From the NCBI RefSeq assembly GCF_036895565.1, contig NZ_CP145904.1:930001-994000 (forward strand): a DNA stretch of 64,000 nucleotides, in the 5' to 3' direction. Positions within the stretch are counted from its first letter, which is position 1; each line of letters begins with the position of its first letter. The stretch comes from Flavobacterium sp. KS-LB2. Lineage in GTDB: Bacteria; Bacteroidota; Bacteroidia; Flavobacteriales; Flavobacteriaceae. A program made the position numbers and the translations under genes. Below, in pieces: positions 1 through 64,000 of the stretch. The notes below the pieces were generated by a model, which was given only the letters and a program-made list of their open reading frames with translations, searched no databases and had not been told where the DNA came from.

Positions 1-40
1 CGAGACCGAGATTTGAACTCGGGACCTCAGGGTTATGAAT
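1..40 (-). repeat. 3'-half tRNA-Met(CAT) copy; likely attachment-site repeat
   Basis: These 40 bases match 11836-11875 exactly, which is the part of the intact tRNA running from the anticodon loop to the 3' end. The copy stops in the anticodon loop and continues into unrelated AT-rich DNA, so it has no 5' half and cannot make a tRNA. Its other end is cut by the window edge, so the repeat may be longer. A direct copy of a tRNA 3' half is the usual scar left when a tyrosine-recombinase element integrates into a tRNA gene. I read this as the distal junction of an island occupying about 41-11835. Confidence 0.8.
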
Positions 41-310
41 TAATTTTCTTGCGAAATTTAATCCCTTTTTTACCTTTAAAAGGTATATTTTTTAAAAAAG
101 TGTACGGTTTGGTGTACTGTTTTTGAAATTATTTTCAAGTCTAAATTACTTCTTTTTTCAAAAAAACAGCAACGGTTTTTTATTTATTTTTGAAGTTAAA
201 TTCCGTTATAAATTTGATTTTTTTGCCCAATAAATAAGATTGCTAAATGCTATTTTAAATCAAATAATACTTTAGAATTTCTATTGATTGGATCTTTAAA
301 ATAAATCTGG
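41..310. other. gene-free AT-rich flank of the island junction
   Basis: No coding region is visible. Two direct copies of GTGTAC lie 12 bp apart (100-105 and 112-117) close to the tRNA fragment, and a small palindrome ACCTTTAAAAGGT is at 72-84. Short repeats beside an attachment core can be arm sites for an integrase or excisionase, but that is inference. The rest is low-complexity T/A runs. Confidence 0.4.
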
Positions 311-550
311 TTAAACATTAAAAACTGAAAAGAGGGGAGTAGTGGGGTAAGTTTTAAACTTTTTTTTTGAAGAAAATACATTTTTCAGCAGATAATCTAT
401 TGCATCTTGTTGGGTATAGGAGAACTCTTTTTTCTTTTTTTTGGTTATGATAGAGTATTTGGTGTCTTCTTTCCTTTTATACTCATTTACTAAAGCTATA
501 TGACGTTGCCTTTCCATTTCTGGAAAAGCAAGAAAAATGTCATATACCAT
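311..550 (-). CDS. small hypothetical protein (79 aa), uncertain
   Basis: This open frame of 79 codons starts at ATG 550. The product is very basic, with a central lysine run (residues about 37-41), and has no signal peptide, membrane segment or motif I recognise. It stands alone inside the putative mobile island, with no clear promoter or ribosome-binding site. The charged, non-repetitive N-terminal half (EMERQRHIALVNEYKRKE) looks more protein-like than a random frame, which is the only support. It may be a leftover accessory gene of the element or a chance open frame. Confidence 0.35.
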   Translation of the reverse strand: MVYDIFLAFPEMERQRHIALVNEYKRKEDTKYSIITKKKKKEFSYTQQDAIDYLLKNVFSSKKKFKTYPTTPLFSVFNV

Positions 551-640
551 ATTAGCAGTTATTAATTAGTTTTTGGGAAGCAACAAACATTGAGTTTGTT
601 TTAATTGCAAATGTGTGATTTTGAATTATTTGCCTGTTTG

Positions 641-750
641 TATTTGTATGTATTGGTCTTCATTTGTTCATATTTGTTCACATTTGTATAGATTTGTTCA
701 CATTTTTTTGCATTAGTATTGATTCGTTTGTATTTGATTGCATTTTTGTT
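641..750. repeat. 10-bp tandem repeat array, about 11 units
   Basis: Eleven successive 10-base units occur in strict register without gaps. The best units are CATTTGTTCA, TATTTGTTCA and GATTTGTTCA (661, 671, 691), and the outer units are more degenerate. The consensus is roughly NATTTGTTCA. The period equals one DNA helical turn, so each T-tract faces the same side. Such an array could be an iteron-like protein-binding site or an intrinsically curved region. It is not a CRISPR: units are far too short and there are no spacers. Confidence 0.75.
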
Positions 751-869
751 GTTCACGATTAATATTATTATTTAGCAAACGCACTAGCCTATGTCGATTA
801 GATCTGAAATACATATAGCAAATATTTAGCCTTAATTTTTATGTCTAGAAGGATCCTGTCGGTACAGTT

Positions 870-966
870 GGATTCGGGAGGATTTGTTGGTTAAAGTAGT
901 TTAAAGTAACTTTCAGTAAGATTTGTAAGAGAAAAGAATGTAAAAGTGGCAAATCCACCCGAATCC
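870..966. repeat. 17-bp near-perfect inverted repeat, 63-bp spacer
   Basis: GGATTCGGGAGGATTTG (870-886) pairs with CAAATCCACCCGAATCC (950-966), 16 of 17 positions. A second, less perfect pair extends the symmetry: 873-893 resembles the reverse complement of 982-1002 if two single-base gaps are allowed. The right arm also contains the tandem CCACCCGAAT CCACCCGAA. No open frame lies between the arms. This could be an ancient element end, a recombination site or a folded RNA. Confidence 0.6.
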
Positions 967-1096
967 ACCCGAAAACTAGATTACCAACCAAATCGTCTCG
1001 AAATGTTATCAAAAACTTCCTTGTTTTATATCAGATGCAGCGATGAGTTGGATTAATTATGAGCTTTAATTGTGATTCAATATTTTTTGCATAAAA

Positions 1097-1117
1097 AAAA
1101 CCGCTAAGAGCGGTTTT
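1097..1117 (-). terminator. hairpin terminator after the adhesin-PorP unit
   Basis: The stem AAAACCGCT/AGCGGTTTT has a 3-base loop and is followed on the minus strand by a run of eight T. It sits about 137 bases past the PorP/SprF stop codon and likely ends the two-gene minus-strand transcript. Confidence 0.75.
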
Positions 1118-1253
1118 AGAAATTCTGAAATATTTACTAAGTAAAGTTTTTCCCAAACCCAAGCTGTTGTAACAGATTGTTTAGAAAAATTTGTAGTTAG
1201 TAATTAATTCGTTTTATTTTTTTTGATATTGAAGACTTAATTTTTTTAAAATT

Positions 1254-2330
1254 TTAATCATCATAGTTCCTGCCCCAGGGCCTTCTTGCTAAATAATTAT
1301 TACAACTATGACATTCTCTGCCTATTTGCCATGTAAGCGAGAATTCATGAACTCCTTGTGTATTCGAAATTTTTGAAGTACTTACATCGTAGGAATAACC
1401 AAAAGTGAAGTTAGATATTTTAATAGAACCAATCAGATTCACTGACGTAAGGATATGACTCTCATCACTTTTCATCATAGGATTTGTTGCAGCAATTACT
1501 CCGATAATAAATGGATTAAAATGAACAATACTACCAAAATCCAATCGATTATATTGTCCTTGTTTCATAAAATTTGACGTGAGGACTAATTTGGAATCAT
1601 TTGGTAAGAATGTTAAAGCGGGACTACTATCCAGATTGAAGGCATATCCGCTCTGAAAACTAAAGTTCATATCTAAAGGGAGCTTACCCTGAGAGTCGAA
1701 GGCAATATTGGGAGTGTTAAGATGCTTTACTGAAGCTCCAAACCAAAAGTCATCGGAGTAAAGTAATAGACCTGATGAAATGTCCATGAAATCTATTTTA
1801 TTTTGCAGGCCTAGAAGACTTGGATCTGAACTACCACCACCAATACTGCCATTGTTTGTATTAATTTGATCCTCAAACAAAAGACTTTTAAAGTTAAAGT
1901 TTTTAGTTCCATAGCCACCTTCTAAACCTAAAATCATTCTTAATCCGGAATAAAAATTATCTAAGTCAAGATTTAGCGAAAAGACCCCGTTAATTTGAGT
2001 GTAATTATAATTTGTAAAAACCTCACGTTGATTTAATATAGTGATGCCTACTCCAATATTTTGAAGATTTGAATCACTTGGACGTGAATCCTCTGCTAAA
2101 TTCCCAACGGAACCGTTGATAAAGGCGTAATCGGTATCCACTCTTCTAGCTCCATCGGGCCACTGAGTACGGTGCAAAATTCCAGTGTTTAACGTGTTTA
2201 CGGTTCCTGTAAACGCACCGTTCTGCGTTTCAGGGACAAAATAATAATGTGAAAAAACAGGATCTTGTGCATGAACTTCTATTACAAATATGGAAGTTAA
2301 CAGGACATATAAAAAAAAATTAAATTTCAT
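1254..2330 (-). CDS. PorP/SprF family type IX secretion membrane protein
   Basis: This is a 358-residue outer-membrane beta-barrel of the PorP/SprF family. The N-terminus has a signal peptide (about 1-21, ending VHAQ), followed by the family opening QDPVFSHYYFVP. The rest alternates short strands and Gly/Asn turns. In Flavobacterium, SprF-type proteins sit next to very large T9SS substrates carrying type B C-terminal domains and are needed to place them on the cell surface. The gene starts 13 bases after the stop of the giant adhesin on the same strand, so the pair should be one operon and this protein is probably the dedicated partner of that adhesin. A terminator follows at 1097-1117. Length and family features look intact. 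The specific substrate pairing is inferred from position. Confidence 0.88.
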   Translation of the reverse strand: MKFNFFLYVLLTSIFVIEVHAQDPVFSHYYFVPETQNGAFTGTVNTLNTGILHRTQWPDGARRVDTDYAFINGSVGNLAEDSRPSDSNLQNIGVGITILNQREVFTNYNYTQINGVFSLNLDLDNFYSGLRMILGLEGGYGTKNFNFKSLLFEDQINTNNGSIGGGSSDPSLLGLQNKIDFMDISSGLLLYSDDFWFGASVKHLNTPNIAFDSQGKLPLDMNFSFQSGYAFNLDSSPALTFLPNDSKLVLTSNFMKQGQYNRLDFGSIVHFNPFIIGVIAATNPMMKSDESHILTSVNLIGSIKISNFTFGYSYDVSTSKISNTQGVHEFSLTWQIGRECHSCNNYLARRPWGRNYDD

Positions 2331-2343
2331 TCTCTGTGAGTGA

Positions 2344-5300
2344 TTATTTTATTAATACAAAAGGTTGATTTTCAGTAATAATAGTTCCATAAAAAGTTTC
2401 GGCGCTAATTTTACAATAATAATTACCGTTTTCCGCATTCTGTCCTTTTATTTTACCATCCCATCCCTTTAAAGTGTCTCCGGTTTCTGAATAGATTAGT
2501 GAACCCCAAGTATCATAAATATCTAATCGAACATTTTTTAAGGCCTTAGTTACGGGTCTGAATGTATCATTCATAGTATCATTGTTGGGTGTGAAGGCAT
2601 TAGGAACAACAAATAAATATCCTTTTTCAACATTAAAAATAATTTTTTGTACATAGATGCATCCAAATGGATACGTAACAGTTTGTGTAACCGTATACTC
2701 TTTTGGATTTTTAAAGGTATGTACTGGGTTAAGATCTGTTGAAAAGCTACCGTCACCAAAATCCCAAACCATACTTATAAAATCACCAGTAGTGGTATTG
2801 GTAAACTGTATGGGATCGATTATTGAATAAGTCCCATACGTTACTAAAGAATAGGAGGTTGAAATAAATGAAGGTGTTCCAAGGGACTGCAATTTAACAT
2901 TGAAGGAATAATTTGCTTTACAACCCAAAGCATCCGTAACATATAATATTGCTGTTCCGTTTTGACTGGTATTCATCATTTCATTATTTGAACCGCTGAC
3001 CGTTCCGCTGGACCATGTCAATTGGTAGGGTGGAGCGCCACCCGAAACTTGGGCTACAAATGTTTGTTTTACGAACTTCGTTTCACAGTCAAATTCTGTT
3101 TTTGTAGCTACGCCAATTTCGATAGGCGGTGGTCTGTTGATACTGTATTGCGCCTGTTTTGAACAGCCTCTGCTATCTATAACAGTAACCAAATAATTTC
3201 CTGCAGGAATATTCACTAAATCTTCTGTTGTAGATCCGTTTGACCAAGCATAAGTGAAAGGTGGTGTACCTCCAGCAACCAGAAGATTTATTGCACCACT
3301 ATTGGCATTGTCACAATCAAAGGCATTGTCTACATTGGCAGATAGAATTAAAGGTTGAGGTTCTAATATAATAAAAGTCTTTTTAATTGTACAGGGCTTG
3401 CTGTCAACAATCGTTACCGTGTAAGAGCCTGGTCCCAGATTGTTCCTGACATTTCCAGCTACTGCATTATCATCCCAAACCAATCTCACAGGAGCAATCC
3501 CTCCAATAATATTTAGATTGATACTACCATCATGGGAACCAAAACAAGAAATATTTTTAACCACCGGATTGATTGTGAAAATGGGTGCTTCAGGGATATT
3601 TACATTCAGTGTTTTTACACAATTATTGGAATCTGTAACGGTGATCAGATAATCCCCAGCCGATAGATTATCCTGAAACGTTCCACCTCCCAGATTACTC
3701 CATGCAATAGTATAAGGCGTAACACCACCATTTATAGCAAGAGTTATAGTAGCATCATCAGAACTATAGCAGATTATTGGTGTCGTAGTGGCTGCCAAAA
3801 CAATGGCAGTTGGTTGAGTAAGTGTAACACTTAATGCTTTAGAACAACCCGAATTATCGCTAACCAGTACATTATAAGTTCCAGCAGTAATGGCAGTGAG
3901 ATTTTTATTGGAACTTGTAAATCCGTTAGGTCCAGTCCAAGCAAAGTTATAGCCCGAAAGTGCAGGTGTTCCTCCAACGGCAGCAATCTCTATTGCTCCT
4001 GTAGCTTCTCCAAAGCACAATATATTGGTTTGGCTTATTAGGCTTACCGCTAATATTGGTGGTTCGGTAATGGTAAATGTTACTGTTTTTGGACCGCAAT
4101 TATTAGCGTCAGAAACGGTAATCATGTAAATTCCTGGACTTAAATGGGTCAAATCTTCGGTAGTTGCATAGGGAATTCCATCTTTCGTCCAAGTATAATT
4201 ATAATTTAATGTACCTCCAGTGATTGTGATTTTAATTTCACCATTGGCATCATTAAAGCAAGTAATGTCTTTTTCTAGATCAGTAGTTATATTAATATCG
4301 TCAGGTTGCGTAATATTTACTGTTTGAACCTTCGTACAATTATTAGCATCGGTAACGGTCAAATGATAAGTTCCTGCAATTAATCCTGTTGCATTTAAAG
4401 AAGTTTGTACCGGAGTTGTATCCCAAGAATATGATAAGATTCCCGTTCCTCCGCTAGCTAAAACAGAAACTGCGCCTGTATTATTTCCATAACAATCTAC
4501 ATTGGTTTGTGAGGCTATTGAAATTACAATACCGTTTGGCTCAGTGATAGTGGCTTGAGTGGTTGTAGTACAACCATTAGCATCTGTAATGGTGGCCGTA
4601 TAAGTACCCATTGCAAGATTTGTTGCTGTAGCTGCTGTTTGAACTGGTATTGTATTCCAAGAATAGCCATAAGGTGCTGTACCTCCGTTAATAGATACAG
4701 TTGCTGTACCGCTGCTGTTTCCTGAACAGAAAACATCTGTTTGAGCGGATATAGTTGCGTACATTCCTACTGGTTCTGTTATTGTTACAGGGCTTGAATC
4801 TACACATCCATTTGCATCTGTAACCGTTACATTATAAGTTCCTGCTGTTAATCCGGTAGCCGTTGCCGAGGTTTGAATTGGGTTAGTATTCCAATAATAC
4901 GTGTAAGGTGAGGTTCCTCCATTAACCGAAACTGTTGTATTTCCATTACTTCCTCCAAAACAACTCACGTTAGTTGAATTAGAAATTGTGGTAGTCAAAT
5001 CCGCTGAAGGCTGAGTAATGAGCACAGTTAAAATTTTGGAACAACTATTAGCATCTGTTACAGTTACATTATAAGTACCTGCTATTAATCCCGTTGCTGT
5101 TTCAGTTGTTTGCATTGGAATAGTATCCCATGAATAAGTTAAAGCTCCTGTTCCTCCAGTTGCAGATACCGTTGCAGAACCGGTATTATTGCCAAAACAG
5201 AGCACATTGGTTTGTGATGATATGGATGCTGTAATCCCATTTGGTTCCGTTATTGTAGCCAGTTTTTGGATCGAACAATTATTAGCATCTGTAATAGTAA

Positions 5301-8300
5301 CCGTATAATTTCCTGCTATCAAACCTATTGCTGTTGCTGTGGTTTGAATTGGATTTGTATTCCAAGAATAGGTGAGAGTCCCTATTCCTCCAGTAGCATT
5401 TACCGTTGCTGAACCTGCTGCACTTCCAGCACAACTGATATTTGAAGGATATGATATGGAAGCTGAAATACCGCTGGGTTGTGTGATTTCTATTCCCGCA
5501 ATTGTTTTACTACTTCCATTTGCATCGGTAACTTTAATGTCATAAATGCCTGCGGCCAAATTACTAAAAGTATAATTCGTAGCCGCTGAATTAACAATAC
5601 TACTGATTGTTCCTCCACCTTGCAAAGTCAATAAATAATCATAAGGTCCAACAGATTGTTGTGTAATATCAACTTTAATGGCTCCAGTCAAATAGCTAAA
5701 ACACAATACATCGATTTGTGCTGCAGTATCTTCTTGAATAAGTAAAGGTAACGGTGACGTTAAGTTAAAATTTAATACCACAGGGTTACAAAGTCCATCG
5801 TTTATAGTTAATGAATATGCACCCGCTGGAACATTTGAAATGTCCTGGCTTGTCGTAAGTGGAAAACCGCTCGGTCCTGACCAAAGGTATGTATAAGTAC
5901 CTGAACCTCCTGTAACAGTAACATTGATCGCTCCATCATCGGCATCAACAGTGCTCACATTAAAACCATTAAAGTTAGACAATATACTGGATGTATTTAT
6001 AGCAGGATTTACCGTTATTTTATACTCCAAAGGTGGTCCCGAACAAGAAACCCCGTTGTTTTCGAAAGTTGCTGTTGCAGTGTAAATTACAGTTAGTGCC
6101 GTTGCTGTTACATTTACCAAAGTCTGAGTTTGGATAGTTTCTGTTCCCGAACCTGTTGCTCCAGTAATTCCAGTAGGAATAGTTGCTGTCCAATTAAAAG
6201 TTACATTTCCAGTAGTAAGACTTGATATACTTATCAAAGAACTAGCACTTCCAGAGCAAAGTATTTGATTTGGTCCCGAAAATTGAACTTTTGGAGAAGG
6301 GTTAACTGTTACTACTGCCATAAATGAAGGGCCTGCGCAGGTTCCAGATTTTGGAGTTACGGTGTATGTAGCCGTTTGAACATCATTTGTAGGATTAGTT
6401 AATGTACCTTTAATCGTTGTTTGATTTGCCAATGCTACACCTCCCGTCATTCCTCCCGTAACTACAGGTGCCGACCACGAATACGTGGTTCCAACCGGGA
6501 CAGTATTTCCCGCACCGTCTGCAGGAACTATTGAAAAAGAAGTATTAGAACAGATGGTTTGCGCTTGTGCGTTCGTGATAGAAGGGACTGGATTCACAGT
6601 AATAGTATAAGGAAAGGTAACACCTTGACAGCTTACACCACTGTTTGATTCAGCTTTCGCTAAATAAGTAACCACAATAGGAAGATTAGTGGTATTAATT
6701 AATGTCTGAACCGGAATTGTATTGGTCCCATTAGTCAAAACCCCAAGTATTCCAGAGGGTTGCAAGGCGGTCCAAGTAAAACTTGTACCAGATGAACTGG
6801 TTAAATTGACAACGGTGCTTGAAGATCCAGAGCACACCACTTGATTTGAAGGTGTAAATGAAACTGTCGGAGATGGATTTATAGTGATGGTAAATGTTTT
6901 GGATGCTCCAGAACAACCATTTACATTTGGAGTAACGGTAATAGTAGCAATAATAGGTGTAGTTCCGTTATTTATTGCAGTAAAAGCAGTTATTTCTCCC
7001 ACGCCGTTTGCTCCTAATCCTATATTTGAATTGCTATTGGTCCAATTGTAACTCGTATTTGGAATTGTTCCCGAAAATAAAGTAGCGGTGGTTGATTGGC
7101 CGTTACAAACCGTTTGATTCGAAGGTAAATCAACTGTAGGTGTTGGGTTAACAGTGATGATAAAAGTGGTTTGAGTTCCAAAACAGCCATTTGCTTTCGG
7201 CGTTACAATTATAGTTGCAATTACTGGTGTTATTCCAGTATTTATTGTTGTAAAACTTGGAATACTGCCACTTCCTGTAGCGGCTAAACCTATTGAAGGT
7301 GTATCATTCGTCCAATCAAAAGTAGTTCCAATTACACTTCCAGTAAAAAGGATAGAGCCACTGGCGATGCCATTACATTTTACCAGATTGGTTATCGAAT
7401 TAACGTTCGGTCGCGGATTAACAGTTATTTTAAATGTTTTGGATAAACCCTTACAACTGTTAGCTGAAGGTGTTACGGTAACTGTTGCAATTACTGAAGT
7501 TAAACCTGTATTAATTGCTGTAAATGATGGAATGGAATTGCTACCAGAAGCTGCTATTCCAATGCTTGTAAGATTGGATGACCAATTATAGGTTGCGCCT
7601 GAAACATTTCCTGAAAAATTAATCAGTGTACTTGTTTCTCCAGCACAAAGAATAATATCTGTGGTCGCATTTACATCTGGTTTTGGATTTACAGAAACCA
7701 CAACATCAAACGGTAAACCTATACAACCATTGAATGATGGTATTATGGTATAAGTTGCTGTTTGAACAACAGTAGTTGTATTGTTTAATGTTCCAGTTAT
7801 ATTAGTTTGATTTGTTCCTGAAATCCCACCAGTAATTCCACCCGTTAAAATTGGATTACTCCAAGAATAAGTTGTTCCTGAGGGAATATTATTTCCAGCA
7901 CCGTTAGTTGGGCTAACAGTGAAAGACAAACCACTACAACTAATCGCAGTCATATTCGCAGTAATAATTGGTTTTGGTTTTACAGTTATGGTATAAAGAA
8001 ATGTAGCTCCAGCACAAGTTGCTCCACTTGATAATGTTGACGTGGCATTATACGTTACAACAATATTGGCATTTGTATTATTGACTAAAGTTTGCGCAGA
8101 AATTGTATTGGTTCCGCTTATTGCGATTCCTGATATTCCTGATGGTTGGATTGCCGTCCAATTTAAAGTTGCTCCAGCAACACTGCTTAATGTTACCAAA
8201 GCCGAAGTATCACCTGAGCAAATGGTCTGGTTTGGTATTGAAAAGGTAACTACTGGAGACGGGTTTACAGTAATGATAAAGTTTTGCGATGTTCCTGTAC

Positions 8301-11238
8301 ATCCATTAGCTGTTAGGGTAACACTTATTGTTGCTGTAATAGGGTTTCCACTCGTATTTTTTGGTATAAATGAAGTTATATTTCCCGTTCCGTTTGCAGC
8401 TAAACCGATAGCAGCATTAGAATTAGTCCATGTATAAGTAGTTCCTGAAACGTTATTGCTAAAAATTATTGGACTAGTTGCAACTCCATTACAATACTCT
8501 TGATTGGTCAAGACCAATGGAGTGGGAGTGGGATTAACAGTGATAGTAAATGTTTTTGGAATTCCATTGCAACCCAATGCATTTGATGAAGTAACGGTAA
8601 TAGTTGCCACAACAGGGGATATTCCTACATTTGTAACAGTAAAAGCTGGAATATTACCAGCTCCGCTTGCCGCTAACCCAATGGAAGGGGTATTATTGGT
8701 CCATGAGAAGGTAGTTCCAACTGCATTACTGCCAAAAGTAATTGTATTTTGAAGAGCAGTATTGCAAAGCACCGAGTTACTGACAGAGTTTACTGTAGCC
8801 TCTGGATTGACGGTGATAGTAAATGTTTTTGCAGGTCCTGAACATCCATTTAGTGAAGGTGTTACTGTTATTGTAGCAGTCAAGACTGTTGTTCCGGCAT
8901 TAGTAAGAGTAAAAGGATTTATATTTCCAGTACCTGCAGCCAATAAGCCTATTGCTGTATTGTTGTTTGTCCAACTGTAAACTGCACCAGCAAGTCCCCC
9001 GCTAAACAAGATAGCGTCGGATTGCTGTCCTTTGCACTTTTGTTGGCTTGTAATATCATCGACAGCTGGTGTGGGTTTGATAGTGACGGAGCTGTTTACG
9101 GTTGTTGTTCCACATTCATTGGTTACTTTCAAAGAATAGGAAAAGATTCCTGAATTAGTATAACTAATAGGACCGGGGTTCGCAGTTGTCGCAGTTGCTG
9201 GTATTCCATTTGGGAAACTCCACTCGTACGTCAGGGGAGATTGGGTCCCACAGTTAATTACAGTCGCTGTTGGATTAATTACTGTTGAAACTCCCGTTTG
9301 GCAAAGAGGTGCAATTGGCGCAATTGTAACCTTTGGAGGTTGTTTAACGGTGAACGTTTTAATTACAGATTGGGAAGGCGTGCAAGAATTAGTTGCGGTT
9401 AGCTTAATGCTATAAGTTCCAGGCTCAGTGAAATTAAAGGAAGCGTTAGCACCAGTTTGATTTGAAATTGGTGCAATAGTTGTTCCACAACTTGATGGAA
9501 CAAAAGTTGTACTCCACACATAAGTTGGGGGACTGCAAGAATTAGTTTCAACCGTTGTGTTTGTAGCAGTGATTGTTTGCGGTGAACAACCTGAACTTTC
9601 TGTTAGTGTAAAGTTAGGAACAAGTGGAGCCTCAACACATATAGTTTTTGTTATTTGATCAAAGGAGCATGAGTTACCACCTGCTTTTAATGTAATTGTA
9701 TAAGTTCCTGGTGTATTGAAAATTGGACAAATTGCATTTGTGCCAGATATCCATGTGTTTATGTTTGTAGATCCATTGTTATCGCTACCTAATGACCCAC
9801 TATTTAGTGTGAAGCCTGTTGAAGGAGAAATTATCCAAACTAATTTTGGAGCTCCACAGGAAGTATTTGTCGGGATTTCCCCTCCAATTGTTGTGTTGGT
9901 TAAGCATATTGCATTATTAGTACAAATTATTGGTTGTGGAATTGTAAAATTAACAATTGGAGCAATGGAAACACGTATTGGGACAACGCTCCCCCCTGAT
10001 GTATCACAAGGGTTTGAAGCTTCAATATTTGCTGAAAAGGAATTTTGATAAATTGTTGAACCGTTATTACTAGTAATCCCGCACGAAGATTTTAAAAAGG
10101 TATGAGTAACAGAAGCTGGGGGAGGATGACTAAAAGTCAAAGGTGCCGAACCATCATTAAAAGTAACAGTATAAATAGTTCCCGGAGGATTGTTTTCTGT
10201 TCCTGTGATAGGAAACGTTAGTGGTGTTGATATACAAATATTCGTATTACCGGGATTTCCTATTCCTACTGCTGGATTATTACCTACAAAAACTTTGTAT
10301 ATTCTCGAAATCGAACATCCATTTTGACTTTTTACAGTGTATGTCAATGTCCATAGTCCAACAGCATAGGTATGTGTAGTTGTTGAAAATGTAGTTGAAG
10401 TAAAATCAGGAGTTGAATCACCCCAATTTATCGAATAATTATTGTTTGTTGCTGATGTAGTAGAGGCATTGATAAATTGAATATCTGAGTTCGTATTTGT
10501 ACATACCCTAAAAGTCTTAAAGCCATTATAAATATCAGAAACTGCATCTGAATTTAAAGTTGTATCTGGATTTTGAATTGTGACAACTTTGGTTATTTTT
10601 TTTGCACATCCATTATTATCAGTAACAGTCAAAGATACATTAAACGATTGTGTCGAATTTCCGTTCGTATTACTAAAAACATGAGTGGGATTTGGATTTG
10701 TAGAAGTATTTGCACTGCCATTTCCTCCAAAATCCCATAAATAACTAAAATTAGGGTTTCCAGAAACTGTTGATGTAAATTGTATTGCAGTTCCTGAGCA
10801 CTGATTATCTGAAAAAGTAAAATTTACAACTGGTAATGGATTTACTATAATTGTTACTGTTTTATTACTAGAAAGAGCAACATCTTTACCTTCACTGTCC
10901 TTAACAGTAGTTAAAATATAGGAGAAAGTTCCAGGTGCATTCGTTGGTTGAGAAACGGTTACACTTTTGTCATTTCCTGTTGTTGAAACATTTATTTGAG
11001 TTCCTCCATTTATGGTATAAGTAAAAGTATAAGGGGCTTTTGCATTATCGTCAACCTCAAATGTTATTACAGGCTGTGCTGCATTCAAACATACTGTTGC
11101 ATTTCCTATTATTTGCCCAGTTGGATCTGCAACTGTTTTTAGTTTTATGATTTCCTCTGTTTTATTTGAAGAATAAGCAGGACTAGCATTAAAAATTAAT
11201 AAAACGAATAAAAATATAATCTTGTAAAATTGTTTCAT
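2344..11238 (-). CDS. giant SprB-like T9SS adhesin, 2964 aa, type B CTD
   Basis: A secreted repeat adhesin. Order of parts: signal peptide (about 1-23); PKD domain (about 137-222, motif YLWDFGGNGS); a second PKD-like segment near 265-315 and Cys-rich Ig-like segments to about 720; about eleven 90-residue PKD-like repeats (about 727-1745; recurring YxWTN and FTITVNP); about thirteen SprB repeats (about 1750-2785; recurring GTYNVTVTDANxC and ITEPNG); a last PKD (motif VWDFGDGSF, about 2825); and a gliding-associated type B C-terminal domain (about 2871-2964, opening VPNAFTPNND). Type B domains direct export by T9SS, and members use SprF-type partners, here the next gene. SprB of F. johnsoniae is the cell-surface gliding adhesin, so attachment or gliding is likely. 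The frame is intact despite sitting in a decayed island. A possible -7 box lies at 11300-11307. Confidence 0.93.
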   Translation of the reverse strand: MKQFYKIIFLFVLLIFNASPAYSSNKTEEIIKLKTVADPTGQIIGNATVCLNAAQPVITFEVDDNAKAPYTFTYTINGGTQINVSTTGNDKSVTVSQPTNAPGTFSYILTTVKDSEGKDVALSSNKTVTIIVNPLPVVNFTFSDNQCSGTAIQFTSTVSGNPNFSYLWDFGGNGSANTSTNPNPTHVFSNTNGNSTQSFNVSLTVTDNNGCAKKITKVVTIQNPDTTLNSDAVSDIYNGFKTFRVCTNTNSDIQFINASTTSATNNNYSINWGDSTPDFTSTTFSTTTHTYAVGLWTLTYTVKSQNGCSISRIYKVFVGNNPAVGIGNPGNTNICISTPLTFPITGTENNPPGTIYTVTFNDGSAPLTFSHPPPASVTHTFLKSSCGITSNNGSTIYQNSFSANIEASNPCDTSGGSVVPIRVSIAPIVNFTIPQPIICTNNAICLTNTTIGGEIPTNTSCGAPKLVWIISPSTGFTLNSGSLGSDNNGSTNINTWISGTNAICPIFNTPGTYTITLKAGGNSCSFDQITKTICVEAPLVPNFTLTESSGCSPQTITATNTTVETNSCSPPTYVWSTTFVPSSCGTTIAPISNQTGANASFNFTEPGTYSIKLTATNSCTPSQSVIKTFTVKQPPKVTIAPIAPLCQTGVSTVINPTATVINCGTQSPLTYEWSFPNGIPATATTANPGPISYTNSGIFSYSLKVTNECGTTTVNSSVTIKPTPAVDDITSQQKCKGQQSDAILFSGGLAGAVYSWTNNNTAIGLLAAGTGNINPFTLTNAGTTVLTATITVTPSLNGCSGPAKTFTITVNPEATVNSVSNSVLCNTALQNTITFGSNAVGTTFSWTNNTPSIGLAASGAGNIPAFTVTNVGISPVVATITVTSSNALGCNGIPKTFTITVNPTPTPLVLTNQEYCNGVATSPIIFSNNVSGTTYTWTNSNAAIGLAANGTGNITSFIPKNTSGNPITATISVTLTANGCTGTSQNFIITVNPSPVVTFSIPNQTICSGDTSALVTLSSVAGATLNWTAIQPSGISGIAISGTNTISAQTLVNNTNANIVVTYNATSTLSSGATCAGATFLYTITVKPKPIITANMTAISCSGLSFTVSPTNGAGNNIPSGTTYSWSNPILTGGITGGISGTNQTNITGTLNNTTTVVQTATYTIIPSFNGCIGLPFDVVVSVNPKPDVNATTDIILCAGETSTLINFSGNVSGATYNWSSNLTSIGIAASGSNSIPSFTAINTGLTSVIATVTVTPSANSCKGLSKTFKITVNPRPNVNSITNLVKCNGIASGSILFTGSVIGTTFDWTNDTPSIGLAATGSGSIPSFTTINTGITPVIATIIVTPKANGCFGTQTTFIITVNPTPTVDLPSNQTVCNGQSTTATLFSGTIPNTSYNWTNSNSNIGLGANGVGEITAFTAINNGTTPIIATITVTPNVNGCSGASKTFTITINPSPTVSFTPSNQVVCSGSSSTVVNLTSSSGTSFTWTALQPSGILGVLTNGTNTIPVQTLINTTNLPIVVTYLAKAESNSGVSCQGVTFPYTITVNPVPSITNAQAQTICSNTSFSIVPADGAGNTVPVGTTYSWSAPVVTGGMTGGVALANQTTIKGTLTNPTNDVQTATYTVTPKSGTCAGPSFMAVVTVNPSPKVQFSGPNQILCSGSASSLISISSLTTGNVTFNWTATIPTGITGATGSGTETIQTQTLVNVTATALTVIYTATATFENNGVSCSGPPLEYKITVNPAINTSSILSNFNGFNVSTVDADDGAINVTVTGGSGTYTYLWSGPSGFPLTTSQDISNVPAGAYSLTINDGLCNPVVLNFNLTSPLPLLIQEDTAAQIDVLCFSYLTGAIKVDITQQSVGPYDYLLTLQGGGTISSIVNSAATNYTFSNLAAGIYDIKVTDANGSSKTIAGIEITQPSGISASISYPSNISCAGSAAGSATVNATGGIGTLTYSWNTNPIQTTATAIGLIAGNYTVTITDANNCSIQKLATITEPNGITASISSQTNVLCFGNNTGSATVSATGGTGALTYSWDTIPMQTTETATGLIAGTYNVTVTDANSCSKILTVLITQPSADLTTTISNSTNVSCFGGSNGNTTVSVNGGTSPYTYYWNTNPIQTSATATGLTAGTYNVTVTDANGCVDSSPVTITEPVGMYATISAQTDVFCSGNSSGTATVSINGGTAPYGYSWNTIPVQTAATATNLAMGTYTATITDANGCTTTTQATITEPNGIVISIASQTNVDCYGNNTGAVSVLASGGTGILSYSWDTTPVQTSLNATGLIAGTYHLTVTDANNCTKVQTVNITQPDDINITTDLEKDITCFNDANGEIKITITGGTLNYNYTWTKDGIPYATTEDLTHLSPGIYMITVSDANNCGPKTVTFTITEPPILAVSLISQTNILCFGEATGAIEIAAVGGTPALSGYNFAWTGPNGFTSSNKNLTAITAGTYNVLVSDNSGCSKALSVTLTQPTAIVLAATTTPIICYSSDDATITLAINGGVTPYTIAWSNLGGGTFQDNLSAGDYLITVTDSNNCVKTLNVNIPEAPIFTINPVVKNISCFGSHDGSINLNIIGGIAPVRLVWDDNAVAGNVRNNLGPGSYTVTIVDSKPCTIKKTFIILEPQPLILSANVDNAFDCDNANSGAINLLVAGGTPPFTYAWSNGSTTEDLVNIPAGNYLVTVIDSRGCSKQAQYSINRPPPIEIGVATKTEFDCETKFVKQTFVAQVSGGAPPYQLTWSSGTVSGSNNEMMNTSQNGTAILYVTDALGCKANYSFNVKLQSLGTPSFISTSYSLVTYGTYSIIDPIQFTNTTTGDFISMVWDFGDGSFSTDLNPVHTFKNPKEYTVTQTVTYPFGCIYVQKIIFNVEKGYLFVVPNAFTPNNDTMNDTFRPVTKALKNVRLDIYDTWGSLIYSETGDTLKGWDGKIKGQNAENGNYYCKISAETFYGTIITENQPFVLIK

Positions 11239-11299
11239 AATTGTGCATTAATTCAACCAACGTATACTATGTTTTTACGTCTGAAGAAAGTAGTTTTGC

Positions 11300-11307
11300 C
11301 AAATATA
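11300..11307 (-). promoter_or_regulatory. possible -7 box for the adhesin operon
   Basis: TATATTTG matches the Bacteroidota TAnnTTTG -7 consensus and lies 62 bases upstream of the adhesin ATG. I see no matching TTG element at the expected distance, so this is a half-site call. Confidence 0.4.
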
Positions 11308-11414
11308 ACGTAATGCTTTTCTATTACCTTACGGTATTCCTTAAATAAGTTATTTCTAGTAAAAATAATTTTGTTGATTTTAGTGTTGTGAAATCGATTA
11401 CAATAATGGATTAA

Positions 11415-11667
11415 CTTTTAAAAGCATTTACGCATTATCGTAAAAGATCAGGGATCAAGAAAGAGATTAGTTTGAAGAATCTGAGAAAGGCTTATCCAGC
11501 GTTGGTAAGTCTAGTTAAGTATAAGGATACAAAAATCCTATCGTCTTATTCAATATATGGCGTTCTAACAGAATATTATTTAGATCCGACAGTCTAAGGC
11601 TATTGAAAAAGGGGCTTTGGAAATTAAAAAAAATGATGTAAACAGAAAAGGTATAAATGAAATGTAG
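11415..11667 (+). pseudogene. tyrosine recombinase (integrase) C-terminal relic
   Basis: Frame 11415-11597 encodes about 60 residues, including KKEISLKNLRKAYPAL and KILSSYSIYGVLTEYY, then hits TAA. Shifting one base at about 11593 continues naturally as SKAIEKGALEIKKN until TAG at 11667. The layout resembles the end of flavobacterial tyrosine recombinases: an arginine box (LKNLRK), a box-III-like segment where the usual His reads Tyr (SSYS), then the catalytic tyrosine area (TEYY). There is no N-terminal half: an in-frame stop lies at 11412. It points toward the intact tRNA 163 bases away, the usual position of an integrase beside its attachment site. Truncation plus frameshift mean it is dead. 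Family assignment rests on pattern only. Confidence 0.65.
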
Positions 11668-11798
11668 TTTTTCATTTATGCTTTTTTTGTTTACTACTTA
11701 TTAACGTTTGAATCTCAATTTATAAAATTCCTCACTCCTTTTCCTCACTCCTAAAGTTGAGCTATGCCGAATTGGTTAGATGTTAAGCATAAAAAAAA

Positions 11799-11826
11799 CC
11801 CTAACATGTTGATGTTAGGGTTTTTG
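11799..11826. terminator. bidirectional hairpin terminator beside the tRNA
   Basis: The stem CCCTAACAT/ATGTTAGGG (11799-11807 with 11812-11820) is perfect, with a GTTG loop, A-run on the left and T-run on the right. It lies just past the 3' end of the minus-strand tRNA and can also end plus-strand transcription from the integrase relic. Confidence 0.85.
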
Positions 11827-11829
11827 CTT

Positions 11830-11906
11830 TGGTAGCGAGACCGAGATTTGAACTCGGGACCTCAGGGTTATGAATCCTGCGCTCTAACCAACTGAGCTAT
11901 CTCGCC
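11830..11906 (-). tRNA. tRNA with CAT anticodon, probably elongator tRNA-Met
   Basis: On the minus strand the cloverleaf is complete: acceptor GGCGAGA/TCTCGCT (with a G-U first pair), D-arm GCTC...GAGC, anticodon loop TTCATAA (CAT), T-arm CCGAG TTCAAAT CTCGG, discriminator A, and an encoded CCA (11830-11832). The first base pair is formed and the anticodon stem lacks three stacked G-C pairs, so it is not initiator tRNA. A CAT anticodon could also belong to lysidine-modified tRNA-Ile2, which sequence reading alone does not exclude. The 3' half is duplicated at 1-40, so this gene is the probable integration site of the island to its left. Confidence 0.93.
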
Positions 11907-12059
11907 AATTTCGGGTGATTAACAAGCCCTGAATGCGGGTGCAAATATAAAAATAAAATTAATGTCTGCAAGCATATTTTTAATAAAAAAAAATATTTTT
12001 GAAAACGCTTTTTTTTCGGAGTTATATTCTATATATTTCGAAAAAATTAAATGTAGCTC

Positions 12060-12452
12060 ATGAATCAAAAAGTACGTTACGAAATCGAGTTTCCTATAAA
12101 TTCTTCGCCTCAATTATTGTATCAATACATATCGACTCCTTCAGGTTTGTCTGAATGGTTTGCGGATAATGTAAATTCTCGTGGTGAGTTTTTTACTTTC
12201 ATTTGGAATGATTCACAAGAAAAAGCTAGACTTGCTTCAAAAAAAACTGGAGAGAAAGTAAAATTTAAATGGGTCGATGAGAATAGTAAAGACACAGAGT
12301 ACTTTTTTGAATTACACATTTTAGTAGATGAGCTTACTAAGGATGTATCTTTAATGGTAGTTGATTTTGCTGAGAAAGACGAAGTTGATGAGGCTACATT
12401 ATTGTGGGAAAATCAAATCTCAGACCTTAAACATCTAATTGGTTCTGTATAG
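12060..12452 (+). CDS. START-like domain protein (AHSA1/START_2 type)
   Basis: A 130-residue soluble protein with the helix-grip opening typical of START-like proteins (YEIEFPINSSPQLLYQYIST, then LSEWFADNV) and a C-terminal helix ending in WENQISDLKHLIG. The family binds small hydrophobic ligands in some members, but the flavobacterial version has no established function. No signal peptide or membrane segment is present. It is the first gene to the right of the tRNA and runs toward the aminotransferase gene, with a hairpin terminator (12480-12507) in between. The start at ATG 12060 fits the family's usual length. Confidence 0.8.
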   Translation: MNQKVRYEIEFPINSSPQLLYQYISTPSGLSEWFADNVNSRGEFFTFIWNDSQEKARLASKKTGEKVKFKWVDENSKDTEYFFELHILVDELTKDVSLMVVDFAEKDEVDEATLLWENQISDLKHLIGSV

Positions 12453-12472
12453 TAAAATCATATTTTATAACT

Positions 12473-12480
12473 TATATTTG
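12473..12480 (+). promoter_or_regulatory. -7 box (TATATTTG) for the aminotransferase gene
   Basis: A perfect TAnnTTTG match 28 bases upstream of ATG 12508. No TTG at 17-19 bases upstream. It overlaps the first base of the hairpin at 12480-12507, so initiation near 12487 would fall inside the hairpin and leave it incomplete in the new transcript. Confidence 0.5.
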
Positions 12481-12507
12481 CCCTGAATAAAATTTAGGGC
12501 TTTTTTT
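12480..12507 (+). terminator. hairpin and T7 run abutting a start codon
   Basis: GCCCTGAA pairs with TTTAGGGC around a small loop, followed by seven T and directly by ATG of the next gene (12508). It should end transcripts of the START-like gene and separate it from the aminotransferase gene. Confidence 0.65.
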
Positions 12508-13347
12508 ATGATTAATTTTAATGGGACTATTGTATCTGAGGATGCTAACATTTTGACGCAAAACCGAGCTTTTCTATATGGTGATGCTGTTTTTGAAACG
12601 GTTAAAATAATAAACAATAAAATCCTTTTTCTTGAGGATCATTATTTTAGATTAATGTCTTCAATGCGAGTGGTGCGAATGGAAATTCCTATGAATTTTA
12701 CCATGGAATATTTAGAAGAACAAATACTTTTATTAGTAGCTAAAAATCAAATGGCTACTTCTTCCCGTGCCCGAATTACTGTTTATAGAAATGATGGAGG
12801 CTATTATTTGCCACAAACCAATACTGTGTCTTTTCTAATTCATGCTGTTGCGCTTGAGAATGCGCTGTACTCAATAGAAAAAAAGCATTATGAAGTTGAT
12901 TTGTACAAAGACTTTTATATTACTAAACAACTCCTTTCGTCTATTAAAACAACTAATAAAATCATAAACATTACAGGAAGTATTTTTGCCCATGAAAATG
13001 GTTTGGACAATTGTTTGTTGTTGAATGATAGTAAAAATGTTGTTGAAGCATTGCAAGGGAATATCTTCATGCTGTCAGGAAATAAATTAATTACACCGCC
13101 TGTTTCTGAAGGATGTTTGAATGGTGTAATGCGAAAACAAATTTTAAGTTTGGCAAAAAAAATAGAAAATTTGGAAGTTATAGAAGAAGTAATTTCGCCA
13201 TTTGATCTTCAAAAAGCAGATGAATTATTTATTACAAATGTCATAAAAGGAATTCAACCCATAACACAATACCGAAAAAAAGCATTCAGCACGAATTTAT
13301 CTGTTGATCTGTTAGCAAAGCTAAATGATATGATCAGTATTACTTAA
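12508..13347 (+). CDS. class IV aminotransferase (PabC/IlvE/D-AAT fold)
   Basis: A 279-residue PLP enzyme of fold type IV. Visible marks are the opening FNGTIVSEDANILTQNRAFL, the FETVKI strand, the PLP lysine in SSIKTTNKI (about residue 149) and the ITPPVSEGCLNGVMRKQI segment that binds the PLP phosphate in this family. Members act as 4-amino-4-deoxychorismate lyase, branched-chain aminotransferase or D-amino acid aminotransferase. The short length and the VIEEVISPFDLQKADELFITN ending resemble the lyase-like group in Flavobacteria, but I would not fix the substrate. The gene converges with the AlgH-like gene and their stop codons overlap by four bases (13344-13347). Confidence 0.85.
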   Translation: MINFNGTIVSEDANILTQNRAFLYGDAVFETVKIINNKILFLEDHYFRLMSSMRVVRMEIPMNFTMEYLEEQILLLVAKNQMATSSRARITVYRNDGGYYLPQTNTVSFLIHAVALENALYSIEKKHYEVDLYKDFYITKQLLSSIKTTNKIINITGSIFAHENGLDNCLLLNDSKNVVEALQGNIFMLSGNKLITPPVSEGCLNGVMRKQILSLAKKIENLEVIEEVISPFDLQKADELFITNVIKGIQPITQYRKKAFSTNLSVDLLAKLNDMISIT

Positions 13348-13904
13348 TTTAAATATGGGTTTTCTGGGGCGTTGGACCAAATCATATATTCTCCACCTAA
13401 TTCCATAATTTGTTCTTTCCAGAAGTGAGTTGCTGATTTTCCGATTATTTTATTTTCGTAGCTATTAGCGGTAATTATCCAAGAGTGGCTTTCCATTTCA
13501 TTTTCTAATTGGTTTTCATCCCAACCGGTATAGCCTAGAAAGAATCGGATGTTGTCGTTATTGATTGCTCCTTTGTTGATGAGTTCTTTTGTCGACTCAA
13601 AATCACCTCCCCAGTAGATTCCATTGGAAATTTCGATACTATTGGGAATCAATTCTGGAATGTTATGAATAAAATAGAGGTTGTCTTGCTCTACCGGACC
13701 GCCATTGTAAATCTTAAATCGCGCATCTATATCCGGGATTAGGTCATGAATAGTGTACTTCAAGGGTTTGTTAATGATAAAACCAACTGATCCTTCGGCA
13801 TTGTAATCAGCTAATAAAATTACCGATCTGTTGAATGATAGATCCCCAATTATCGTAGGCTCTGCTATAAGCAAATATCCTTTCTTTAGTTTATCTGTAA
13901 TCAT
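13344..13904 (-). CDS. YqgE/AlgH family protein (UPF0301)
   Basis: A 186-residue protein of the YqgE/AlgH family, soluble and without a known biochemical activity. Family marks are GYLLIAEPTIIGDLSFNRSV, the FIINKPL strand, the YNGGPVEQDNLYFIH segment and FLGYTGWDENQLENE. I start it at ATG 13904: the frame stays open to 13973, but the extra 23 residues are lysine/tyrosine-rich and unlike family N-termini, which begin just before LKKGYLLIAEP. It lies downstream of the HU gene, separated from it by a strong terminator (13979-13998). Confidence 0.88.
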   Translation of the reverse strand: MITDKLKKGYLLIAEPTIIGDLSFNRSVILLADYNAEGSVGFIINKPLKYTIHDLIPDIDARFKIYNGGPVEQDNLYFIHNIPELIPNSIEISNGIYWGGDFESTKELINKGAINNDNIRFFLGYTGWDENQLENEMESHSWIITANSYENKIIGKSATHFWKEQIMELGGEYMIWSNAPENPYLN

Positions 13905-13978
13905 CGGAATATATTTTTTATTAAATTTAAGTTTTTTATTATAATAGTACAAAATAAAATCGTTGAAACGCATAAAAA

Positions 13979-13998
13979 AACCTTCCAGATGGAAGGTT
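13979..13998 (-). terminator. terminator after the HU gene
   Basis: Stem AACCTTCC/GGAAGGTT with an AGAT loop, followed on the minus strand by seven T. It lies 25 bases past the HU stop codon. Confidence 0.8.
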
Positions 13999-14022
13999 TT
14001 GATTATATAGGGGGAACTAAAA

Positions 14023-14295
14023 TTAGTTTACCGCACCTTCTAATTCTGCACCTGCTTTAAATTTTACTACATTTTTAGCAGCGATTTGAATGGTTTTTCC
14101 TGTTTGAGGATTTCTACCGTCTCTAGCAGCTCTAGCAGAAACTGACCATGATCCGAAACCTACTAAAGATACTCTTCCACCTTTTTTCAAAGTTCCGCCT
14201 ACATTACCTAAAAACGACTCTAAAGCCAATTTTGCAGCAGCTTTAGTAATTCCTGCATCAGCAGCGATAGCATCGATTAATTCTGATTTGTTCAT
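14023..14295 (-). CDS. HU family DNA-binding protein
   Basis: A 90-residue nucleoid protein of the HU/IHF family. The helical dimer part (MNKSELIDAIAADAGITKAA) is followed by the conserved VSLVGFGSWSV strand and the DNA-arm motif GRNPQTGKTIQI, including the proline that inserts into bent DNA. It wraps and bends DNA without strong sequence preference and is usually highly expressed. In agreement, it has one of the best promoters in the window (14339-14368) and its own terminator. Nothing is missing from the family pattern. Confidence 0.95.
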   Translation of the reverse strand: MNKSELIDAIAADAGITKAAAKLALESFLGNVGGTLKKGGRVSLVGFGSWSVSARAARDGRNPQTGKTIQIAAKNVVKFKAGAELEGAVN

Positions 14296-14338
14296 AATAA
14301 TTAGTTATTAATTGTTGGTTAAAAAAATTGTTAATACA

Positions 14339-14368
14339 CAAATTTAGTAGGAAATACGTTCCTTGCAA
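14339..14368 (-). promoter_or_regulatory. Bacteroidota promoter of the HU gene
   Basis: On the minus strand TTG (14366-14368) is followed after 19 bases by TAAATTTG (14339-14346), a full match to the TTG-N19-TAnnTTTG pattern. It ends 43 bases upstream of the HU start codon. Confidence 0.8.
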
Positions 14369-14474
14369 GTGTTTTGCTTGATTTTAGTTTGTTTTGTTAA
14401 TAACTTATTTTTTTTGTTAATAATAGTAAGGTTATTTCTTGTTAAATAAGATAAAATCCCCGTTTTTATTGATG

Positions 14475-15422
14475 TTAGTGAGCTTTCGCTTCAGCCGAAA
14501 ATGTAATTCCATTAAGTAATTCGTGTGTATTCATCTTCTTTTTGCCTGGAAACTGCAAACTTAGTATTTGAATAAATCCATTTTCTACTGCAATCTTTAT
14601 TTCTTTTTTGGTACAAATTAGACTTCCAATGCTATAATCATGCGCTTCTAAAACAATTTTAGCTTCGTATATTTTTACATTCCATTCTTCATTTTTGTCT
14701 TGAATGAAGCACCAAGCTGCTGGATATGGACTCAAACCTCGAATTAGATTGTTGATTTCTAAAGCTGATTTTGTCCAATCTATTTTACAATTCTCTTTAT
14801 TAAGTTTGTATGCTGTTTTAATATCGGCAGTGTCTTTTTGAATAATTGTGGATAGATTCCCTTTTTCAATTATTTGTAAAGTATCAACAACGGTCTTGCT
14901 TCCCAGATCCATCAATCGATCATGAAGTTGACCTGCATTTTCAGTTTCATCGATAGGTGTTTCAGCACTTAAAATCATTGCACCAGTATCAATTTTGTCA
15001 TCAATAAAAAAAGTAGTCACACCCGTTTTTGTCTCTCCATTTATGATTGCCCAATTGATAGGCGCTGCTCCGCGATAATTCGGCAGGAGAGAGGCGTGAA
15101 GATTGAATGTGCCTAACGCAGGCATTTCCCAAACTACTTTTGGTAACATTCTAAAGGCAACTACGATTTGTAAATTAGCATTCAACGATTTCAATTCCGA
15201 TAAAAAAGTTTCATCTTTAAGATTTACTGGCTGTAATAAAGTAAGATTATTAGCCAGCGCATATTCTTTTACTGCTGAATATTTTAATTTTTGTCCACGA
15301 CCGGCAGGTTTGTCTGCGGCAGTAATGACACCCACAACTTTGTAGTTATTTTTGAGTATGGTATCTAATATTCCCACTGCAAATTCGGGCGTTCCCATAA
15401 AAACTATTCGTAATTTTTCCAT
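14475..15422 (-). CDS. fmt: methionyl-tRNA formyltransferase
   Basis: This 315-residue enzyme transfers a formyl group from 10-formyl-tetrahydrofolate to initiator Met-tRNA. The N-terminal formyltransferase domain shows RIVFMGTPEFAVGIL and the catalytic/folate segment NLHASLLPNYRGAAPINWAI (Asn-His dyad), followed by the IDTGAMI strand. The C-terminal domain contains LSPYPAAWCFI. Its start codon overlaps the recQ stop codon (TAATG), so it is translated from the same message as recQ. Length is standard. The fmt-recQ neighbourhood is a co-transcribed pair rather than a functional pathway. Confidence 0.95.
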   Translation of the reverse strand: MEKLRIVFMGTPEFAVGILDTILKNNYKVVGVITAADKPAGRGQKLKYSAVKEYALANNLTLLQPVNLKDETFLSELKSLNANLQIVVAFRMLPKVVWEMPALGTFNLHASLLPNYRGAAPINWAIINGETKTGVTTFFIDDKIDTGAMILSAETPIDETENAGQLHDRLMDLGSKTVVDTLQIIEKGNLSTIIQKDTADIKTAYKLNKENCKIDWTKSALEINNLIRGLSPYPAAWCFIQDKNEEWNVKIYEAKIVLEAHDYSIGSLICTKKEIKIAVENGFIQILSLQFPGKKKMNTHELLNGITFSAEAKAH

Positions 15423-17317
15423 TATGATTTTAAAGTATATTTATTATTTGGTTTAACCAAAATTGTGTTATTTTCTAATAAATTCTGAAGTGCGAAGATG
15501 ACTTCGTCTGGATTTTTTTTAGTTTTGGTTTGTATGTCTCTCGAATTTAAATCTTCGGATTGTAATAAACTAATGATTGCTTCAGAAAGTGACGTACTGT
15601 CTTTTTTCTTGTTTTTCTTGGTAATGCAAAAGGAACAAATTCCACAATCAACATCCGTTTTTTCTCCAAAATAATTCAAGATTAGCTTGTTCTTGCAAAC
15701 CTTTTTTTCGGCAATATAATTCAGAACGGACTGGAGTTGTTCTTTTTTTAATTGATTTTGATTTTCTAAGTATTTTGAAACGCGACTGATGGTTCTTTCA
15801 TCTTCCCGAACTTCATTGAAAATCAGCGTAGAATCATTATTTTTCGAATGGTATTCTATGATCTCTTTTTCTTTTAATTTGTGCAAGACTGCTTGAATTT
15901 CAGTTTCCTTATGATTTGATTTTTTGGCAATTAATTGCAAATTGAACGCAGTTTGCATTTCATAAATTCCCGGATACGTGCGCAATATTGCTAAAATAAT
16001 TTCCTCATCATTTGGATTCAAACTCATGTATCGAATCACTTCTTTGGACGAAATAAGAAATTGCAGCGAGATTTTTTCTGAAAACTCTTGGGACAAATTG
16101 AGAATGCCTTGTCGATCCAGGAATTGCATGGCGTTGTAGGTCTTTAATGTTGGGAAGCCATATTTCAAACAAAAATGATGCAAATTGAAGGTAAACTGCT
16201 CGTTGATTCCCTCTCCGTAAGCAATTTGGAAATAGTTACAGAGCTTAACATACATGAGATTCAGAAATTTTTTGTCAGGAAGAATATTTATAAATTGACT
16301 TTCAGCCTGGATACTATCTGAAGGGCTTGATAATAAAACAGCAAATGCTTTTTCACCATTTCGTCCGGCACGTCCTGCTTCTTGGTAATAATTTTCTAAA
16401 TTTTCTGGTAGTTGAATGTGAATAACAGTTTTTACATTCGCCTTGTCAATACCCATCCCGAAAGCGTTGGTGGCCACAATAACTTGTGCCTCGTCAGTCA
16501 TCCACAACTGCATGTTTTTATCTTTTTCTTTGGACGAAAGTCCGCCATGATAGTAGGTTGCTTTAAATCCTAATGCATTCAGTTGTGCCGAAATGTCCAG
16601 ACAGGATTTTCTGTTGCGAACATAAATGATAGATGATTCTGGATTTTTCTTCAGGATTTGTTCTATTCTGAAAAGTTTGTCTTCTACTTCAAAAACCATG
16701 TAGGCTATATTTTCTCTTGCAAATGATTTCTCAAAAACGTGTACATTTTGCAATCCCAGTTCAGTGATGATATCTTCTTTGACTTTTGGAGTTGCAGTAG
16801 CCGTTAATGCAAGGAAAGGTATTTTTGGAAAATGTTTTTTTAATGCCGAAATCTTCAAATAAGCAGGTCGGAAATCGTGTCCCCATTGTGATACGCAATG
16901 CGCTTCATCAATGGTAATTAAGTTTATGGGAAGGCTTTTTATTCGGTCCAAAATCCAATCAGATTGTAAGCGTTCCGGGGATAAATAGAGGAATTTATAA
17001 TTACCGAATTGGCAATTGTCCAGCAAATCAATCATTTCCTCGGATCGGATACCGCCAGTTAATGCAATGGCTTTGATGTTTCGCTTTTGCAAATTAGCCA
17101 CTTGATCTTTCATTAATGCTACCAATGGCGAAATTACCAGACAAATTCCCTCGTTCATCATGGCCGGAATTTGGAAACATATTGATTTTCCTCCGCCAGT
17201 AGGCATCAAAGCAAAAGTATCTTGACCGCTTAAAACGGAATCGATAATTTCTTTTTGTAGCGACCTAAATTTGTCGTGTTTCCAATATTTTTGAAGAATA
17301 GCTAACGCTTCTGGCAT
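15422..17317 (-). CDS. recQ: ATP-dependent DNA helicase RecQ
   Basis: A 631-residue 3'-5' DNA helicase. Motif I is LMPTGGGKSICFQIP, motif II is ITIDEAHCVSQWGHDFRP (DEAH) with the RecQ aromatic loop, and motif VI is YYQEAGRAGRNG. The RecQ-C-terminal zinc site is visible as CKNK...DCGICSFC (about 559-581), followed by a winged-helix region and a short C-terminal segment. I do not see a clear HRDC domain; the C-terminal tail (SEAIISLLQSEDLNSRDIQT onward) is helical but short. RecQ works in replication-fork repair and recombination. The gene overlaps fmt by the TAATG junction. Confidence 0.93.
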   Translation of the reverse strand: MPEALAILQKYWKHDKFRSLQKEIIDSVLSGQDTFALMPTGGGKSICFQIPAMMNEGICLVISPLVALMKDQVANLQKRNIKAIALTGGIRSEEMIDLLDNCQFGNYKFLYLSPERLQSDWILDRIKSLPINLITIDEAHCVSQWGHDFRPAYLKISALKKHFPKIPFLALTATATPKVKEDIITELGLQNVHVFEKSFARENIAYMVFEVEDKLFRIEQILKKNPESSIIYVRNRKSCLDISAQLNALGFKATYYHGGLSSKEKDKNMQLWMTDEAQVIVATNAFGMGIDKANVKTVIHIQLPENLENYYQEAGRAGRNGEKAFAVLLSSPSDSIQAESQFINILPDKKFLNLMYVKLCNYFQIAYGEGINEQFTFNLHHFCLKYGFPTLKTYNAMQFLDRQGILNLSQEFSEKISLQFLISSKEVIRYMSLNPNDEEIILAILRTYPGIYEMQTAFNLQLIAKKSNHKETEIQAVLHKLKEKEIIEYHSKNNDSTLIFNEVREDERTISRVSKYLENQNQLKKEQLQSVLNYIAEKKVCKNKLILNYFGEKTDVDCGICSFCITKKNKKKDSTSLSEAIISLLQSEDLNSRDIQTKTKKNPDEVIFALQNLLENNTILVKPNNKYTLKS

Positions 17318-17375
17318 AGATTTCAGATTTCAATTCATAGAAAACACCGCAAATTGAAACTTCTAAACTTGAAAA

Positions 17376-17915
17376 TTATTTAGAAATTTCCTCTAAGATA
17401 AAAAGAATTCTGTTATCAAGAGTGTCTTTAGGGACTTCTATGAGTTCATAACCGTAACTTTGATACGTTTCTGTAAGGTGATTGTAGATCAGTTTGGCTT
17501 GTTCAAAGTTTTCATAACGTTCGTGATCGCTAATATAAATTTCTTCCCAAGGCGGAAGAATGAAGATTTTTGAGTAGGTATGTTCGCGACAAGCAAGGTC
17601 AAAAGAGGCTGGATAGCTATCGCCAATGTAATGCATGTAAGCCAAAACATCTGGAATTCCGCGGTCAATAAAAACGACTTCATGTGGCTCATTGGAAGCA
17701 TTATGAAACTGTTTTTTTCTTCCTTCAAGGAGTAATTCACTGAATAACAATGGTTTTTCTAGGAATAGTTGTTCGATTCCTTGTTTTTTTGCTTCTAAAG
17801 TTACTTCCCGTGAAATTTCGGGATAACAACAATGTCCTTTGGCTATCAATCCATCAATGATAGTTGTTTTACCTGTTCCTGGACCGCCAATGATAACTAT
17901 AATTTCTTTCTGCAC
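17376..17915 (-). CDS. P-loop AAA ATPase/kinase-like protein (179 aa)
   Basis: A compact P-loop protein. Walker A is GGPGTGKTT (about residues 10-18), a Walker-B-like segment EVVFIDRGIPDVLAY follows at about 80-94, and a basic segment HERYENFEQA lies near 132. The fold resembles the AAA_28/NadR-kinase-like group, which contains nucleoside and metabolite kinases as well as uncharacterised ATPases. The substrate is not evident. It lies 58 bases upstream of recQ on the same strand and may share its transcript. A -7 box at 17933-17940 fits its start. Confidence 0.8.
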   Translation of the reverse strand: MQKEIIVIIGGPGTGKTTIIDGLIAKGHCCYPEISREVTLEAKKQGIEQLFLEKPLLFSELLLEGRKKQFHNASNEPHEVVFIDRGIPDVLAYMHYIGDSYPASFDLACREHTYSKIFILPPWEEIYISDHERYENFEQAKLIYNHLTETYQSYGYELIEVPKDTLDNRILFILEEISK

Positions 17916-17932
17916 TTTTAAAAAATAAGGGG

Positions 17933-17940
17933 CAAATTTA
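17933..17940 (-). promoter_or_regulatory. -7 box (TAAATTTG) for the P-loop ATPase gene
   Basis: Perfect TAnnTTTG on the minus strand, 17 bases upstream of ATG 17915. No clear TTG partner was found. Transcripts from here could continue through recQ and fmt. Confidence 0.5.
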
Positions 17941-18034
17941 CTTAAACTTATTGGGATTTGAAAAAATCATTGCGGTTAAAATAAGATTAGATAAAAAATC
18001 ATAATTCAAAATTCATAATTTACGTTTGAAACTG

Positions 18035-18042
18035 TATATTTG
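18035..18042 (+). promoter_or_regulatory. -7 box (TATATTTG) for the DUF493 gene
   Basis: Perfect TAnnTTTG, 20 bases upstream of ATG 18063, followed by an A/T-rich leader. No clear TTG at the standard distance. Confidence 0.5.
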
Positions 18043-18062
18043 CCTTTATTTTTAAATAAAAA

Positions 18063-18347
18063 ATGGATAAGAACACTCAAGAATTTTATGATAGATTAAA
18101 AGTAGAGTTGGACCTGAGTAATTCTTGGCCAGCAGAATACTTATTTAAATTTATTGTGCCTACAGAGGATGATAATATCGAACGCGTTCAATTGGCTTTT
18201 GATTGTATGGGAGCGGTTATAAAAACAACAAAATCTAAGACGGGTAAGTTTACCAGTATATCTGTTGATGTGACCATGAAAGATTCACAAGAAATAGTAG
18301 ATAAATACCTAGAAGTTTCTACAATTAAGGGAATTATTTCTCTATAG
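18063..18347 (+). CDS. DUF493 family protein (YbeD-like)
   Basis: A 94-residue ACT-like small protein of the DUF493/YbeD family. Family marks are WPAEYLFKFIVP and the C-terminal TSISVDVTMKDSQEIVDKYL with a repeated beta-alpha-beta pattern. Its function is not established; the fold resembles small-molecule-binding ACT domains. It lies 93 bases before the DUF4290 gene on the same strand, and the two probably share the promoter at 18035. Confidence 0.85.
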   Translation: MDKNTQEFYDRLKVELDLSNSWPAEYLFKFIVPTEDDNIERVQLAFDCMGAVIKTTKSKTGKFTSISVDVTMKDSQEIVDKYLEVSTIKGIISL

Positions 18348-18440
18348 CTATAAATATTAAATTTTTGATGCATACACAATCGAATGATTACAAATCTTCG
18401 AAAAAGAGGCACAGTAAGATCAAAAAATATACATTCGAAT

Positions 18441-19166
18441 ATGAATTCAAAATATATTAAAGAAAACTCAAACGATGTGGTACATCATTTGGAATATAAT
18501 GCGGAGCGATCCCATTTGATTATTCCAGAATATGGACGTCATTTGCAAAAATTAATTGATCAAGCAACTAAAATTGAAGATGATATAGAACGCAACAAAG
18601 CGGCAAAATATATTATTCAGGTTATGGGAAGTTTGAATCCACATTTGCGTGATGTTCCTGATTTTCAGCACAAGTTGTGGGATCAGATTTTTATCATGTC
18701 TGATTTTAAATTAGTAGCTGATTCTCCCTATCCAATTCCATCCCGTGAGGTATTACAATTGAAACCGGATGTGTTAAGTTATCCTCAGAATTTTCCAAAA
18801 TACAGGTATTATGGCAACAACATAAAATACATGATTGATGTAGCCAATAAATGGGAAGAGGGTGAAATGAAAAGTGCTTTAGTGAAAGTGATTGCTAATC
18901 ACATGAAGAAATCCTATTTGAGTTGGAACAAAGACACCGTGAAAGATGATGTTATTTTCGAACATTTGTATGAGTTGTCAGGTGGTAAATTGAATTTACT
19001 TCAAAGTACCGAAGAACTTCTTAATACCACAGATTTATTGCGAACAAATAAACGTGTTTCTAATAAAATTGCCCCTACAGGTTCACCAAAAATTCAAAGT
19101 AATAAGAACACAAAGACTGGGAAACCAAATCCGATTCACAAAAATCAAAATAGAAAACCACTTTAG
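18441..19166 (+). CDS. DUF4290 domain protein
   Basis: A 241-residue soluble protein specific to Bacteroidota. The conserved part (about 1-185) includes LIIPEYGRHLQKLIDQA, the YIIQVMGSLNPHLRDVPDF stretch and LWDQIFIMSDF. A Lys/Asn/Pro-rich disordered tail follows (about 205-241). I place the start at ATG 18441; an upstream in-frame ATG at 18384 would add 19 basic residues (ITNLRKRGTVRSK...) not expected for the family. No function is known. It lies between DUF493 and murA on the same strand. Confidence 0.85.
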   Translation: MNSKYIKENSNDVVHHLEYNAERSHLIIPEYGRHLQKLIDQATKIEDDIERNKAAKYIIQVMGSLNPHLRDVPDFQHKLWDQIFIMSDFKLVADSPYPIPSREVLQLKPDVLSYPQNFPKYRYYGNNIKYMIDVANKWEEGEMKSALVKVIANHMKKSYLSWNKDTVKDDVIFEHLYELSGGKLNLLQSTEELLNTTDLLRTNKRVSNKIAPTGSPKIQSNKNTKTGKPNPIHKNQNRKPL

Positions 19167-19184
19167 GTTAGTTATAAATTAGGA

Positions 19185-19262
19185 GTTTTAAGTTATGACT
19201 TTTTGAATATAACTTTTAACTCGTAGCTTTTAACTCGTAATCAATAATTTATAACTCATAAC
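19185..19262. repeat. degenerate TAACTCGTA/TAACTCATA micro-repeats
   Basis: The gap between the DUF4290 gene and murA is filled with imperfect repeats of the type AACTTTTAACTCGTA and ATAACTCATAACT. Similar decayed micro-repeats are common in flavobacterial intergenic DNA. No hairpin with a T-run is evident, so murA may be read from the upstream promoter. Confidence 0.5.
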
Positions 19263-19271
19263 TATAAAAAA

Positions 19272-20582
19272 ATGGGAATTTTTAAAATAGAAGGCGGCAT
19301 CAGTCTTAAAGGAGAAATCACGCCACAAGGGGCCAAAAATGAAGCACTGCAGATTTTATGTGCTGTTCTTTTAACTCCAGAAAAAGTTATCATTAATAAT
19401 ATTCCTGATATTATTGACATCAATAAACTAATTACGCTTTTAGGAAACTTAGGTGTTAAAATCCAAAAAACGGCACCTGGATCGTATACTTTTCAAGCTG
19501 ATGAAGTAAATGTTCAGTATCTAGAAACCGAAGCATTCAAGAAAGAAGGTGGTTCTCTTCGTGGATCTATTATGATTGTTGGACCACTTTTGGCACGATT
19601 TGGAAAAGGATATATTCCAAAACCAGGTGGTGATAAAATAGGACGTAGAAGATTGGATACGCATTTTGAAGGTTTCATTAATTTAGGTGCAAAATTCCGT
19701 TACAATAGAGAAGATCATTTTTATGGTGTAGAAGCGCCAAAAGGATTGAAAGGAGCTGATATGTTACTTGACGAAGCATCAGTAACTGGAACTGCTAATA
19801 TAGTTATGGCCGCAGTTTTGGCCAAAGGAAGAACAACAGTTTATAATGCTGCTTGCGAACCTTACTTGCAACAATTGTGTAAGATGTTAAACTCCATGGG
19901 GGCTAATATTACAGGTGTTGGGTCGAATTTATTGACTATTGAAGGTGTTGAAAGTCTTGGAGGTTGTGAGCATAGAATTCTTCCTGATATGATTGAAATT
20001 GGGAGTTGGATTGGTCTTGCTGCAATGACAAAATCTGAAATTACAATTAAGGATGTAAGTTGGGATAACCTTGGCGTTATACCTAATACATTCAGAAAAC
20101 TTGGTATTACACTGGAACGCAAAGGTGACGATATCTACATTCCTGCTCACGTAGATGGATATGAAGTAAAAACGGATATTGACGGTTCTATTTTGACAAT
20201 TGCTGATGCTCCTTGGCCAGGATTTACTCCGGATTTATTGAGTATTGTTCTTGTAGTTGCCACTCAAGCAAGAGGCGATGTATTGATTCATCAAAAAATG
20301 TTTGAAAGCAGATTGTTCTTTGTGGATAAATTAATTGACATGGGAGCAAAAATTATGTTGTGTGATCCACACCGTGCCGTTGTGATGGGGCACGATTTTA
20401 AATCACAATTGAAAGCAACAACAATGTCTTCACCAGATATTCGTGCGGGAATCTCATTATTGATTGCTGCGCTTTCGGCAAAAGGGACTAGTACTATTCA
20501 GAATATTGAACAAATTGATAGAGGATACGAGCGCATAGACGAACGATTGAGAGCTATTGGAGCCAATATTGTACGCGCATAA
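19272..20582 (+). CDS. murA: UDP-GlcNAc 1-carboxyvinyltransferase, Asp in place of active Cys
   Basis: A 436-residue cytosolic enzyme that adds enolpyruvate from PEP to UDP-GlcNAc, the first committed step of peptidoglycan synthesis. The catalytic KNE motif is at K22-N23. The active-site loop reads KPGGDKIGRRRLDTHFEG, with Asp121 (codon 19632-19634) where E. coli has Cys115. Asp here is the natural state in mycobacteria and chlamydiae and makes MurA insensitive to fosfomycin. The rest of the inverted alpha/beta fold, including SPDIRAGISLLIAALSA and the ending IDRGYERIDERL, is complete. It ends in a strong terminator (20607-20669). Confidence 0.95.
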   Translation: MGIFKIEGGISLKGEITPQGAKNEALQILCAVLLTPEKVIINNIPDIIDINKLITLLGNLGVKIQKTAPGSYTFQADEVNVQYLETEAFKKEGGSLRGSIMIVGPLLARFGKGYIPKPGGDKIGRRRLDTHFEGFINLGAKFRYNREDHFYGVEAPKGLKGADMLLDEASVTGTANIVMAAVLAKGRTTVYNAACEPYLQQLCKMLNSMGANITGVGSNLLTIEGVESLGGCEHRILPDMIEIGSWIGLAAMTKSEITIKDVSWDNLGVIPNTFRKLGITLERKGDDIYIPAHVDGYEVKTDIDGSILTIADAPWPGFTPDLLSIVLVVATQARGDVLIHQKMFESRLFFVDKLIDMGAKIMLCDPHRAVVMGHDFKSQLKATTMSSPDIRAGISLLIAALSAKGTSTIQNIEQIDRGYERIDERLRAIGANIVRA

Positions 20583-20606
20583 ATCAAATAAATAAGCATA
20601 AAATAT

Positions 20607-20669
20607 CGTTTAAGTAAACCAATTAGGATTTGAATGTACCATTCAATACGGTTTACTTAAACGTTTTTT
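20607..20669 (+). terminator. long-stem terminator after murA
   Basis: A perfect 14-bp stem, CGTTTAAGTAAACC (20607-20620) with GGTTTACTTAAACG (20650-20663), encloses a 29-base loop and is followed by six T. The large loop is unusual for a simple terminator. Confidence 0.75.
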
Positions 20670-20697
20670 AATTTTAATTCATTTTTAGAAAAAGATC

Positions 20698-21564
20698 ATG
20701 TCAACGGAACAAACAGCGATAAAGGCCACTTATTTTAGTATTATCGGAAATTCATCTTTGGCCATTATTAAAGGGCTGGCAGGTTTTTTTGGAAATTCAT
20801 ATGCTTTAATAGCTGATGCAATAGAATCTACCACTGATATTTTTGCTTCATTTTTAGTGTTATTTGGAATCAAATATTCTAATAAGCCGGCAGATAAAAA
20901 TCATCCGTATGGACATGGAAGGGCAGAACCTCTAATTACCTTTTTGGTTGTAGGTTTCTTAATTACTTCTGCTACTATTATTGCTTATGAAAGTATCATC
21001 AACATTCAAACACCACATCACCTGCCAAAACCATGGACATTAATCGTTCTTGGGGCAATAATTATTTGGAAAGAATATTCCTTTCGATTAGTGATGAAAA
21101 GAAGTATTGAAACTAATAGTTCGTCGCTAAGAGCAGATGCGTGGCACCATCGCAGTGATGCCATAACTTCTGTAGCAGCATTTATTGGGATTTCAATTGC
21201 TTTAATTTTAGGAAATGGTTATGAGTCTGCTGATGATTGGGCAGCACTCTTTGCTTCGGGATTTATACTTTATAACAGTTATCTTATTTTTAGACCTGCT
21301 TTGGGCGAAATAATGGATGAACATTTATATGATGATTTGATAGAACAAATTAGAATAGTTTCTCTTCAAGTAGACGGAATCATAGATACCGAAAAGTGTT
21401 TTATTCGAAAAGCAGGAATGCAATATCATGTAGATTTACATGCCATTGTGGATTCGAATATTACAGTAAAAGATGGGCATGACTTAGCACACAAACTGAA
21501 AGATACCTTGAGAGAGGAAATCCCGGAATTAGGTCACGTCTTGATTCATGTGGAACCAAATTAA
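20698..21564 (+). CDS. cation diffusion facilitator (metal exporter)
   Basis: A 288-residue inner-membrane CDF transporter that exports divalent metals in exchange for protons. Metal-site acidic residues appear in helix 2 (LIADAIESTTD) and helix 5 (WHHRSDA), and the HPYGHGRAEP loop between helices 2 and 3 is typical. About six membrane segments cover residues 13-200. The C-terminal cytosolic ferredoxin-like domain (about 210-288) carries the usual His residues (QYHVDLHAIV, VLIHVE). The substrate (Zn, Fe, Co or other) cannot be fixed from the sequence. Its own message is bounded by terminators on both sides. Confidence 0.92.
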   Translation: MSTEQTAIKATYFSIIGNSSLAIIKGLAGFFGNSYALIADAIESTTDIFASFLVLFGIKYSNKPADKNHPYGHGRAEPLITFLVVGFLITSATIIAYESIINIQTPHHLPKPWTLIVLGAIIIWKEYSFRLVMKRSIETNSSSLRADAWHHRSDAITSVAAFIGISIALILGNGYESADDWAALFASGFILYNSYLIFRPALGEIMDEHLYDDLIEQIRIVSLQVDGIIDTEKCFIRKAGMQYHVDLHAIVDSNITVKDGHDLAHKLKDTLREEIPELGHVLIHVEPN

Positions 21565-21601
21565 TTTCACAATTTAAATCATTTTGAAATTTATGAAAAC
21601 T

Positions 21602-21640
21602 AAAAAAGGCACAAGAAGATTATTTCTTATGCCTTTTTTC
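21602..21640. terminator. bidirectional terminator between convergent genes
   Basis: AGGCACAAGAA pairs with TTCTTATGCCT with one mismatch, flanked by an A-run and a T-run. It ends both the CDF transporter gene (+) and the DUF5686 gene (-). Confidence 0.8.
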
Positions 21641-21669
21641 TTGTTGTTAAACTGTTTCTTGTTGAAGTT

Positions 21670-24156
21670 TTACTCTAAAATATTTAAAAATTTAAGTCCA
21701 AAAACTACTCCGTCGCCTTGAAATCCATTTTGATAAGAACGTATATAATCTAGACGTAGCATCTTAAATTTTCCAAAGCCTAAATTATCTAAACCAACCG
21801 TAAATTCTCTATAGGGCTTACTATTTGATGTAGAAAGCGTATGTGCACCCAAGATTAAAGTTGATTTTAATTGATTCAATAGCGGAATTTTATTCATAAT
21901 ATAACCTTCGTCATTATACTCTGCATGCGCTTCAAAATAGCTATTATTCGTACTGTTAGAATAATAAGGAAGCAAATTAAAAACATTCAAATAGCGTTCC
22001 GTTTGCCCTATGTGAGTTTGGTTTCCATTGAAATGTTTGTAATCTATAAAAGAGATGTTTGCTGCATTTAAAAATTTCCCGGCTTTTATATTCATTCCTA
22101 TAATTCCTTTGTTTTCTAATTTTAAATCATACGTTAAGCGAGTATTTATGTGATCAAATTCATATTTTTTATCATTCGCTGCAAATCCTTTTTCATATCC
22201 TAAAAGTAGCGTAGGATATTTTTCATTTCTAATGTTGTATTTTCCGTCCGGACGGGAAGAATATTTATTCCCAAAATTTATTCTTGCATTTAGAGTCGCT
22301 TTCATCAAATTATGCTTTTCAAAAGCTGGAGTTGTGAAATCATCCGGTGCCAGCGGATTATTCGAAGAGTATAAATCGTCCTTATTAAGCAAAGAAAAAT
22401 CAGTGTTGTTGAATAATGGTTTGCGTTGTTGGTATTCTATCTTTCCATTCAAGTTTATGCCATTTGCAATATCTTGGCCATAGCCAATCGCTACTGATTC
22501 TAAATTGTACAACTTCATAAAATTGTTTTTGAATGCCAAGGAACTAATTGTGTTTATAACTTTACTGATGGGTTCAGTTGAGTTGAATTGCTGGACAGAA
22601 CTACCTCCAGTCAAATACAGAGTTGCATAATTCTGATTGTTAAACCTATGTATGAATTGTCCTGTTACACGCAAACGTTCTTCAGCAAAACCGTAATTGA
22701 GTTTTGTACTTATCGAAGTGTAAATTCCTTTGTTTTCTTGGTTTTTCCAGCTGGTATACCTAAATCCCGAATCAAAATTATATCCTTGCACGGTATTAAA
22801 ACTCAATGAACCTAGATTGAGTAATCCTTCATAACTAAAGGAATTTTTCTCTGAACTATTTCTATAAGTATAGCCCGTTAGTATTTTCATTAGTTTGAAT
22901 TTATTTCCTTTTGAATCAATTGAATCCAAGTATTTTTTAGAATTTCGAGTCTTGTAAATACTATCTTTCCGTATGTAATCGTTAGTTTCTTCGATTGTTA
23001 AAGGAATGGGTCTGTTACTGTTCCAGAAAACTGAATCTTTTTTATTTGAATTTATTTCGATACTTGTAATTTCATTTGTAAACGTTTTTTTTGCAAAGGC
23101 GTTCACAAATTCATAATTACTGTAGACGTATGTATATCTTCCATTGAATTTTATTCCAAAGGCTCCAGCTGTAATATCAAGACTTTGAGTGTTTTTTGCC
23201 CAAATTTGGTTGCTTTTATTGTAACTGAAGTTCTGTTTTAAGGTCATTACATCCACAAATTCTTCTTTCATTCGGTAGCCTTTGATGTCTAAATCAACAG
23301 CATAAATGGCCCAAGAATCTTCAACAATATAGATATAACCTTCAAAAACAGGCTCACTGTCACGTTTTGCAGTAACTTTTATTTTATTAATCATTTGATT
23401 ATTGGCATCATAAAAAGTATTTTCTAGTTTGTATTTATAATAATTGAATGCATTATTTGAGATTGGAGAAATCATATTAACCCCAAAGTCAATCGTATTA
23501 TCATAGAAATCATAAAAAGAAGATCTGGCCGTATTGTAACTGTAGCCGTTATCTCTTCCGCTTACTTTAGAGGCAGTTACGACTTCTTTTAAATTATTGG
23601 GTTTTTCAAATGTAATTTTAGAAAAAGTTTCAGATAATGAAATAATACCTGTTCCTGTAGAATCCAAAGAACCATTCATGTCGCCAATTTTTTGACCTAA
23701 TATTTTTTTAGGAGCATTTTTAAGTTTGAAAATTCCTCTGGAATAAAAGTCGGCATGGAACCGAGCTGTTTTTTCAGTATTTTCTTTTTTACTGGCAATC
23801 GCATTTTTTATGATAACAATTGCAGGATTGATTTTAGTGTTGATTACAACTTCGTTCAAAGAATAACTTTCTTCAATCATTTTAACATCAAATGAATACA
23901 GTAACTTATCCTTCTGAATGGTTATTTTTTGCGTTTTAAAACCTAAAAATTGAAACACAACTGTTTGCTTTTCGGCTTTCTTCAAGTTGAGTTCATATTT
24001 TCCTACTTCATTTGAGGTCGTTCCATTATAGGTGTCTTCTTGAAAAATGGTTACAAAAGGCAAGGGATTTCCTTTTTCGTCAGAAACGGTTCCTTTTATT
24101 TGTGCATAGTTGGTATATGAAACCAAAGAAATTAGAAGTAGGTAGTATTTTCTCAT
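21670..24156 (-). CDS. DUF5686 outer-membrane protein with CarboxypepD-like domain
   Basis: An 828-residue cell-envelope protein. Start chosen at ATG 24156 (MRKYYLLLISLVSYTNYAQ signal peptide); the open frame extends six codons further to 24174. After the signal comes a carboxypeptidase-regulatory-like beta-sandwich (about 18-105; IKGTVSDEKGNPLPFVTIF), then the DUF5686 region with alternating strands that reads as an outer-membrane barrel, ending in a typical aromatic beta-strand (GVVFGLKFLNILE). Such proteins resemble TonB receptors without a plug; no TonB box or plug is visible here. Function is unknown. It stands alone between a terminator and aroQ. Confidence 0.85.
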   Translation of the reverse strand: MRKYYLLLISLVSYTNYAQIKGTVSDEKGNPLPFVTIFQEDTYNGTTSNEVGKYELNLKKAEKQTVVFQFLGFKTQKITIQKDKLLYSFDVKMIEESYSLNEVVINTKINPAIVIIKNAIASKKENTEKTARFHADFYSRGIFKLKNAPKKILGQKIGDMNGSLDSTGTGIISLSETFSKITFEKPNNLKEVVTASKVSGRDNGYSYNTARSSFYDFYDNTIDFGVNMISPISNNAFNYYKYKLENTFYDANNQMINKIKVTAKRDSEPVFEGYIYIVEDSWAIYAVDLDIKGYRMKEEFVDVMTLKQNFSYNKSNQIWAKNTQSLDITAGAFGIKFNGRYTYVYSNYEFVNAFAKKTFTNEITSIEINSNKKDSVFWNSNRPIPLTIEETNDYIRKDSIYKTRNSKKYLDSIDSKGNKFKLMKILTGYTYRNSSEKNSFSYEGLLNLGSLSFNTVQGYNFDSGFRYTSWKNQENKGIYTSISTKLNYGFAEERLRVTGQFIHRFNNQNYATLYLTGGSSVQQFNSTEPISKVINTISSLAFKNNFMKLYNLESVAIGYGQDIANGINLNGKIEYQQRKPLFNNTDFSLLNKDDLYSSNNPLAPDDFTTPAFEKHNLMKATLNARINFGNKYSSRPDGKYNIRNEKYPTLLLGYEKGFAANDKKYEFDHINTRLTYDLKLENKGIIGMNIKAGKFLNAANISFIDYKHFNGNQTHIGQTERYLNVFNLLPYYSNSTNNSYFEAHAEYNDEGYIMNKIPLLNQLKSTLILGAHTLSTSNSKPYREFTVGLDNLGFGKFKMLRLDYIRSYQNGFQGDGVVFGLKFLNILE

Positions 24157-24247
24157 GAAAGTTTTTTCTTTCACAAAAATATAAGAACTTTAAAAAGAGG
24201 CTATTAATTATTTGTTAAACATTTCTATGAATATTTTTATTTGGGAT

Positions 24248-24661
24248 TTATAAAAATGATTGTACTGCTAATTCATAACTCTTTAAACCAAAACCTAAAA
24301 TGACACCTTTAGCATTTCCAGATATATAGGATTGATGTCTGAAACTTTCACGTGAAAATGTATTCGAAATATGGACTTCAACAACTGGAGTAGTAATGGA
24401 TTTAATAGCATCTCCAATGCCAATGGAAGTGTGGGTGTAAGCACCAGCGTTTAGAATAATACCATCGTAAGTGAAACCAAATTCCTGAATTTTATCAATT
24501 AATTCACCTTCAATATTACTTTGAAAATAGGTAAATTCTATTGTTGGAAATTTTATTTGTAAAGCGGTAAAATATTCTTCAAAGGTTAAGCTACCATATA
24601 CTTCTGGTTCACGTTTTCCTAAAAGATTCAGATTTGGTCCGTTGATGATACTAATTTTCAT
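24248..24661 (-). CDS. aroQ: type II 3-dehydroquinate dehydratase
   Basis: A 137-residue cytosolic enzyme of the shikimate pathway, converting 3-dehydroquinate to 3-dehydroshikimate. Family signature INGPNLNLLGKREPEVYG (residues about 6-23) with the catalytic Tyr/Arg loop, the NAGAYTHTSIGIGDAI segment (active-site Asn), and the VEVHISNTFSRESFRHQSY segment with the catalytic His. Length is standard for the dodecameric type II enzyme. It lies between two outer-membrane genes on the same strand and is not in an aromatic pathway operon here. Confidence 0.95.
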   Translation of the reverse strand: MKISIINGPNLNLLGKREPEVYGSLTFEEYFTALQIKFPTIEFTYFQSNIEGELIDKIQEFGFTYDGIILNAGAYTHTSIGIGDAIKSITTPVVEVHISNTFSRESFRHQSYISGNAKGVILGFGLKSYELAVQSFL

Positions 24662-24685
24662 AATTCCAGTTTTTGTAAAAATAAA

Positions 24686-24714
24686 AAAACCGTTCTAATT
24701 TAAAGAACGGTTTT
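24686..24714 (-). terminator. terminator after the first beta-barrel gene
   Basis: Stem AACCGTTCT/AGAACGGTT with a 7-base loop, followed on the minus strand by a T-run. It lies 25 bases past the stop of the 24739-25302 gene. Confidence 0.75.
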
Positions 24715-24738
24715 GATAAATTTAATTTTTTATAAGAA

Positions 24739-25302
24739 TTAAAACGTAAATCCAGCTGATACTTGAACTACTGAGTTCTTAACTTCAGCCTCTTTTGAAG
24801 CTTCAGTTAATCCTAACACGTAACGACCTTGCAGAAAAAAGTTTTTAGTGATATTAATTCCTAATCCTGCTGCAGCACCAAATTCAAATGTTTCAGCATT
24901 CTCTACATCAAAATCATTTCTTTCGCTTAACAAAAAGGAAGCTTGTGGTCCAAGATCTAAACTGACTGTTTTATTCAAATGTATTTTGGCTAAAACGGGA
25001 ATAGACAGGTAACCTAATTCATTTTTGAACTCTTCAAAAGCATTTTTATAGGTTGCTCCCTGAGTAGAATACAGCAATTCAGGCTGAATAGAAAAACCGT
25101 CAGTTAGCTTAAGTTCGGCTATTAATCCTACGTGGTAACTTGTAATGGCATCAGTATCGTAATTATCATTAGTGATAGTTATATTACTACCGGTTTGATT
25201 GGCATAATTTAAACCACCTTTAATACCAAATTTTACTAATTGTGCTTGCACGTCTACAGATGCGGCTAGAAGTACTACTGCTACTAGAATTATTCTCTTC
25301 AT
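24739..25302 (-). CDS. porin-family small outer-membrane beta-barrel (paralogue 1)
   Basis: A 187-residue protein with a signal peptide (about 1-20, ending VDVQAQ) and an eight-strand type beta-barrel (PF13568-like). Recurrent marks are FGIKGGLNYANQTG, FSIQPELLYSTQGATY, the ILNKTVSLDLGPQASFLLS type strand and a terminal strand ending in Phe (VSAGFTF), the usual signal for outer-membrane insertion. Two paralogues lie beyond the divergent intergenic region. No ligand or pore function can be assigned; many flavobacterial members are abundant envelope proteins. Confidence 0.88.
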   Translation of the reverse strand: MKRIILVAVVLLAASVDVQAQLVKFGIKGGLNYANQTGSNITITNDNYDTDAITSYHVGLIAELKLTDGFSIQPELLYSTQGATYKNAFEEFKNELGYLSIPVLAKIHLNKTVSLDLGPQASFLLSERNDFDVENAETFEFGAAAGLGINITKNFFLQGRYVLGLTEASKEAEVKNSVVQVSAGFTF

Positions 25303-25630
25303 AATTTTTTTTTTATATTAATAATTGAATTGGGGACTTTTACTTAAAAACTATTTTGTTAAAATATTATTGTCTAATTTTCTTAAAAACACTTTATGCA
25401 AAAATTAGTCCAATAAATTATAAAAGCAATAGCAAGCGACTTCTTTTTATGTTTTTTTAGTTTTTTAAATTTATTAGTATTGTAAATCAATGACAATCAA
25501 ATAGTTGTAATTTGTTTTTTTATTGTTCTTAATCTGATTTATTTGATAGTCAACGAGTTTTTTTGATAAATAAGTCAACTCCTATTTGATTTTTTTAACT
25601 TTGGTAGTATTAATTTTAAAATGATACATC
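25303..25630. other. divergent intergenic region between barrel paralogues 1 and 2
   Basis: 328 bases, very AT-rich, between divergent genes. A TAACTTTG -7 box (25596-25603) serves the right-hand gene. For the left-hand gene I see only weak TAnnTTT-like matches. No RNA or repeat is evident. Confidence 0.5.
25596..25603 (+). promoter_or_regulatory. -7 box (TAACTTTG) for barrel paralogue 2
   Basis: Perfect TAnnTTTG, 27 bases upstream of ATG 25631. No TTG at 17-19 bases upstream. Confidence 0.5.
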
Positions 25631-26221
25631 ATGAAAAAAATTATTTTAATGGTAGTTATGGTATTCACTGTTGGTTTTGTGAATGCTCAAGGAAAAGAAG
25701 ATATGGCATTTGGAATAAAAGGAGGTTTGAATATCTCCACAATTACTAATGCTGATGTAGATGGCGTGAATTCTAAATCTTTGGTAGGATTTCATGTTGG
25801 TTTTTTTGGAGAATTTGTGCTAAGTGATAAATTCTCTATACAACCAGAGGTTTTGTACTCTACACAAGGAACTAAAATTGAGTTTGAAGGAATAAAAGGA
25901 GATTTGAAATTGGATTATATTGCTATTCCAGTTATGGCTAAATATTATGTGGCCGATTCTTTTAGTCTAGAATTAGGTCCTCAAATAGGTTTTCTAGTAT
26001 CAGCCAAAGCAAAATCTGGTGGAGAATCGGAGGATGTTAAGGACGAACTTAAATCAACAGATGTAAGTTTGAATTTTGGTTTGGGTTATGATATTACAGA
26101 AAATTTTATGATTGGGGCACGTTATAATTTAGGTCTTACACGTTTGCAGGACGAATTGTTACCTGGGGAAGATGAATCTAAAAATTCTGTTTTTCAAATT
26201 TCTATAGGTTATAAATTTTAA
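25631..26221 (+). CDS. porin-family small outer-membrane beta-barrel (paralogue 2)
   Basis: A 196-residue relative of the divergent gene to its left. Signal peptide about 1-19 (ending VNAQ), then FGIKGGLNISTIT, FSIQPEVLYSTQGTKI, FSLELGPQIGFLVS, an acidic loop (GGESEDVKDELKSTD) and the terminal strand FQISIGYKF. Acidic surface loops distinguish it from paralogue 1. It has its own promoter and a hairpin after the stop. It is closer in sequence to paralogue 3 than to paralogue 1, suggesting a later tandem duplication. Confidence 0.88.
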   Translation: MKKIILMVVMVFTVGFVNAQGKEDMAFGIKGGLNISTITNADVDGVNSKSLVGFHVGFFGEFVLSDKFSIQPEVLYSTQGTKIEFEGIKGDLKLDYIAIPVMAKYYVADSFSLELGPQIGFLVSAKAKSGGESEDVKDELKSTDVSLNFGLGYDITENFMIGARYNLGLTRLQDELLPGEDESKNSVFQISIGYKF

Positions 26222-26245
26222 TATTTTAAAAGCATATGATTTTCA

Positions 26246-26268
26246 AAACCTCCCAATTCGGGAGGTTT
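26246..26268 (+). terminator. hairpin after barrel paralogue 2
   Basis: AAACCTCCC/GGGAGGTTT with an AATTC loop. The T-run after it is short and broken, so termination may be partial. The hairpin after paralogue 3 (27167-27191) has nearly the same stem, another sign of tandem duplication including the 3' end. Confidence 0.65.
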
Positions 26269-26496
26269 AAATTTATATATTGAATCTATATCTTTTTTTT
26301 AAATTCCTTTTTTTGTAAAATATATTTGTTAAATATTTATATGATATAAAAAACGCCTCACTAAATTCTGTTAGAAGAGTTGGGTATAAGTTGTTGATAT
26401 GTAAATGTTTAATCGATTTAGATTAAAACATTAAAAAATAGGTAATGTTTTTTAATTTTTTTATTAAAGAATAAAAAAATACATTGAGATTTTTCT

Positions 26497-26504
26497 TATG
26501 TTTG
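26497..26504 (+). promoter_or_regulatory. -7 box (TATGTTTG) for barrel paralogue 3
   Basis: Perfect TAnnTTTG, 19 bases upstream of ATG 26524, implying a very short leader. No clear TTG partner. Confidence 0.45.
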
Positions 26505-26523
26505 TTTAAAAAAAAACAAACAA

Positions 26524-27141
26524 ATGAAAAAAATTATTTTAACTGCAGTAGCAGTATTTGCATTTGGATTCGCAAATGCGCAAGAAGCAAAATTTGGACT
26601 TAAAGGAGGATTGAATCTTTCTACATTTACTGGTGATACCGATGGTTTAGATTTAAAATCAAAACCTGGATTTAATTTGGGAGCTTTTGTGGCTGTTAAA
26701 TTGTCAGATAAACTTACATTTCAACCAGAAGCTTTATATTCGATGCAAGGAACTAAAATTGATGAATTTGAATTTGAATTTGACAATGCTGTTTATTTAG
26801 CTGAAGCAAATATTAATTTGTCCTATATTAATGTGCCTCTGATGTTAAAATATTACGCTGCTGAAAAATTTAATCTAGAAATTGGACCACAGGTTGGATT
26901 TTTAGTAGCTGCAAAAACAGTAGCAAAAGTAAATGGCAATGAAGCAGAGGAAGATGTTAAAGATAGTTTTGAATCTGTAGATTTTGGACTTAATTTCGGA
27001 GCAGGATACGACTTTACAAATAATATTTCAGCTGGCTTAAGATACAATTTAGGTTTGTCTAATATCGCAAAAACAGAATCTGGAGATGATTCAAAAATTA
27101 ATAATAGTGTGTTGTCGATTTCATTAGGTTATAAGTTTTAA
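26524..27141 (+). CDS. porin-family small outer-membrane beta-barrel (paralogue 3)
   Basis: A 205-residue barrel with signal peptide (about 1-19, ending ANAQ). It repeats the pattern of paralogue 2: FGLKGGLNLSTFTG, LTFQPEALYSMQGTKI, FNLEIGPQVGFLVA, an acidic loop (NEAEEDVKDSFES) and the terminal SISLGYKF. The first residues MKKIIL and the internal loops match paralogue 2 closely. It is followed by a terminator at 27167. Function unknown. Confidence 0.88.
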   Translation: MKKIILTAVAVFAFGFANAQEAKFGLKGGLNLSTFTGDTDGLDLKSKPGFNLGAFVAVKLSDKLTFQPEALYSMQGTKIDEFEFEFDNAVYLAEANINLSYINVPLMLKYYAAEKFNLEIGPQVGFLVAAKTVAKVNGNEAEEDVKDSFESVDFGLNFGAGYDFTNNISAGLRYNLGLSNIAKTESGDDSKINNSVLSISLGYKF

Positions 27142-27166
27142 TATTTTAAAAAAAATATAGTTTTCT

Positions 27167-27197
27167 AAACCTCCCAGTAATTAGGAGGTTTTTTTAT
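27167..27197 (+). terminator. terminator after barrel paralogue 3
   Basis: AAACCTCC/GGAGGTTT with a 9-base loop followed by seven T. It sits just before xerD. Confidence 0.8.
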
Positions 27198-27223
27198 GCC
27201 TAAAAAAGTGTTTCTTTGTGTTC

Positions 27224-28120
27224 ATGAACTGGGAAAGCTACATAAAAAATTATCAATCCTATTTAAAAATAGAACGCGGTTTGTCTAAGAATACAATAGT
27301 AAACTATTCTTTTGATATTGAGCGTTTGTGTGTTTTTTTAGATCAAAATGATATGCTGGTTTCGCCAATAAAAATTACCGAAGAATCACTGCAACAATTT
27401 ATTTATAGCGTATCAAAGGAAGTCAATCCACGATCACAAGCCAGAATTATTTCGGGTCTTAAAAGTTTTTTTAATTATTTAATTTTTGAAGATTATCGAA
27501 CGGACAACCCATTAGAATTGATTGAAGCCCCTAAAACGGGTAGAAAACTGCCTGATACATTATCTGTTGAGGAAATAGACAATCTCATTGCGGCTATTGA
27601 TTTAACTACTAATGAAGGAGAGCGTAATAAAGCTATTCTTGAAACACTTTATGGATGTGGATTGCGGGTTTCAGAATTAGTTACTTTGAAAATTTCGGAT
27701 TTATTTTTCCAGGAAGGTTTTATTAAAATAACAGGTAAAGGAAATAAGCAACGTTTTGTCCCAATAAGCAATTTGACCCAAAAATACATTCAAATTTATC
27801 GTGAAACAGTAAGAAATCATCTCACTATTCAAAAAGGTTTTGAAGACACACTCTTTTTAAACCGAAGGGGAAAACAGTTAACTCGGGCCATGATTTTTAC
27901 AATTATCAAAGATTTAGCAGTCAAGATAAATTTGAATAAAACAATAAGCCCACATACTTTGCGACATTCTTTTGCCACTCATCTTTTAGAAAATGGAGCT
28001 GATTTACGTTCTATACAATTGATGCTTGGACACGAATCGATAACAACAACTGAAATTTATGTGCATCTTGACAGAACGTTTCTTACGCAAGTGTTGCATT
28101 CATTTCACCCCAGAAAATAA
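27224..28120 (+). CDS. xerD: tyrosine recombinase XerD
   Basis: A 298-residue site-specific recombinase that resolves chromosome dimers at dif. All catalytic residues are visible: Arg in GCGLRVSEL, Lys in TGKGNKQRFVP, HxxR in SPHTLRHSFATHLL, His in LGHESI, and the nucleophile Tyr in TTEIYVHLD. The N-terminal SAM-like DNA-binding domain spans about 1-95. I start at ATG 27224 (MNWESYIKNYQ); a GTG two codons upstream also keeps the frame. It is a core XerD rather than a phage integrase: length, the tight catalytic domain and the lack of an extra N-terminal arm domain fit. It stands far from the island relic at 11415. Confidence 0.92.
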   Translation: MNWESYIKNYQSYLKIERGLSKNTIVNYSFDIERLCVFLDQNDMLVSPIKITEESLQQFIYSVSKEVNPRSQARIISGLKSFFNYLIFEDYRTDNPLELIEAPKTGRKLPDTLSVEEIDNLIAAIDLTTNEGERNKAILETLYGCGLRVSELVTLKISDLFFQEGFIKITGKGNKQRFVPISNLTQKYIQIYRETVRNHLTIQKGFEDTLFLNRRGKQLTRAMIFTIIKDLAVKINLNKTISPHTLRHSFATHLLENGADLRSIQLMLGHESITTTEIYVHLDRTFLTQVLHSFHPRK

Positions 28121-28230
28121 ATTTTTATCTTGCCCTTCGTACATCTTACTATTTTCAAGAAAGAAAAAAGCTGCAGGTTTTGCCTTAGAATACCATTTTA
28201 AACGATAGAACTTAATATCGTCTTAAAGCG

Positions 28231-28285
28231 CTACAATTTTATTGTTAATTTTATTGTGATATAAAAAATTAACTCTAAATTGTAG
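28231..28285. promoter_or_regulatory. inverted repeat upstream of the histidine kinase
   Basis: CTACAATTT (28231-28239) and AAATTGTAG (28277-28285) form a perfect 9-bp inverted repeat, with an inner partly paired region (TTAATTTTAT with ATAAAAAATTAA). The sequence AAGCGCT occurs directly on the left side (28225) and again just before the start codon (about 28305). It could be an operator or a folded leader for the kinase gene. No TAnnTTTG box is obvious. Confidence 0.4.
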
Positions 28286-28311
28286 TTTATTCAATTGATA
28301 TAAAAAGCGCT

Positions 28312-29838
28312 ATGGTTTTTGATTTTTCCCAAAACGAAAATTGCCATGAGGTAAATAATTTTTACAATAAATTATTTAATGAGATTCCAGATTTAATTTT
28401 TGAATTTGTAATTGCTCCTGACAACACCTATTTATTTCCATTAGTGAGTAAATCGGTAAACGATTTTTTTGAGTTGTCTTCACCTCGTTTTATAGATAGC
28501 GACAAGTTTCTTATCTATGAAAGAATATTTGAAGCTGATCGATTGCCCTTTTTTCAGTCATTGGTCTATGCTAAAAGAAATATTGCAAGATGGGATTTTG
28601 AGTTTCGGGTTTTATTACCAGAAAAGGGATTGCGTTGGCTAAAAGTGGCCTCAAAACCAGAATTATATCCTGACGGGAATATTGCTTTTTATGGAAGAAT
28701 TTCAGATGTAACAGACTTAAAAGAACAGGAAATCAAACTTAAAATTTCTGAAGAACGCTTTAAATTTGCTCTTGAAGCTTCCACAGCAGGAGTTTGGGAT
28801 TGGGATTTAACGAATAATAAAGTCTTTTACTCTTCGCAATCAATGAAAATTCTTGAGCAAGGGGCATTGGATATTTTTGATAATCCAGAACGTTGGGATG
28901 AAATTGTGCACCCTGATGATTTAGAAAAATATTACATTGAGATTCATAATCATTTTGATAATAAAACACCTTTTTATGAAAATTACCACCGTGTTTTAAC
29001 TTCAAGCGGAAAATACAAATGGATTTTAGATAGAGGAAAAGTAATTGAGCGTGATCAAGAAGGGAGACCTTTGCGAGTTATAGGAACGCATACGGATATC
29101 TCTTCGCAAAAAGAAAAAGAATTAGAGTTAATAAAAACAATGGAATTGTTTAGTCAGCAAAATAGCCGACTATTGAATTTTTCACACATTGTATCCCATA
29201 ATCTAAACACACAGGCGGGTAATATTAAATCACTTTTAGACATTATAGATACCGATGACGATTTAGAGAGTAATAAAGAAATGTTGTCTCATTTGCGTAC
29301 TGTTTCGAATGACTTAAATGAAACAATAGCTAATTTGACCCAATTAGTACTTATACAAAGTAATTCGAACATTCCGATTCAATCATTAGATTTGAATTCT
29401 TATCTAAATAAGACTTTAGATTTAATTAAGAATTTAAAAAATCAGCATCAAGTTATCATTTTAAACAAGATTCCTGAAGGAGCTTCAGTTGATTTTAATC
29501 CGGCATTCTTAGAAAGTGTTTTGTTGAATTTTACAACGAATGCTATCAAATATTCGAATCCTGATAAACCTATAGAAATAAAATATTCTTTCGCATTAGA
29601 AAATGGAAAAAAAATGTTGTCGATTTCAGATAATGGATTAGGAATCGATTTGAAAAAATATGGAGATTCTCTTTTTGGAATGTACAAAACATTTCACAAG
29701 CATGAAGAGGCCAGGGGATTAGGATTACACTTGACAAAGAATCAAATAGAATCGATGAAAGGAACTGTTTCAGTAGAAAGTGAAGTTGGAGTTGGTACTA
29801 CTTTTAAAATTGTTTTTAATGATTGTTTGAGTGATTAA
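28312..29838 (+). CDS. PAS-domain sensor histidine kinase, soluble
   Basis: A 508-residue two-component sensor without membrane segments, so a cytosolic signal is likely. Two PAS/PAC units (about 15-140 and 145-270, each ending in a GRISDVTDLKEQE- or GTHTDISSQKEKE-type linker) lead to a dimerisation helix with FSHIVSHNLNTQAGNI; His296 is the likely phospho-acceptor by analogy with SHDL-type kinases. The ATPase domain has an N box (NFTTNAIKYS), G1 (SDNGLGIDL) and G2 (RGLGLHLTKNQIE). No response regulator lies next to it, so its partner is elsewhere. The region before the start carries an inverted repeat. Confidence 0.9.
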   Translation: MVFDFSQNENCHEVNNFYNKLFNEIPDLIFEFVIAPDNTYLFPLVSKSVNDFFELSSPRFIDSDKFLIYERIFEADRLPFFQSLVYAKRNIARWDFEFRVLLPEKGLRWLKVASKPELYPDGNIAFYGRISDVTDLKEQEIKLKISEERFKFALEASTAGVWDWDLTNNKVFYSSQSMKILEQGALDIFDNPERWDEIVHPDDLEKYYIEIHNHFDNKTPFYENYHRVLTSSGKYKWILDRGKVIERDQEGRPLRVIGTHTDISSQKEKELELIKTMELFSQQNSRLLNFSHIVSHNLNTQAGNIKSLLDIIDTDDDLESNKEMLSHLRTVSNDLNETIANLTQLVLIQSNSNIPIQSLDLNSYLNKTLDLIKNLKNQHQVIILNKIPEGASVDFNPAFLESVLLNFTTNAIKYSNPDKPIEIKYSFALENGKKMLSISDNGLGIDLKKYGDSLFGMYKTFHKHEEARGLGLHLTKNQIESMKGTVSVESEVGVGTTFKIVFNDCLSD

Positions 29839-29897
29839 TTAACTTCGATACACAAGCAAAGTTTCTTTTATAGTGATTCACTTATATAGTGCAAAAA

Positions 29898-29928
29898 AAA
29901 AACTTCTCAGCGATGAGAAGTTTTTTTA
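29898..29928. terminator. bidirectional terminator with GNRA tetraloop
   Basis: AACTTCTCA/TGAGAAGTT (29901-29909 with 29914-29922) closes a GCGA tetraloop, with A-runs and T-runs on the two sides. It ends both the kinase gene (+) and rny (-). Confidence 0.85.
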
Positions 29929-29947
29929 TATGTGTAATTGAAATAAA

Positions 29948-31513
29948 TTATTTAGCGATATTCACGGCTCTTGTTTCACGAATTACAGTTACTTTAACTT
30001 GTCCAGGATAAGTCATTTCTGTTTGGATTTTTTGTGAGATATCAAAAGATAGGTTAGCTGCATTTTCATCAGATACTTTTTCGCTTTCTACAATTACACG
30101 AAGTTCTCTACCGGCTTGAATTGCGTAAGCATTTTTCACACCACTGAATCCGTACGCTACTTCTTCAAGATCTTTTAGACGTTGAATGTAAGAATCCAAT
30201 ACTTGTCTTCTCGCTCCTGGTCTTGCACCTGAGATTGCATCACAAACCTGAATAATTGGCGATAATAATGATTTCATTTCAATCTCATCGTGGTGAGCAC
30301 CAATAGCGTTGCAAACCTCTTCTTTTTCACCATATTTCTCCGCCCATTGCATTCCTAATAATGCGTGAGGTAAATCACTTTCAGCATCTGGAACTTTACC
30401 AATATCGTGTAATAAACCAGCTCTTTTAGCCAGTTTTACGTTTAGACCAAGTTCAGCTGCCATGATTCCACAAAGTTTAGAAACTTCACGGGAGTGTTGT
30501 AATAAATTCTGTCCGTAAGAAGAACGGTATTTCATACGTCCTACCACTTTAATCAATTCAGGATGTAAACCATGAATTCCTAAATCGATAACGGTACGTT
30601 TACCAACTTCTATAATTTCATCGTCAATTTGTTTAGCAGTTTTTGCAACTACTTCTTCAATACGAGCTGGGTGAATTCTTCCGTCAGTTACTAATTTATG
30701 TAAAGCCAAACGTGCAATTTCTCTACGTACAGGATCAAAACAAGAAAGGATAATCGCTTCTGGTGTGTCATCTACAATGATTTCTACTCCAGTTGCGGCT
30801 TCCAGTGCACGGATATTTCTACCTTCACGTCCAATGATTCTACCTTTTACGTCGTCAGATTCAATGTTAAATACCGAAACACAGTTTTCTACTGCTTCTT
30901 CTGTACCAACTCTTTGAATGGTATTGATGATGATTTTTTTAGCTTCTTGTTGTGCAGTCAATTTTGCCTCTTCAATAGTATCTTGAATATGAGACATTGC
31001 TTTGCTTTTTGCTTCCGCTTTCAATCCTTCTACTAATTGATCTTTAGCTTCTTCAGCAGATAAACCAGAGATAACTTCCAATTGTTGCAATTGACTTTTA
31101 TGCAATTTGTCAACTTCGGATTGTTTCTTATCTAGGTTTTCAATTTTAGTGGTGTATTCTAAAGTTTTAGATTCGAAATCATCATTTACTTTTTTAGCTT
31201 TTGATAATTCATTAGAAACTTGAGATTCTTTGTCACGAACTCTTTTTTCTATTTCTGCAACTTTTTTATCACGGGATAAAATAACTTGTTCGTGCTCTGA
31301 TTTTAATTCAATAAATTTCTCTTTTGCTTGAAGAATTTTATCTTTTTTTATGTTTTCAGCTTCCAGATTTGCATCTTTTAATATGGATGCTGCTTCTTTT
31401 TTTGCGTTTTTAATTAAGTTTGAAATATTGCTTTTTTCAATCAATTTGGCGATCCCAAAACCTCCCGCAATACCTATAATTCCTGAAATAATAATCGTTA
31501 ATATGTTGTCCAT
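29948..31513 (-). CDS. rny: ribonuclease Y
   Basis: A 521-residue membrane-anchored endoribonuclease that starts mRNA decay. One N-terminal membrane helix (about 3-25), then a long Lys/Glu-rich coiled coil (about 30-200), a KH RNA-binding domain (about 205-270; [20 protein letters not shown]) and an HD domain with the metal motif LLHDIGK (about 365-371). All parts are in family order and length. Its start lies just past the 3' end of the 6S RNA gene, so some rny message may come from 6S read-through. The downstream end is the terminator at 29898. Confidence 0.95.
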
Positions 31514-31533
31514 GTTTGTTAAAATTTATATAT

Positions 31534-31694
31534 AAAAAAGCCTACATTAGATTGCTTGTATAAACTCGAAAAGACAAGTTTTGAGCTAACTCGTTGTTCA
31601 AGCTTCCAAACTGAATTGGCTTGCTATAGTAACGATGATTTGCTCATTCTAAATTGTTAGTGTTGAGTTTACCAAATATGAACTAATGTAGGCA
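31534..31694 (-). ncRNA. ssrS: 6S RNA candidate (6S-Flavo type)
   Basis: On the minus strand GCCTACATTAG (5' end) and CTAATGTAGGC (3' end) form a perfect 11-bp closing stem about 150 bases apart, followed by a T6 run. This closed rod with a terminator-like end is the layout of 6S RNA, which mimics an open promoter and binds RNA polymerase. Downstream of zapA is also the position of 6S RNA in E. coli, and a flavobacterial 6S class is known. I did not derive the full central-bubble fold. There is no open frame in the segment. It lies 25 bases past the zapA stop and 20 bases before the rny start. Confidence 0.8.
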
Positions 31695-31719
31695 GTATCT
31701 TAGTTTTTGTAAAGAACGT

Positions 31720-32013
31720 TTATTTGTCGAGATATTGATCTAAAATCGCATTGATTTTTTTAATTCTTTCGATGGTTGCTTCTCCATCTATCGCATTATC
31801 AATTTGTTTTTGTTCCGTTTGTGAGGCAAATTGTAAAGCACACATGGCTAATACATCTTGCTTGTCACGAACAGCATAATTTTCTTCAAATTGCTTGATC
31901 ATCGTATCAATTTTTTTAGAAGCGCTTCTAAGGCCTTCTTCCTGAGAGAAATCAACCGTTAACGGGTATACTCTGTCTGCAATTGATATTTTAATTTTAA
32001 GCTTTTCGTCCAT
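31720..32013 (-). CDS. zapA: cell division protein ZapA
   Basis: A 97-residue FtsZ-associated protein that bundles FtsZ filaments. Family marks are the N-terminal KIKISIADRVYPLTVDFSQE strand pair and the LRSASKKIDTMIKQFEENY helix, followed by a C-terminal coiled coil. It follows a coiled-coil gene by eight bases on the same strand and precedes the 6S RNA gene, a conserved neighbourhood. Confidence 0.9.
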   Translation of the reverse strand: MDEKLKIKISIADRVYPLTVDFSQEEGLRSASKKIDTMIKQFEENYAVRDKQDVLAMCALQFASQTEQKQIDNAIDGEATIERIKKINAILDQYLDK

Positions 32014-32021
32014 ATCTTTTA

Positions 32022-32312
32022 TTAATCTGATAGCTGTGCTATACAGTAATCAATTTCGCGAATTAATGAATTTATTTTAAGCTTCGTATCTCTTTTATTA
32101 TCGTCACTGCCTAGTAATGTATTTGCTACTTTGAGTGTTTCATACTGCGTTTTTAGCGCTTCAATCTCTTGTGACTGAGTTTGTATTATGGATGCAGTTT
32201 TTGTTAATTCGTTTTTCAAATCTTGATTATTTTTTTCCAAACCTTTCATTTTTGTAAAAAGTTTTTCAATCTTACTTTCAAGAGTATCAATAATTTCTGC
32301 AATTGCACTCAT
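32022..32312 (-). CDS. small coiled-coil protein upstream of zapA
   Basis: A 96-residue protein that is almost entirely heptad-like coiled coil (about 8-70), with Glu/Lys/Gln-rich repeats and a short C-terminal helix (INSLIREIDYCIAQLSD). No membrane segment or known enzymatic motif is present. Its stop is eight bases from the zapA start, so the two are co-translated. By size, coiled-coil character and partner it could play a ZapB-like role, linking ZapA-FtsZ to other parts, but sequence similarity to ZapB is not evident to me. Confidence 0.8.
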   Translation of the reverse strand: MSAIAEIIDTLESKIEKLFTKMKGLEKNNQDLKNELTKTASIIQTQSQEIEALKTQYETLKVANTLLGSDDNKRDTKLKINSLIREIDYCIAQLSD

Positions 32313-32486
32313 TATATATCTTATTCATTACATAATCATACAAAGTTAGTATTCCTTTTTAATTTTGCAATATTTTATTATTTTTTTTGCATTAAATTAA
32401 TTAAATATCAGTTGTACAAATGGTTACGAACCATTTTTTTTATCGCTGTTTTGAATACTTTTTTTATCTTAGCAAAAATGTAACCG

Positions 32487-34184
32487 ATGAGATTTTCTAT
32501 ATTTTTTTTATTTTTTTACACTTCTGTTTTTGCACAAGTTGACTATCCAAAAGATTATTTTAGATCTCCTTTAGATATTCCGATGCAATTATCAGGAAAT
32601 TTTGGAGAATTGAGACCCAACCATTTCCATGCCGGTTTTGATTTAAGAACGCAACAAAAAGAAGGATTGAAAGTATACGCAGTGGGCGATGGGTATGTGT
32701 CAAGAATAAAGATATCTACTTTTGGAAACGGAAAAACAATTTACATCAACCATCCTAATGGGTATACATCAGTTTATGGACATTTAAAAATGGCCAACGG
32801 TGAAATAGAAAATTACATCAAGAAAACGCATTATAAAGAGGCATCATTTGAAATTGAAATGTTCTTTAAACCTGATGAAATGGTGGTAAAAAAAGGTGAT
32901 ATCATTGCTTTTTCCGGTAATACAGGAGCTTCAGAAGGACCACATTTGCATTTTGAATTTCGGGATACCAAAACAGAGTTTATAATCAATCCGATGCTTT
33001 TTGGGTACGATAAATTTTTAAAAGATACAAAGAAACCTGTCGTTTCTGGAGTTTATGTATATCCTTTGGATTCAAAAACTACGGTTAATCATTCTAAACG
33101 TCCTTTGTTGCTTAATGTTTCGTTACAAAAAGATGGAACGTACCTTTCTGATAAAGTAGTTGCAAACGGGACAATAGGTTTTGGTATATCGGCTTATGAC
33201 ACTGACGATGTTTCGTTTAATAATAACGGAGTATATAAAGTGCAGTCCTTTTATAATGGGAAACCAAATTTCGGATATGAATTCAATACCTATTCATTTG
33301 ACGAAATGCGCTATATCAATGCGTTGATTGATTATTCTAGATATAAGAAAATGCAGCAACGGGTTCAGAAATTATTCATGAAAAACCCGTATAATCTGAG
33401 CATTATCCAAGCCGATGAAAATAAAGGAGTTTTACAGGTAACTCCAAATTTAGCATCCTTATATCGTATTGAAGTTTCGGATTTTTTTGGCAATAAAAAA
33501 ACAATAGCCATTCCTATTCAATATGATTTATTGTCTACAACTATCAGTCCTGAGCCAGTGCAATCGAACTATTTTGTCAAAGCGAATAAAGACAGCAATT
33601 TTGCTTTAGCAAATATGTCGGTTTTCTTTCCTGCGGGAACTTTTTACGAAGATTTTGATTTGAATTTTGATGTAAAAAATGATACTTTGTTTTTACACGA
33701 CGATACTGTTCCTGCCCATACTAATTTTACGGTTTCAATTGAAGATACAAAATCGACTGAAGCGCAGAGAGAGAAAATGTTCATTGGCAGAATCGAAGGA
33801 AAAAAAATAAATTACAATCCAACCTATAGAAAAGACAGCATATTCAATACAAAGGTTAAAATTTTAGGTAAATATACTTTGGTTTCAGATACTGTTGCGC
33901 CCAAAATAAGTATGCCTATACCTGTAGAGGGAAAATGGATCAGCGAGCAAAAAACAATTCAGCTTTCGATTTACGATGACGTGTCTGGCATAAAATCATA
34001 CAACGGCTATTTAAACGGAAAATGGGTTTTATTTGAATACGATAATAAGACTAGAAAATTGACTCATTATTTTAGTGATGGAATTGCTGTTGATGGTGCC
34101 AATGATTTAAAAGTTGTTGTAATAGATAATGTAGGGAATTCAACTACCTTTGAAACTCGTTTTTTTAGAAGTCAAAAAAAATAA
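32487..34184 (+). CDS. M23 family metallopeptidase
   Basis: A 565-residue secreted or periplasmic LytM-type peptidase. Signal peptide about 1-16 (ending VFAQ). The N-terminal M23 domain carries the zinc motifs HFHAGFD and HLHFEF (about residues 50 and 155) and the GNTGASEGPHLHFEFRD core. The long C-terminal part (about 190-565) is beta-rich and has no enzymatic motif; it may be an adaptor or Ig-like region. M23 enzymes cut peptidoglycan cross-links or activate envelope systems. Its stop is 12 bases before the TonB receptor gene, so the two are probably co-transcribed. Confidence 0.88.
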   Translation: MRFSIFFLFFYTSVFAQVDYPKDYFRSPLDIPMQLSGNFGELRPNHFHAGFDLRTQQKEGLKVYAVGDGYVSRIKISTFGNGKTIYINHPNGYTSVYGHLKMANGEIENYIKKTHYKEASFEIEMFFKPDEMVVKKGDIIAFSGNTGASEGPHLHFEFRDTKTEFIINPMLFGYDKFLKDTKKPVVSGVYVYPLDSKTTVNHSKRPLLLNVSLQKDGTYLSDKVVANGTIGFGISAYDTDDVSFNNNGVYKVQSFYNGKPNFGYEFNTYSFDEMRYINALIDYSRYKKMQQRVQKLFMKNPYNLSIIQADENKGVLQVTPNLASLYRIEVSDFFGNKKTIAIPIQYDLLSTTISPEPVQSNYFVKANKDSNFALANMSVFFPAGTFYEDFDLNFDVKNDTLFLHDDTVPAHTNFTVSIEDTKSTEAQREKMFIGRIEGKKINYNPTYRKDSIFNTKVKILGKYTLVSDTVAPKISMPIPVEGKWISEQKTIQLSIYDDVSGIKSYNGYLNGKWVLFEYDNKTRKLTHYFSDGIAVDGANDLKVVVIDNVGNSTTFETRFFRSQKK

Positions 34185-34196
34185 AAACCAAATCAT

Positions 34197-36668
34197 TTGA
34201 GTACTAGTAAATTAATTGTTGTTTTCTTTTTTTTCTTCGCAAGCTTATCACTATTGGCCCAAACAGCAAGGATTAAAGGAGTTATTTTAGACAAAAATAA
34301 TCAGCCTGTAGGAAACGTGAATGTTTCTTATTCCAGTATTGGTACGCAATCTAATAAAAATGGTTTTTACGAACTAAAAGTGCCTGCAAACCAAAAGGTA
34401 ACTGTCGTTTTTACACATGTCTCTTTGAAAAAAATAACGATTACTTTTTCTTTGGATTCTAATGAACAAAAAGAGTTTAATCCTGTAATGAATGATCAGG
34501 AAGAACAAATGGGTGAGGTGATTGTTACCGCAAATAACAGAAAAGTGATTCAAGGTATATCGACAATTGAACCTGAAATCATCCGAAAAATTCCTGGAGC
34601 AAATGCCGGAATTGAAAATATTTTGAAATCCTTGCCGGGTGTAAATTCTAATAACGAATTGAGTACGCAATACGCCGTGCGTGGTGGGAATTATGATGAG
34701 AATTTGGTTTATGTCAATGAAATTGAAGTCTATCGTCCGTTTCTGATTCGTTCAGGACAACAAGAAGGGTTGAGTTTCACTAATACTGATTTGGTACAAA
34801 ATGTTGATTTTTCAGCAGGAGGTTTCCAAGCGAAATTTGGAGATAAACTATCGTCTGTTTTAGATATTACGTACCGGAAACCGGTTAAATTTGGCGCAAG
34901 CCTTGAAGCGAGTTTCCTTGGAGGTAGTCTTTCTGTGGATGCTGTTTCTAAAGATAAAAAATGGTCTGCAGTTACGGGAGTTCGGTATCGTAACAATAGT
35001 CTTTTGGTAAATAGTCAAGAAACTCAAACGAATTTTACACCCTCATTTGCGGATATTCAAACGAATGTAAACTATCAGGCTTCGGCGAAATGGCAATGGA
35101 GTTTTTTAGGTAATATTTCTCAAAATAAATACCAGTACCAACCCTTAACAAGGCAAACAAATTTTGGAACCATAGACAATCCTATGGCACTGACTGTTTT
35201 TTATGAAGGTCAGGAAAAGGATGAGTACGATACGTATTTTGGCGCTATAAAAACAACGTTTAATGTTTCGGATAATTTTACGCTGAAATTTATCGGTTCT
35301 ATTTTTCATACTTTAGAGCAAGAATATTTTGATATTTTCGCCCAATACCGATTAGGCGAAGTCGATTCTAATATTGGATCTGAAACTTTTGGAGATGTAG
35401 CATTCACAAGAGGAATTGGGTCTCAGCTGAGTCATGCCAGAAACGATTTGGATGCGCTGATTGTAAACACTGAGATCAAAGGATTTCATGATTGGAAAGA
35501 AAATCAATTTGAGTGGGGAATAAAATATACGCGAGAATCGATTCGCGACCGTATAATAGAGTGGGAGGTTATTGATTCGGCGGGTTTTTCTTTAAATCCA
35601 CCTATTATTGACTTGTCTAAAAACGACCAACCGTATTCACCTTACACCGGACCGCTTGTTCCGTATCAAAATATCCGAGCGACTAATTTTAACTCCATCA
35701 ATAGGTTTTCGGGTTATGGTCAATGGAGTTTGAAAAGTACTATTGGCAGGAGTAAAGTGTGGTATAATGCAGGTGTTCGCATGCATAGTTGGGAAGTTAT
35801 GAGTGCTACTGTGGCTGGTAAATCCCAAATTTCGGTTAGTCCCAGAGCACAGTTTGCCATAAAACCAGATTGGGAGAAAGATATGGTTTTTAGACTTTCA
35901 GGAGGATTGTACCATCAGCCGCCATTTTACAGGGAATTGAGAGGTGCAGATGGAATGGTGCAACCCAATACTAAGGCGCAACAATCGGTGCATATTGTTT
36001 TTGGGAATGATTATAGTTTTAAGATGTGGGATCGTCCTTTCAAATTAGTCTCGGAGTTGTATTATAAATCACTGACTGATGTAAATACGTACACGATTGA
36101 TAATGTTCGCATTCGATATGCAGCCAATAATAATGCAACTGCTTACGCGCAAGGATTGGATGTTCGCTTAAATGGGGAATTTGTACCAGGAACAGAATCT
36201 TGGTTTAGTTTTGGTTATTTGAAAACAGAAGAAAATACAAATGATAAAGGATATATTGCTAGACCTACGGATCAAAGATTGAAATTTGGGATTTTGTTCC
36301 AAGATTATATGCCTAATATTCCAAGTATAAAATTGTACCTAAATCTAGTTTACAATACGGGATTACCAGGAGGTTCGCCATCGTATGCAGATCCTTATTT
36401 ATACCAAAACCGATTGAATGATTACCGCCGTGTGGATGTAGGTTTTTCTAAGGTTTTTATAGACAATACTGCAAATAAAGAAAACAATACGGGTTGGTTT
36501 AAAAATCTGAAAGAGTTAGCGATAGGATTAGAAATTTTCAATCTTTTTGACAATCAAAATGCCATTACAAATACTTGGGTTCGGGATGTATATTCTAAAA
36601 ATCAATATGCAATTCCTAATTATATGACCACCAGAGTTTTTAATGTGAAATTGACCGCGAAGTTATAA
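34197..36668 (+). CDS. TonB-dependent receptor with CarboxypepD-like N-domain; TTG start
   Basis: An 823-residue outer-membrane receptor. Signal peptide (about 1-22, ending LLAQ), carboxypeptidase-regulatory-like domain (about 23-105; IKGVILDKNNQPVGNVNVSY), plug (about 110-240; IPGANAGIENILKSLPGVNS, YAVRGGNYDENLVYVNEIEV) and a 22-strand type barrel ending in FNVKLTAKL. There is no ATG before the signal peptide; the only start in this position is TTG 34197, preceded by an A-rich stretch, so a TTG start is likely. The gene follows the M23 gene by 12 bases. No SusD partner is present, so it is not a polysaccharide-utilisation locus; the substrate is unknown. Confidence 0.9.
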   Translation: MSTSKLIVVFFFFFASLSLLAQTARIKGVILDKNNQPVGNVNVSYSSIGTQSNKNGFYELKVPANQKVTVVFTHVSLKKITITFSLDSNEQKEFNPVMNDQEEQMGEVIVTANNRKVIQGISTIEPEIIRKIPGANAGIENILKSLPGVNSNNELSTQYAVRGGNYDENLVYVNEIEVYRPFLIRSGQQEGLSFTNTDLVQNVDFSAGGFQAKFGDKLSSVLDITYRKPVKFGASLEASFLGGSLSVDAVSKDKKWSAVTGVRYRNNSLLVNSQETQTNFTPSFADIQTNVNYQASAKWQWSFLGNISQNKYQYQPLTRQTNFGTIDNPMALTVFYEGQEKDEYDTYFGAIKTTFNVSDNFTLKFIGSIFHTLEQEYFDIFAQYRLGEVDSNIGSETFGDVAFTRGIGSQLSHARNDLDALIVNTEIKGFHDWKENQFEWGIKYTRESIRDRIIEWEVIDSAGFSLNPPIIDLSKNDQPYSPYTGPLVPYQNIRATNFNSINRFSGYGQWSLKSTIGRSKVWYNAGVRMHSWEVMSATVAGKSQISVSPRAQFAIKPDWEKDMVFRLSGGLYHQPPFYRELRGADGMVQPNTKAQQSVHIVFGNDYSFKMWDRPFKLVSELYYKSLTDVNTYTIDNVRIRYAANNNATAYAQGLDVRLNGEFVPGTESWFSFGYLKTEENTNDKGYIARPTDQRLKFGILFQDYMPNIPSIKLYLNLVYNTGLPGGSPSYADPYLYQNRLNDYRRVDVGFSKVFIDNTANKENNTGWFKNLKELAIGLEIFNLFDNQNAITNTWVRDVYSKNQYAIPNYMTTRVFNVKLTAKL

Positions 36669-36749
36669 CTGTTAAGAATCAGTAAAGTTTAATTCAATTT
36701 TAATTCGTTAAATCAAGTATCGAATGGCGTTACCATTTTTAAAAATGAT

Positions 36750-36757
36750 TACATTTG
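36750..36757 (+). promoter_or_regulatory. -7 box (TACATTTG) for the lipoprotein gene
   Basis: Perfect TAnnTTTG, 20 bases upstream of ATG 36778. No TTG at the usual distance. Confidence 0.5.
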
Positions 36758-36777
36758 AGTTTTAATAGTACATCAAC

Positions 36778-37500
36778 ATGAAAAAAATACATATCACACT
36801 AATAGGAATAGCAATTTTGCTTTTAACCAGTTGTAAAGAGGAGGTTGAAAAACCAAAAGTTACTTATGATGGAACGAGTAAAGCAAAAGAACTAAGCAAA
36901 GCAGATTCTACTCAAATACAAATTGCTGATTTGCCACTTCAAATGGAAGGTACGGATTATTTAATTCATCCTGTTGCCGATTTAAGCATTCGTGAGAAAG
37001 GAATAAAATCGCGATATGGTTCTTCCAGCGTGAATGATTTGAGTTTTACAATATCAAACTATGGCGAATTTGAAATTACCGGTTTTTTGCAGAATTTGAA
37101 ATTTCAAAAGGTAGATTCGGATTCGATTAGAAAATTAACTGACAAACCAGTTTTGATTCAAACAGCTACCTATTTAAAGTCGGTTGCAGATAAAACTAAC
37201 AACCAGATCATGGTGTACACGATGGTGGATATGGATACCAATAAAGATGGAAAACTAGATACAAGCGATATCAAAGCGCTTTATTTAAGCGAAATTAGTG
37301 GCGAAAAATTTACCAAGATATCTTCTGATTTTCAGGAATTAATTGATTGGAAATTGATTGGGTCTAATAATCGTTTGTACTATAGAACGGTTGAGGATAC
37401 TAATAAAAACGGTGAGTTTGATAAGAAGGATGTAGTGAATTATTACTATATCGATTTGTCAAAAAAGGAATGGAAAATAATTGGTTACGAGCCAGTTTAG
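36778..37500 (+). CDS. lipoprotein with two EF-hand-like loops
   Basis: A 240-residue lipoprotein: hydrophobic leader ending in the lipobox LLTSC (Cys19). The residues after Cys are KEEVEK, which do not argue for retention in one membrane. The mature part includes two Asp-rich loops, DMDTNKDGKLDTSD (about 152-165) and DTNKNGEFDKKD (about 207-218), that resemble calcium-binding EF-hand or dockerin loops. I do not recognise the family. It has its own -7 box and does not seem to belong to the TonB receptor operon. Confidence 0.8.
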   Translation: MKKIHITLIGIAILLLTSCKEEVEKPKVTYDGTSKAKELSKADSTQIQIADLPLQMEGTDYLIHPVADLSIREKGIKSRYGSSSVNDLSFTISNYGEFEITGFLQNLKFQKVDSDSIRKLTDKPVLIQTATYLKSVADKTNNQIMVYTMVDMDTNKDGKLDTSDIKALYLSEISGEKFTKISSDFQELIDWKLIGSNNRLYYRTVEDTNKNGEFDKKDVVNYYYIDLSKKEWKIIGYEPV

Positions 37501-37511
37501 TAGTGCTAATT

Positions 37512-38213
37512 CTAAATCAAGATATCACTTTCTAAGTCTGATTTTTCAATAGTGAAATTAAATCCCAATTGTTTTACTAATTGAATCACAAGGTTCTTAT
37601 ACCAGTTTTCTGACTTGGGATGAATGTATATTTTTTCAATTAACTGATTGATATTCACATTAATTTTCAGTCCCTCATTGATTTTTATATCGCTTTCGCC
37701 AATGTCAGTGATAATGCGCACTTCGCCTTCATATTGAAAGCTTTTTCGTTTGAATAAAAAAGGAAAAAACAAATCATCAAAAGGAATGTGTTCTTTTTTA
37801 TAATCGATGTAATTGACTTCCCCGATATACTGCTCAAAATTAGTTTCTGTAACAAGCGATTGTTGTAATCGACCAATTGTGGATTGAATCGCTAGGCCTT
37901 CGCTGTTTTGCGTGAAAATCTGCCACATGGCAAACGATTCGTATTCATTGATGTGCCAACTGCTAATCGCTACTTTTTCTCGATGTGTTTTGTAATACTT
38001 TAAAAAGTCAGGATTGTCAATAGAAAGTTTTTTTATTTCCTCAAATGTAGGTTCGCTAAAAGTCCCTTCGTATTGATCTTCGAATTTATCGGATCGTGAC
38101 ATGAATAATTTTTCGGACATCAATAAATCTAAGAATTTAGATAAATCCAGATATTTCCAAACAATAGTGTTTGGGTCTTCAGGTAGTTTTATAGTAGGAT
38201 TATTGATGTACAT
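37512..38213 (-). CDS. DUF2971 domain protein
   Basis: A 233-residue soluble protein of the DUF2971 group. Marks are the N-terminal VWKYLDLSKFLDLLMSEKLF, the SRSDKFEDQYEGTFSE segment, ISSWHINEYESFAMWQIF and the CIS of WEGEVRII type (here YEGEVRII). Its function is unknown; family members are widespread, often in accessory positions. It converges on the lipoprotein gene (11-base gap) and is followed upstream on its strand by the ABC transporter gene after a roughly 80-base gap toward higher coordinates. Confidence 0.82.
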   Translation of the reverse strand: MYINNPTIKLPEDPNTIVWKYLDLSKFLDLLMSEKLFMSRSDKFEDQYEGTFSEPTFEEIKKLSIDNPDFLKYYKTHREKVAISSWHINEYESFAMWQIFTQNSEGLAIQSTIGRLQQSLVTETNFEQYIGEVNYIDYKKEHIPFDDLFFPFLFKRKSFQYEGEVRIITDIGESDIKINEGLKINVNINQLIEKIYIHPKSENWYKNLVIQLVKQLGFNFTIEKSDLESDILI

Positions 38214-38293
38214 TTTTTAGGTTTAAAAAATTAAAAATAAAAGTATTCAAAGATTTTCACTAAAAAAAAATCAAAATTCTTAATCTACAATCT

Positions 38294-40141
38294 TTATTCA
38301 AAAGATTGTAGATTAACTAATTTATTATAAGTTCCATTCAACGCAATAAGCTCTTCGTGTTTTCCTTGCTCGACTATTTTCCCTTTTTGCATCACCACAA
38401 TCAAATCTGCTTTTTGAATGGTCGAAAGACGATGCGCAATTACAATAGAAGTTCTGTTTTGCATCATGTTTTCCAGCGCTACTTGAACGAATTTTTCGCT
38501 TTCGGTATCCAATGCTGATGTAGCTTCGTCCAGAATCATAATTGGAGGATTTTTTAGGACGGCTCTGGCAATTGATAGTCGTTGTTTTTGTCCGCCGGAA
38601 AGTTTGTTACCGCTATCCCCAATATTGGTATGGATTCCTAATGGTAAATCCTTTACAAATTCATAGGCATTCGCAATCTTCAATGCTTCAATAATTTCAT
38701 CATCCGTTGCGTCTATTTTTCCAAGAGAAATATTAGCTTTAATAGTGTCATTGAATAAAATACTGTCTTGCGTTACTAATCCCATTAAATCACGAAGCGA
38801 GTGTAGGTTCATGTCTTTGATATCAATTCCGTCAATGGCTATTGTCCCTTCATTGACATCATAAAAACGAGTCAGTAAATTGGCAATTGTACTTTTCCCG
38901 CTTCCGGATTGTCCAACAAGTGCAACTGTTTGCCCTTTTTTAACTTGAAGCGAAAAGTCTTTTAAAACGTTCTCGTCTTCGTATCTAAAATTAACATTCT
39001 GAATAAGGATACTGTCTTCAAAAGTTAATTTTTTAATTGCATTTTCACTATCGGTAATCTCATTTTTTACTTCTAAAACTTCAAAAACACGTTGAGCTGC
39101 CGCTAGTCCATTTTTTACAGAATACGAGGCTTTTGAGATTGCTTTTGCAGGAGTCAAAATATTGTATGCAAGCCCCATGTACGCTAGGAATTTAGCGCCA
39201 TCTAGTAATGCTTTCCCATTTGGTAAAGTATCAACGAGTACCATTTTTCCGCCAAACCATAACAATACACAAATGGTAATGATTCCTAAGAACTCACTTA
39301 ATGGTGTAGCTAGGTTATTTTTTTTACCGATGCTGTTTGATAATTTTAAAATTCGAGTAACGGAATCATTAAATTTTTGTTTAAAATTTGATTCGGCATT
39401 GTAACTTTTAACAACTTTTAGTCCCGATAAAGATTCTTCTACAATCGATATTAAATAGCCATTTTCATATTGAACTTTTTGGGATTTACTGCGAAGTGTT
39501 TTACCAATTTTTGATATTAGTAAACCTGAAAGCGGGATGAAAATAAAGACAAATAAGGTTAACTTAAAACTTATTGCAATCATACCAACAAGAGTAAATA
39601 CGATGGTCATAGGCTCCTTAACAATTAATTCTAAGATAGAAAAAAAAGAATTTTGAACCTCGTTTATATCACCTAACATTCGAGCCATAATATCCCCTTT
39701 TCTTTTTTCTGAATAGTAAGAAACAGGCAAGTTGATGATTTTATGGTACATTGAATTTCTTAAATCCTTTAACACGCCATTTTTTAAATGCATCAAGTGA
39801 TTGGAAGCTAAGTAATTGAATAAGTTTTTTAATAAGAACGTCACGCTTACTATCGCTATTACTAACAATAACGCAAATTCAGGACCATGCTCTTCAGTGA
39901 GTAATGTGATGTGATAATAGAGATATTCTTTTGAAAATTTGATGATGTCAAAAATAGATTCTAAAACCGGTTTCTCCATTATTTTTTCACTAGTACTAAA
40001 AAGGACATCCATCATTGGGATTAATGCAATAAAAGACAAAGTGCTAAACAATGCGTAAAGAATATTAAAGAGTACATTCCAAATCACATGAGAGCGATAT
40101 GGATTTGTGAAAGGAATAATTTTTTTGAAATTTGCGTCCAT
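38294..40141 (-). CDS. MsbA-like ABC transporter (membrane plus ATPase)
   Basis: A 615-residue ABC exporter half-transporter. Membrane domain with about six helices (20-345), then the ATPase domain: Walker A GQSGSGKST (about 410-418), Q-loop VTQDSILFND, signature LSGGQKQRLS, Walker B IMILDEATSALDTES and H-loop IVIAHRLSTI. The best comparison is the MsbA/lipid A or lipid exporter group. Neighbours are a phosphohexomutase and a glycosyltransferase on the same strand, which fits an envelope-precursor theme, although the order may be accidental. Confidence 0.9.
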   Translation of the reverse strand: MDANFKKIIPFTNPYRSHVIWNVLFNILYALFSTLSFIALIPMMDVLFSTSEKIMEKPVLESIFDIIKFSKEYLYYHITLLTEEHGPEFALLLVIAIVSVTFLLKNLFNYLASNHLMHLKNGVLKDLRNSMYHKIINLPVSYYSEKRKGDIMARMLGDINEVQNSFFSILELIVKEPMTIVFTLVGMIAISFKLTLFVFIFIPLSGLLISKIGKTLRSKSQKVQYENGYLISIVEESLSGLKVVKSYNAESNFKQKFNDSVTRILKLSNSIGKKNNLATPLSEFLGIITICVLLWFGGKMVLVDTLPNGKALLDGAKFLAYMGLAYNILTPAKAISKASYSVKNGLAAAQRVFEVLEVKNEITDSENAIKKLTFEDSILIQNVNFRYEDENVLKDFSLQVKKGQTVALVGQSGSGKSTIANLLTRFYDVNEGTIAIDGIDIKDMNLHSLRDLMGLVTQDSILFNDTIKANISLGKIDATDDEIIEALKIANAYEFVKDLPLGIHTNIGDSGNKLSGGQKQRLSIARAVLKNPPIMILDEATSALDTESEKFVQVALENMMQNRTSIVIAHRLSTIQKADLIVVMQKGKIVEQGKHEELIALNGTYNKLVNLQSFE

Positions 40142-40220
40142 TTAAGTTGTTTTTTTATCATCAAGACCCGATTAGTGCTGGACTTATCGGGTCTGTTTGA
40201 AAAATCAATTTTGTATTTAA

Positions 40221-41948
40221 TTAATTCAATTGCATTGAAGTAATAATATTTTTTATTTTCTTGTCTAAGATGCTTTCTACGTCGTTGAAATCTTCTACAG
40301 CATCTAGTTCCGTATTTACACTGATATAAAATTTTATTTTGGGCTCTGTTCCACTTGGTCTAGCACAAATTTTCGATCCATCTTCAGTGTAATAAATTAA
40401 TACATTCGATTTTGGAATTTCCATTGTAGATTCGGTTCCATCCAATAGGTTTTTAGCTATCGATGATTGATAATCTTCGACCATAACAACTCTTTGTCCG
40501 TTGATTTCTTTCAATGGATTTTCACGTAAATCAATCATCATCTGATTAATTTCCTGTAAACCATCCATTCCTTTTTTGGTCAATGAAACTAAATATTCTT
40601 TGTAAAAACCATTGTCAACATACAGTTGTAGTAATTCTTTGTACACAGTACTTCCTTTGGCTTTGGCTTGAGTTGCAACTTCGCAAATCAATAAAGTAGC
40701 TGCTACAGCGTCTTTATCTCGTACGGCATCGCCCACCATATATCCAAAACTTTCTTCGCCACCACCTATGAATTCCAGCTCTGGAAAATCCTTAATCATC
40801 TTGGCAATCCATTTAAAACCTGTCAAGCCCACTTTGCATTCTACACCGTAGTTTGTGGCTAATTCCATCATCATAGGAGTCGAAACAATCGTAGATCCCA
40901 CAAATTGTTTTCCATTAATTTTCCCTGCTTTTTTCCATTGTTCCAATAAAAAGGCAGTCATTAAAATCATCGTTTGATTTCCGTTAAGCAAAGTCATTTT
41001 GCCTTCATTATTTCTCACGGCAATTCCTAAACGGTCACAATCTGGGTCTGTCCCAATTACAATATCCGAATTGGTTTTATCTGCTAATGCCAATGCCATA
41101 GTCAATGCTTCGGGTTCTTCAGGATTTGGAGATTTAACAGTTGGGAAATCACCATTTGGAACTCTTTGTTCTTCCACAATATTTACATTAGGGTAGCCTG
41201 CTTGCGATAAAGTATCAGGAACTAATTTTATAGAAGTTCCGTGCAAAGAGGTGAAAACAATATTCAGCTCTTTTTTGGCTTCAGCCGAAGTGCCAAAACT
41301 CGCATTCTCAATAGTTGATTTGATAAAAGCTTCATCAACTTCTGAATCAATATAATGGATCAAGTCTTCATTGGCTGTAAACTTGATTTGATTGTAATTT
41401 AAATTTTCAATAACATTGATGATACCTTCATCTTCCGGCGGTACAATTTGTCCACCATCTTGCCAGTACACTTTGTATCCGTTATATTCTGGCGGGTTGT
41501 GTGAAGCTGTAAGCACAATTCCGCATTGACAACCTAAATGTTTCACCGCAAATGACAATTCTGGAGTAGGTCTCATATCCGAAAATAAGTATACCTCAAT
41601 TCCGTTTGCCGAGAAAACATCTGCAACTAATTTAGCTAAAGTATCACTATTATGACGGCAATCGTATGCAATAACGGCTTTCAATGGTTGATTAGGAAAT
41701 GCAGTATGCATATAATCCGAAAGACCTTGCGTACTTTTTCCCAGCGTATATTTATTAATGCGATTGTTTCCCACGCCCATAATACCACGCATTCCGCCTG
41801 TTCCAAATTCAAGATTTTTATAAAAACTCTCTTCTAGTTCTTTTGGAGATGTGGTCATCATTTCGGTAATCGCTTCCTGGGTAGCGGTATCAAATGTTGG
41901 TGTCAACCACTCATTTACTGCGTCTAAAATATTTTGTTTGATATCCAT
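40221..41948 (-). CDS. phospho-sugar mutase (phosphoglucomutase/phosphomannomutase type)
   Basis: A 575-residue alpha-D-phosphohexomutase. The active serine lies in [15 protein letters not shown] (about 145-160), the metal loop in [11 protein letters not shown] (about 301-311), the sugar loop in [10 protein letters not shown] (about 393-402) and the phosphate loop near the end in [16 protein letters not shown] (about 540-555). The set is complete, so it is active. Length and the N-terminal extension fit the PgcA/PGM2-like group acting on glucose-1-phosphate or similar sugars. The substrate cannot be fixed from sequence. A structured element lies upstream. Confidence 0.92.
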
Positions 41949-42000
41949 GCTATATGTTTTTTAGTTTCTAAATTCGAGATTTAAATTCAATTGTTTTTTT

Positions 42001-42090
42001 AGGAGCTTAATCCTGCTATGCGTTGCAATCTTTTATCTCGTTAAAAAAACGAGATAAAAGGATTTTCACTACTATCAGGGCTAGTTGCGT
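42001..42090. ncRNA. structured non-coding element, possible Flavo-1-like RNA
   Basis: A compact fold can be drawn. A long inner hairpin pairs CTTTTATCTCGTT with AACGAGATAAAAG (about 42030-42042 with 42048-42060). Outside it, AGC and CCTG (42004-42006, 42012-42015) pair with CAGG and GCT (42076-42082). I recall similar dispersed sequences with a central variable hairpin flanked by AGGAGC...CCTGC and ATCAGGGCTAG in other flavobacterial genomes. It could belong to a known RNA class such as Flavo-1, or be a mobile repeat. It lies between the glycosyltransferase stop and the phosphohexomutase start. Orientation is undecided. Confidence 0.5.
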
Positions 42091-42117
42091 ATCCCGGAAA
42101 ATTAATTTTACTCTAAA

Positions 42118-43077
42118 TTATAAAAAATTAACTTCTCTAGACACTTTATAACGCTCTTCATTATTTTTTGTTCGTAAAATAATCTCACCTAGAAATCCGG
42201 CCAAAAATAATTGTGTTCCTAAAACCATTGTGGTTAATGCAATATAAAACCAAGGATTATTTGTAACCAGACTGTAACGCATGTCATTATACATGTGGTA
42301 CAGTTTTGAAACGCCAATATATCCGGCAAGCATAAAACCAATGATAAACATGAACGATCCCATGGCACCAAAAAGGTGCATTGGTCTTTTTCCAAAACGA
42401 GAAAGAAACCAAATGGTAATTAAATCCAAGAATCCATTAATAAAACGTTCCATCCCAAATTTAGTTTCGCCATATTTTCTGGCTTGATGTTGTACTACTT
42501 TTTCACCAATTTTTCCAAAACCGGCATTTTTTGCCAAAACGGGAATGTAGCGGTGCATTTCACCTGAAACCTCAATGTTTTTCACCACAACATTTTTGTA
42601 GGCTTTTAATCCACAGTTGAAATCATTCAATTCTACGCCTGATGTTTTTCTTGCTGCCCAATTGAATAATTTCGAAGGCAGGTTTTTTGCCACTACGGAG
42701 TCGTAGCGTTTCTTTTTCCATCCAGAAACTAAATCGTATTTACCATTGATAATCATATCGTATAACCCAGGGATTTCCTCGGGACTATCTTGCAAGTCAG
42801 CATCCATAGTAATAATGACATCACCTTGCGCTTTTGCAAAACCAGCATGCAGTGCCTGTGATTTTCCAAAATTTTTCATAAAGCGAATCCCTTTTACATG
42901 TAGGTTTGAATTTGCAAATCCTTCGATAATTGTCCATGAATTATCTGTACTTCCATCATCTAGAAAAATGATTTCGTAGGTATAATTATGAGATTGCATC
43001 ACTTTGATGATCCAATTGTAGAGTTCATTAAGCGATTCCTCTTCATTAAGAAGCGGTATTAGTATAGATAAATTCAT
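42118..43077 (-). CDS. family 2 glycosyltransferase with two C-terminal helices
   Basis: A 319-residue membrane-associated glycosyltransferase of the DPM1/ArnC-like group. GT-A marks are SILIPLLNEEESL, LDDGSTDNS and the metal-binding MDADLQDSPEEIP. Two strong membrane helices (about 235-260 and 275-300) follow, with a short basic tail. Such enzymes transfer sugars from nucleotide donors to polyprenyl phosphate. The gene starts six bases after the DUF4199 stop, so the two genes are co-transcribed. Confidence 0.9.
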   Translation of the reverse strand: MNLSILIPLLNEEESLNELYNWIIKVMQSHNYTYEIIFLDDGSTDNSWTIIEGFANSNLHVKGIRFMKNFGKSQALHAGFAKAQGDVIITMDADLQDSPEEIPGLYDMIINGKYDLVSGWKKKRYDSVVAKNLPSKLFNWAARKTSGVELNDFNCGLKAYKNVVVKNIEVSGEMHRYIPVLAKNAGFGKIGEKVVQHQARKYGETKFGMERFINGFLDLITIWFLSRFGKRPMHLFGAMGSFMFIIGFMLAGYIGVSKLYHMYNDMRYSLVTNNPWFYIALTTMVLGTQLFLAGFLGEIILRTKNNEERYKVSREVNFL

Positions 43078-43083
43078 TAATTT

Positions 43084-43614
43084 TTATTCTTGTGTAGATT
43101 TGCTTTTAAAGAATGCTGCCAAAATTAATCCGAAAATAGAGCTGAAAACAATACTAAAAATAGATCCTTTTAATAGTTCTAACGTTGAGTAAGGGTTGTT
43201 TTCTTTTAATTTGTCTATAGCCTCGTTAATAGCTGATGCAGGTGTGCCAAATTTTTGCATCATATTTACAGTGTACTTAATCATTAATTCATTTAAAGTA
43301 TCTTTGGCAGAAGGATCAATAAAATTGAACAAAAGAACATTAAAAAGAGTAGAAATTAAAATGCCTATTAGTGTTGCTATGAAGTACGTTGTAAAAGCAT
43401 CTTTGAAAGAAAAAACACCGTTCAGCTCTTTTTTCGTTTTTGAAAGCAAAACAATCCCTAATATAAGGTATGTCAAAATGCTTAAAACTCCAATCCACCA
43501 GGAAGTAAACAAATTTAAATCAATAGCGTATATTGTTGATGTAATTAATGCAGAAACAATTCCTATTGTTACTCCAAAGGTTATTCCATTCTTTTTAATA
43601 ATTTCGTTGATCAT
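43084..43614 (-). CDS. DUF4199 membrane protein
   Basis: A 176-residue inner-membrane protein with four predicted membrane segments (about 10-28, 34-55, 70-95, 145-168), family DUF4199. No catalytic motif is seen. A TATATTTG -7 box (43640-43647) lies 25 bases upstream. Its stop is six bases before the glycosyltransferase start; coupling with that enzyme suggests an envelope role, which is inference. Confidence 0.85.
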   Translation of the reverse strand: MINEIIKKNGITFGVTIGIVSALITSTIYAIDLNLFTSWWIGVLSILTYLILGIVLLSKTKKELNGVFSFKDAFTTYFIATLIGILISTLFNVLLFNFIDPSAKDTLNELMIKYTVNMMQKFGTPASAINEAIDKLKENNPYSTLELLKGSIFSIVFSSIFGLILAAFFKSKSTQE

Positions 43615-43639
43615 TTGTGGTTGTTTTAGAATTAATCCA

Positions 43640-43647
43640 CAAATATA
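43640..43647 (-). promoter_or_regulatory. -7 box (TATATTTG) for the DUF4199-glycosyltransferase pair
   Basis: Perfect TAnnTTTG on the minus strand, 25 bases upstream of ATG 43614. No clear TTG partner. Confidence 0.5.
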
Positions 43648-43714
43648 ACAATTCCCAATATATTCGGAGCTAAAAATTGGTTTTTACGATTATATAAAAA
43701 AAGTGTTGCAAAGA

Positions 43715-43744
43715 TTTGTTTATTGAAAAATTAGTGTAAATTTG
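43715..43744 (+). promoter_or_regulatory. Bacteroidota promoter of rpmE2
   Basis: TTTG (43715-43718), an 18-base spacer and TAAATTTG (43737-43744) form a complete match. The start codon is at 43857, so the message has a leader of about 105 bases. Confidence 0.75.
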
Positions 43745-43856
43745 CAGACTCAAAATAATAGTGTAAAACAAAAAGTTATAAGGAGTTTATACCTTTTCTG
43801 TTAGAAGAAAAGCTTCAAGACTAATTATAATCAACAAATAAAAAAAGATTAACAAG
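43745..43856 (+). promoter_or_regulatory. long 5' leader of rpmE2, possible autoregulatory RNA
   Basis: The leader contains a potential hairpin around CTTTTCTGTTAGAAGAAAAG (43794-43813) and an A-rich stretch before the ATG. L31 genes in several bacterial groups have protein-binding leaders that repress translation; whether this leader belongs to such a class is not shown. Confidence 0.35.
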
Positions 43857-44108
43857 ATGAAAAAAGGAATTCACCCAGAAAATTACAGATTAGTTGCATT
43901 TAAAGACATGTCAAATGACGAAGTTTTTATCACTAAATCTACTGCAGATACAAGAGAAACATTAACAGTTGACGGTGTTGAATACCCAGTTGTAAAAATG
44001 GAGATCTCTAGAACTTCTCACCCTTTTTACACAGGTAAATCTAAACTTATTGACACTGCAGGACGTATCGATAAATTCAAAACTAAATACGCTAAACACG
44101 TTAAATAA
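43857..44108 (+). CDS. rpmE2: 50S ribosomal protein L31, type B (zinc-free)
   Basis: An 83-residue large-subunit protein. Start MKKGIHPENYRLVAFKDMSN, then SHPFYTGKSKLIDTAGRIDKF are type B marks. It has no CxxC zinc-binding cysteines, so it is the C-minus form. It has a strong promoter, a long leader and a terminator (44134-44161), consistent with a single-gene, highly expressed message. Confidence 0.95.
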   Translation: MKKGIHPENYRLVAFKDMSNDEVFITKSTADTRETLTVDGVEYPVVKMEISRTSHPFYTGKSKLIDTAGRIDKFKTKYAKHVK

Positions 44109-44133
44109 TTTTAACTTGCTTATATTTATATCA

Positions 44134-44161
44134 AAGCCTTTCTTTTTGGAAGGCTTTTTTT
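44134..44161 (+). terminator. terminator after rpmE2
   Basis: AAGCCTT/AAGGCTT with a 9-base loop containing additional T-G pairing, followed by seven T. Confidence 0.8.
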
Positions 44162-44175
44162 ATTTGAAAACTTTG

Positions 44176-44183
44176 TAACTTTG
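44176..44183 (+). promoter_or_regulatory. -7 box (TAACTTTG) for the GlmU-like gene
   Basis: Perfect TAnnTTTG, 78 bases upstream of ATG 44262. No TTG at the usual distance. Confidence 0.45.
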
Positions 44184-44261
44184 AAATCAATATTTAAAAA
44201 GGATGCTTGTTAGAATTAATTTTTAATCAACAAATAACCAAATTAACAAATAAACAATTTT

Positions 44262-45437
44262 ATGAATTATATACTTTTTGACGGGCCATCCAGAAACGCC
44301 TTATTACCTTTTACATTCACTCGTCCAGTTGCGGATATCCTTATTGGAATCATGACGATTCGTCAAAAATGGGAAATGCGTTTGGGTTCTACGACAACCA
44401 CATTGACAGAGGAATATCTATCAGAAAAATTTCCAATGGTTGAATTAGAAGAAAATGTAATGATAAATGCTTCCTTTCTTCCGAATGATGTATTAGCCGA
44501 AATGGTTAGTAATCTGGAACCCAATCAAGCTATTTTTAAAGGAGAGGAAGTGATTGCTTTTTATACCAATGAAGAACAGGAAGAAGTAGATTTTGATTCC
44601 TATGAAATTATAGAATACGAAGAAGAGTGTATTACGGTAAAAAATACTTGGGATATTTTTTCTAAAAATGATGCTGCGATACGAGAGGATTTTGAATACC
44701 TAACCGAGGATAGAAAATCACAGCCAATCCCCAAAAGTGTCAATGTCATTGCACCTGAAAACATATTTATAGAAGAAGGGGCAAAGTTAGAATTTGTTAC
44801 TTTAAATGCTTCTGCAGGTCCTATATATATTGGTAAAGATTCAGAAATCATGGAAGGATCCGTAATTAGAGGGCCTTTTGTCTTGTGCGAAAATGCACAA
44901 GTAAAAATGGCTTCAAAAGTATATGGTGCTACAACAGTTGGTCCTTATTCCAGAATTGGTGGTGAAGTAAAAAACGTAGTGCTTTTTGCATATTCAAATA
45001 AAGGACATGATGGATTTTTAGGAGATTCTGTTCTTGGCGAATGGTGTAATATAGGAGCCGACAGTAATAATTCTAATCTAAAGAATAATTACGAAGAAGT
45101 AAAATTATGGAGTTATGAAACGGAAGGTTTTGCTAAAACTGGACTTCAGTTTTGTGGATTGATGATGGGAGACCACAGCAAGTGCGGGATTAACACGATG
45201 TTCAATACAGGGACGGTCGTGGGAGTGAGTGCTAATATTTTTGGCAGTGGATTTCCTCGCAATTTTGTACCTAGTTTTTCTTGGGGTGGTGCTTCGGGTT
45301 TTACCACGTATATAACAAAAAAAGCTTTTGAAACGGCTCGATTAGTAATGAGTCGCAGAAATGTGGAATTTGATGAAAGAGAAGCCGCAATTCTAGAACA
45401 TGTTTTTGAAGAATCAAAAAAGTGGAGAAAAGAGTAG
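44262..45437 (+). CDS. GlmU-family sugar nucleotidyltransferase-like protein
   Basis: A 391-residue protein with a nucleotidyltransferase-like N-terminus (ILFDGPSRNALLPFTFTRPVADIL) and a C-terminal left-handed beta-helix (about 175-365; repeats such as IYIGKDSEIMEGSVIRGPF). The classic GlmU pyrophosphorylase motif LAAGxGTRMxS is missing, so the N-domain may have another substrate or be inactive. Bacteroidota members are called GlmU-family; the exact reaction is unsettled. It stands alone with its own -7 box and a strong terminator. Confidence 0.85.
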   Translation: MNYILFDGPSRNALLPFTFTRPVADILIGIMTIRQKWEMRLGSTTTTLTEEYLSEKFPMVELEENVMINASFLPNDVLAEMVSNLEPNQAIFKGEEVIAFYTNEEQEEVDFDSYEIIEYEEECITVKNTWDIFSKNDAAIREDFEYLTEDRKSQPIPKSVNVIAPENIFIEEGAKLEFVTLNASAGPIYIGKDSEIMEGSVIRGPFVLCENAQVKMASKVYGATTVGPYSRIGGEVKNVVLFAYSNKGHDGFLGDSVLGEWCNIGADSNNSNLKNNYEEVKLWSYETEGFAKTGLQFCGLMMGDHSKCGINTMFNTGTVVGVSANIFGSGFPRNFVPSFSWGGASGFTTYITKKAFETARLVMSRRNVEFDEREAAILEHVFEESKKWRKE

Positions 45438-45452
45438 TTTCTTATTTCAGAT

Positions 45453-45490
45453 AAAACAAAAAAGCCTCTATCAAGAGGCTTTTTTGTTTT
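45453..45490. terminator. bidirectional terminator with 16-bp stem
   Basis: AAAACAAAAAAGCCTC (45453-45468) pairs perfectly with GAGGCTTTTTTGTTTT (45475-45490) around a 6-base loop. It separates two convergent genes. Confidence 0.85.
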
Positions 45491-45500
45491 AAGTTAACCT

Positions 45501-46034
45501 TTATTGATAGGCATAAATAAGCGAACCATTTTTTATCAAGTTAATCAAGGTATTGGCATTGTTATCTGGAACAGAAAAACAGCCCCAACTGAATTTGCTA
45601 AACATTTTCTTTGATGAATGCACCACAATGTTTCTTTTTAAAGCATTCGAGTTTTTGTCGTTTTCTAACCCATCTAATCGTAAAGAATATCCCCACATGC
45701 CTTGATACGTCTGTAAGGTTAGATAGCATCCTAATGAAGTAGCTTTGCTTCCTTCAATATTGCTAAATGAGCTGGGAGTTAATCCAGTTCCTGAGCCTGA
45801 ACCATGATCAACATTACTAGTTAAAAGTATTGTATTGTTTTTTAAATCAATAACATAAAGTCTTGCTTCATTGATTGGTTTTGAAAAATCGATTAGCGTA
45901 ATAATATTTTTATTTTTGGCTTTAAAGCCCCATTTTGTTTGTACTTCACAAGCTTTTTGTACAATTTCATCATTGCTTTGGGCTGTGATAAAATGGAAAG
46001 AACATAAGAGTAAAAGCGTTATAATTTTTTTCAT
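45501..46034 (-). CDS. murein L,D-transpeptidase-like protein (YkuD_2)
   Basis: A 177-residue secreted protein. Signal peptide about 1-18 (ending ITAQ), followed by a YkuD-like catalytic domain: RLYVIDLKNNTILLT, the His of NIVVHSSKKM and the active Cys in FSWGCFSVPD (about 151-160). L,D-transpeptidases make 3-3 peptidoglycan links or attach lipoproteins; the YkuD_2 group is less studied. It ends at the bidirectional terminator. No clear promoter box upstream. Confidence 0.85.
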   Translation of the reverse strand: MKKIITLLLLCSFHFITAQSNDEIVQKACEVQTKWGFKAKNKNIITLIDFSKPINEARLYVIDLKNNTILLTSNVDHGSGSGTGLTPSSFSNIEGSKATSLGCYLTLQTYQGMWGYSLRLDGLENDKNSNALKRNIVVHSSKKMFSKFSWGCFSVPDNNANTLINLIKNGSLIYAYQ

Positions 46035-46371
46035 GATCTAGTTTTTAAATTTTCATTTAACCTATTAAGACTAGGTTTTCGGTTGCTGCATTGATTTTAT
46101 TTTCTATATCATTTCCCTTTTTTACATTATTTAAACAAGGATTACTATTTTGATAATGATTTAGGTAGTTGTTGTTTTTAAGTTTTTTAATGTTTCTGAT
46201 TCGTATTTATATAAATTGTTAAACGTCTAGTTATCAAATGCAAAACTATAAAAAAATAGTATTATTGTGTGCGATTTGTTTTTTATATTTCAATTGTCCA
46301 ATTCCTGAATTAATCTATCTTTGCACTTTTAAAATCTGATAATTTAATTGTCTAAAAATCTTATAATCTAA
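46035..46371. other. divergent intergenic region
   Basis: 337 bases between divergent genes. It holds the full promoter at 46294-46323 for the ABC-F gene. For the L,D-transpeptidase gene no TAnnTTTG match was found. The middle (46100-46280) is AT-rich without an open frame, repeat or clear hairpin. Confidence 0.5.
46294..46323 (+). promoter_or_regulatory. Bacteroidota promoter of the ABC-F gene
   Basis: TTG (46294-46296), a 19-base spacer and TATCTTTG (46316-46323), 48 bases upstream of ATG 46372. Confidence 0.7.
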
Positions 46372-48006
46372 ATGATTACAGTTAACGATATTTCTGTGCA
46401 GTTTGGTGGCACAACACTTTTTAGTGATGTTTCTTTTGCAATAAATGAAAATGATAAAATTGCCCTAATGGGTAAAAATGGAGCAGGAAAATCGACGCTG
46501 CTTAAAATTATTGCAGGTCAAAGTAAACCTTCAACTGGTAATATTTCGGCACCAAAAGATGCTGTCGTGGCTTATTTGCCTCAGCATTTATTAACCACAG
46601 ATGGTGCAACAGTGATGGAAGAAACTTCTAAAGCATTTGGAGAAGTGTTTGCTATGAAAGCGGAAATCGATGCAATCAATGAGCAATTGACAATTCGTAC
46701 GGATTATGAAAGTGATGCATACATGAAATTAATCGAACGGGTTTCGGACTTGAGTGAGAAATTTTATGCGATTGAAGAAATCAACTATGAAGCTGAAGTA
46801 GAAAAAATATTAGTTGGTTTGGGTTTTGAACGAGAAGATTTTAATCGTCAAACATCTGAGTTTTCAGGAGGATGGAGAATGCGAATTGAATTAGCTAAAA
46901 TCCTTTTGCAAAAACCAGACTTAATTTTACTGGATGAGCCAACCAATCATATGGATATAGAAAGTATTCAGTGGTTAGAGGATTTCTTAATCAATCAAGC
47001 AAAAGCTGTTGTGGTTATATCACACGATAGAGCTTTTGTAGATAATATTACGAATCGTACTATTGAAGTTACAATGGGACGTATTTATGATTACAAAGCC
47101 AAATATTCTCATTATTTGGAACTTAGAAAAGACAGACGCGTGCATCAGCAAAAAGCGTATGACGAGCAACAGCGCATGATTGCTGATAATAGAACTTTTA
47201 TCGATCGTTTTAAAGGAACATTTTCTAAAACCGATGCCGTGCAATCCCGTGTTAAGATGCTTGAGAAGCTTGTTATTGTTCAAGTAGATGAGGTAGATAC
47301 TTCGGCTTTGAAATTAAAGTTTCCGCCAGCTGCGCGCTCTGGACAATATCCTGTGATTGTAAAGGATTTATCGAAATCATACGGAGATCATGTTGTTTTT
47401 AAAGACGCTAATATCGTTATTGAAAGAGGCCAAAAAGTAGCTTTCGTAGGAAAAAATGGAGAAGGAAAATCGACGATGATCAAGGCCATTATGAAAGAAA
47501 TTGGTATTGATGGTGGAAGTTTAGAAATTGGGCATAATGCTCAAATTGGTTATTTTGCCCAAAATCAAGCGGCATTATTAGACGAAAATGCTACTATATT
47601 TGAAACCATTGACGATATTGCCGTGGGTGATGTTCGAACTAAAATCAAAGATATCTTGGGTGCTTTTATGTTCCAAGGGGATGATGTGACTAAGAAAGTA
47701 AAAGTGCTTTCCGGTGGTGAAAAAACGCGTTTGGCTATGATTAAATTATTGTTGGAACCAGTTAATTTATTGATTCTGGATGAGCCTTCAAATCACTTAG
47801 ACATGAAAACCAAAGACATTATCAAAGATGCCTTGCGTGACTTTGACGGAACATTAATATTAGTTTCGCACGATAGGGATTTCTTAGACGGATTAGCAAC
47901 TAAAGTTTTTGAATTTGGAAACAAAAGAGTAGTCGAGCATTTTGAAGATATTACTGGTTTCTTAGCGAATAAGAAAATGGACAGCATGCGTGAGATAGAA
48001 AAATAG
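46372..48006 (+). CDS. ABC-F ATPase (ribosome-associated, Uup/YbiT-like)
   Basis: A 544-residue soluble protein with two ABC ATPase domains and no membrane segment. Walker A: GKNGAGKST (about 35-43) and GKNGEGKST (about 362-370). Signatures: SGGWRMR and SGGEKTR. Walker B: LILLDEPTNHMD and LLILDEPSNHLD. The linker (about 240-300) has the charged arm of ABC-F proteins, which act on ribosomes to aid translation or protect from antibiotics. Compared with the subgroup, the length and DYKAKYSHYLELRKDRR segment suggest a housekeeping YbiT-like member, not a resistance type, but this is inferred. Confidence 0.9.
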   Translation: MITVNDISVQFGGTTLFSDVSFAINENDKIALMGKNGAGKSTLLKIIAGQSKPSTGNISAPKDAVVAYLPQHLLTTDGATVMEETSKAFGEVFAMKAEIDAINEQLTIRTDYESDAYMKLIERVSDLSEKFYAIEEINYEAEVEKILVGLGFEREDFNRQTSEFSGGWRMRIELAKILLQKPDLILLDEPTNHMDIESIQWLEDFLINQAKAVVVISHDRAFVDNITNRTIEVTMGRIYDYKAKYSHYLELRKDRRVHQQKAYDEQQRMIADNRTFIDRFKGTFSKTDAVQSRVKMLEKLVIVQVDEVDTSALKLKFPPAARSGQYPVIVKDLSKSYGDHVVFKDANIVIERGQKVAFVGKNGEGKSTMIKAIMKEIGIDGGSLEIGHNAQIGYFAQNQAALLDENATIFETIDDIAVGDVRTKIKDILGAFMFQGDDVTKKVKVLSGGEKTRLAMIKLLLEPVNLLILDEPSNHLDMKTKDIIKDALRDFDGTLILVSHDRDFLDGLATKVFEFGNKRVVEHFEDITGFLANKKMDSMREIEK

Positions 48007-48035
48007 TCTTTTTTTTAAATTACTTATAGTTACTT

Positions 48036-48067
48036 AAAAGGTATGCGGATAACGCATACCTTTTTTA
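48036..48067 (+). terminator. terminator after the ABC-F gene
   Basis: AAAAGGTATGCG/CGCATACCTTTT is a perfect 12-bp stem with a 5-base loop and six T in total at its 3' side. Confidence 0.85.
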
Positions 48068-48228
48068 TTTATGTTGATTCTTGATGCGTATTTTGAAGTG
48101 ATATTGGATAGTTTTTTTTAAGTGACCTTGTGTTTTTTTAAAATTTAAAATACTCATTATTAGTTGTTTAGTTTAGTTTTTTTGTAACTTGTATGGTAAT
48201 TAAATTTTAATGTATAAAATTTTTAGTC

Positions 48229-49380
48229 ATGAAAAAACTAATTTTATTCTTTATGTTTTTTGCTGCAACACTGTTTATTGAGTCTCTTTATTCTCAAACA
48301 GAAAATAGACTTGTAGCTTTGGGTATGCCTGGTGATAACCTTAATCTTTATGCAATATTGGATATTTTTCAAAAATCAAAAACTTTAGAAGAATTTGAAA
48401 GAGCAATTAATGATAAAGATACCAATGTTAATAATCTTGATTTGAATAATGATGGCTACATTGATTACATTAGGATAGCAAGTTATAGGGAAGGAGATTC
48501 ATATTCAATTGTGCTTAAAGTGGCAATAAACAGAATTGAAGATCAGGATGTAGCTGTTATAGAAGTTAATAAAAATAGATTTGGAAAGGTTGTTATTCAA
48601 ATTATAGGGGATGAAGAGTTGTACGGTGAAGATTATATTCTAGAGCCGTCGTCAAGTGATGGAGATACTCCAAATCCTGGCTATTTTGGTTATGATAAAG
48701 TGTACAACAATGAGTATTGGAACGGTGTTTTATATGTAAATAATTGGCCAATAATAATCAATTTGTTTTCTCCGTCATTTGTAGTTTATATATCTCCTTG
48801 GCGTTGGGGGTATTATCCGTCTTATTGGCGTGCTTGGACTCCTATTTATTATTATAATTATTGGGATAATCATCGTCATTATTATAGAAATGATTTTTAT
48901 AGAAGAGTGGGATATATAAGATATCCGCGTACGCATTCCTATTATTATTCGAGAAGGAGCAGTTCTCCGTTAGTAAGAAGAAACAGAGCCGATAATGTGT
49001 ATAGCAATACCTATCAAGGAAGAAGTTTTGCTAAACCTCAAGGAACGGTTCTTCCTAGAAGCCGAGAACAAATAAGGGAAAGCCGTTCAGGAAATTCTCA
49101 AACTTCTCGTTCAGTTCAGCCTATGAGGCCAACAAGACGTCAAAATGCAGAAGAAATTAGACAACGAGCTCCCTCGTCAGCACGACCTGTTGCACCTAAA
49201 GCACCAATAAAGCGCCAGCCAATACAAAGAAATCAACAAGAAGCCCGTCCGGCTAGATCTAATACGCCTACGAACAGGCAACAAAACGAAAACGCTCGTT
49301 CTGTACCATCAAGAAATCCTATAGAAAAAACGGCGCCTGCAAGGACCAATAACCCTTCTCGTGGTAGGGATAGAAATTAA
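48229..49380 (+). CDS. secreted Tyr/Arg-rich protein of unknown function
   Basis: A 383-residue protein with three zones. A signal peptide (about 1-22, ending LYSQ) and a folded N-terminal part (about 25-155) that includes an EF-hand-like NLDLNNDGYIDYIRIASY. A middle zone (about 165-250) extremely rich in Tyr, Trp and His (SYWRAWTPIYYYNYW). A C-terminal zone (about 250-383) rich in Arg, Pro, Gln and Ser, likely disordered and strongly basic. I do not recognise the family. The basic tail could bind polyanions such as DNA, RNA, LPS or teichoic-like sugars; this is only a guess. Confidence 0.75.
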   Translation: MKKLILFFMFFAATLFIESLYSQTENRLVALGMPGDNLNLYAILDIFQKSKTLEEFERAINDKDTNVNNLDLNNDGYIDYIRIASYREGDSYSIVLKVAINRIEDQDVAVIEVNKNRFGKVVIQIIGDEELYGEDYILEPSSSDGDTPNPGYFGYDKVYNNEYWNGVLYVNNWPIIINLFSPSFVVYISPWRWGYYPSYWRAWTPIYYYNYWDNHRHYYRNDFYRRVGYIRYPRTHSYYYSRRSSSPLVRRNRADNVYSNTYQGRSFAKPQGTVLPRSREQIRESRSGNSQTSRSVQPMRPTRRQNAEEIRQRAPSSARPVAPKAPIKRQPIQRNQQEARPARSNTPTNRQQNENARSVPSRNPIEKTAPARTNNPSRGRDRN

Positions 49381-49405
49381 TTCAGGTTTTGGATTTTGTT
49401 TAATA

Positions 49406-49436
49406 AAAGGCAGTGTCATAAATGTACACTGCCTTT
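49406..49436. terminator. bidirectional terminator between convergent genes
   Basis: AAAGGCAGTGT (49406-49416) pairs perfectly with ACACTGCCTTT (49426-49436). It lies between the Tyr/Arg-rich protein gene (+) and the GNAT gene (-). Confidence 0.8.
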
Positions 49437-49438
49437 AT

Positions 49439-49729
49439 TTACAATCGGATTCCTGGGGGAAGTAATTCTTTATAAATAGGATTTTTTTTGAAAAAAACTA
49501 CAATTTTAGGAAGAATAGGAACTACTTTTAATTTTCGTTCAATCGCAATTTCCATGATGTTTTTTAGAAAATCAGCAATAAAGTCTTCGTCTGCGAACGA
49601 TTCTGGGGTATTGATTTTTGTTAAAAATATTTTTTTCTCCTGAAACGAATATTCAACGGTAACCAAACCTTGTTTCGTTTCGGTTTCAAATTGTCTTGAA
49701 AAAGTATTGTCTTTGATTTCCATATTCAT
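49439..49729 (-). CDS. small GNAT-type acetyltransferase-like protein (96 aa)
   Basis: A 96-residue protein of the short GNAT group (PF14542-like). The N-terminal strands FSRQFETETKQGLVTVEYSF and the KIFLTKINTPESF segment are followed by the FLKNIMEIAIERKLKVVPIL helix-strand pair characteristic of this short group. The classical acetyl-CoA loop is weak. An in-frame ATG at 49723 (MEIKDN) could be the actual start. It lies 11 bases after the pirin stop and is probably co-transcribed with pirin. Confidence 0.8.
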   Translation of the reverse strand: MNMEIKDNTFSRQFETETKQGLVTVEYSFQEKKIFLTKINTPESFADEDFIADFLKNIMEIAIERKLKVVPILPKIVVFFKKNPIYKELLPPGIRL

Positions 49730-49740
49730 ACTAATTGTCT

Positions 49741-50457
49741 CTAATGCATTGGCACTTCTACCAATAATATTTTTGATTGGGTGTTGATTTTAATTTCGAA
49801 TTGATCAAAATCAGTTATTCCCATGGCATCTCTTGCCTTCAAAGTTTGATTGTTCACTTCTATTTCGCCTTCTATCAAAAATAAATAAACACCATTTTTA
49901 GGAATTTTTACGGCATATTGAGTGCTAGTATTGCTGTCGAAAATGCCTAAATGAAAAAAGGTTTTCTGGTAAACCCAAAGTGCATTTCCATCATTTTGAT
50001 CTTTTGGTGAAACGATATTTACAAAGGTATTGATTTGATTTTCAATATCAAATGATTTCTGGTCGTATCTTGGAGTTACTTCTTCCGTATCGGGAAAAAC
50101 CCATAACTGTAGTGTTTTTGCCTCGTCTTTTTGGCTGGCATTCATTTCAGAATGTTCTACACCAGAGCCAGCGCTCATCACTTGTACTTCTCCAAAACCA
50201 ATAACGCCTTCATTTCCCATGCTGTCTTTATGCATCAATCCACCTTCGAGTGGAATCGTGATGATTTCCATATTGGCATGACCGTGCGTACCAAAACCTG
50301 TTCCGCCGGCAATAGTGTCGTCATTTAAAACTCGTAGCATACCAAACTGTACTCGTTCTGGATTGAAATAATTCCCAAATGAAAAAGAAAAATTGGCTTT
50401 AAGCCAACCAAAATCGGCCTTGCCTCTTGTGTTTGATTGAAATAATTGTGTCGTCAT
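49741..50457 (-). CDS. pirin family protein
   Basis: A 238-residue bicupin of the pirin family. The metal-binding residues lie in GTHGHANMEIITIPLEG and SGVEHSEMN (His, His, His and Glu). The N-terminal cupin spans about 20-125, and the C-terminal cupin (about 150-238) has the domain shape without a clear metal site. Members bind Fe(II); some act as quercetin dioxygenases or redox sensors. The gene precedes the short GNAT gene by 11 bases. Function beyond the fold is not indicated. Confidence 0.88.
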   Translation of the reverse strand: MTTQLFQSNTRGKADFGWLKANFSFSFGNYFNPERVQFGMLRVLNDDTIAGGTGFGTHGHANMEIITIPLEGGLMHKDSMGNEGVIGFGEVQVMSAGSGVEHSEMNASQKDEAKTLQLWVFPDTEEVTPRYDQKSFDIENQINTFVNIVSPKDQNDGNALWVYQKTFFHLGIFDSNTSTQYAVKIPKNGVYLFLIEGEIEVNNQTLKARDAMGITDFDQFEIKINTQSKILLVEVPMH

Positions 50458-50570
50458 AAATTATTGATAATATAAAGTGAAAAGTGGATAGGGTTTAAAT
50501 AAAAAAATTAATTTTATACAAAATTCGCCATAAAAAAGCGGAATGTTGTTATAAAATCGTTAAAACAATT

Positions 50571-51239
50571 ATGAGTAAAATACCAGTTTATTTAATGCCG
50601 GGATTGGCAGCTAGTGCTTTGATTTTTGAGCGAATTGCACTTCCAAAAGCAATTTTTGAAATGCATCCATTAGAATGGGAAATTCCGCAGGATAACGAGT
50701 CTTTATCGAATTACGCCAAGCGAATTACTGAAAAAATTACACACGAAAACCCCGTTTTGATAGGGGTTTCATTTGGAGGTATTTTGGTTCAGGAAATGGC
50801 AAAACACATAGCGGTTCGAAAAGTAATTATTATCTCCAGTGTGCGTTCTAATGCAGAATTTCCTCGAAGATTGAAGATTGCTGAAACTACGAAGGCGTAT
50901 AAACTGATTCCAATGCGATTATTTGCCAATATTGAAAGTTTGGCTAAATTCTCCTTTGGAGAAAAAGTAAATCAAAGACTGAAATTGTATGAAAAGTTTC
51001 TTTCCGTTCGTGATATTCGGTATTTAAATTGGGCTGTGGAACAAGTAATTTTATGGGAAAGAACAGTTATTGACGAAAGTGTAATTCACATTCATGGCGA
51101 CATGGACGATGTATTTCCTATAAAATATATCAAGAACTGTGTCGTTGTAAAAGGAGGGACACACATTATGATTTTGAATAAATACAAGTGGTTGAATGAA
51201 AATTTGCCGTCCATTATTTTGGGAACAGAAAAGAAGTAA
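50571..51239 (+). CDS. alpha/beta hydrolase
   Basis: A 222-residue hydrolase with the nucleophile elbow GVSFGG (about 63-68; LIGVSFGGILVQEMA), a later acid in HGDMDDVFP (about 180-188) and a catalytic His in GGTHIMI (about 202-208). A four-helix insertion forms the lid (about 105-160). No signal peptide, so cytosolic. The substrate is unknown. Its stop is 41 bases before the lytic transglycosylase start on the same strand. Confidence 0.85.
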   Translation: MSKIPVYLMPGLAASALIFERIALPKAIFEMHPLEWEIPQDNESLSNYAKRITEKITHENPVLIGVSFGGILVQEMAKHIAVRKVIIISSVRSNAEFPRRLKIAETTKAYKLIPMRLFANIESLAKFSFGEKVNQRLKLYEKFLSVRDIRYLNWAVEQVILWERTVIDESVIHIHGDMDDVFPIKYIKNCVVVKGGTHIMILNKYKWLNENLPSIILGTEKK

Positions 51240-51280
51240 ACGCACTTTTATAACAATATGAAAGGCATAAAAAAGAAAAG

Positions 51281-52174
51281 ATGAAATTGATAAATAAAGT
51301 AGCCATAATTATTACCGTGATTTTTGCGAGTAGTGTGTTTATTTTCGCTGTAAAAAATCCACAAACTGAAAAAGAAGCAAGCAAGGATAGCGCAAGCCAA
51401 TTTCCAGTACAATTAGATTTTGCAGGGGAAGAAACGCCTTTGAAAATAGCAGATGTCAAAGAACGTTTGGACAGAGAATTACTGGTAAATGTAAATCTGC
51501 ATGCATCTACAATTTTGGCTATCAAGAGAGCCAATCGAGCTTTTCCTATAATTGAGCCTATTTTAAAACAAAACGGAATCCCAGATGATTTTAAATATTT
51601 GGCCGTTATAGAAAGTGGTTTGGTGAATGTTGTGTCACCAGCAGGAGCAAGAGGAATTTGGCAATTTATGCCGGAAACAGCTAAAGAACGTGGCATGGAA
51701 GTCAATGAAAATGTGGATCAGCGTTATGATTTAGAAAAATCAACTCGGGCAGCTTGTAGTTATTTTTTGAGTGCCAAAGGAAAATTTGGAAGTTGGACCT
51801 TAGCTGCAGCCTCGTACAACGGAGGAATGACGGGTGTTAACAGACAAATTGATATTCAAAAAGTGACTAACTATTATGATTTATTGCTTACCGAAGAAAC
51901 CTCTCGGTATGTTTTTAGAATTTTGGCGTTGAAAGAAATCATGAAGAATCCCGTGAAATATGGTTTTAACATTGCACCTGAGGATTTATACAGAGCTTTA
52001 CCAACACGAAAAATTGAAATTGACAGCTCCATTACGGATTTAGCCAGTTTTGCAAAAGATCAAGGAATCAATTATAAGATTTTAAAGATTCATAACCCTT
52101 GGCTTAGAGAAACACAATTGTTGAATGATACCGGTAAAAAGTACCAAATTGAAATTCCCTTGAAAGGATATTAA
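51281..52174 (+). CDS. lytic transglycosylase (SLT domain)
   Basis: A 297-residue envelope enzyme cutting peptidoglycan glycans with formation of 1,6-anhydro ends. An N-terminal hydrophobic helix (about 5-25) probably acts as an anchor or signal. The SLT domain (about 90-235) has the catalytic Glu in YLAVIESGL, followed by SPAGARGIWQFMPETA and SYNGG. A short C-terminal part (about 245-297) resembles a partial LysM/peptidoglycan-binding end. It fits an MltD-like group without full LysM repeats. Confidence 0.9.
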   Translation: MKLINKVAIIITVIFASSVFIFAVKNPQTEKEASKDSASQFPVQLDFAGEETPLKIADVKERLDRELLVNVNLHASTILAIKRANRAFPIIEPILKQNGIPDDFKYLAVIESGLVNVVSPAGARGIWQFMPETAKERGMEVNENVDQRYDLEKSTRAACSYFLSAKGKFGSWTLAAASYNGGMTGVNRQIDIQKVTNYYDLLLTEETSRYVFRILALKEIMKNPVKYGFNIAPEDLYRALPTRKIEIDSSITDLASFAKDQGINYKILKIHNPWLRETQLLNDTGKKYQIEIPLKGY

Positions 52175-52222
52175 TATTTTTTTTGAATCATATAATGCAT
52201 TTAAGAAAAGTCATGAGCAAAA

Positions 52223-52257
52223 AAAAGAGTCAAATGCGTTACACACTTGACTCTTTT
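52223..52257. terminator. bidirectional terminator between convergent genes
   Basis: AAAAGAGTCAA (52223-52233) and TTGACTCTTTT (52247-52257) make a perfect 11-bp stem with a 13-base loop. Confidence 0.75.
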
Positions 52258-52271
52258 GATAATTAAAAAAA

Positions 52272-52787
52272 TTATATTTTTTTCATTTGCTCTTTCATCA
52301 TAACAATTTGATCTTTCAGCATATTTTGTTTGTCTAATTTTTTAGCCTCGTTCAATAGGGTAGTCGCTTCTAGTTTACGACGGCGTGTCATGGCAACCCC
52401 CGCTAGGTTTAATTTGGCTACAGCCAAATCCATGTCCATAGACAATCCAAGTTCAATTGCTTTTTTGAAATATTTCTCTGCTTGATTGATATTCGTTTGC
52501 GAAAGCATGATTCCGTGTAGGTAATTAAAGTATCCTTGTTGTTTCTGTACCAAAGCCGTTTCTGGGTTTTTGATATGAGCCAACCATTTTTTGGCTCCTT
52601 CAAAATCTTGTTTTCTTAGTTTTAAGAAAGCTAATAAGATGAATTCATTTTTAAAGTAAAGGAAAATAGGAATTGCACTCAATATTATAAGGAAAATTCC
52701 ATTGCCAATATTGCTTTCTGTGAATTGCCAAATGCCAGTAATGATAATTAGTCCGGCGATAATAAGTTTAATATTTCTGTGAAACAT
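52272..52787 (-). CDS. membrane protein with TPR-like cytosolic part
   Basis: A 171-residue protein. Two N-terminal membrane helices (about 7-25 and 30-55) are followed by helical pairs that look like two or three tetratricopeptide repeats (about 62-165; e.g. QAEKYFKKAIELGLSMDMDLA). TPRs usually hold partner proteins; no partner is evident. A -7 box (52809-52816) lies 21 bases upstream. It is divergent from rpmH. Confidence 0.8.
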   Translation of the reverse strand: MFHRNIKLIIAGLIIITGIWQFTESNIGNGIFLIILSAIPIFLYFKNEFILLAFLKLRKQDFEGAKKWLAHIKNPETALVQKQQGYFNYLHGIMLSQTNINQAEKYFKKAIELGLSMDMDLAVAKLNLAGVAMTRRRKLEATTLLNEAKKLDKQNMLKDQIVMMKEQMKKI

Positions 52788-52808
52788 AGTGTGATTATTT
52801 TAAGATCA

Positions 52809-52816
52809 CAAATATA
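52809..52816 (-). promoter_or_regulatory. -7 box (TATATTTG) for the TPR protein gene
   Basis: Perfect TAnnTTTG on the minus strand, 21 bases upstream of ATG 52787. No TTG partner at the usual distance. Confidence 0.5.
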
Positions 52817-52850
52817 GTAAAATGAATTGAAAATATTTTTACAAAACTGC

Positions 52851-52880
52851 TTGTGAGAAAAAAAAGTCTTTGTATATTTG
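52851..52880 (+). promoter_or_regulatory. Bacteroidota promoter of rpmH
   Basis: TTG (52851-52853), a 19-base spacer and TATATTTG (52873-52880), 72 bases upstream of the rpmH ATG. Full consensus match. Confidence 0.75.
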
Positions 52881-52952
52881 CACTCGGTTTTAGAATAACA
52901 GTTATTCAAAAATAGGAAGACATATAAATTAAGATTTTAAAGATACAAAGCA

Positions 52953-53114
52953 ATGAGCAAAAGAACGTTTCAACCATCGAAAAGAAAAAGAAGAAATAAG
53001 CACGGATTTATGGACAGAATGGCTTCTGCAAATGGAAGAAAAGTTCTTGCGCGTAGAAGAGCTAAAGGAAGACATAAATTGACTGTTTCTAGCGAACCAA
53101 GACACAAAAAATAA
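52953..53114 (+). CDS. rpmH: 50S ribosomal protein L34
   Basis: A 53-residue basic protein, [20 protein letters not shown] followed by [20 protein letters not shown], which is the L34 signature along its whole length. It binds 23S rRNA in the large subunit. It has a complete consensus promoter and its own terminator, as expected for a strongly expressed single gene. In many bacteria rpmH lies next to rnpA near the origin, but here the neighbours are unrelated, which is common in Bacteroidota. Confidence 0.97.
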
Positions 53115-53134
53115 TGTTTGTATAAACATAAATA

Positions 53135-53167
53135 AGGCGTTACTTTTTTTAGTATCGCCTTTTTTTA
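53135..53167 (+). terminator. terminator after rpmH
   Basis: AGGCG-T-TACT pairs with AGTA-T-CGCCT with one T-T mismatch, followed by six T. Confidence 0.85.
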
Positions 53168-53270
53168 TACCTAGTCGGTAAAAAAAGGTTAAGATTTACA
53201 TGTAAAAGGTTTGAGTTCAATACCTTTAATCGTTTCAAAACAACAACTACACAACACAATACATCATACA

Positions 53271-56123
53271 ATGCCAAAAGATACATCTATAAAATCAGTT
53301 TTAATAATAGGCTCAGGTCCTATTGTTATTGGTCAAGCGTGCGAATTTGATTATGCGGGATCGCAATCAGCTCGCTCTATTCGTGAAGAAGGAATTGAAG
53401 TTATTTTGATCAATTCCAATCCGGCAACAATTATGACCGACCCATCCATGGCCGATCATATCTATTTGAAACCGTTAACAACCAAATCAATTATTGAAAT
53501 TCTTAAAGCACATCCTCAAATCGATGCTGTTTTGCCTACAATGGGAGGACAAACAGCTTTGAACTTGTGTCTGGAAGCCGATGAAAAAGGAATTTGGGCT
53601 GATTTTGGAGTGAAAATGATTGGTGTTGATGTAAATGCCATTAACATTACCGAAGACAGAGAGCAGTTCAAACAATTGCTTAAAAAAATAAATGTACCCT
53701 CGGCACCTGCTGAAATATGTACATCTTACCTTCGCGGGAAAGAAATTGCACAAGAATTTGGGTTTCCATTAGTGATTCGTCCTTCGTTTACTTTAGGTGG
53801 AACTGGAGCGGCAATTGTCTATAAAAAAGAAGATTTTGATGAACTTTTAACCAGAGGTTTAGAAGCATCACCGATTCATGAGGTGTTGATTGACAAAGCC
53901 TTGATGGGTTGGAAAGAATACGAATTGGAATTGTTGCGAGATAAGAACGACAATGTTGTTATTATCTGTTCAATCGAAAATATGGATCCTATGGGAATTC
54001 ATACTGGAGATTCGATTACCGTGGCACCAGCCATGACCTTATCAGATACTACATTCCAAAAAATGCGTGATTACGCTATTTTGATGATGCGCAGTATTGG
54101 TAATTTTGCGGGAGGTTGTAACGTGCAGTTTGCCGTATCGCCAGATGATAAAGAAGATATTGTTGCTATTGAAATCAATCCTCGTGTGTCGCGCTCTTCG
54201 GCATTAGCATCAAAAGCAACGGGTTATCCTATTGCAAAAATTGCTTCTAAACTAGCTTTGGGATACAATTTAGATGAATTGCAAAATCAAATCACCAAAT
54301 CGACTTCGGCACTTTTTGAACCGACTTTGGATTATGTGATTGTAAAAATTCCGCGTTGGAACTTTGATAAATTCGAAGGTGCTGACAGAACATTAGGACT
54401 TCAAATGAAATCCGTAGGGGAAGTAATGGGAATTGGTCGTTCGTTTCAAGAAGCCTTACACAAAGCCACTCAATCTCTAGAAATTAAAAGGAATGGGCTA
54501 GGAGCTGACGGAAAAGGATATACAAACTACGAGCAAATTATAGAGAAACTGACTTTTGCGAGTTGGGATCGTGTTTTTGTGATTTATGATGCTATTGCGA
54601 TGGGAATTCCGTTGAGCCGCATTCATGAAATTACTAAAATTGACATGTGGTTCTTAAAACAATACGAGGAACTGTATACCTTAGAAAAACAAATTGCTAC
54701 CTATAAAGTAGAATCTTTACCAAGAGAATTGTTGCTGGAAGCCAAACAAAAAGGTTTTGCCGACAGACAAATCGCGCACATGATGGGTTGCTTGGAAAGT
54801 CAAGTACATTCATTGCGCACAGAAATGAATATCAATCGTGTATTCAAATTAGTAGATACGTGTGCAGCCGAATTCAAAGCCAAAACGCCGTATTACTATT
54901 CGACTTTTGAAGCTGAAATCGAGAAAGCAGACGGGACGCGTTATGTAGATAACGAAAGCGTAGTTACCGATAAAAAGAAAATAATTGTTCTTGGGTCAGG
55001 CCCAAATAGAATTGGACAAGGAATCGAATTTGATTATTCCTGCGTGCATGGTGTGCTTGCCGCCAAAGAGTGTGGCTACGAAACCATCATGATTAACTGT
55101 AATCCAGAAACGGTTTCAACTGATTTTGATACAGCCGATAAATTGTATTTTGAACCAGTTTTCTGGGAGCATATTTACGATATTATCCAACACGAAAAAC
55201 CAGAAGGCGTAATCGTACAATTAGGAGGACAAACGGCCTTGAAATTGGCAGAGAAGCTTTCTAAATACGGTGTGAAGATTATAGGAACTAGCTTTGATGC
55301 TTTGGATTTAGCCGAAGACAGAGGGCGTTTCTCTGATTTATTAACGGAATTGAATATTCCTTTTCCACAATTTGGAATTGCTGAAACGGCTGACGAAGCT
55401 TCAGCACTAGCTGATACGTTAGACTTCCCGTTATTGATTCGTCCTTCGTATGTGTTGGGTGGTCAGGGAATGAAAATTGTAATCAACAAGCAAGAACTAG
55501 AGGAGCACGTGATCAATTTATTGAAAACCATTCCAGGGAACAAATTGCTTTTAGATCATTATTTAGATGGTGCCATTGAAGCCGAAGCCGATGCGATTTG
55601 CGATGGTGAAAATGTGTACATCATAGGAATTATGGAGCACATAGAGCCTTGTGGCGTGCATTCTGGTGATAGTAATGCCACTTTGCCACCGTTTAACTTA
55701 GGCGAGTTTGTCATGCAACAAATAAAAGACCACACTCATAAAATTGCTTTGGCACTTAAAACGGTTGGTTTAATCAACATACAGTTTGCGATAAAAGATG
55801 ATATCGTGTACATCATCGAGGCCAATCCTAGAGCGTCTCGTACCGTACCGTTTATTGCAAAAGCCTACGGAGAACCGTATGTGAACTATGCTACAAAAGT
55901 GATGTTAGGACACAATAAAGTAACTGATTTTACCTTTAACCCACAGCTAAAAGGATTTGCCATCAAGCAACCGGTATTCTCTTTTAGTAAGTTTCACAAT
56001 GTGAACAAAGCATTAGGACCAGAAATGAAATCAACTGGAGAAAGCATCTTGTTTATTGATGACCTAAAAGACGATCAGTTCTACGAATTGTACTCCAGAA
56101 GAAAAATGTATTTGAGTAAGTAA
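53271..56123 (+). CDS. carB: carbamoyl-phosphate synthase large subunit without MGS domain
   Basis: A 950-residue enzyme that builds carbamoyl phosphate from bicarbonate, ammonia and two ATP for pyrimidines and arginine. Start at ATG 53271 (MPKDTSIKSVLIIGSGPIVI); the frame is open to a TTG at 53211, but the family opens at MPK. Both synthetase halves are complete: GSGPIVIGQACEFDY and GSGPNRIGQGIEFDY nucleotide-binding starts, ATP-grasp parts with GGTGAAIV and GGQGMKIV. E. coli CarB has about 1073 residues; here the protein ends soon after LGPEMKSTGESILFIDDL, so the C-terminal allosteric MGS-like domain is missing. I think this is normal in Flavobacteriia. carA is not in the window. A decayed copy of its 3' end is at 60801-60925. 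Confidence 0.96.
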   Translation: MPKDTSIKSVLIIGSGPIVIGQACEFDYAGSQSARSIREEGIEVILINSNPATIMTDPSMADHIYLKPLTTKSIIEILKAHPQIDAVLPTMGGQTALNLCLEADEKGIWADFGVKMIGVDVNAINITEDREQFKQLLKKINVPSAPAEICTSYLRGKEIAQEFGFPLVIRPSFTLGGTGAAIVYKKEDFDELLTRGLEASPIHEVLIDKALMGWKEYELELLRDKNDNVVIICSIENMDPMGIHTGDSITVAPAMTLSDTTFQKMRDYAILMMRSIGNFAGGCNVQFAVSPDDKEDIVAIEINPRVSRSSALASKATGYPIAKIASKLALGYNLDELQNQITKSTSALFEPTLDYVIVKIPRWNFDKFEGADRTLGLQMKSVGEVMGIGRSFQEALHKATQSLEIKRNGLGADGKGYTNYEQIIEKLTFASWDRVFVIYDAIAMGIPLSRIHEITKIDMWFLKQYEELYTLEKQIATYKVESLPRELLLEAKQKGFADRQIAHMMGCLESQVHSLRTEMNINRVFKLVDTCAAEFKAKTPYYYSTFEAEIEKADGTRYVDNESVVTDKKKIIVLGSGPNRIGQGIEFDYSCVHGVLAAKECGYETIMINCNPETVSTDFDTADKLYFEPVFWEHIYDIIQHEKPEGVIVQLGGQTALKLAEKLSKYGVKIIGTSFDALDLAEDRGRFSDLLTELNIPFPQFGIAETADEASALADTLDFPLLIRPSYVLGGQGMKIVINKQELEEHVINLLKTIPGNKLLLDHYLDGAIEAEADAICDGENVYIIGIMEHIEPCGVHSGDSNATLPPFNLGEFVMQQIKDHTHKIALALKTVGLINIQFAIKDDIVYIIEANPRASRTVPFIAKAYGEPYVNYATKVMLGHNKVTDFTFNPQLKGFAIKQPVFSFSKFHNVNKALGPEMKSTGESILFIDDLKDDQFYELYSRRKMYLSK

Positions 56124-56145
56124 TTACTTGAAGTAGTGATAATGA

Positions 56146-56169
56146 AAAAGCCCCGTTTGGGGCTTTTTT
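56146..56169. terminator. bidirectional terminator after carB
   Basis: AAAAGCCCC/GGGGCTTTT with a GTTT loop, A-run on one side and T-run on the other. It separates carB from the opposing helicase gene. Confidence 0.85.
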
Positions 56170-56200
56170 AGTTTTGTAGTGTTTTGTTGTAGAGATGCTT

Positions 56201-59200
56201 TTAACCCACAGACATTTTAGCTGATTCTTTCCATAGATAATTGGGCATTGGTTCATTTAATTCCCATTTAATATTCATTGGTTTTGAACCCTCAGTTTCT
56301 TTGAAATTTCCTTCGCCGATAAATACATAACCCATTGTGTTACCATTTTCATCATTTGCTTTTTCTCTTATAAAAAGTAAAATCTTTTTCTCATTTTCTA
56401 AATGTTTGACATATGATAAGCCTTTACCTGAATCTGGTCTTGATGAATTCTGACTCTGCCAATGAAATAAAGTTTCACTTATTGCATAATCATCATACAT
56501 TGTGGTAGGAGAAAAATTTTCTTCCGATTTAATTAAATTAATGAAAAGAAGTTCCGTATTTAATTCTTTAACATCTAAAATACCTTCAAGACTCATATAT
56601 TTTTTATCAAAAGTAGTTTTGCCAAATGCTACTGCTATTTGATCTCTGGTATATCGAGCATGAACTTTTAATGGTTGTTTATATGGTAAATCAATATCTA
56701 TTTCTTTGAAGTCAATTCTGTCAATTAAAATCTCTAAAACTTCTATAATTTCTTTTACTAAAACTTTATTTTTTCCAATTTGATTTATACTTTCCTCTAA
56801 AGATGTATAACCTCCCGCATTTTGCCATACATCATAATGCAACATCAACAGCATAATTTTTTCACTTTCGCCATAATCATTTACTTCAATTTTAAATTCT
56901 TTTTTTGCGAGTTTAAGAATAAAATTAAAATAAGTAGTTGAACTTGATGACAGCCATTTTTTACTTATCGCAGAAAGAATTTGCTTTTCATTCAAATTAT
57001 CGAAATTATCAATAACTCCTGCTCTTTCACAAAGCCTTGACCAACTATCTTTTTTATAAATAGCCTCTAATTTAATATTGTATAATTCAATAAAATTCTG
57101 AATTGTTAATGGTAGATTGGTTTGATGTTGATAATTAGTAATTTTAGTAATCAACTGATTTATATTCAGAGTTGTTGCTCTTTTTATATTTTCTAAAACT
57201 GTTTCTTTAGTTTTTTTCTCTAATACTATTGAACAACCTAAAGGTAAGTGCGGAAAATCATCTTCAATTTCTTTTAATACTGAAGTTGTTGTTTTTCCTA
57301 TTAATGCTCTAAATTTATTTTCAAAATCATATTCAGGTCTTGAATTACCAACAAAATCTAAAACAGTCAAACAATCTTTACCTTCTGCTAGACGCAATCC
57401 ACGACCTAATTGTTGTAGAAAAACAGTTAAACTTTCAGTTGGACGAAGAAACAAAACGGTATCTATTTCAGGAATGTCAACACCTTCATTAAAAATATCT
57501 ACGACAAATAAATAATTGAATTCTTTCTTTTTAAATTGTTCTCTTATTTTTTCTCTTTCACTTGAATTTTTACTGGTTAATACTTCAGCTTTTAGGCCTG
57601 CTAGATTAAATTTTTCAGTCATGAAAATTGCATGTTCTACTGTAGCGCAAAATCCTATTGTACGAACATCGTTTATGTCATTCAAATATTTCTCAAGTCC
57701 TTTAATAATTTCTCCAACTCGAATATTATTTTTGGTATACAAACTTGTCAATTCGCTAGCGACATACTTTCCTTTTTCCCATTTTACATTCGTTAAATCA
57801 ATACTATCAGTAATTCCAAAATATTGAAACGGTGATAATAATTTTTTATTTAAAGCTTCCGGAAGTCTTATTTCGGCTGCTATTCGACCACAAAAATCAT
57901 CTAATATATTTTCTCCATCCATTCTCTCAGGAGTAGCTGTTAATCCCAACAATACCTTTGGTTTAAAATAATTTAATATTGGTCTATAAGTAGATGCAGA
58001 GATATGATGAACTTCATCAACGATTATAAAATCATAATATTCTGCTGAAAGATTTATGTTTTTTAGTCTATTATTTAAGGTTTGAACTGATGCAAAAACA
58101 TATTCATTGCTTGTTGGTTCCAATCCATCTACCCATAATTCGCCAAAATTATTATCTTTTAGTACGCCCTGAAAAGTAGCTTTAGCTTGTTGTAATATTT
58201 CTTTTCGATGTGCTACAAATAGTAGTCTTTTCGATTTGTTATTTGTCTTGAAACTTTTATAATCAAATGCAGAAATGACTGTTTTTCCAGTTCCAGTTGC
58301 AGCAACTAACAAATTCTTAAATCTATTATGAATTGTTCTTTCAACTTCTAATTTTTCAAGTATTTCTTGTTGATAATGAAATGGTTTTATATCAAAGAAA
58401 TTAATATTTGGAGCGTATTCTTTGGAGAATCTACCATCTTTTAATGCTTTAACTAATTTTTCCGCATCTTTATTTTTGTCAAATAATTCAAATTCTGAAT
58501 TTTGCCAATATGCTTCAAATGTTTTTCTGAATTTATCAATTATGTGACTAACTTCCTTTGTAGTGATTTTTAAATTCCATTCTAAACCATCTGTTAAAGC
58601 GGAACGAGAAAAATTAGACGAACCAATATAACCAGTATGAAAACCTGTGTTTCTCTCAAATAAATAAGCTTTTGCATGCAATCTTTCATTTCCGGTATTA
58701 TACGAAATTTTAACTTCTGTGTTTTCTAATGAAGATAAAAGTTCAACAGCTTTTGCATCTGTCGCACCAATATAAGTTGTTGTTATAACTCTGAGCTTTC
58801 CGCCTCTGTTAGTAAACTCTCTAAGTTCTTTTTCTAATATTCTAATTCCCTTCCATTTTATGAACGAAACTAATAAATCGATTTTATCAGATGACAAAAT
58901 TTCCTTTCTCAGCTCACTTTCGAGAGTTGTTCCTGAATTTCCTCCTGTAAAAAGTTCACTATGAATCAATCTAGTGTAAGGCGTTATTTCTTTAAGATGT
59001 AAATCTAAATTTGTGAAATGAGCATCAACTTTGGTAAAAACTGCTTTTAATATTTTACCCTCAGTTTCAATTAAGTCATCTTTAAACTCTTCCTTTCTTA
59101 ATTCATCTTTTAAAAATAAAATGATTTTATTGGCAATTTCAATTTGGTTTTCCAAAATATTTTCGCCTTTAATCAAGGTAAAAGCATGTTGAATTGTTTT

Positions 59201-59341
59201 TCCAATATGTGCGGATAATAATTGTGCAGCTTCTGCTTTATCAATTGAAGTAGTTTTTACTTGAAAAGTGTTTTTATCTAATTCACTTAACTTAATACTT
59301 ATAAGTTTAGTTACTAATTCTTCATACAAACCTTGATTCAT
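56201..59341 (-). CDS. PLD nuclease - DEAD/DEAH helicase - DUF3427 protein
   Basis: A 1046-residue soluble protein with three parts. N-terminal phospholipase-D-like nuclease (about 125-285) with one HxK motif, RLHAKAYLFE, then IGSSNFSRSAL; it has one catalytic half, so it would need to dimerise. Superfamily II helicase (about 318-680): motif I AATGTGKTVIS, motif II IIVDEVHH, motif III LTATPERMDG, motif VI QQLGRGLRL. DUF3427-like C-terminal part (about 690-1046) of unknown function. Such proteins are patchily distributed in bacteria and often lie in variable regions, and several antiphage systems combine PLD nucleases and helicases. Its start overlaps the Nudix stop (ATGA), so the two are one translation unit. 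Surroundings suggest insertion at the carB end. Defence is inference. Confidence 0.9.
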   Translation of the reverse strand: MNQGLYEELVTKLISIKLSELDKNTFQVKTTSIDKAEAAQLLSAHIGKTIQHAFTLIKGENILENQIEIANKIILFLKDELRKEEFKDDLIETEGKILKAVFTKVDAHFTNLDLHLKEITPYTRLIHSELFTGGNSGTTLESELRKEILSSDKIDLLVSFIKWKGIRILEKELREFTNRGGKLRVITTTYIGATDAKAVELLSSLENTEVKISYNTGNERLHAKAYLFERNTGFHTGYIGSSNFSRSALTDGLEWNLKITTKEVSHIIDKFRKTFEAYWQNSEFELFDKNKDAEKLVKALKDGRFSKEYAPNINFFDIKPFHYQQEILEKLEVERTIHNRFKNLLVAATGTGKTVISAFDYKSFKTNNKSKRLLFVAHRKEILQQAKATFQGVLKDNNFGELWVDGLEPTSNEYVFASVQTLNNRLKNINLSAEYYDFIIVDEVHHISASTYRPILNYFKPKVLLGLTATPERMDGENILDDFCGRIAAEIRLPEALNKKLLSPFQYFGITDSIDLTNVKWEKGKYVASELTSLYTKNNIRVGEIIKGLEKYLNDINDVRTIGFCATVEHAIFMTEKFNLAGLKAEVLTSKNSSEREKIREQFKKKEFNYLFVVDIFNEGVDIPEIDTVLFLRPTESLTVFLQQLGRGLRLAEGKDCLTVLDFVGNSRPEYDFENKFRALIGKTTTSVLKEIEDDFPHLPLGCSIVLEKKTKETVLENIKRATTLNINQLITKITNYQHQTNLPLTIQNFIELYNIKLEAIYKKDSWSRLCERAGVIDNFDNLNEKQILSAISKKWLSSSSTTYFNFILKLAKKEFKIEVNDYGESEKIMLLMLHYDVWQNAGGYTSLEESINQIGKNKVLVKEIIEVLEILIDRIDFKEIDIDLPYKQPLKVHARYTRDQIAVAFGKTTFDKKYMSLEGILDVKELNTELLFINLIKSEENFSPTTMYDDYAISETLFHWQSQNSSRPDSGKGLSYVKHLENEKKILLFIREKANDENGNTMGYVFIGEGNFKETEGSKPMNIKWELNEPMPNYLWKESAKMSVG

Positions 59342-59739
59342 AATTCTAATTTTAATAATTCTTCAACAATTGGTTTATCTGCTTCGGCCCAATCTAAATC
59401 TTTAAGTTCCCATACATTTAATAACTTAAATTTTTTATGTTCAGCAAGTTTTATCTCACCTGAAACAAAATTTGCTAAAAAAGGAATCAACTTGATTTGA
59501 AAAATTCCGTAGTCATAAATACTATCTGAAAGTTTTTTAATAATTTCAATTTCAATATTTATTTCTTCAACTATTTCTCTTTTTATAGAATCAATTTCAC
59601 TTTCTTTTTTTTCTAATTTACCTCCGGGAAATTCCCATTTCAATGGTAGTTTCATTTTTTCACTTCTTTGTGTAACTAGAATTTTTTGGTCAAAAAAAAT
59701 GATGGCGCAGGTTACTTTAATAGGTTCTTCGTCTAGCAT
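59338..59739 (-). CDS. Nudix (MutT-like) NTP pyrophosphohydrolase
   Basis: A 133-residue Nudix hydrolase. The Nudix box can be read from FPGGKLEKKESEIDSIKREI on to VEEINI: GX5E, X7, REUXEE are all present, but the Gly before the last hydrophobic residue is Asn (EEINI). The start VTCAIIFFDQKILVTQRSE and the WEFPGGK segment resemble MutT/CTP-pyrophosphohydrolase-type members that clean damaged or modified nucleoside triphosphates. Its stop overlaps the helicase start by four bases (59338-59341). Operon and pairing with a nuclease-helicase suggest either nucleotide signalling or removal of a modified nucleotide; neither is shown. Confidence 0.88.
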   Translation of the reverse strand: MLDEEPIKVTCAIIFFDQKILVTQRSEKMKLPLKWEFPGGKLEKKESEIDSIKREIVEEINIEIEIIKKLSDSIYDYGIFQIKLIPFLANFVSGEIKLAEHKKFKLLNVWELKDLDWAEADKPIVEELLKLEL

Positions 59740-59825
59740 ATTTCACTTTTTATTAAGTTCCAATATTACAAAATCCAACCCTCATTAAAATACGAAAAAC
59801 CATAAATTAGGAAATTTAATATAAA

Positions 59826-59855
59826 AAAAGTGGAAACGCTACATTTCCACTTTTT
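59826..59855 (-). terminator. terminator after the dienelactone hydrolase gene
   Basis: AAAAGTGGAAA (59826-59836) with TTTCCACTTTT (59844-59854) forms an 11-bp stem with a 7-base loop; A- and T-runs make it work in both directions. It isolates the Nudix-helicase unit from the hydrolase message. Confidence 0.8.
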
Positions 59856-59872
59856 CATCAAACCGTATGATT

Positions 59873-60766
59873 TTACTTCTTTTTGAGTTCCTTTTTAAAA
59901 AAATCTATGGTTCTTGTCCAGGATAAAGTAGCTGCTTTTTCATCATAACGCGGCGTGGTGTTGTTATGAAAACCATGATTTACTCCTTCATAAAAATAAG
60001 CGATATGTTGTACCTTGTTCTTTTTAAGGATGGCTTCATAAGCAGGCCAACCTTCGTTTACACGAGTATCTAGGCTGGCATATTGGGCTAGGATAGGGGT
60101 TTTTATAAGTTCGGCTTCGGCAGCTGTGGGTTGGCCTCCATAATACGGAACGGCAGCGCCCAAAGTTGGGATTTTTACCGCCATCATATTCGCAATCCAA
60201 CCTCCAAAGCAAAATCCTACTACGCCTATGTGTCCGTTGCAATCTTTGTGTGCTTTAAGGTAGTTGTAGGCTGCAATAAAGTCTTCGAGCATTTCCTCTC
60301 GGGTTCGTTTTTTTTGCAATTCGCGCCCTGCATCATCATTTCCGGGATAACCGCCCAGTGGCGATAATGCATCGGGTGCCAAAGTGATGAATCCTTCCAC
60401 AGCAGCTCTTCGGCCTACATCTTCGATATACGGATTCAGTCCGCGGTTTTCATGTACCACTATGATTCCAGGTAATTTCTTTTTGCTTCCAATGGGTTGG
60501 GATAAGAGTCCTTTGATTGTTCCGCCACCTTTGGGAGAATCATAAGTGATGAATTCTGATTTTAACCTTGGATCATCGGGCTGAATCAAAATAGAATCGA
60601 TATAATTAGGCGTCATAAAACTCAACAGGGAAGGCAAAGTAAGCGTTCCTACAGCAAATAAAGATAGTTTTTCTACAAAGGCGCGGCGGTCAATTTTATT
60701 GTGGGCGTAATCATCGTATAAGTCAAATACTTCTTGGCTGATGTCTTCTTTGGTTATTTTTTTCAT
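59873..60766 (-). CDS. dienelactone hydrolase family protein, secreted
   Basis: A 297-residue hydrolase. N-terminal part with a twin-arginine-like signal (DRRAFVEKLSLFAVGTLTLP, about 28-47), so it may be exported folded. The catalytic triad is Cys in GVVGFCFGGW, Asp in SLDTRVN and His in GVNHGFHN (about residues 182, 233 and 265), as in dienelactone hydrolase and YghX-like proteins. The cap region PDALSPLGGYPGNDDAGREL is typical. It is in the segment between carB and the carB remnant, with a terminator separating it from the Nudix gene. The natural substrate is unknown. Confidence 0.88.
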   Translation of the reverse strand: MKKITKEDISQEVFDLYDDYAHNKIDRRAFVEKLSLFAVGTLTLPSLLSFMTPNYIDSILIQPDDPRLKSEFITYDSPKGGGTIKGLLSQPIGSKKKLPGIIVVHENRGLNPYIEDVGRRAAVEGFITLAPDALSPLGGYPGNDDAGRELQKKRTREEMLEDFIAAYNYLKAHKDCNGHIGVVGFCFGGWIANMMAVKIPTLGAAVPYYGGQPTAAEAELIKTPILAQYASLDTRVNEGWPAYEAILKKNKVQHIAYFYEGVNHGFHNNTTPRYDEKAATLSWTRTIDFFKKELKKK

Positions 60767-60800
60767 AATATTTTTTTTGATGCTACTAATTTAAGAAAAA

Positions 60801-60925
60801 AAGCAACGCTTTTCTCTTTTAGCAAAGTGCATATTGGAAATAAAACTAGGAACATAAATGAAATCAACAGCTGAAAGTATCTTGCTTATTTGAAAAGAAC
60901 TAATGCTACGCCAGACCTAAGATGT
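60801..60925 (+). pseudogene. decayed direct copy of the carB 3' end
   Basis: This intergenic stretch aligns with the last part of carB (about 55965-56112) in the same orientation and order. Strong blocks: TTCTCTTTTAG (60813-60823 versus 55977-55987); TAGGAACATAAATGAAATCA through CTTATT (60847-60890), which in carB is TAGGACCAGAAATGAAATCA through TTTATT; TACGCCAGA...ATGTATT (60907-60928) versus TACTCCAGA...ATGTATT. Read in frame, the middle block gives MKSTAESILLI against carB MKSTGESILFI, but two in-frame stops (TAA, TGA) and indels break it. Differences fall mostly at third positions, so it was once coding. It lies 34 bases past the dienelactone hydrolase start. Confidence 0.75.
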
Positions 60926-61009
60926 ATTGTATAGTATATAAACTTGAATTAGTATCCGTGAAAAAAGTTCATGAAGGACGCATTTTTATTGGTTGGATTT
61001 AAAAACAAT

Positions 61010-61450
61010 CTAATTTTTTAATATGATTCTCATGTGGTAGTGTTGCATGCCTACTTCCATAAAAGGCGTGTCATAAATTTTAAAGCCTAAGTTCAAATAA
61101 AAAGGTACGGCAGTAGCTCTGGCGTGGCAAACTACTTCATTTATCTTATGGGATTTACAAAACGACAGCAATTGAATCACTAATAGTTTACCGATTCCTT
61201 TTCCCTGCTGATTGGTTTCTACGGCCATTTGCATTAATTGCGTTTTGGTTTGTTCCTCGTCTAATGGAACCAAAACTACGCATCCAATAACGGTATCATT
61301 TTCGATAGCTACAAAATGCCATGCTTTTTCATCGTGCATTTCCCAAGCATGGTCAGCAATACCAATGGGTCTCAGTAAAATTTGGTTTCTTAATTGCCTT
61401 TCTAGTTGGTAATATGGATTTGTTGTATGGATTAACTGGACTGAAATCAT
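61010..61450 (-). CDS. GNAT family N-acetyltransferase
   Basis: A 146-residue soluble acetyltransferase. The acetyl-CoA-binding motif is QQGKGIGKLLV (about 81-91), preceded by the LMQMAVETNQ strand and followed by the ARATAVPFYLNLGF segment typical of the family. Members acetylate amines of proteins, metabolites or drugs; no substrate can be read from this sequence. It stands between the carB remnant and the broken PhnB-like gene, on the same strand as the latter. Confidence 0.88.
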   Translation of the reverse strand: MISVQLIHTTNPYYQLERQLRNQILLRPIGIADHAWEMHDEKAWHFVAIENDTVIGCVVLVPLDEEQTKTQLMQMAVETNQQGKGIGKLLVIQLLSFCKSHKINEVVCHARATAVPFYLNLGFKIYDTPFMEVGMQHYHMRIILKN

Positions 61451-61585
61451 TTTTTATAGGGTGTTTTGAATATTGTGTTTCCTAGGCCAAATATATAAAA
61501 TTAGGCATCTAAATGTTAGATTTACTGCCCAAGTAAATGTTCTGTCAGTCACTTAAAAACAATGTCGTTTTAGGGTTTTAATTAG

Positions 61586-62023
61586 TTATTCTTCCTCATT
61601 TTTTTCAAAATTAACCATCCAGTTTATACCAAATTTATCAATAAATGTTCCAAAATAGCCACCCCAAAAAGCATCTTCCATAGGCATTATAACTTTTCCG
61701 CCAGCTGAAAGAGCAAGGTATATTGCATCAGCTTCGGCTCTACTTTCGGCATTGATGGAAAGTGAAAAATTATTTCCGTAAATGGTTTTTGCCCCAAAGG
61801 ATTCAAAACTATCACTTCCCATTAGAGCTGTTTCATTACTGATGGGCAGGGAAACATGCATTATTTTTTCTACATCTGCTGGAGGACGGGATTTACCATC
61901 AGGCATTGGCATTTCCTTGAATCTTCCAAAATAAGAAAATGAACCACCAAAAACGGATTTATAAAATAGAAATGCTTATTCGCAATTTCCATTAAAAGTG
62001 ATATATGAATTTACGGTTAACAT
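61586..62023 (-). pseudogene. PhnB-like VOC protein gene with premature stop
   Basis: The full frame starts at ATG 62023: MLTVNSYITFNGNCE, then TAA (61976-61978), then continues without a break as AFLFYKSVFGGSFSYFGRFK and onward to the stop at 61586. The family pattern at this spot is NGNCEEAFxFYKSVFGG, so a single change (GAA to TAA at codon 16) explains the stop. The remaining 108-residue frame from ATG 61912 lacks the first strands of the vicinal oxygen chelate fold and would hardly fold. VOC/PhnB-like proteins often bind metals or small antibiotics and aromatic compounds; none is known for this group. A sequencing error or read-through would also explain it. Confidence 0.82.
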
Positions 62024-62072
62024 GATAGTCGTGTGTTAGGATGGTTTGCTTTTTTTATAAGTGGTGAGTCAA

Positions 62073-62720
62073 TTATTCCGCGTCTTTTGTTGTTAAATAC
62101 CTTTTGTACCAGGCTATTGCTGCTTCAGCTACTTCAAGTAATGTTCCGGGTTCTTCAAAAAGATGGGTGGCTCCTGGAATTATTTTAATCTCCTTTACTG
62201 ATGCTAATGCATCAAAGGCCATTTTATTCATTCCAATTACGGGAACATCAAGTCCTCCAACTAGTAACAGCGTTGGAGCAGTTACTTGTGGTAATACGCT
62301 AATGGCTAAGTCTGGGCGACCTCCGCGGGAAACTACGGCTTTAATTTTTGTTTTGAAATAAGCGGCAGCCCGCAACGCCGATGCGGCTCCTGTACTGGCT
62401 CCAAAATACCCTATTGCTAAACCAGTAGTGCTTTTATGATCAAGCACCCATTGGGTAGTTTCAATCAGTCGATCACTTAATAAATCAATATTAAATCGGT
62501 TTTCATACAGATCATCTTCTTCGCTAGTGAGTAAGTCAAAAAGTAATGTGCCAATGTTTTGTTTTTGAATCAACTCGGCCACCATTCTGTTTCGGGGACT
62601 GAATCTGCTACTGCCACTTCCGTGAGAGAAAATAACGATTCCTCGAGGATTTTTAGGGAGTATCAATTCACCTTGTAAGGTGACAGTTGATAGTGGGATA
62701 GTTAGATCTAATTTTTCCAT
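62073..62720 (-). CDS. alpha/beta hydrolase (dienelactone hydrolase-like)
   Basis: A 215-residue cytosolic hydrolase. Nucleophile Ser in GYFGASTGAASAL (about 104-116), Asp in VGGLDVPVIG and His in GATHLFEE. The N-terminal FSHGSGSSRFSPRNR loop is a family mark. It lies 40 bases after the phosphoribosyltransferase stop on the same strand. In many bacteria this hydrolase type and a PRTase occur as one fused protein or adjacent pair, which suggests joint function on an unknown phosphoribosylated compound. Confidence 0.87.
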   Translation of the reverse strand: MEKLDLTIPLSTVTLQGELILPKNPRGIVIFSHGSGSSRFSPRNRMVAELIQKQNIGTLLFDLLTSEEDDLYENRFNIDLLSDRLIETTQWVLDHKSTTGLAIGYFGASTGAASALRAAAYFKTKIKAVVSRGGRPDLAISVLPQVTAPTLLLVGGLDVPVIGMNKMAFDALASVKEIKIIPGATHLFEEPGTLLEVAEAAIAWYKRYLTTKDAE

Positions 62721-62760
62721 TATTTCAAATTTTAAATAGGAAACGGTATCTTAAATTGCA

Positions 62761-63396
62761 TTATTCATTACGCACGGGAAGGCGCAACAATTGTTGTACT
62801 TCCTCATCTTCCACTTGATTGAATTCTTCATAAAACGCGCCGACACCTCTAAAGTATTTAGGCGCTATGAGATAGATAAATTCATCGGTGTTTCTTTCAA
62901 ATACAGCCATGTTATCAAAAGGGATTACTGGTGTGGCCACAATTATTTTTGCAGGATTTTTTTTTCGGAGCATTTGGATACTGGCAAGCAACGTGTTTCC
63001 TGTAGCAATGCCATCGTCTACTAAAATTATATTTTTTCCTTTTACATCTAGCGGTTTTCTTTCGCCCATGTACCGTTGATATTGGTGTTGCATTAATTTT
63101 TGCAACCGCATAATTTCATCGTCGATGTACTTTTTAGGGATATTTGGATGCGCATCAAGAATCACAGCATCAGATGAGACGGCACCAATTGCAAATTCTG
63201 AATTGTTAGGATGTCCTATTTTTTTGGAAAGAACAATGTCTAAAGGAAGATGTAAACTTTTAGCAATTACATATCCTACTGGTACTCCACCTCGAGGAAC
63301 CGCAAGTACTATAGAATTGCTATCCTGGTATTTTTTAAGTTTTTCCGAAAGCAATAATCCCGCCTCAATTCTATCTTTTAATAGCTCGTTATACAT
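62761..63396 (-). CDS. phosphoribosyltransferase family protein
   Basis: A 211-residue type I phosphoribosyltransferase fold. The PRPP-binding signature is IILVDDGIATGNTLLA (about 128-143), and the flexible loop region LAVPRGGVPVGYVIAKSLHL (about 32-51) is typical for the group. No purine- or pyrimidine-specific hood is recognisable, so the base or acceptor is unknown. Its partner, an alpha/beta hydrolase, follows 40 bases downstream. The coding start ATG 63396 lies in a 288-base gap facing the K+ channel gene. Confidence 0.88.
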   Translation of the reverse strand: MYNELLKDRIEAGLLLSEKLKKYQDSNSIVLAVPRGGVPVGYVIAKSLHLPLDIVLSKKIGHPNNSEFAIGAVSSDAVILDAHPNIPKKYIDDEIMRLQKLMQHQYQRYMGERKPLDVKGKNIILVDDGIATGNTLLASIQMLRKKNPAKIIVATPVIPFDNMAVFERNTDEFIYLIAPKYFRGVGAFYEEFNQVEDEEVQQLLRLPVRNE

Positions 63397-63684
63397 CTTT
63401 TAAAGGTTTGATTAAAAAAAATGAAATTACATATAAATGTACTGATTTTCAGTCTATTAATATTGTTTTTTTGTTGTTTTAGTGTCAAAATTATCAATTA
63501 GACAATCATAAAGTGCTGGTGAAGGAACGCTGATAGCAAAATAAAAGCGGGGTATTATTAAAGTGCACAGAGCGCTGGGAAATCAAGCGGTACTTTAGCA
63601 AGAATTCATAGGATGTGCAACATCACATCTGAGGGATAAAGGATTTTTTTGCTATTTTTACTTCGGAACAACTGAATAACAATA

Positions 63685-64000
63685 ATGAAGAAAATAAATT
63701 CAAAAGCAAAGTCAGATTCAAATACTGGTTTTGGGGTAAATGCCAATAACTACGGTGGACGTTTTGTGAATAAAAACGGAAAAGCGAATGTAGAGAAACG
63801 AGGCATGCACTTGCTACATCGCATTAGTTGGTACCATACCATGATTGATTTGCCAAGATGGAAATTCATGTCGATTCTGCTATTGTTTTATGTGGGTATG
63901 AATTTTTTGTTTGCGCTACTGTACTATGCCATTGGAATCGAAAATCTCAATGGAATTGATTCTTCTGGTTCAAATTGGGTTCAATTTGGTCAAGCCTATT
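63685..64000 (+). CDS. inward-rectifier K+ channel (KirBac-like), 5' part only
   Basis: The first 105 codons are in the window; the gene runs off the right edge. The protein opens with a basic Asn-rich segment (MKKINSKAKSDSNTGFGVNA), then an amphipathic slide helix with WYHTMIDLPRWKF (about 50-62), then the first membrane helix (about 63-87; FYVGMNFLFALLYYAIG). This order matches bacterial Kir channels. The pore helix and selectivity filter are beyond the window. It is transcribed away from the phosphoribosyltransferase gene. Confidence 0.85.
   Translation, partial: MKKINSKAKSDSNTGFGVNANNYGGRFVNKNGKANVEKRGMHLLHRISWYHTMIDLPRWKFMSILLLFYVGMNFLFALLYYAIGIENLNGIDSSGSNWVQFGQAY

Follow-up and report, generated by a model that had tools for sequence, protein, structure and literature searches.

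Decayed copies of the carB 3′ end mark repeated gene entry downstream of carB in Flavobacterium

How does a decayed 3′ end of carB come to lie, on the same strand, several kilobases downstream of the intact gene, and what are the genes that separate the two? In the window (the whole 64,000-nt stretch of Flavobacterium sp. KS-LB2 DNA analyzed here), the original prediction had placed such a copy behind a dienelactone hydrolase (DLH) gene. We confirm the copy at 60801–60928, and the assignment of the intervening genes as Nudix, PLD-helicase-DUF3427, and dienelactone hydrolase is correct. The features of the locus are as follows:

53211..56123, + strand: carB, live copy; mechanically called open reading frame (ORF) of 970 codons, the carB start likely lying about 20 codons inside it, at MPKDTS, which is the start of the ORF in locus L034
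55965..55970, + strand: AAGCAA inside live carB, the 6 nt common to carB and the DLH upstream region at the joint
56144..56170, no strand assigned: terminator-like hairpin of carB (AAAAAGCCCCGTTTGGGGCTTTTTT), found by eye
56201..59341, − strand: PLD-helicase-DUF3427 protein; PADLOC mREase_IV (type IV restriction-like)
59338..59739, − strand: Nudix protein, overlapping the helicase gene by 4 nt; PADLOC PDC-S07
59873..60766, − strand: DLH family protein, final gene of the insert
60801..60806, + strand: joint AAGCAA, common to carB and the DLH upstream region
60801..60928, + strand: decayed, displaced carB 3′ end, corresponding to carB positions −158 to −11 from the stop
60960..60988, no strand assigned: probable decayed carB terminator behind the copy, found by eye
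61010..61450, − strand: GNAT acetyltransferase, where the resident downstream region begins

A blastn comparison of the carB end with 60.5–61.3 kb gives a match of 76% over 93 bp (E = 9e-14), together with a second, weaker collinear piece (E = 0.27). The local alignment score is 73, against a mean of 17 and a maximum of 34 in 2000 dinucleotide shuffles; the best other stretch of the window, with carB and the place of the copy excluded, scores 31. There are only two matches to the carB end in the whole genome, carB itself and the downstream copy, and a profile of Flavobacterium carB ends puts the copy at 4678–4805 nt past the carB stop (E = 5e-13). Stops are present in all three forward frames of the copy. 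In relatives, hairpins similar to that of carB stand behind many live carB ends and copies.

Of 383 Flavobacterium genomes in which the carB end has a match, 20 contain additional carB 3′ pieces, 25 in all, of 59 to about 575 nt, every one on the same strand and no more than 8.2 kb downstream. When the first 10 kb that follow carB were searched with the profile in 93 loci, no match at E ≤ 1 lay on the other strand. The query of the survey was the carB end of the window, so divergent genomes are under-counted. Among the 67 genomes that were re-searched, 20 hold the counted copies and 30 have one match only. Marginal matches in G028 (L228; 34 nt, E = 9e-4) and L305 (46 nt, E = 0.001, 10.4 kb downstream) were left out of the count, as were second matches on another contig in six fragmented assemblies (G069, G183, G192, G250, G274, and G341), of which the piece in G250 is a clear carB copy by profile (E = 2e-14). 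G162 has a second carB-end match elsewhere in the genome. Short second matches (24–49 nt) in nine genomes were treated as chance, although one of them, a 26-nt match in G085 that lies 1.1 kb downstream on the same strand and next to the end of a contig, may be genuine. A same-strand downstream copy is seen for 19 of 77 carB genes, a set enriched for known cases, versus 4 of 901 non-carB genes; less biased rates for carB are 20 of 383 genomes, or three of the 49 named loci L033–L081 (46 of which have at least 2 kb downstream).

The same kind of copy thus occurs in 19 genomes besides that of the window, and gene maps show that the modules between live end and copy differ between them, which bears out the proposal that the carB end is a reusable docking place. 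Extra genes have entered repeatedly just 3′ of carB in Flavobacterium, leaving a short, decaying carB tail. As in other core-gene hotspots, different accessory genes occupy one core-gene interval without mobile-element genes, the exception being L061, which has an integrase. Among the cargo are restriction-like, SIR2, GajA/OLD-like, and zeta-toxin-like genes, and several modules are defense-like by Pfam and PADLOC. Some of this cargo is probably anti-phage, and the site therefore bears on the circulation of defense genes without phages or plasmids.

In six of the 25 copies, all outside the window, the right flank aligns collinearly with what follows live carB in relatives, beginning no more than 16 nt from the stop. 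In these six clear cases, relatives without an insert run from carB directly into the sequence right of the copy, as had been predicted. In the window, the GNAT side may be the old downstream flank of carB, a reading to which the evidence points indirectly: GNAT is the first gene past a carB copy in the window and in two other genomes (L034 and L154), and in F. granuli a GNAT fragment follows carB. The comparison of relatives yielded no site at which live carB is followed by an intact GNAT gene. The copy is best read as a displaced older carB 3′ end, new DNA having entered between it and the live gene. The insert had been predicted to span 56124–60800; entry of DNA between the live gene and the copy holds, and the right border falls at 60801–60806, while the left border at 56124 is putative.

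The left edges of the copies lie anywhere between 59 and about 575 nt upstream of the carB stop; copy lengths are 59–226 nt in 24 cases and about 575 nt in one, and decay of the left edge may add to this spread. The sequence common to carB and the donor side at the joint is 6 nt long in the window, 8 nt long in the second copy of L156 (c2), and 3 nt long in the first of L147 (c1), and the joints of L153 and L152, read three-way, have no clear shared stretch. An illegitimate joint with a short shared sequence is therefore seen in three of the five joints read, and microhomology is a trait of homology-facilitated illegitimate recombination (HFIR). The AAGCAA upstream of DLH is also present in L167 and L165; other relatives have AAGCGA, AAGCCA, or AAGTGA at this place. 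In L034 a second joint cuts into an older module, and 270 bp comprising the start of the zeta-toxin gene, its upstream region, and the carB end are repeated at 94%. The same joint is found in different species for modules f104, f60, and f61 and for the zeta module of L035 and L145.

The gene that comes last before the joint is in several cases a neighbor of carB elsewhere. Counting the window, 22 loci have DLH close to carB, and the corresponding counts are 14 for the YiaA-like gene of L035, 12 for YkgJ of L153, and 23 for f0 of L156, each including the named locus. Since DLH is a carB neighbor elsewhere, the insert resembles a stretch from downstream of carB in another Flavobacterium rather than a free element. 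Several modules shared between species are closer in nucleotide identity than the adjacent carB: 96.4% versus 82.6% for f104, 96–97% versus 87–90% for f61, 97.1% versus 86.3% for f92, and 96.6% versus 90.0% for the zeta module of L145 and L035. For f60, f93, and the remaining zeta pairs shown, module identity does not clearly exceed that of carB (differences −0.10 to +0.03). From the shared joints and module identities we infer that some module-plus-scar units later spread between species.

Integrative elements specific for tRNA genes or gene 3′ ends have an integrase and a fixed crossover, and they duplicate the 3′ end of a conserved gene around the insert. The carB site resembles them in that duplication, and site-specific integration at the carB 3′ end by a tyrosine or serine recombinase, with the enzyme lost or acting in trans, would account for the direct repeats that flank the modules; moreover, in the MAG locus L061 (= G014) an integrase-like gene starts 842 bp past carB, on a contig with about 20 kb beyond carB. 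However, neither an integrase nor a fixed crossover was found at the carB site, and the likeness to tRNA insertion that the original prediction drew is not supported. The left edges vary where a fixed crossover would give a constant repeat length, the joints lie on short shared stretches, and the insert of L147 consists of only about 118 nt of a carB right flank, without any gene. No integrase or transposase was found in 20 scanned module proteins (part of 38 module ORFs; one, in L143, is a RusA-like resolvase) or in the three genes of the window's insert. In phmmer searches with ORFs from five of the genome's six Phage_integrase loci (the sixth query, a 50-aa ORF, is probably not the integrase), only one of 815 downstream ORFs matched, that of L061, and the L061 stretch examined, which stops short of the contig's far end, contains no carB copy. 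We consider such integration quite improbable. Still less credit can be given to in-place tandem duplication of the carB end and its downstream region, followed by divergence and involving no foreign DNA: some copies are indeed closest to their own live end, but what lies between live end and copy varies from genome to genome and is missing in relatives with the empty order, and the identity of several shared modules is far above that of carB.

Template switching would explain more. A fork copying carB would jump to foreign or ectopic DNA past the terminator and then jump back into carB upstream of its exit, copying the carB end a second time; the two ends would then both be the genome's own and would resemble a long target-site duplication. 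The short shared stretches at joints, the identical terminator region of the L160 copy, and live carB genes without a visible donor tract all agree with this. So does the ranking of the copies against 108 live ends: for 12 of the 25, the genome's own live end is one of the five most similar (about 1.2 expected), with 98.8% in L149; some copies may accordingly stem from the same genome or be homogenized with it. Yet template switching leaves unexplained the repeated finding of a carB neighbor of other species as the last gene before the joint, and the existence of copies closer to many other genomes' ends than to their own, and we regard it as unlikely.

Most likely, then, the modules arrived by ordinary DNA recombination and not by a dedicated mobile element. 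The reading we favor, which we hold to be reasonably probable, is that donor stretches anchored by homology and closed by microhomology, the outcome of HFIR, entered many times at carB in Flavobacterium. In the window, the carB–GNAT interval would have received a chromosome stretch of a related bacterium running from carB through the helicase, Nudix, and DLH genes. The incoming strand would pair with resident carB by homology; as the sequence shows, its other end, nonhomologous DNA upstream of DLH, was joined to resident carB at the shared 6 nt, 158 nt from the stop. carB would stay whole because the donor supplies its end, and the resident end has visibly become an untranslated, decayed copy. 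Shared joints and module identities suggest that two homologous crossovers could carry a module with a carB piece at its far side into other species, and that recombination of one carB repeat with the other could remove it. carB is intact and homologous, but a donor tract is not visible among species whose carB ends are mostly 82–93% identical; in six pairs compared, the high-identity tract begins about 60–280 nt after the stop and does not clearly reach live carB. Later recombination within each species could have erased the donor tract. It counts against this reading that PMC7965970 reports F. johnsoniae as not naturally competent where Riemerella columbina was. A bolder and more tentative proposal is that these are integrase-free cassettes whose sole mobility determinant is the carried piece of a host core gene (about 60–220 nt of carB); they would enter the carB end of a relative via two homologous crossovers, leave carB unharmed, stack onto earlier modules, and exit precisely via recombination of the repeats.

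HFIR is described in S. pneumoniae, A. baylyi, and P. stutzeri and as rare in E. coli conjugation (PMC3240628). The carB site would be similar in that one end is homologous, the other is joined illegitimately, and a mobile element is unneeded; it differs in that the HFIR of that account was observed in the laboratory, in transformation and conjugation, and couples insertion to deletion, whereas here there is a natural series at one core gene and the displaced gene end is kept as a scar. Vibrio cholerae T6SS effector genes undergo sequential displacement for which HFIR is proposed (Kirchberger et al. 2017, PMC5361080): as proposed for carB, the incoming module is anchored upstream, the old 3′ end is shifted downstream, and modules are stacked, but the anchor described there is the upstream part of the effector module, whereas at the carB site a biosynthetic housekeeping gene would play that role and the cargo is unrelated to it. 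At hotspots that lack mobile elements and are driven by recombination in the core genes on either side (Oliveira et al. 2017, PMC5635113), accessory genes likewise turn over between core genes without an integrase, and homologous recombination is proposed for them; that account is a statistical inference with double crossovers proposed, whereas scars and joints at carB show single insertion events. Many bacterial hotspots lack any mobile element, and gene entry is mostly inferred from statistics. At carB, the resident piece, the incoming piece, and the position of the joint can be read for single events, and the scars give the order of arrival and a way to find events elsewhere, as displaced core-gene 3′ ends.

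Several other explanations were rejected. Phage origin found no support in viral contigs, in which the exact carB-end pattern is unmatched (exact matches only). As for tRNA targets, there is none in L061, L286, or nine more loci; the only tRNA of the window is at 11830–11906, and no Rfam family reaches its gathering score in 52.0–62.5 kb. Nor is the carB end unusually conserved: codon-corrected synonymous identity over the last 30 codons is equaled or exceeded in 98 of 922 windows (one genome per species). Cargo-driven duplication was examined at helicase loci. With flanks of about 1.5 kb, a length that misses the window's own repeat, 30 loci show no direct flanking repeat and four an inverted one. 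With longer stretches, which recovered the window's repeat as a positive control, a left-right direct repeat is absent from 16 of the 19 helicase loci that lie outside the window, so the repeat goes with the carB site and not with the helicase cargo; L221, L227, and L232 have some direct repeats, multi-copy in L221 and L232. As a separate observation, zeta-toxin loci away from carB have direct repeats in part, and those inspected resemble integron cassette sites or, in L251, an hflX terminator.

The extra carB 3′ end named in the original prediction is present in the window, the genome around which is a single 3.41-Mb contig whose closest named relatives by carB are Flavobacterium. Over 93 bp it is 76% identical to the live gene, with a score of 73 where 2000 dinucleotide shuffles reach at most 34, and it is the sole second match to the carB end in the whole genome. 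A profile of Flavobacterium carB ends gives its extent (E = 5e-13):

53211-56123, carB
60801-60928, decayed copy of the carB 3′ end, corresponding to carB from −158 to −11 relative to the stop

Among the genus genomes searched, a carB-end match is present in 383 of 398, and 67 of these contain at least two. A re-search without the terminator, fetching of the regions, and a profile search covering 93 loci to 10 kb downstream of carB narrowed these to 25 copies in 20 genomes, window included; the count leaves out L228, six split assemblies, G085, and L305 (L and G numbers denote fetched loci and genomes of relatives). All 25 lie downstream from carB, on the same strand, and at most 8.2 kb away; on the opposite strand the profile search of these 10-kb regions found no carB-end match at E ≤ 1. 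A same-strand 3′-end copy within 8 kb occurs in four of 901 other genes of these loci, two of which (L160 and L164) look like tandem paralogues. Outside the 25, G162 has one further decayed carB 3′ end elsewhere in its genome (L162, 8180-8340), with a terminator-like hairpin, >2 Mb from carB and behind a 410-aa ORF that is exosortase-like by eye. In L251, an identical 46-bp repeat (1363-1408 and 2233-2278), the end and terminator of an hflX-like gene (named by eye), flanks a zeta-toxin-like unit adjoining that gene, possibly a second core gene scarred like carB.

The copy is probably the older carB end. Relatives were expected to pass from carB directly into the sequence right of the copy, and for six of the 25 copies they do, the right flank being collinear with a live carB right flank, starting no more than 16 nt from the stop.

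Copies and the live carB flanks of relatives that match them
L148 copy: L038
L149 copy: L167 and L177 (91-93%)
L151 copy: L278
L152, L157, and L158 copies: L057

The right flank of the marginal copy in L228 likewise matches L153. In the window, the sequence of the acetyltransferase (GNAT) gene right of the copy matches the right flanks of the L034 and L154 copies (76-77%). In F. granuli (L046), a 52-residue GNAT fragment (46% identity, E = 2e-12) lies ∼80 bp after the live carB, followed by AB-hydrolase and phosphoribosyltransferase genes similar to those behind the window GNAT; a live carB passing into an intact GNAT was not found in the loci compared.

The proposal that different modules occupy the carB end in different genomes is borne out, since gene contents between carB and copy differ among loci.

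Modules between live carB and the copy
Window: helicase, Nudix, and dienelactone hydrolase family protein (DLH)
L034, L035, L145, L148, L152, and, decayed, L157: zeta-toxin-like kinase
L051, L150: DUF4953/DUF5117 protein
L156, L160: membrane transport protein
Further module proteins: SIR2 (PADLOC PDC-S25), PDC-S27 ATPase, GajA/OLD-like ATPase, SLFN-AlbA protein, and others

Of the module ORFs of at least 80 aa, 33 of 38 are convergent to carB. A Nudix gene also precedes the PLD-helicase-DUF3427 gene (window unit, 56201-59739) in 19 of 19 loci outside the window (L213-L227 and L229-L232; helicase identity 79-85%); 18 of these stretches are without a carB end, and L226 has one. Judged by sequence, the pair is likely a two-gene defence unit (PADLOC PDC-S07 and mREase_IV). 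In L221 and L232, the helicase has multi-copy direct repeats of ∼75-115 bp on either side, at a distance of kilobases in L221. Zeta-toxin-like kinase genes also occur away from carB, between ∼130-bp repeats that are integron attC-like by eye (L246, L255, L257, and L260), with a small 48-aa ORF downstream in L257 and L260. In G014 (L286/L061), an integrase-like gene lies 842 bp after carB; the genes behind it include, by eye, a type I restriction system, and the contig ends ∼20 kb after carB.

The copies end on the right at the carB stop or nearly so, and their left starts vary, from 59-226 nt before the stop in 24 cases to about 575 nt in L143. The border between insert and copy (joint) is legible where relatives reveal the donor-side sequence. 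For the window, the DLH upstream region is kept in relatives to about AAAAAAAGCAA and then diverges; the carB side reads ATCAAGCAACCGG and the joint itself AAAAAAAGCAACGCTTTTCTC. AAGCAA is common to both sides (60801-60806; in carB 55965-55970); on the donor side all six letters are found in L167 and L165, and other relatives have AAGCGA, AAGCCA, or AAGTGA. The shared stretch is 8 nt (ATTTGAAA) at the second copy in L156 and 3 nt (CGG) at the first in L147; at the L153 and L152 joints it is not clear when read against the donor side. The original prediction likened the process to insertion at tRNA genes, a reading that fails because repeat length is variable and a recombinase is missing: no integrase or transposase was found among 20 module proteins scanned, which include one RusA-like protein. 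The scars fit one-sided homology and microhomology joining, with carB as a core-gene recombination hotspot. Known frames are homology-facilitated illegitimate recombination (PMC3240628), the displaced T6SS effector ends of V. cholerae (PMC5361080), and accessory-gene hotspots at flanking core genes (PMC5635113).

The donor DNA resembles a carB locus. Including the window, 22 loci have DLH near carB. The window protein is 90-94% identical (amino acids) to six DLHs standing before any GNAT, versus 84-87% for four behind GNAT, one of them in two pieces; the L226 DLH (84%) lies behind two DUF808-like genes, with no GNAT. In L035 (YiaA-like), L153 (YkgJ), and L156 (family f0), too, the gene immediately preceding the joint is a carB neighbor, and the L147 insert is no more than ∼118 nt of carB right flank; these observations fit inserted DNA anchored by homology in carB better than they fit a free element. 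The second module of L034 broke into an older zeta one, of which the gene start, upstream region, and carB piece were left behind.

The same joint recurs in different species for modules of protein families f104, f60, and f61 and for zeta in L035 and L145; the zeta joint in L034, L148, and L152 is alignable, not identical. Nucleotide identity of the module exceeds that of the adjoining carB for f104 (96.4% vs. 82.6%), f61 (96-97% vs. 87-90%), f92 (97.1% vs. 86.3%; f92 in L165 has no carB copy beside it), and zeta in L145/L035 (96.6% vs. 90.0%); in the f60, f93, and remaining zeta pairs shown, the module is not closer than the adjoining carB. In the three pairs with a copy in both genomes, the high-identity tract begins 60-280 nt past the stop and ends at the copy start. 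Spread may have proceeded by a pair of homologous crossovers within the carB pieces that flank a module, with later trimming by within-species recombination, which would give these tract limits; other mechanisms might too. A copy's own live end is in the top five of 108 live ends for 12 of the 25 copies, and the closest live end is its own in some cases and another's in others.
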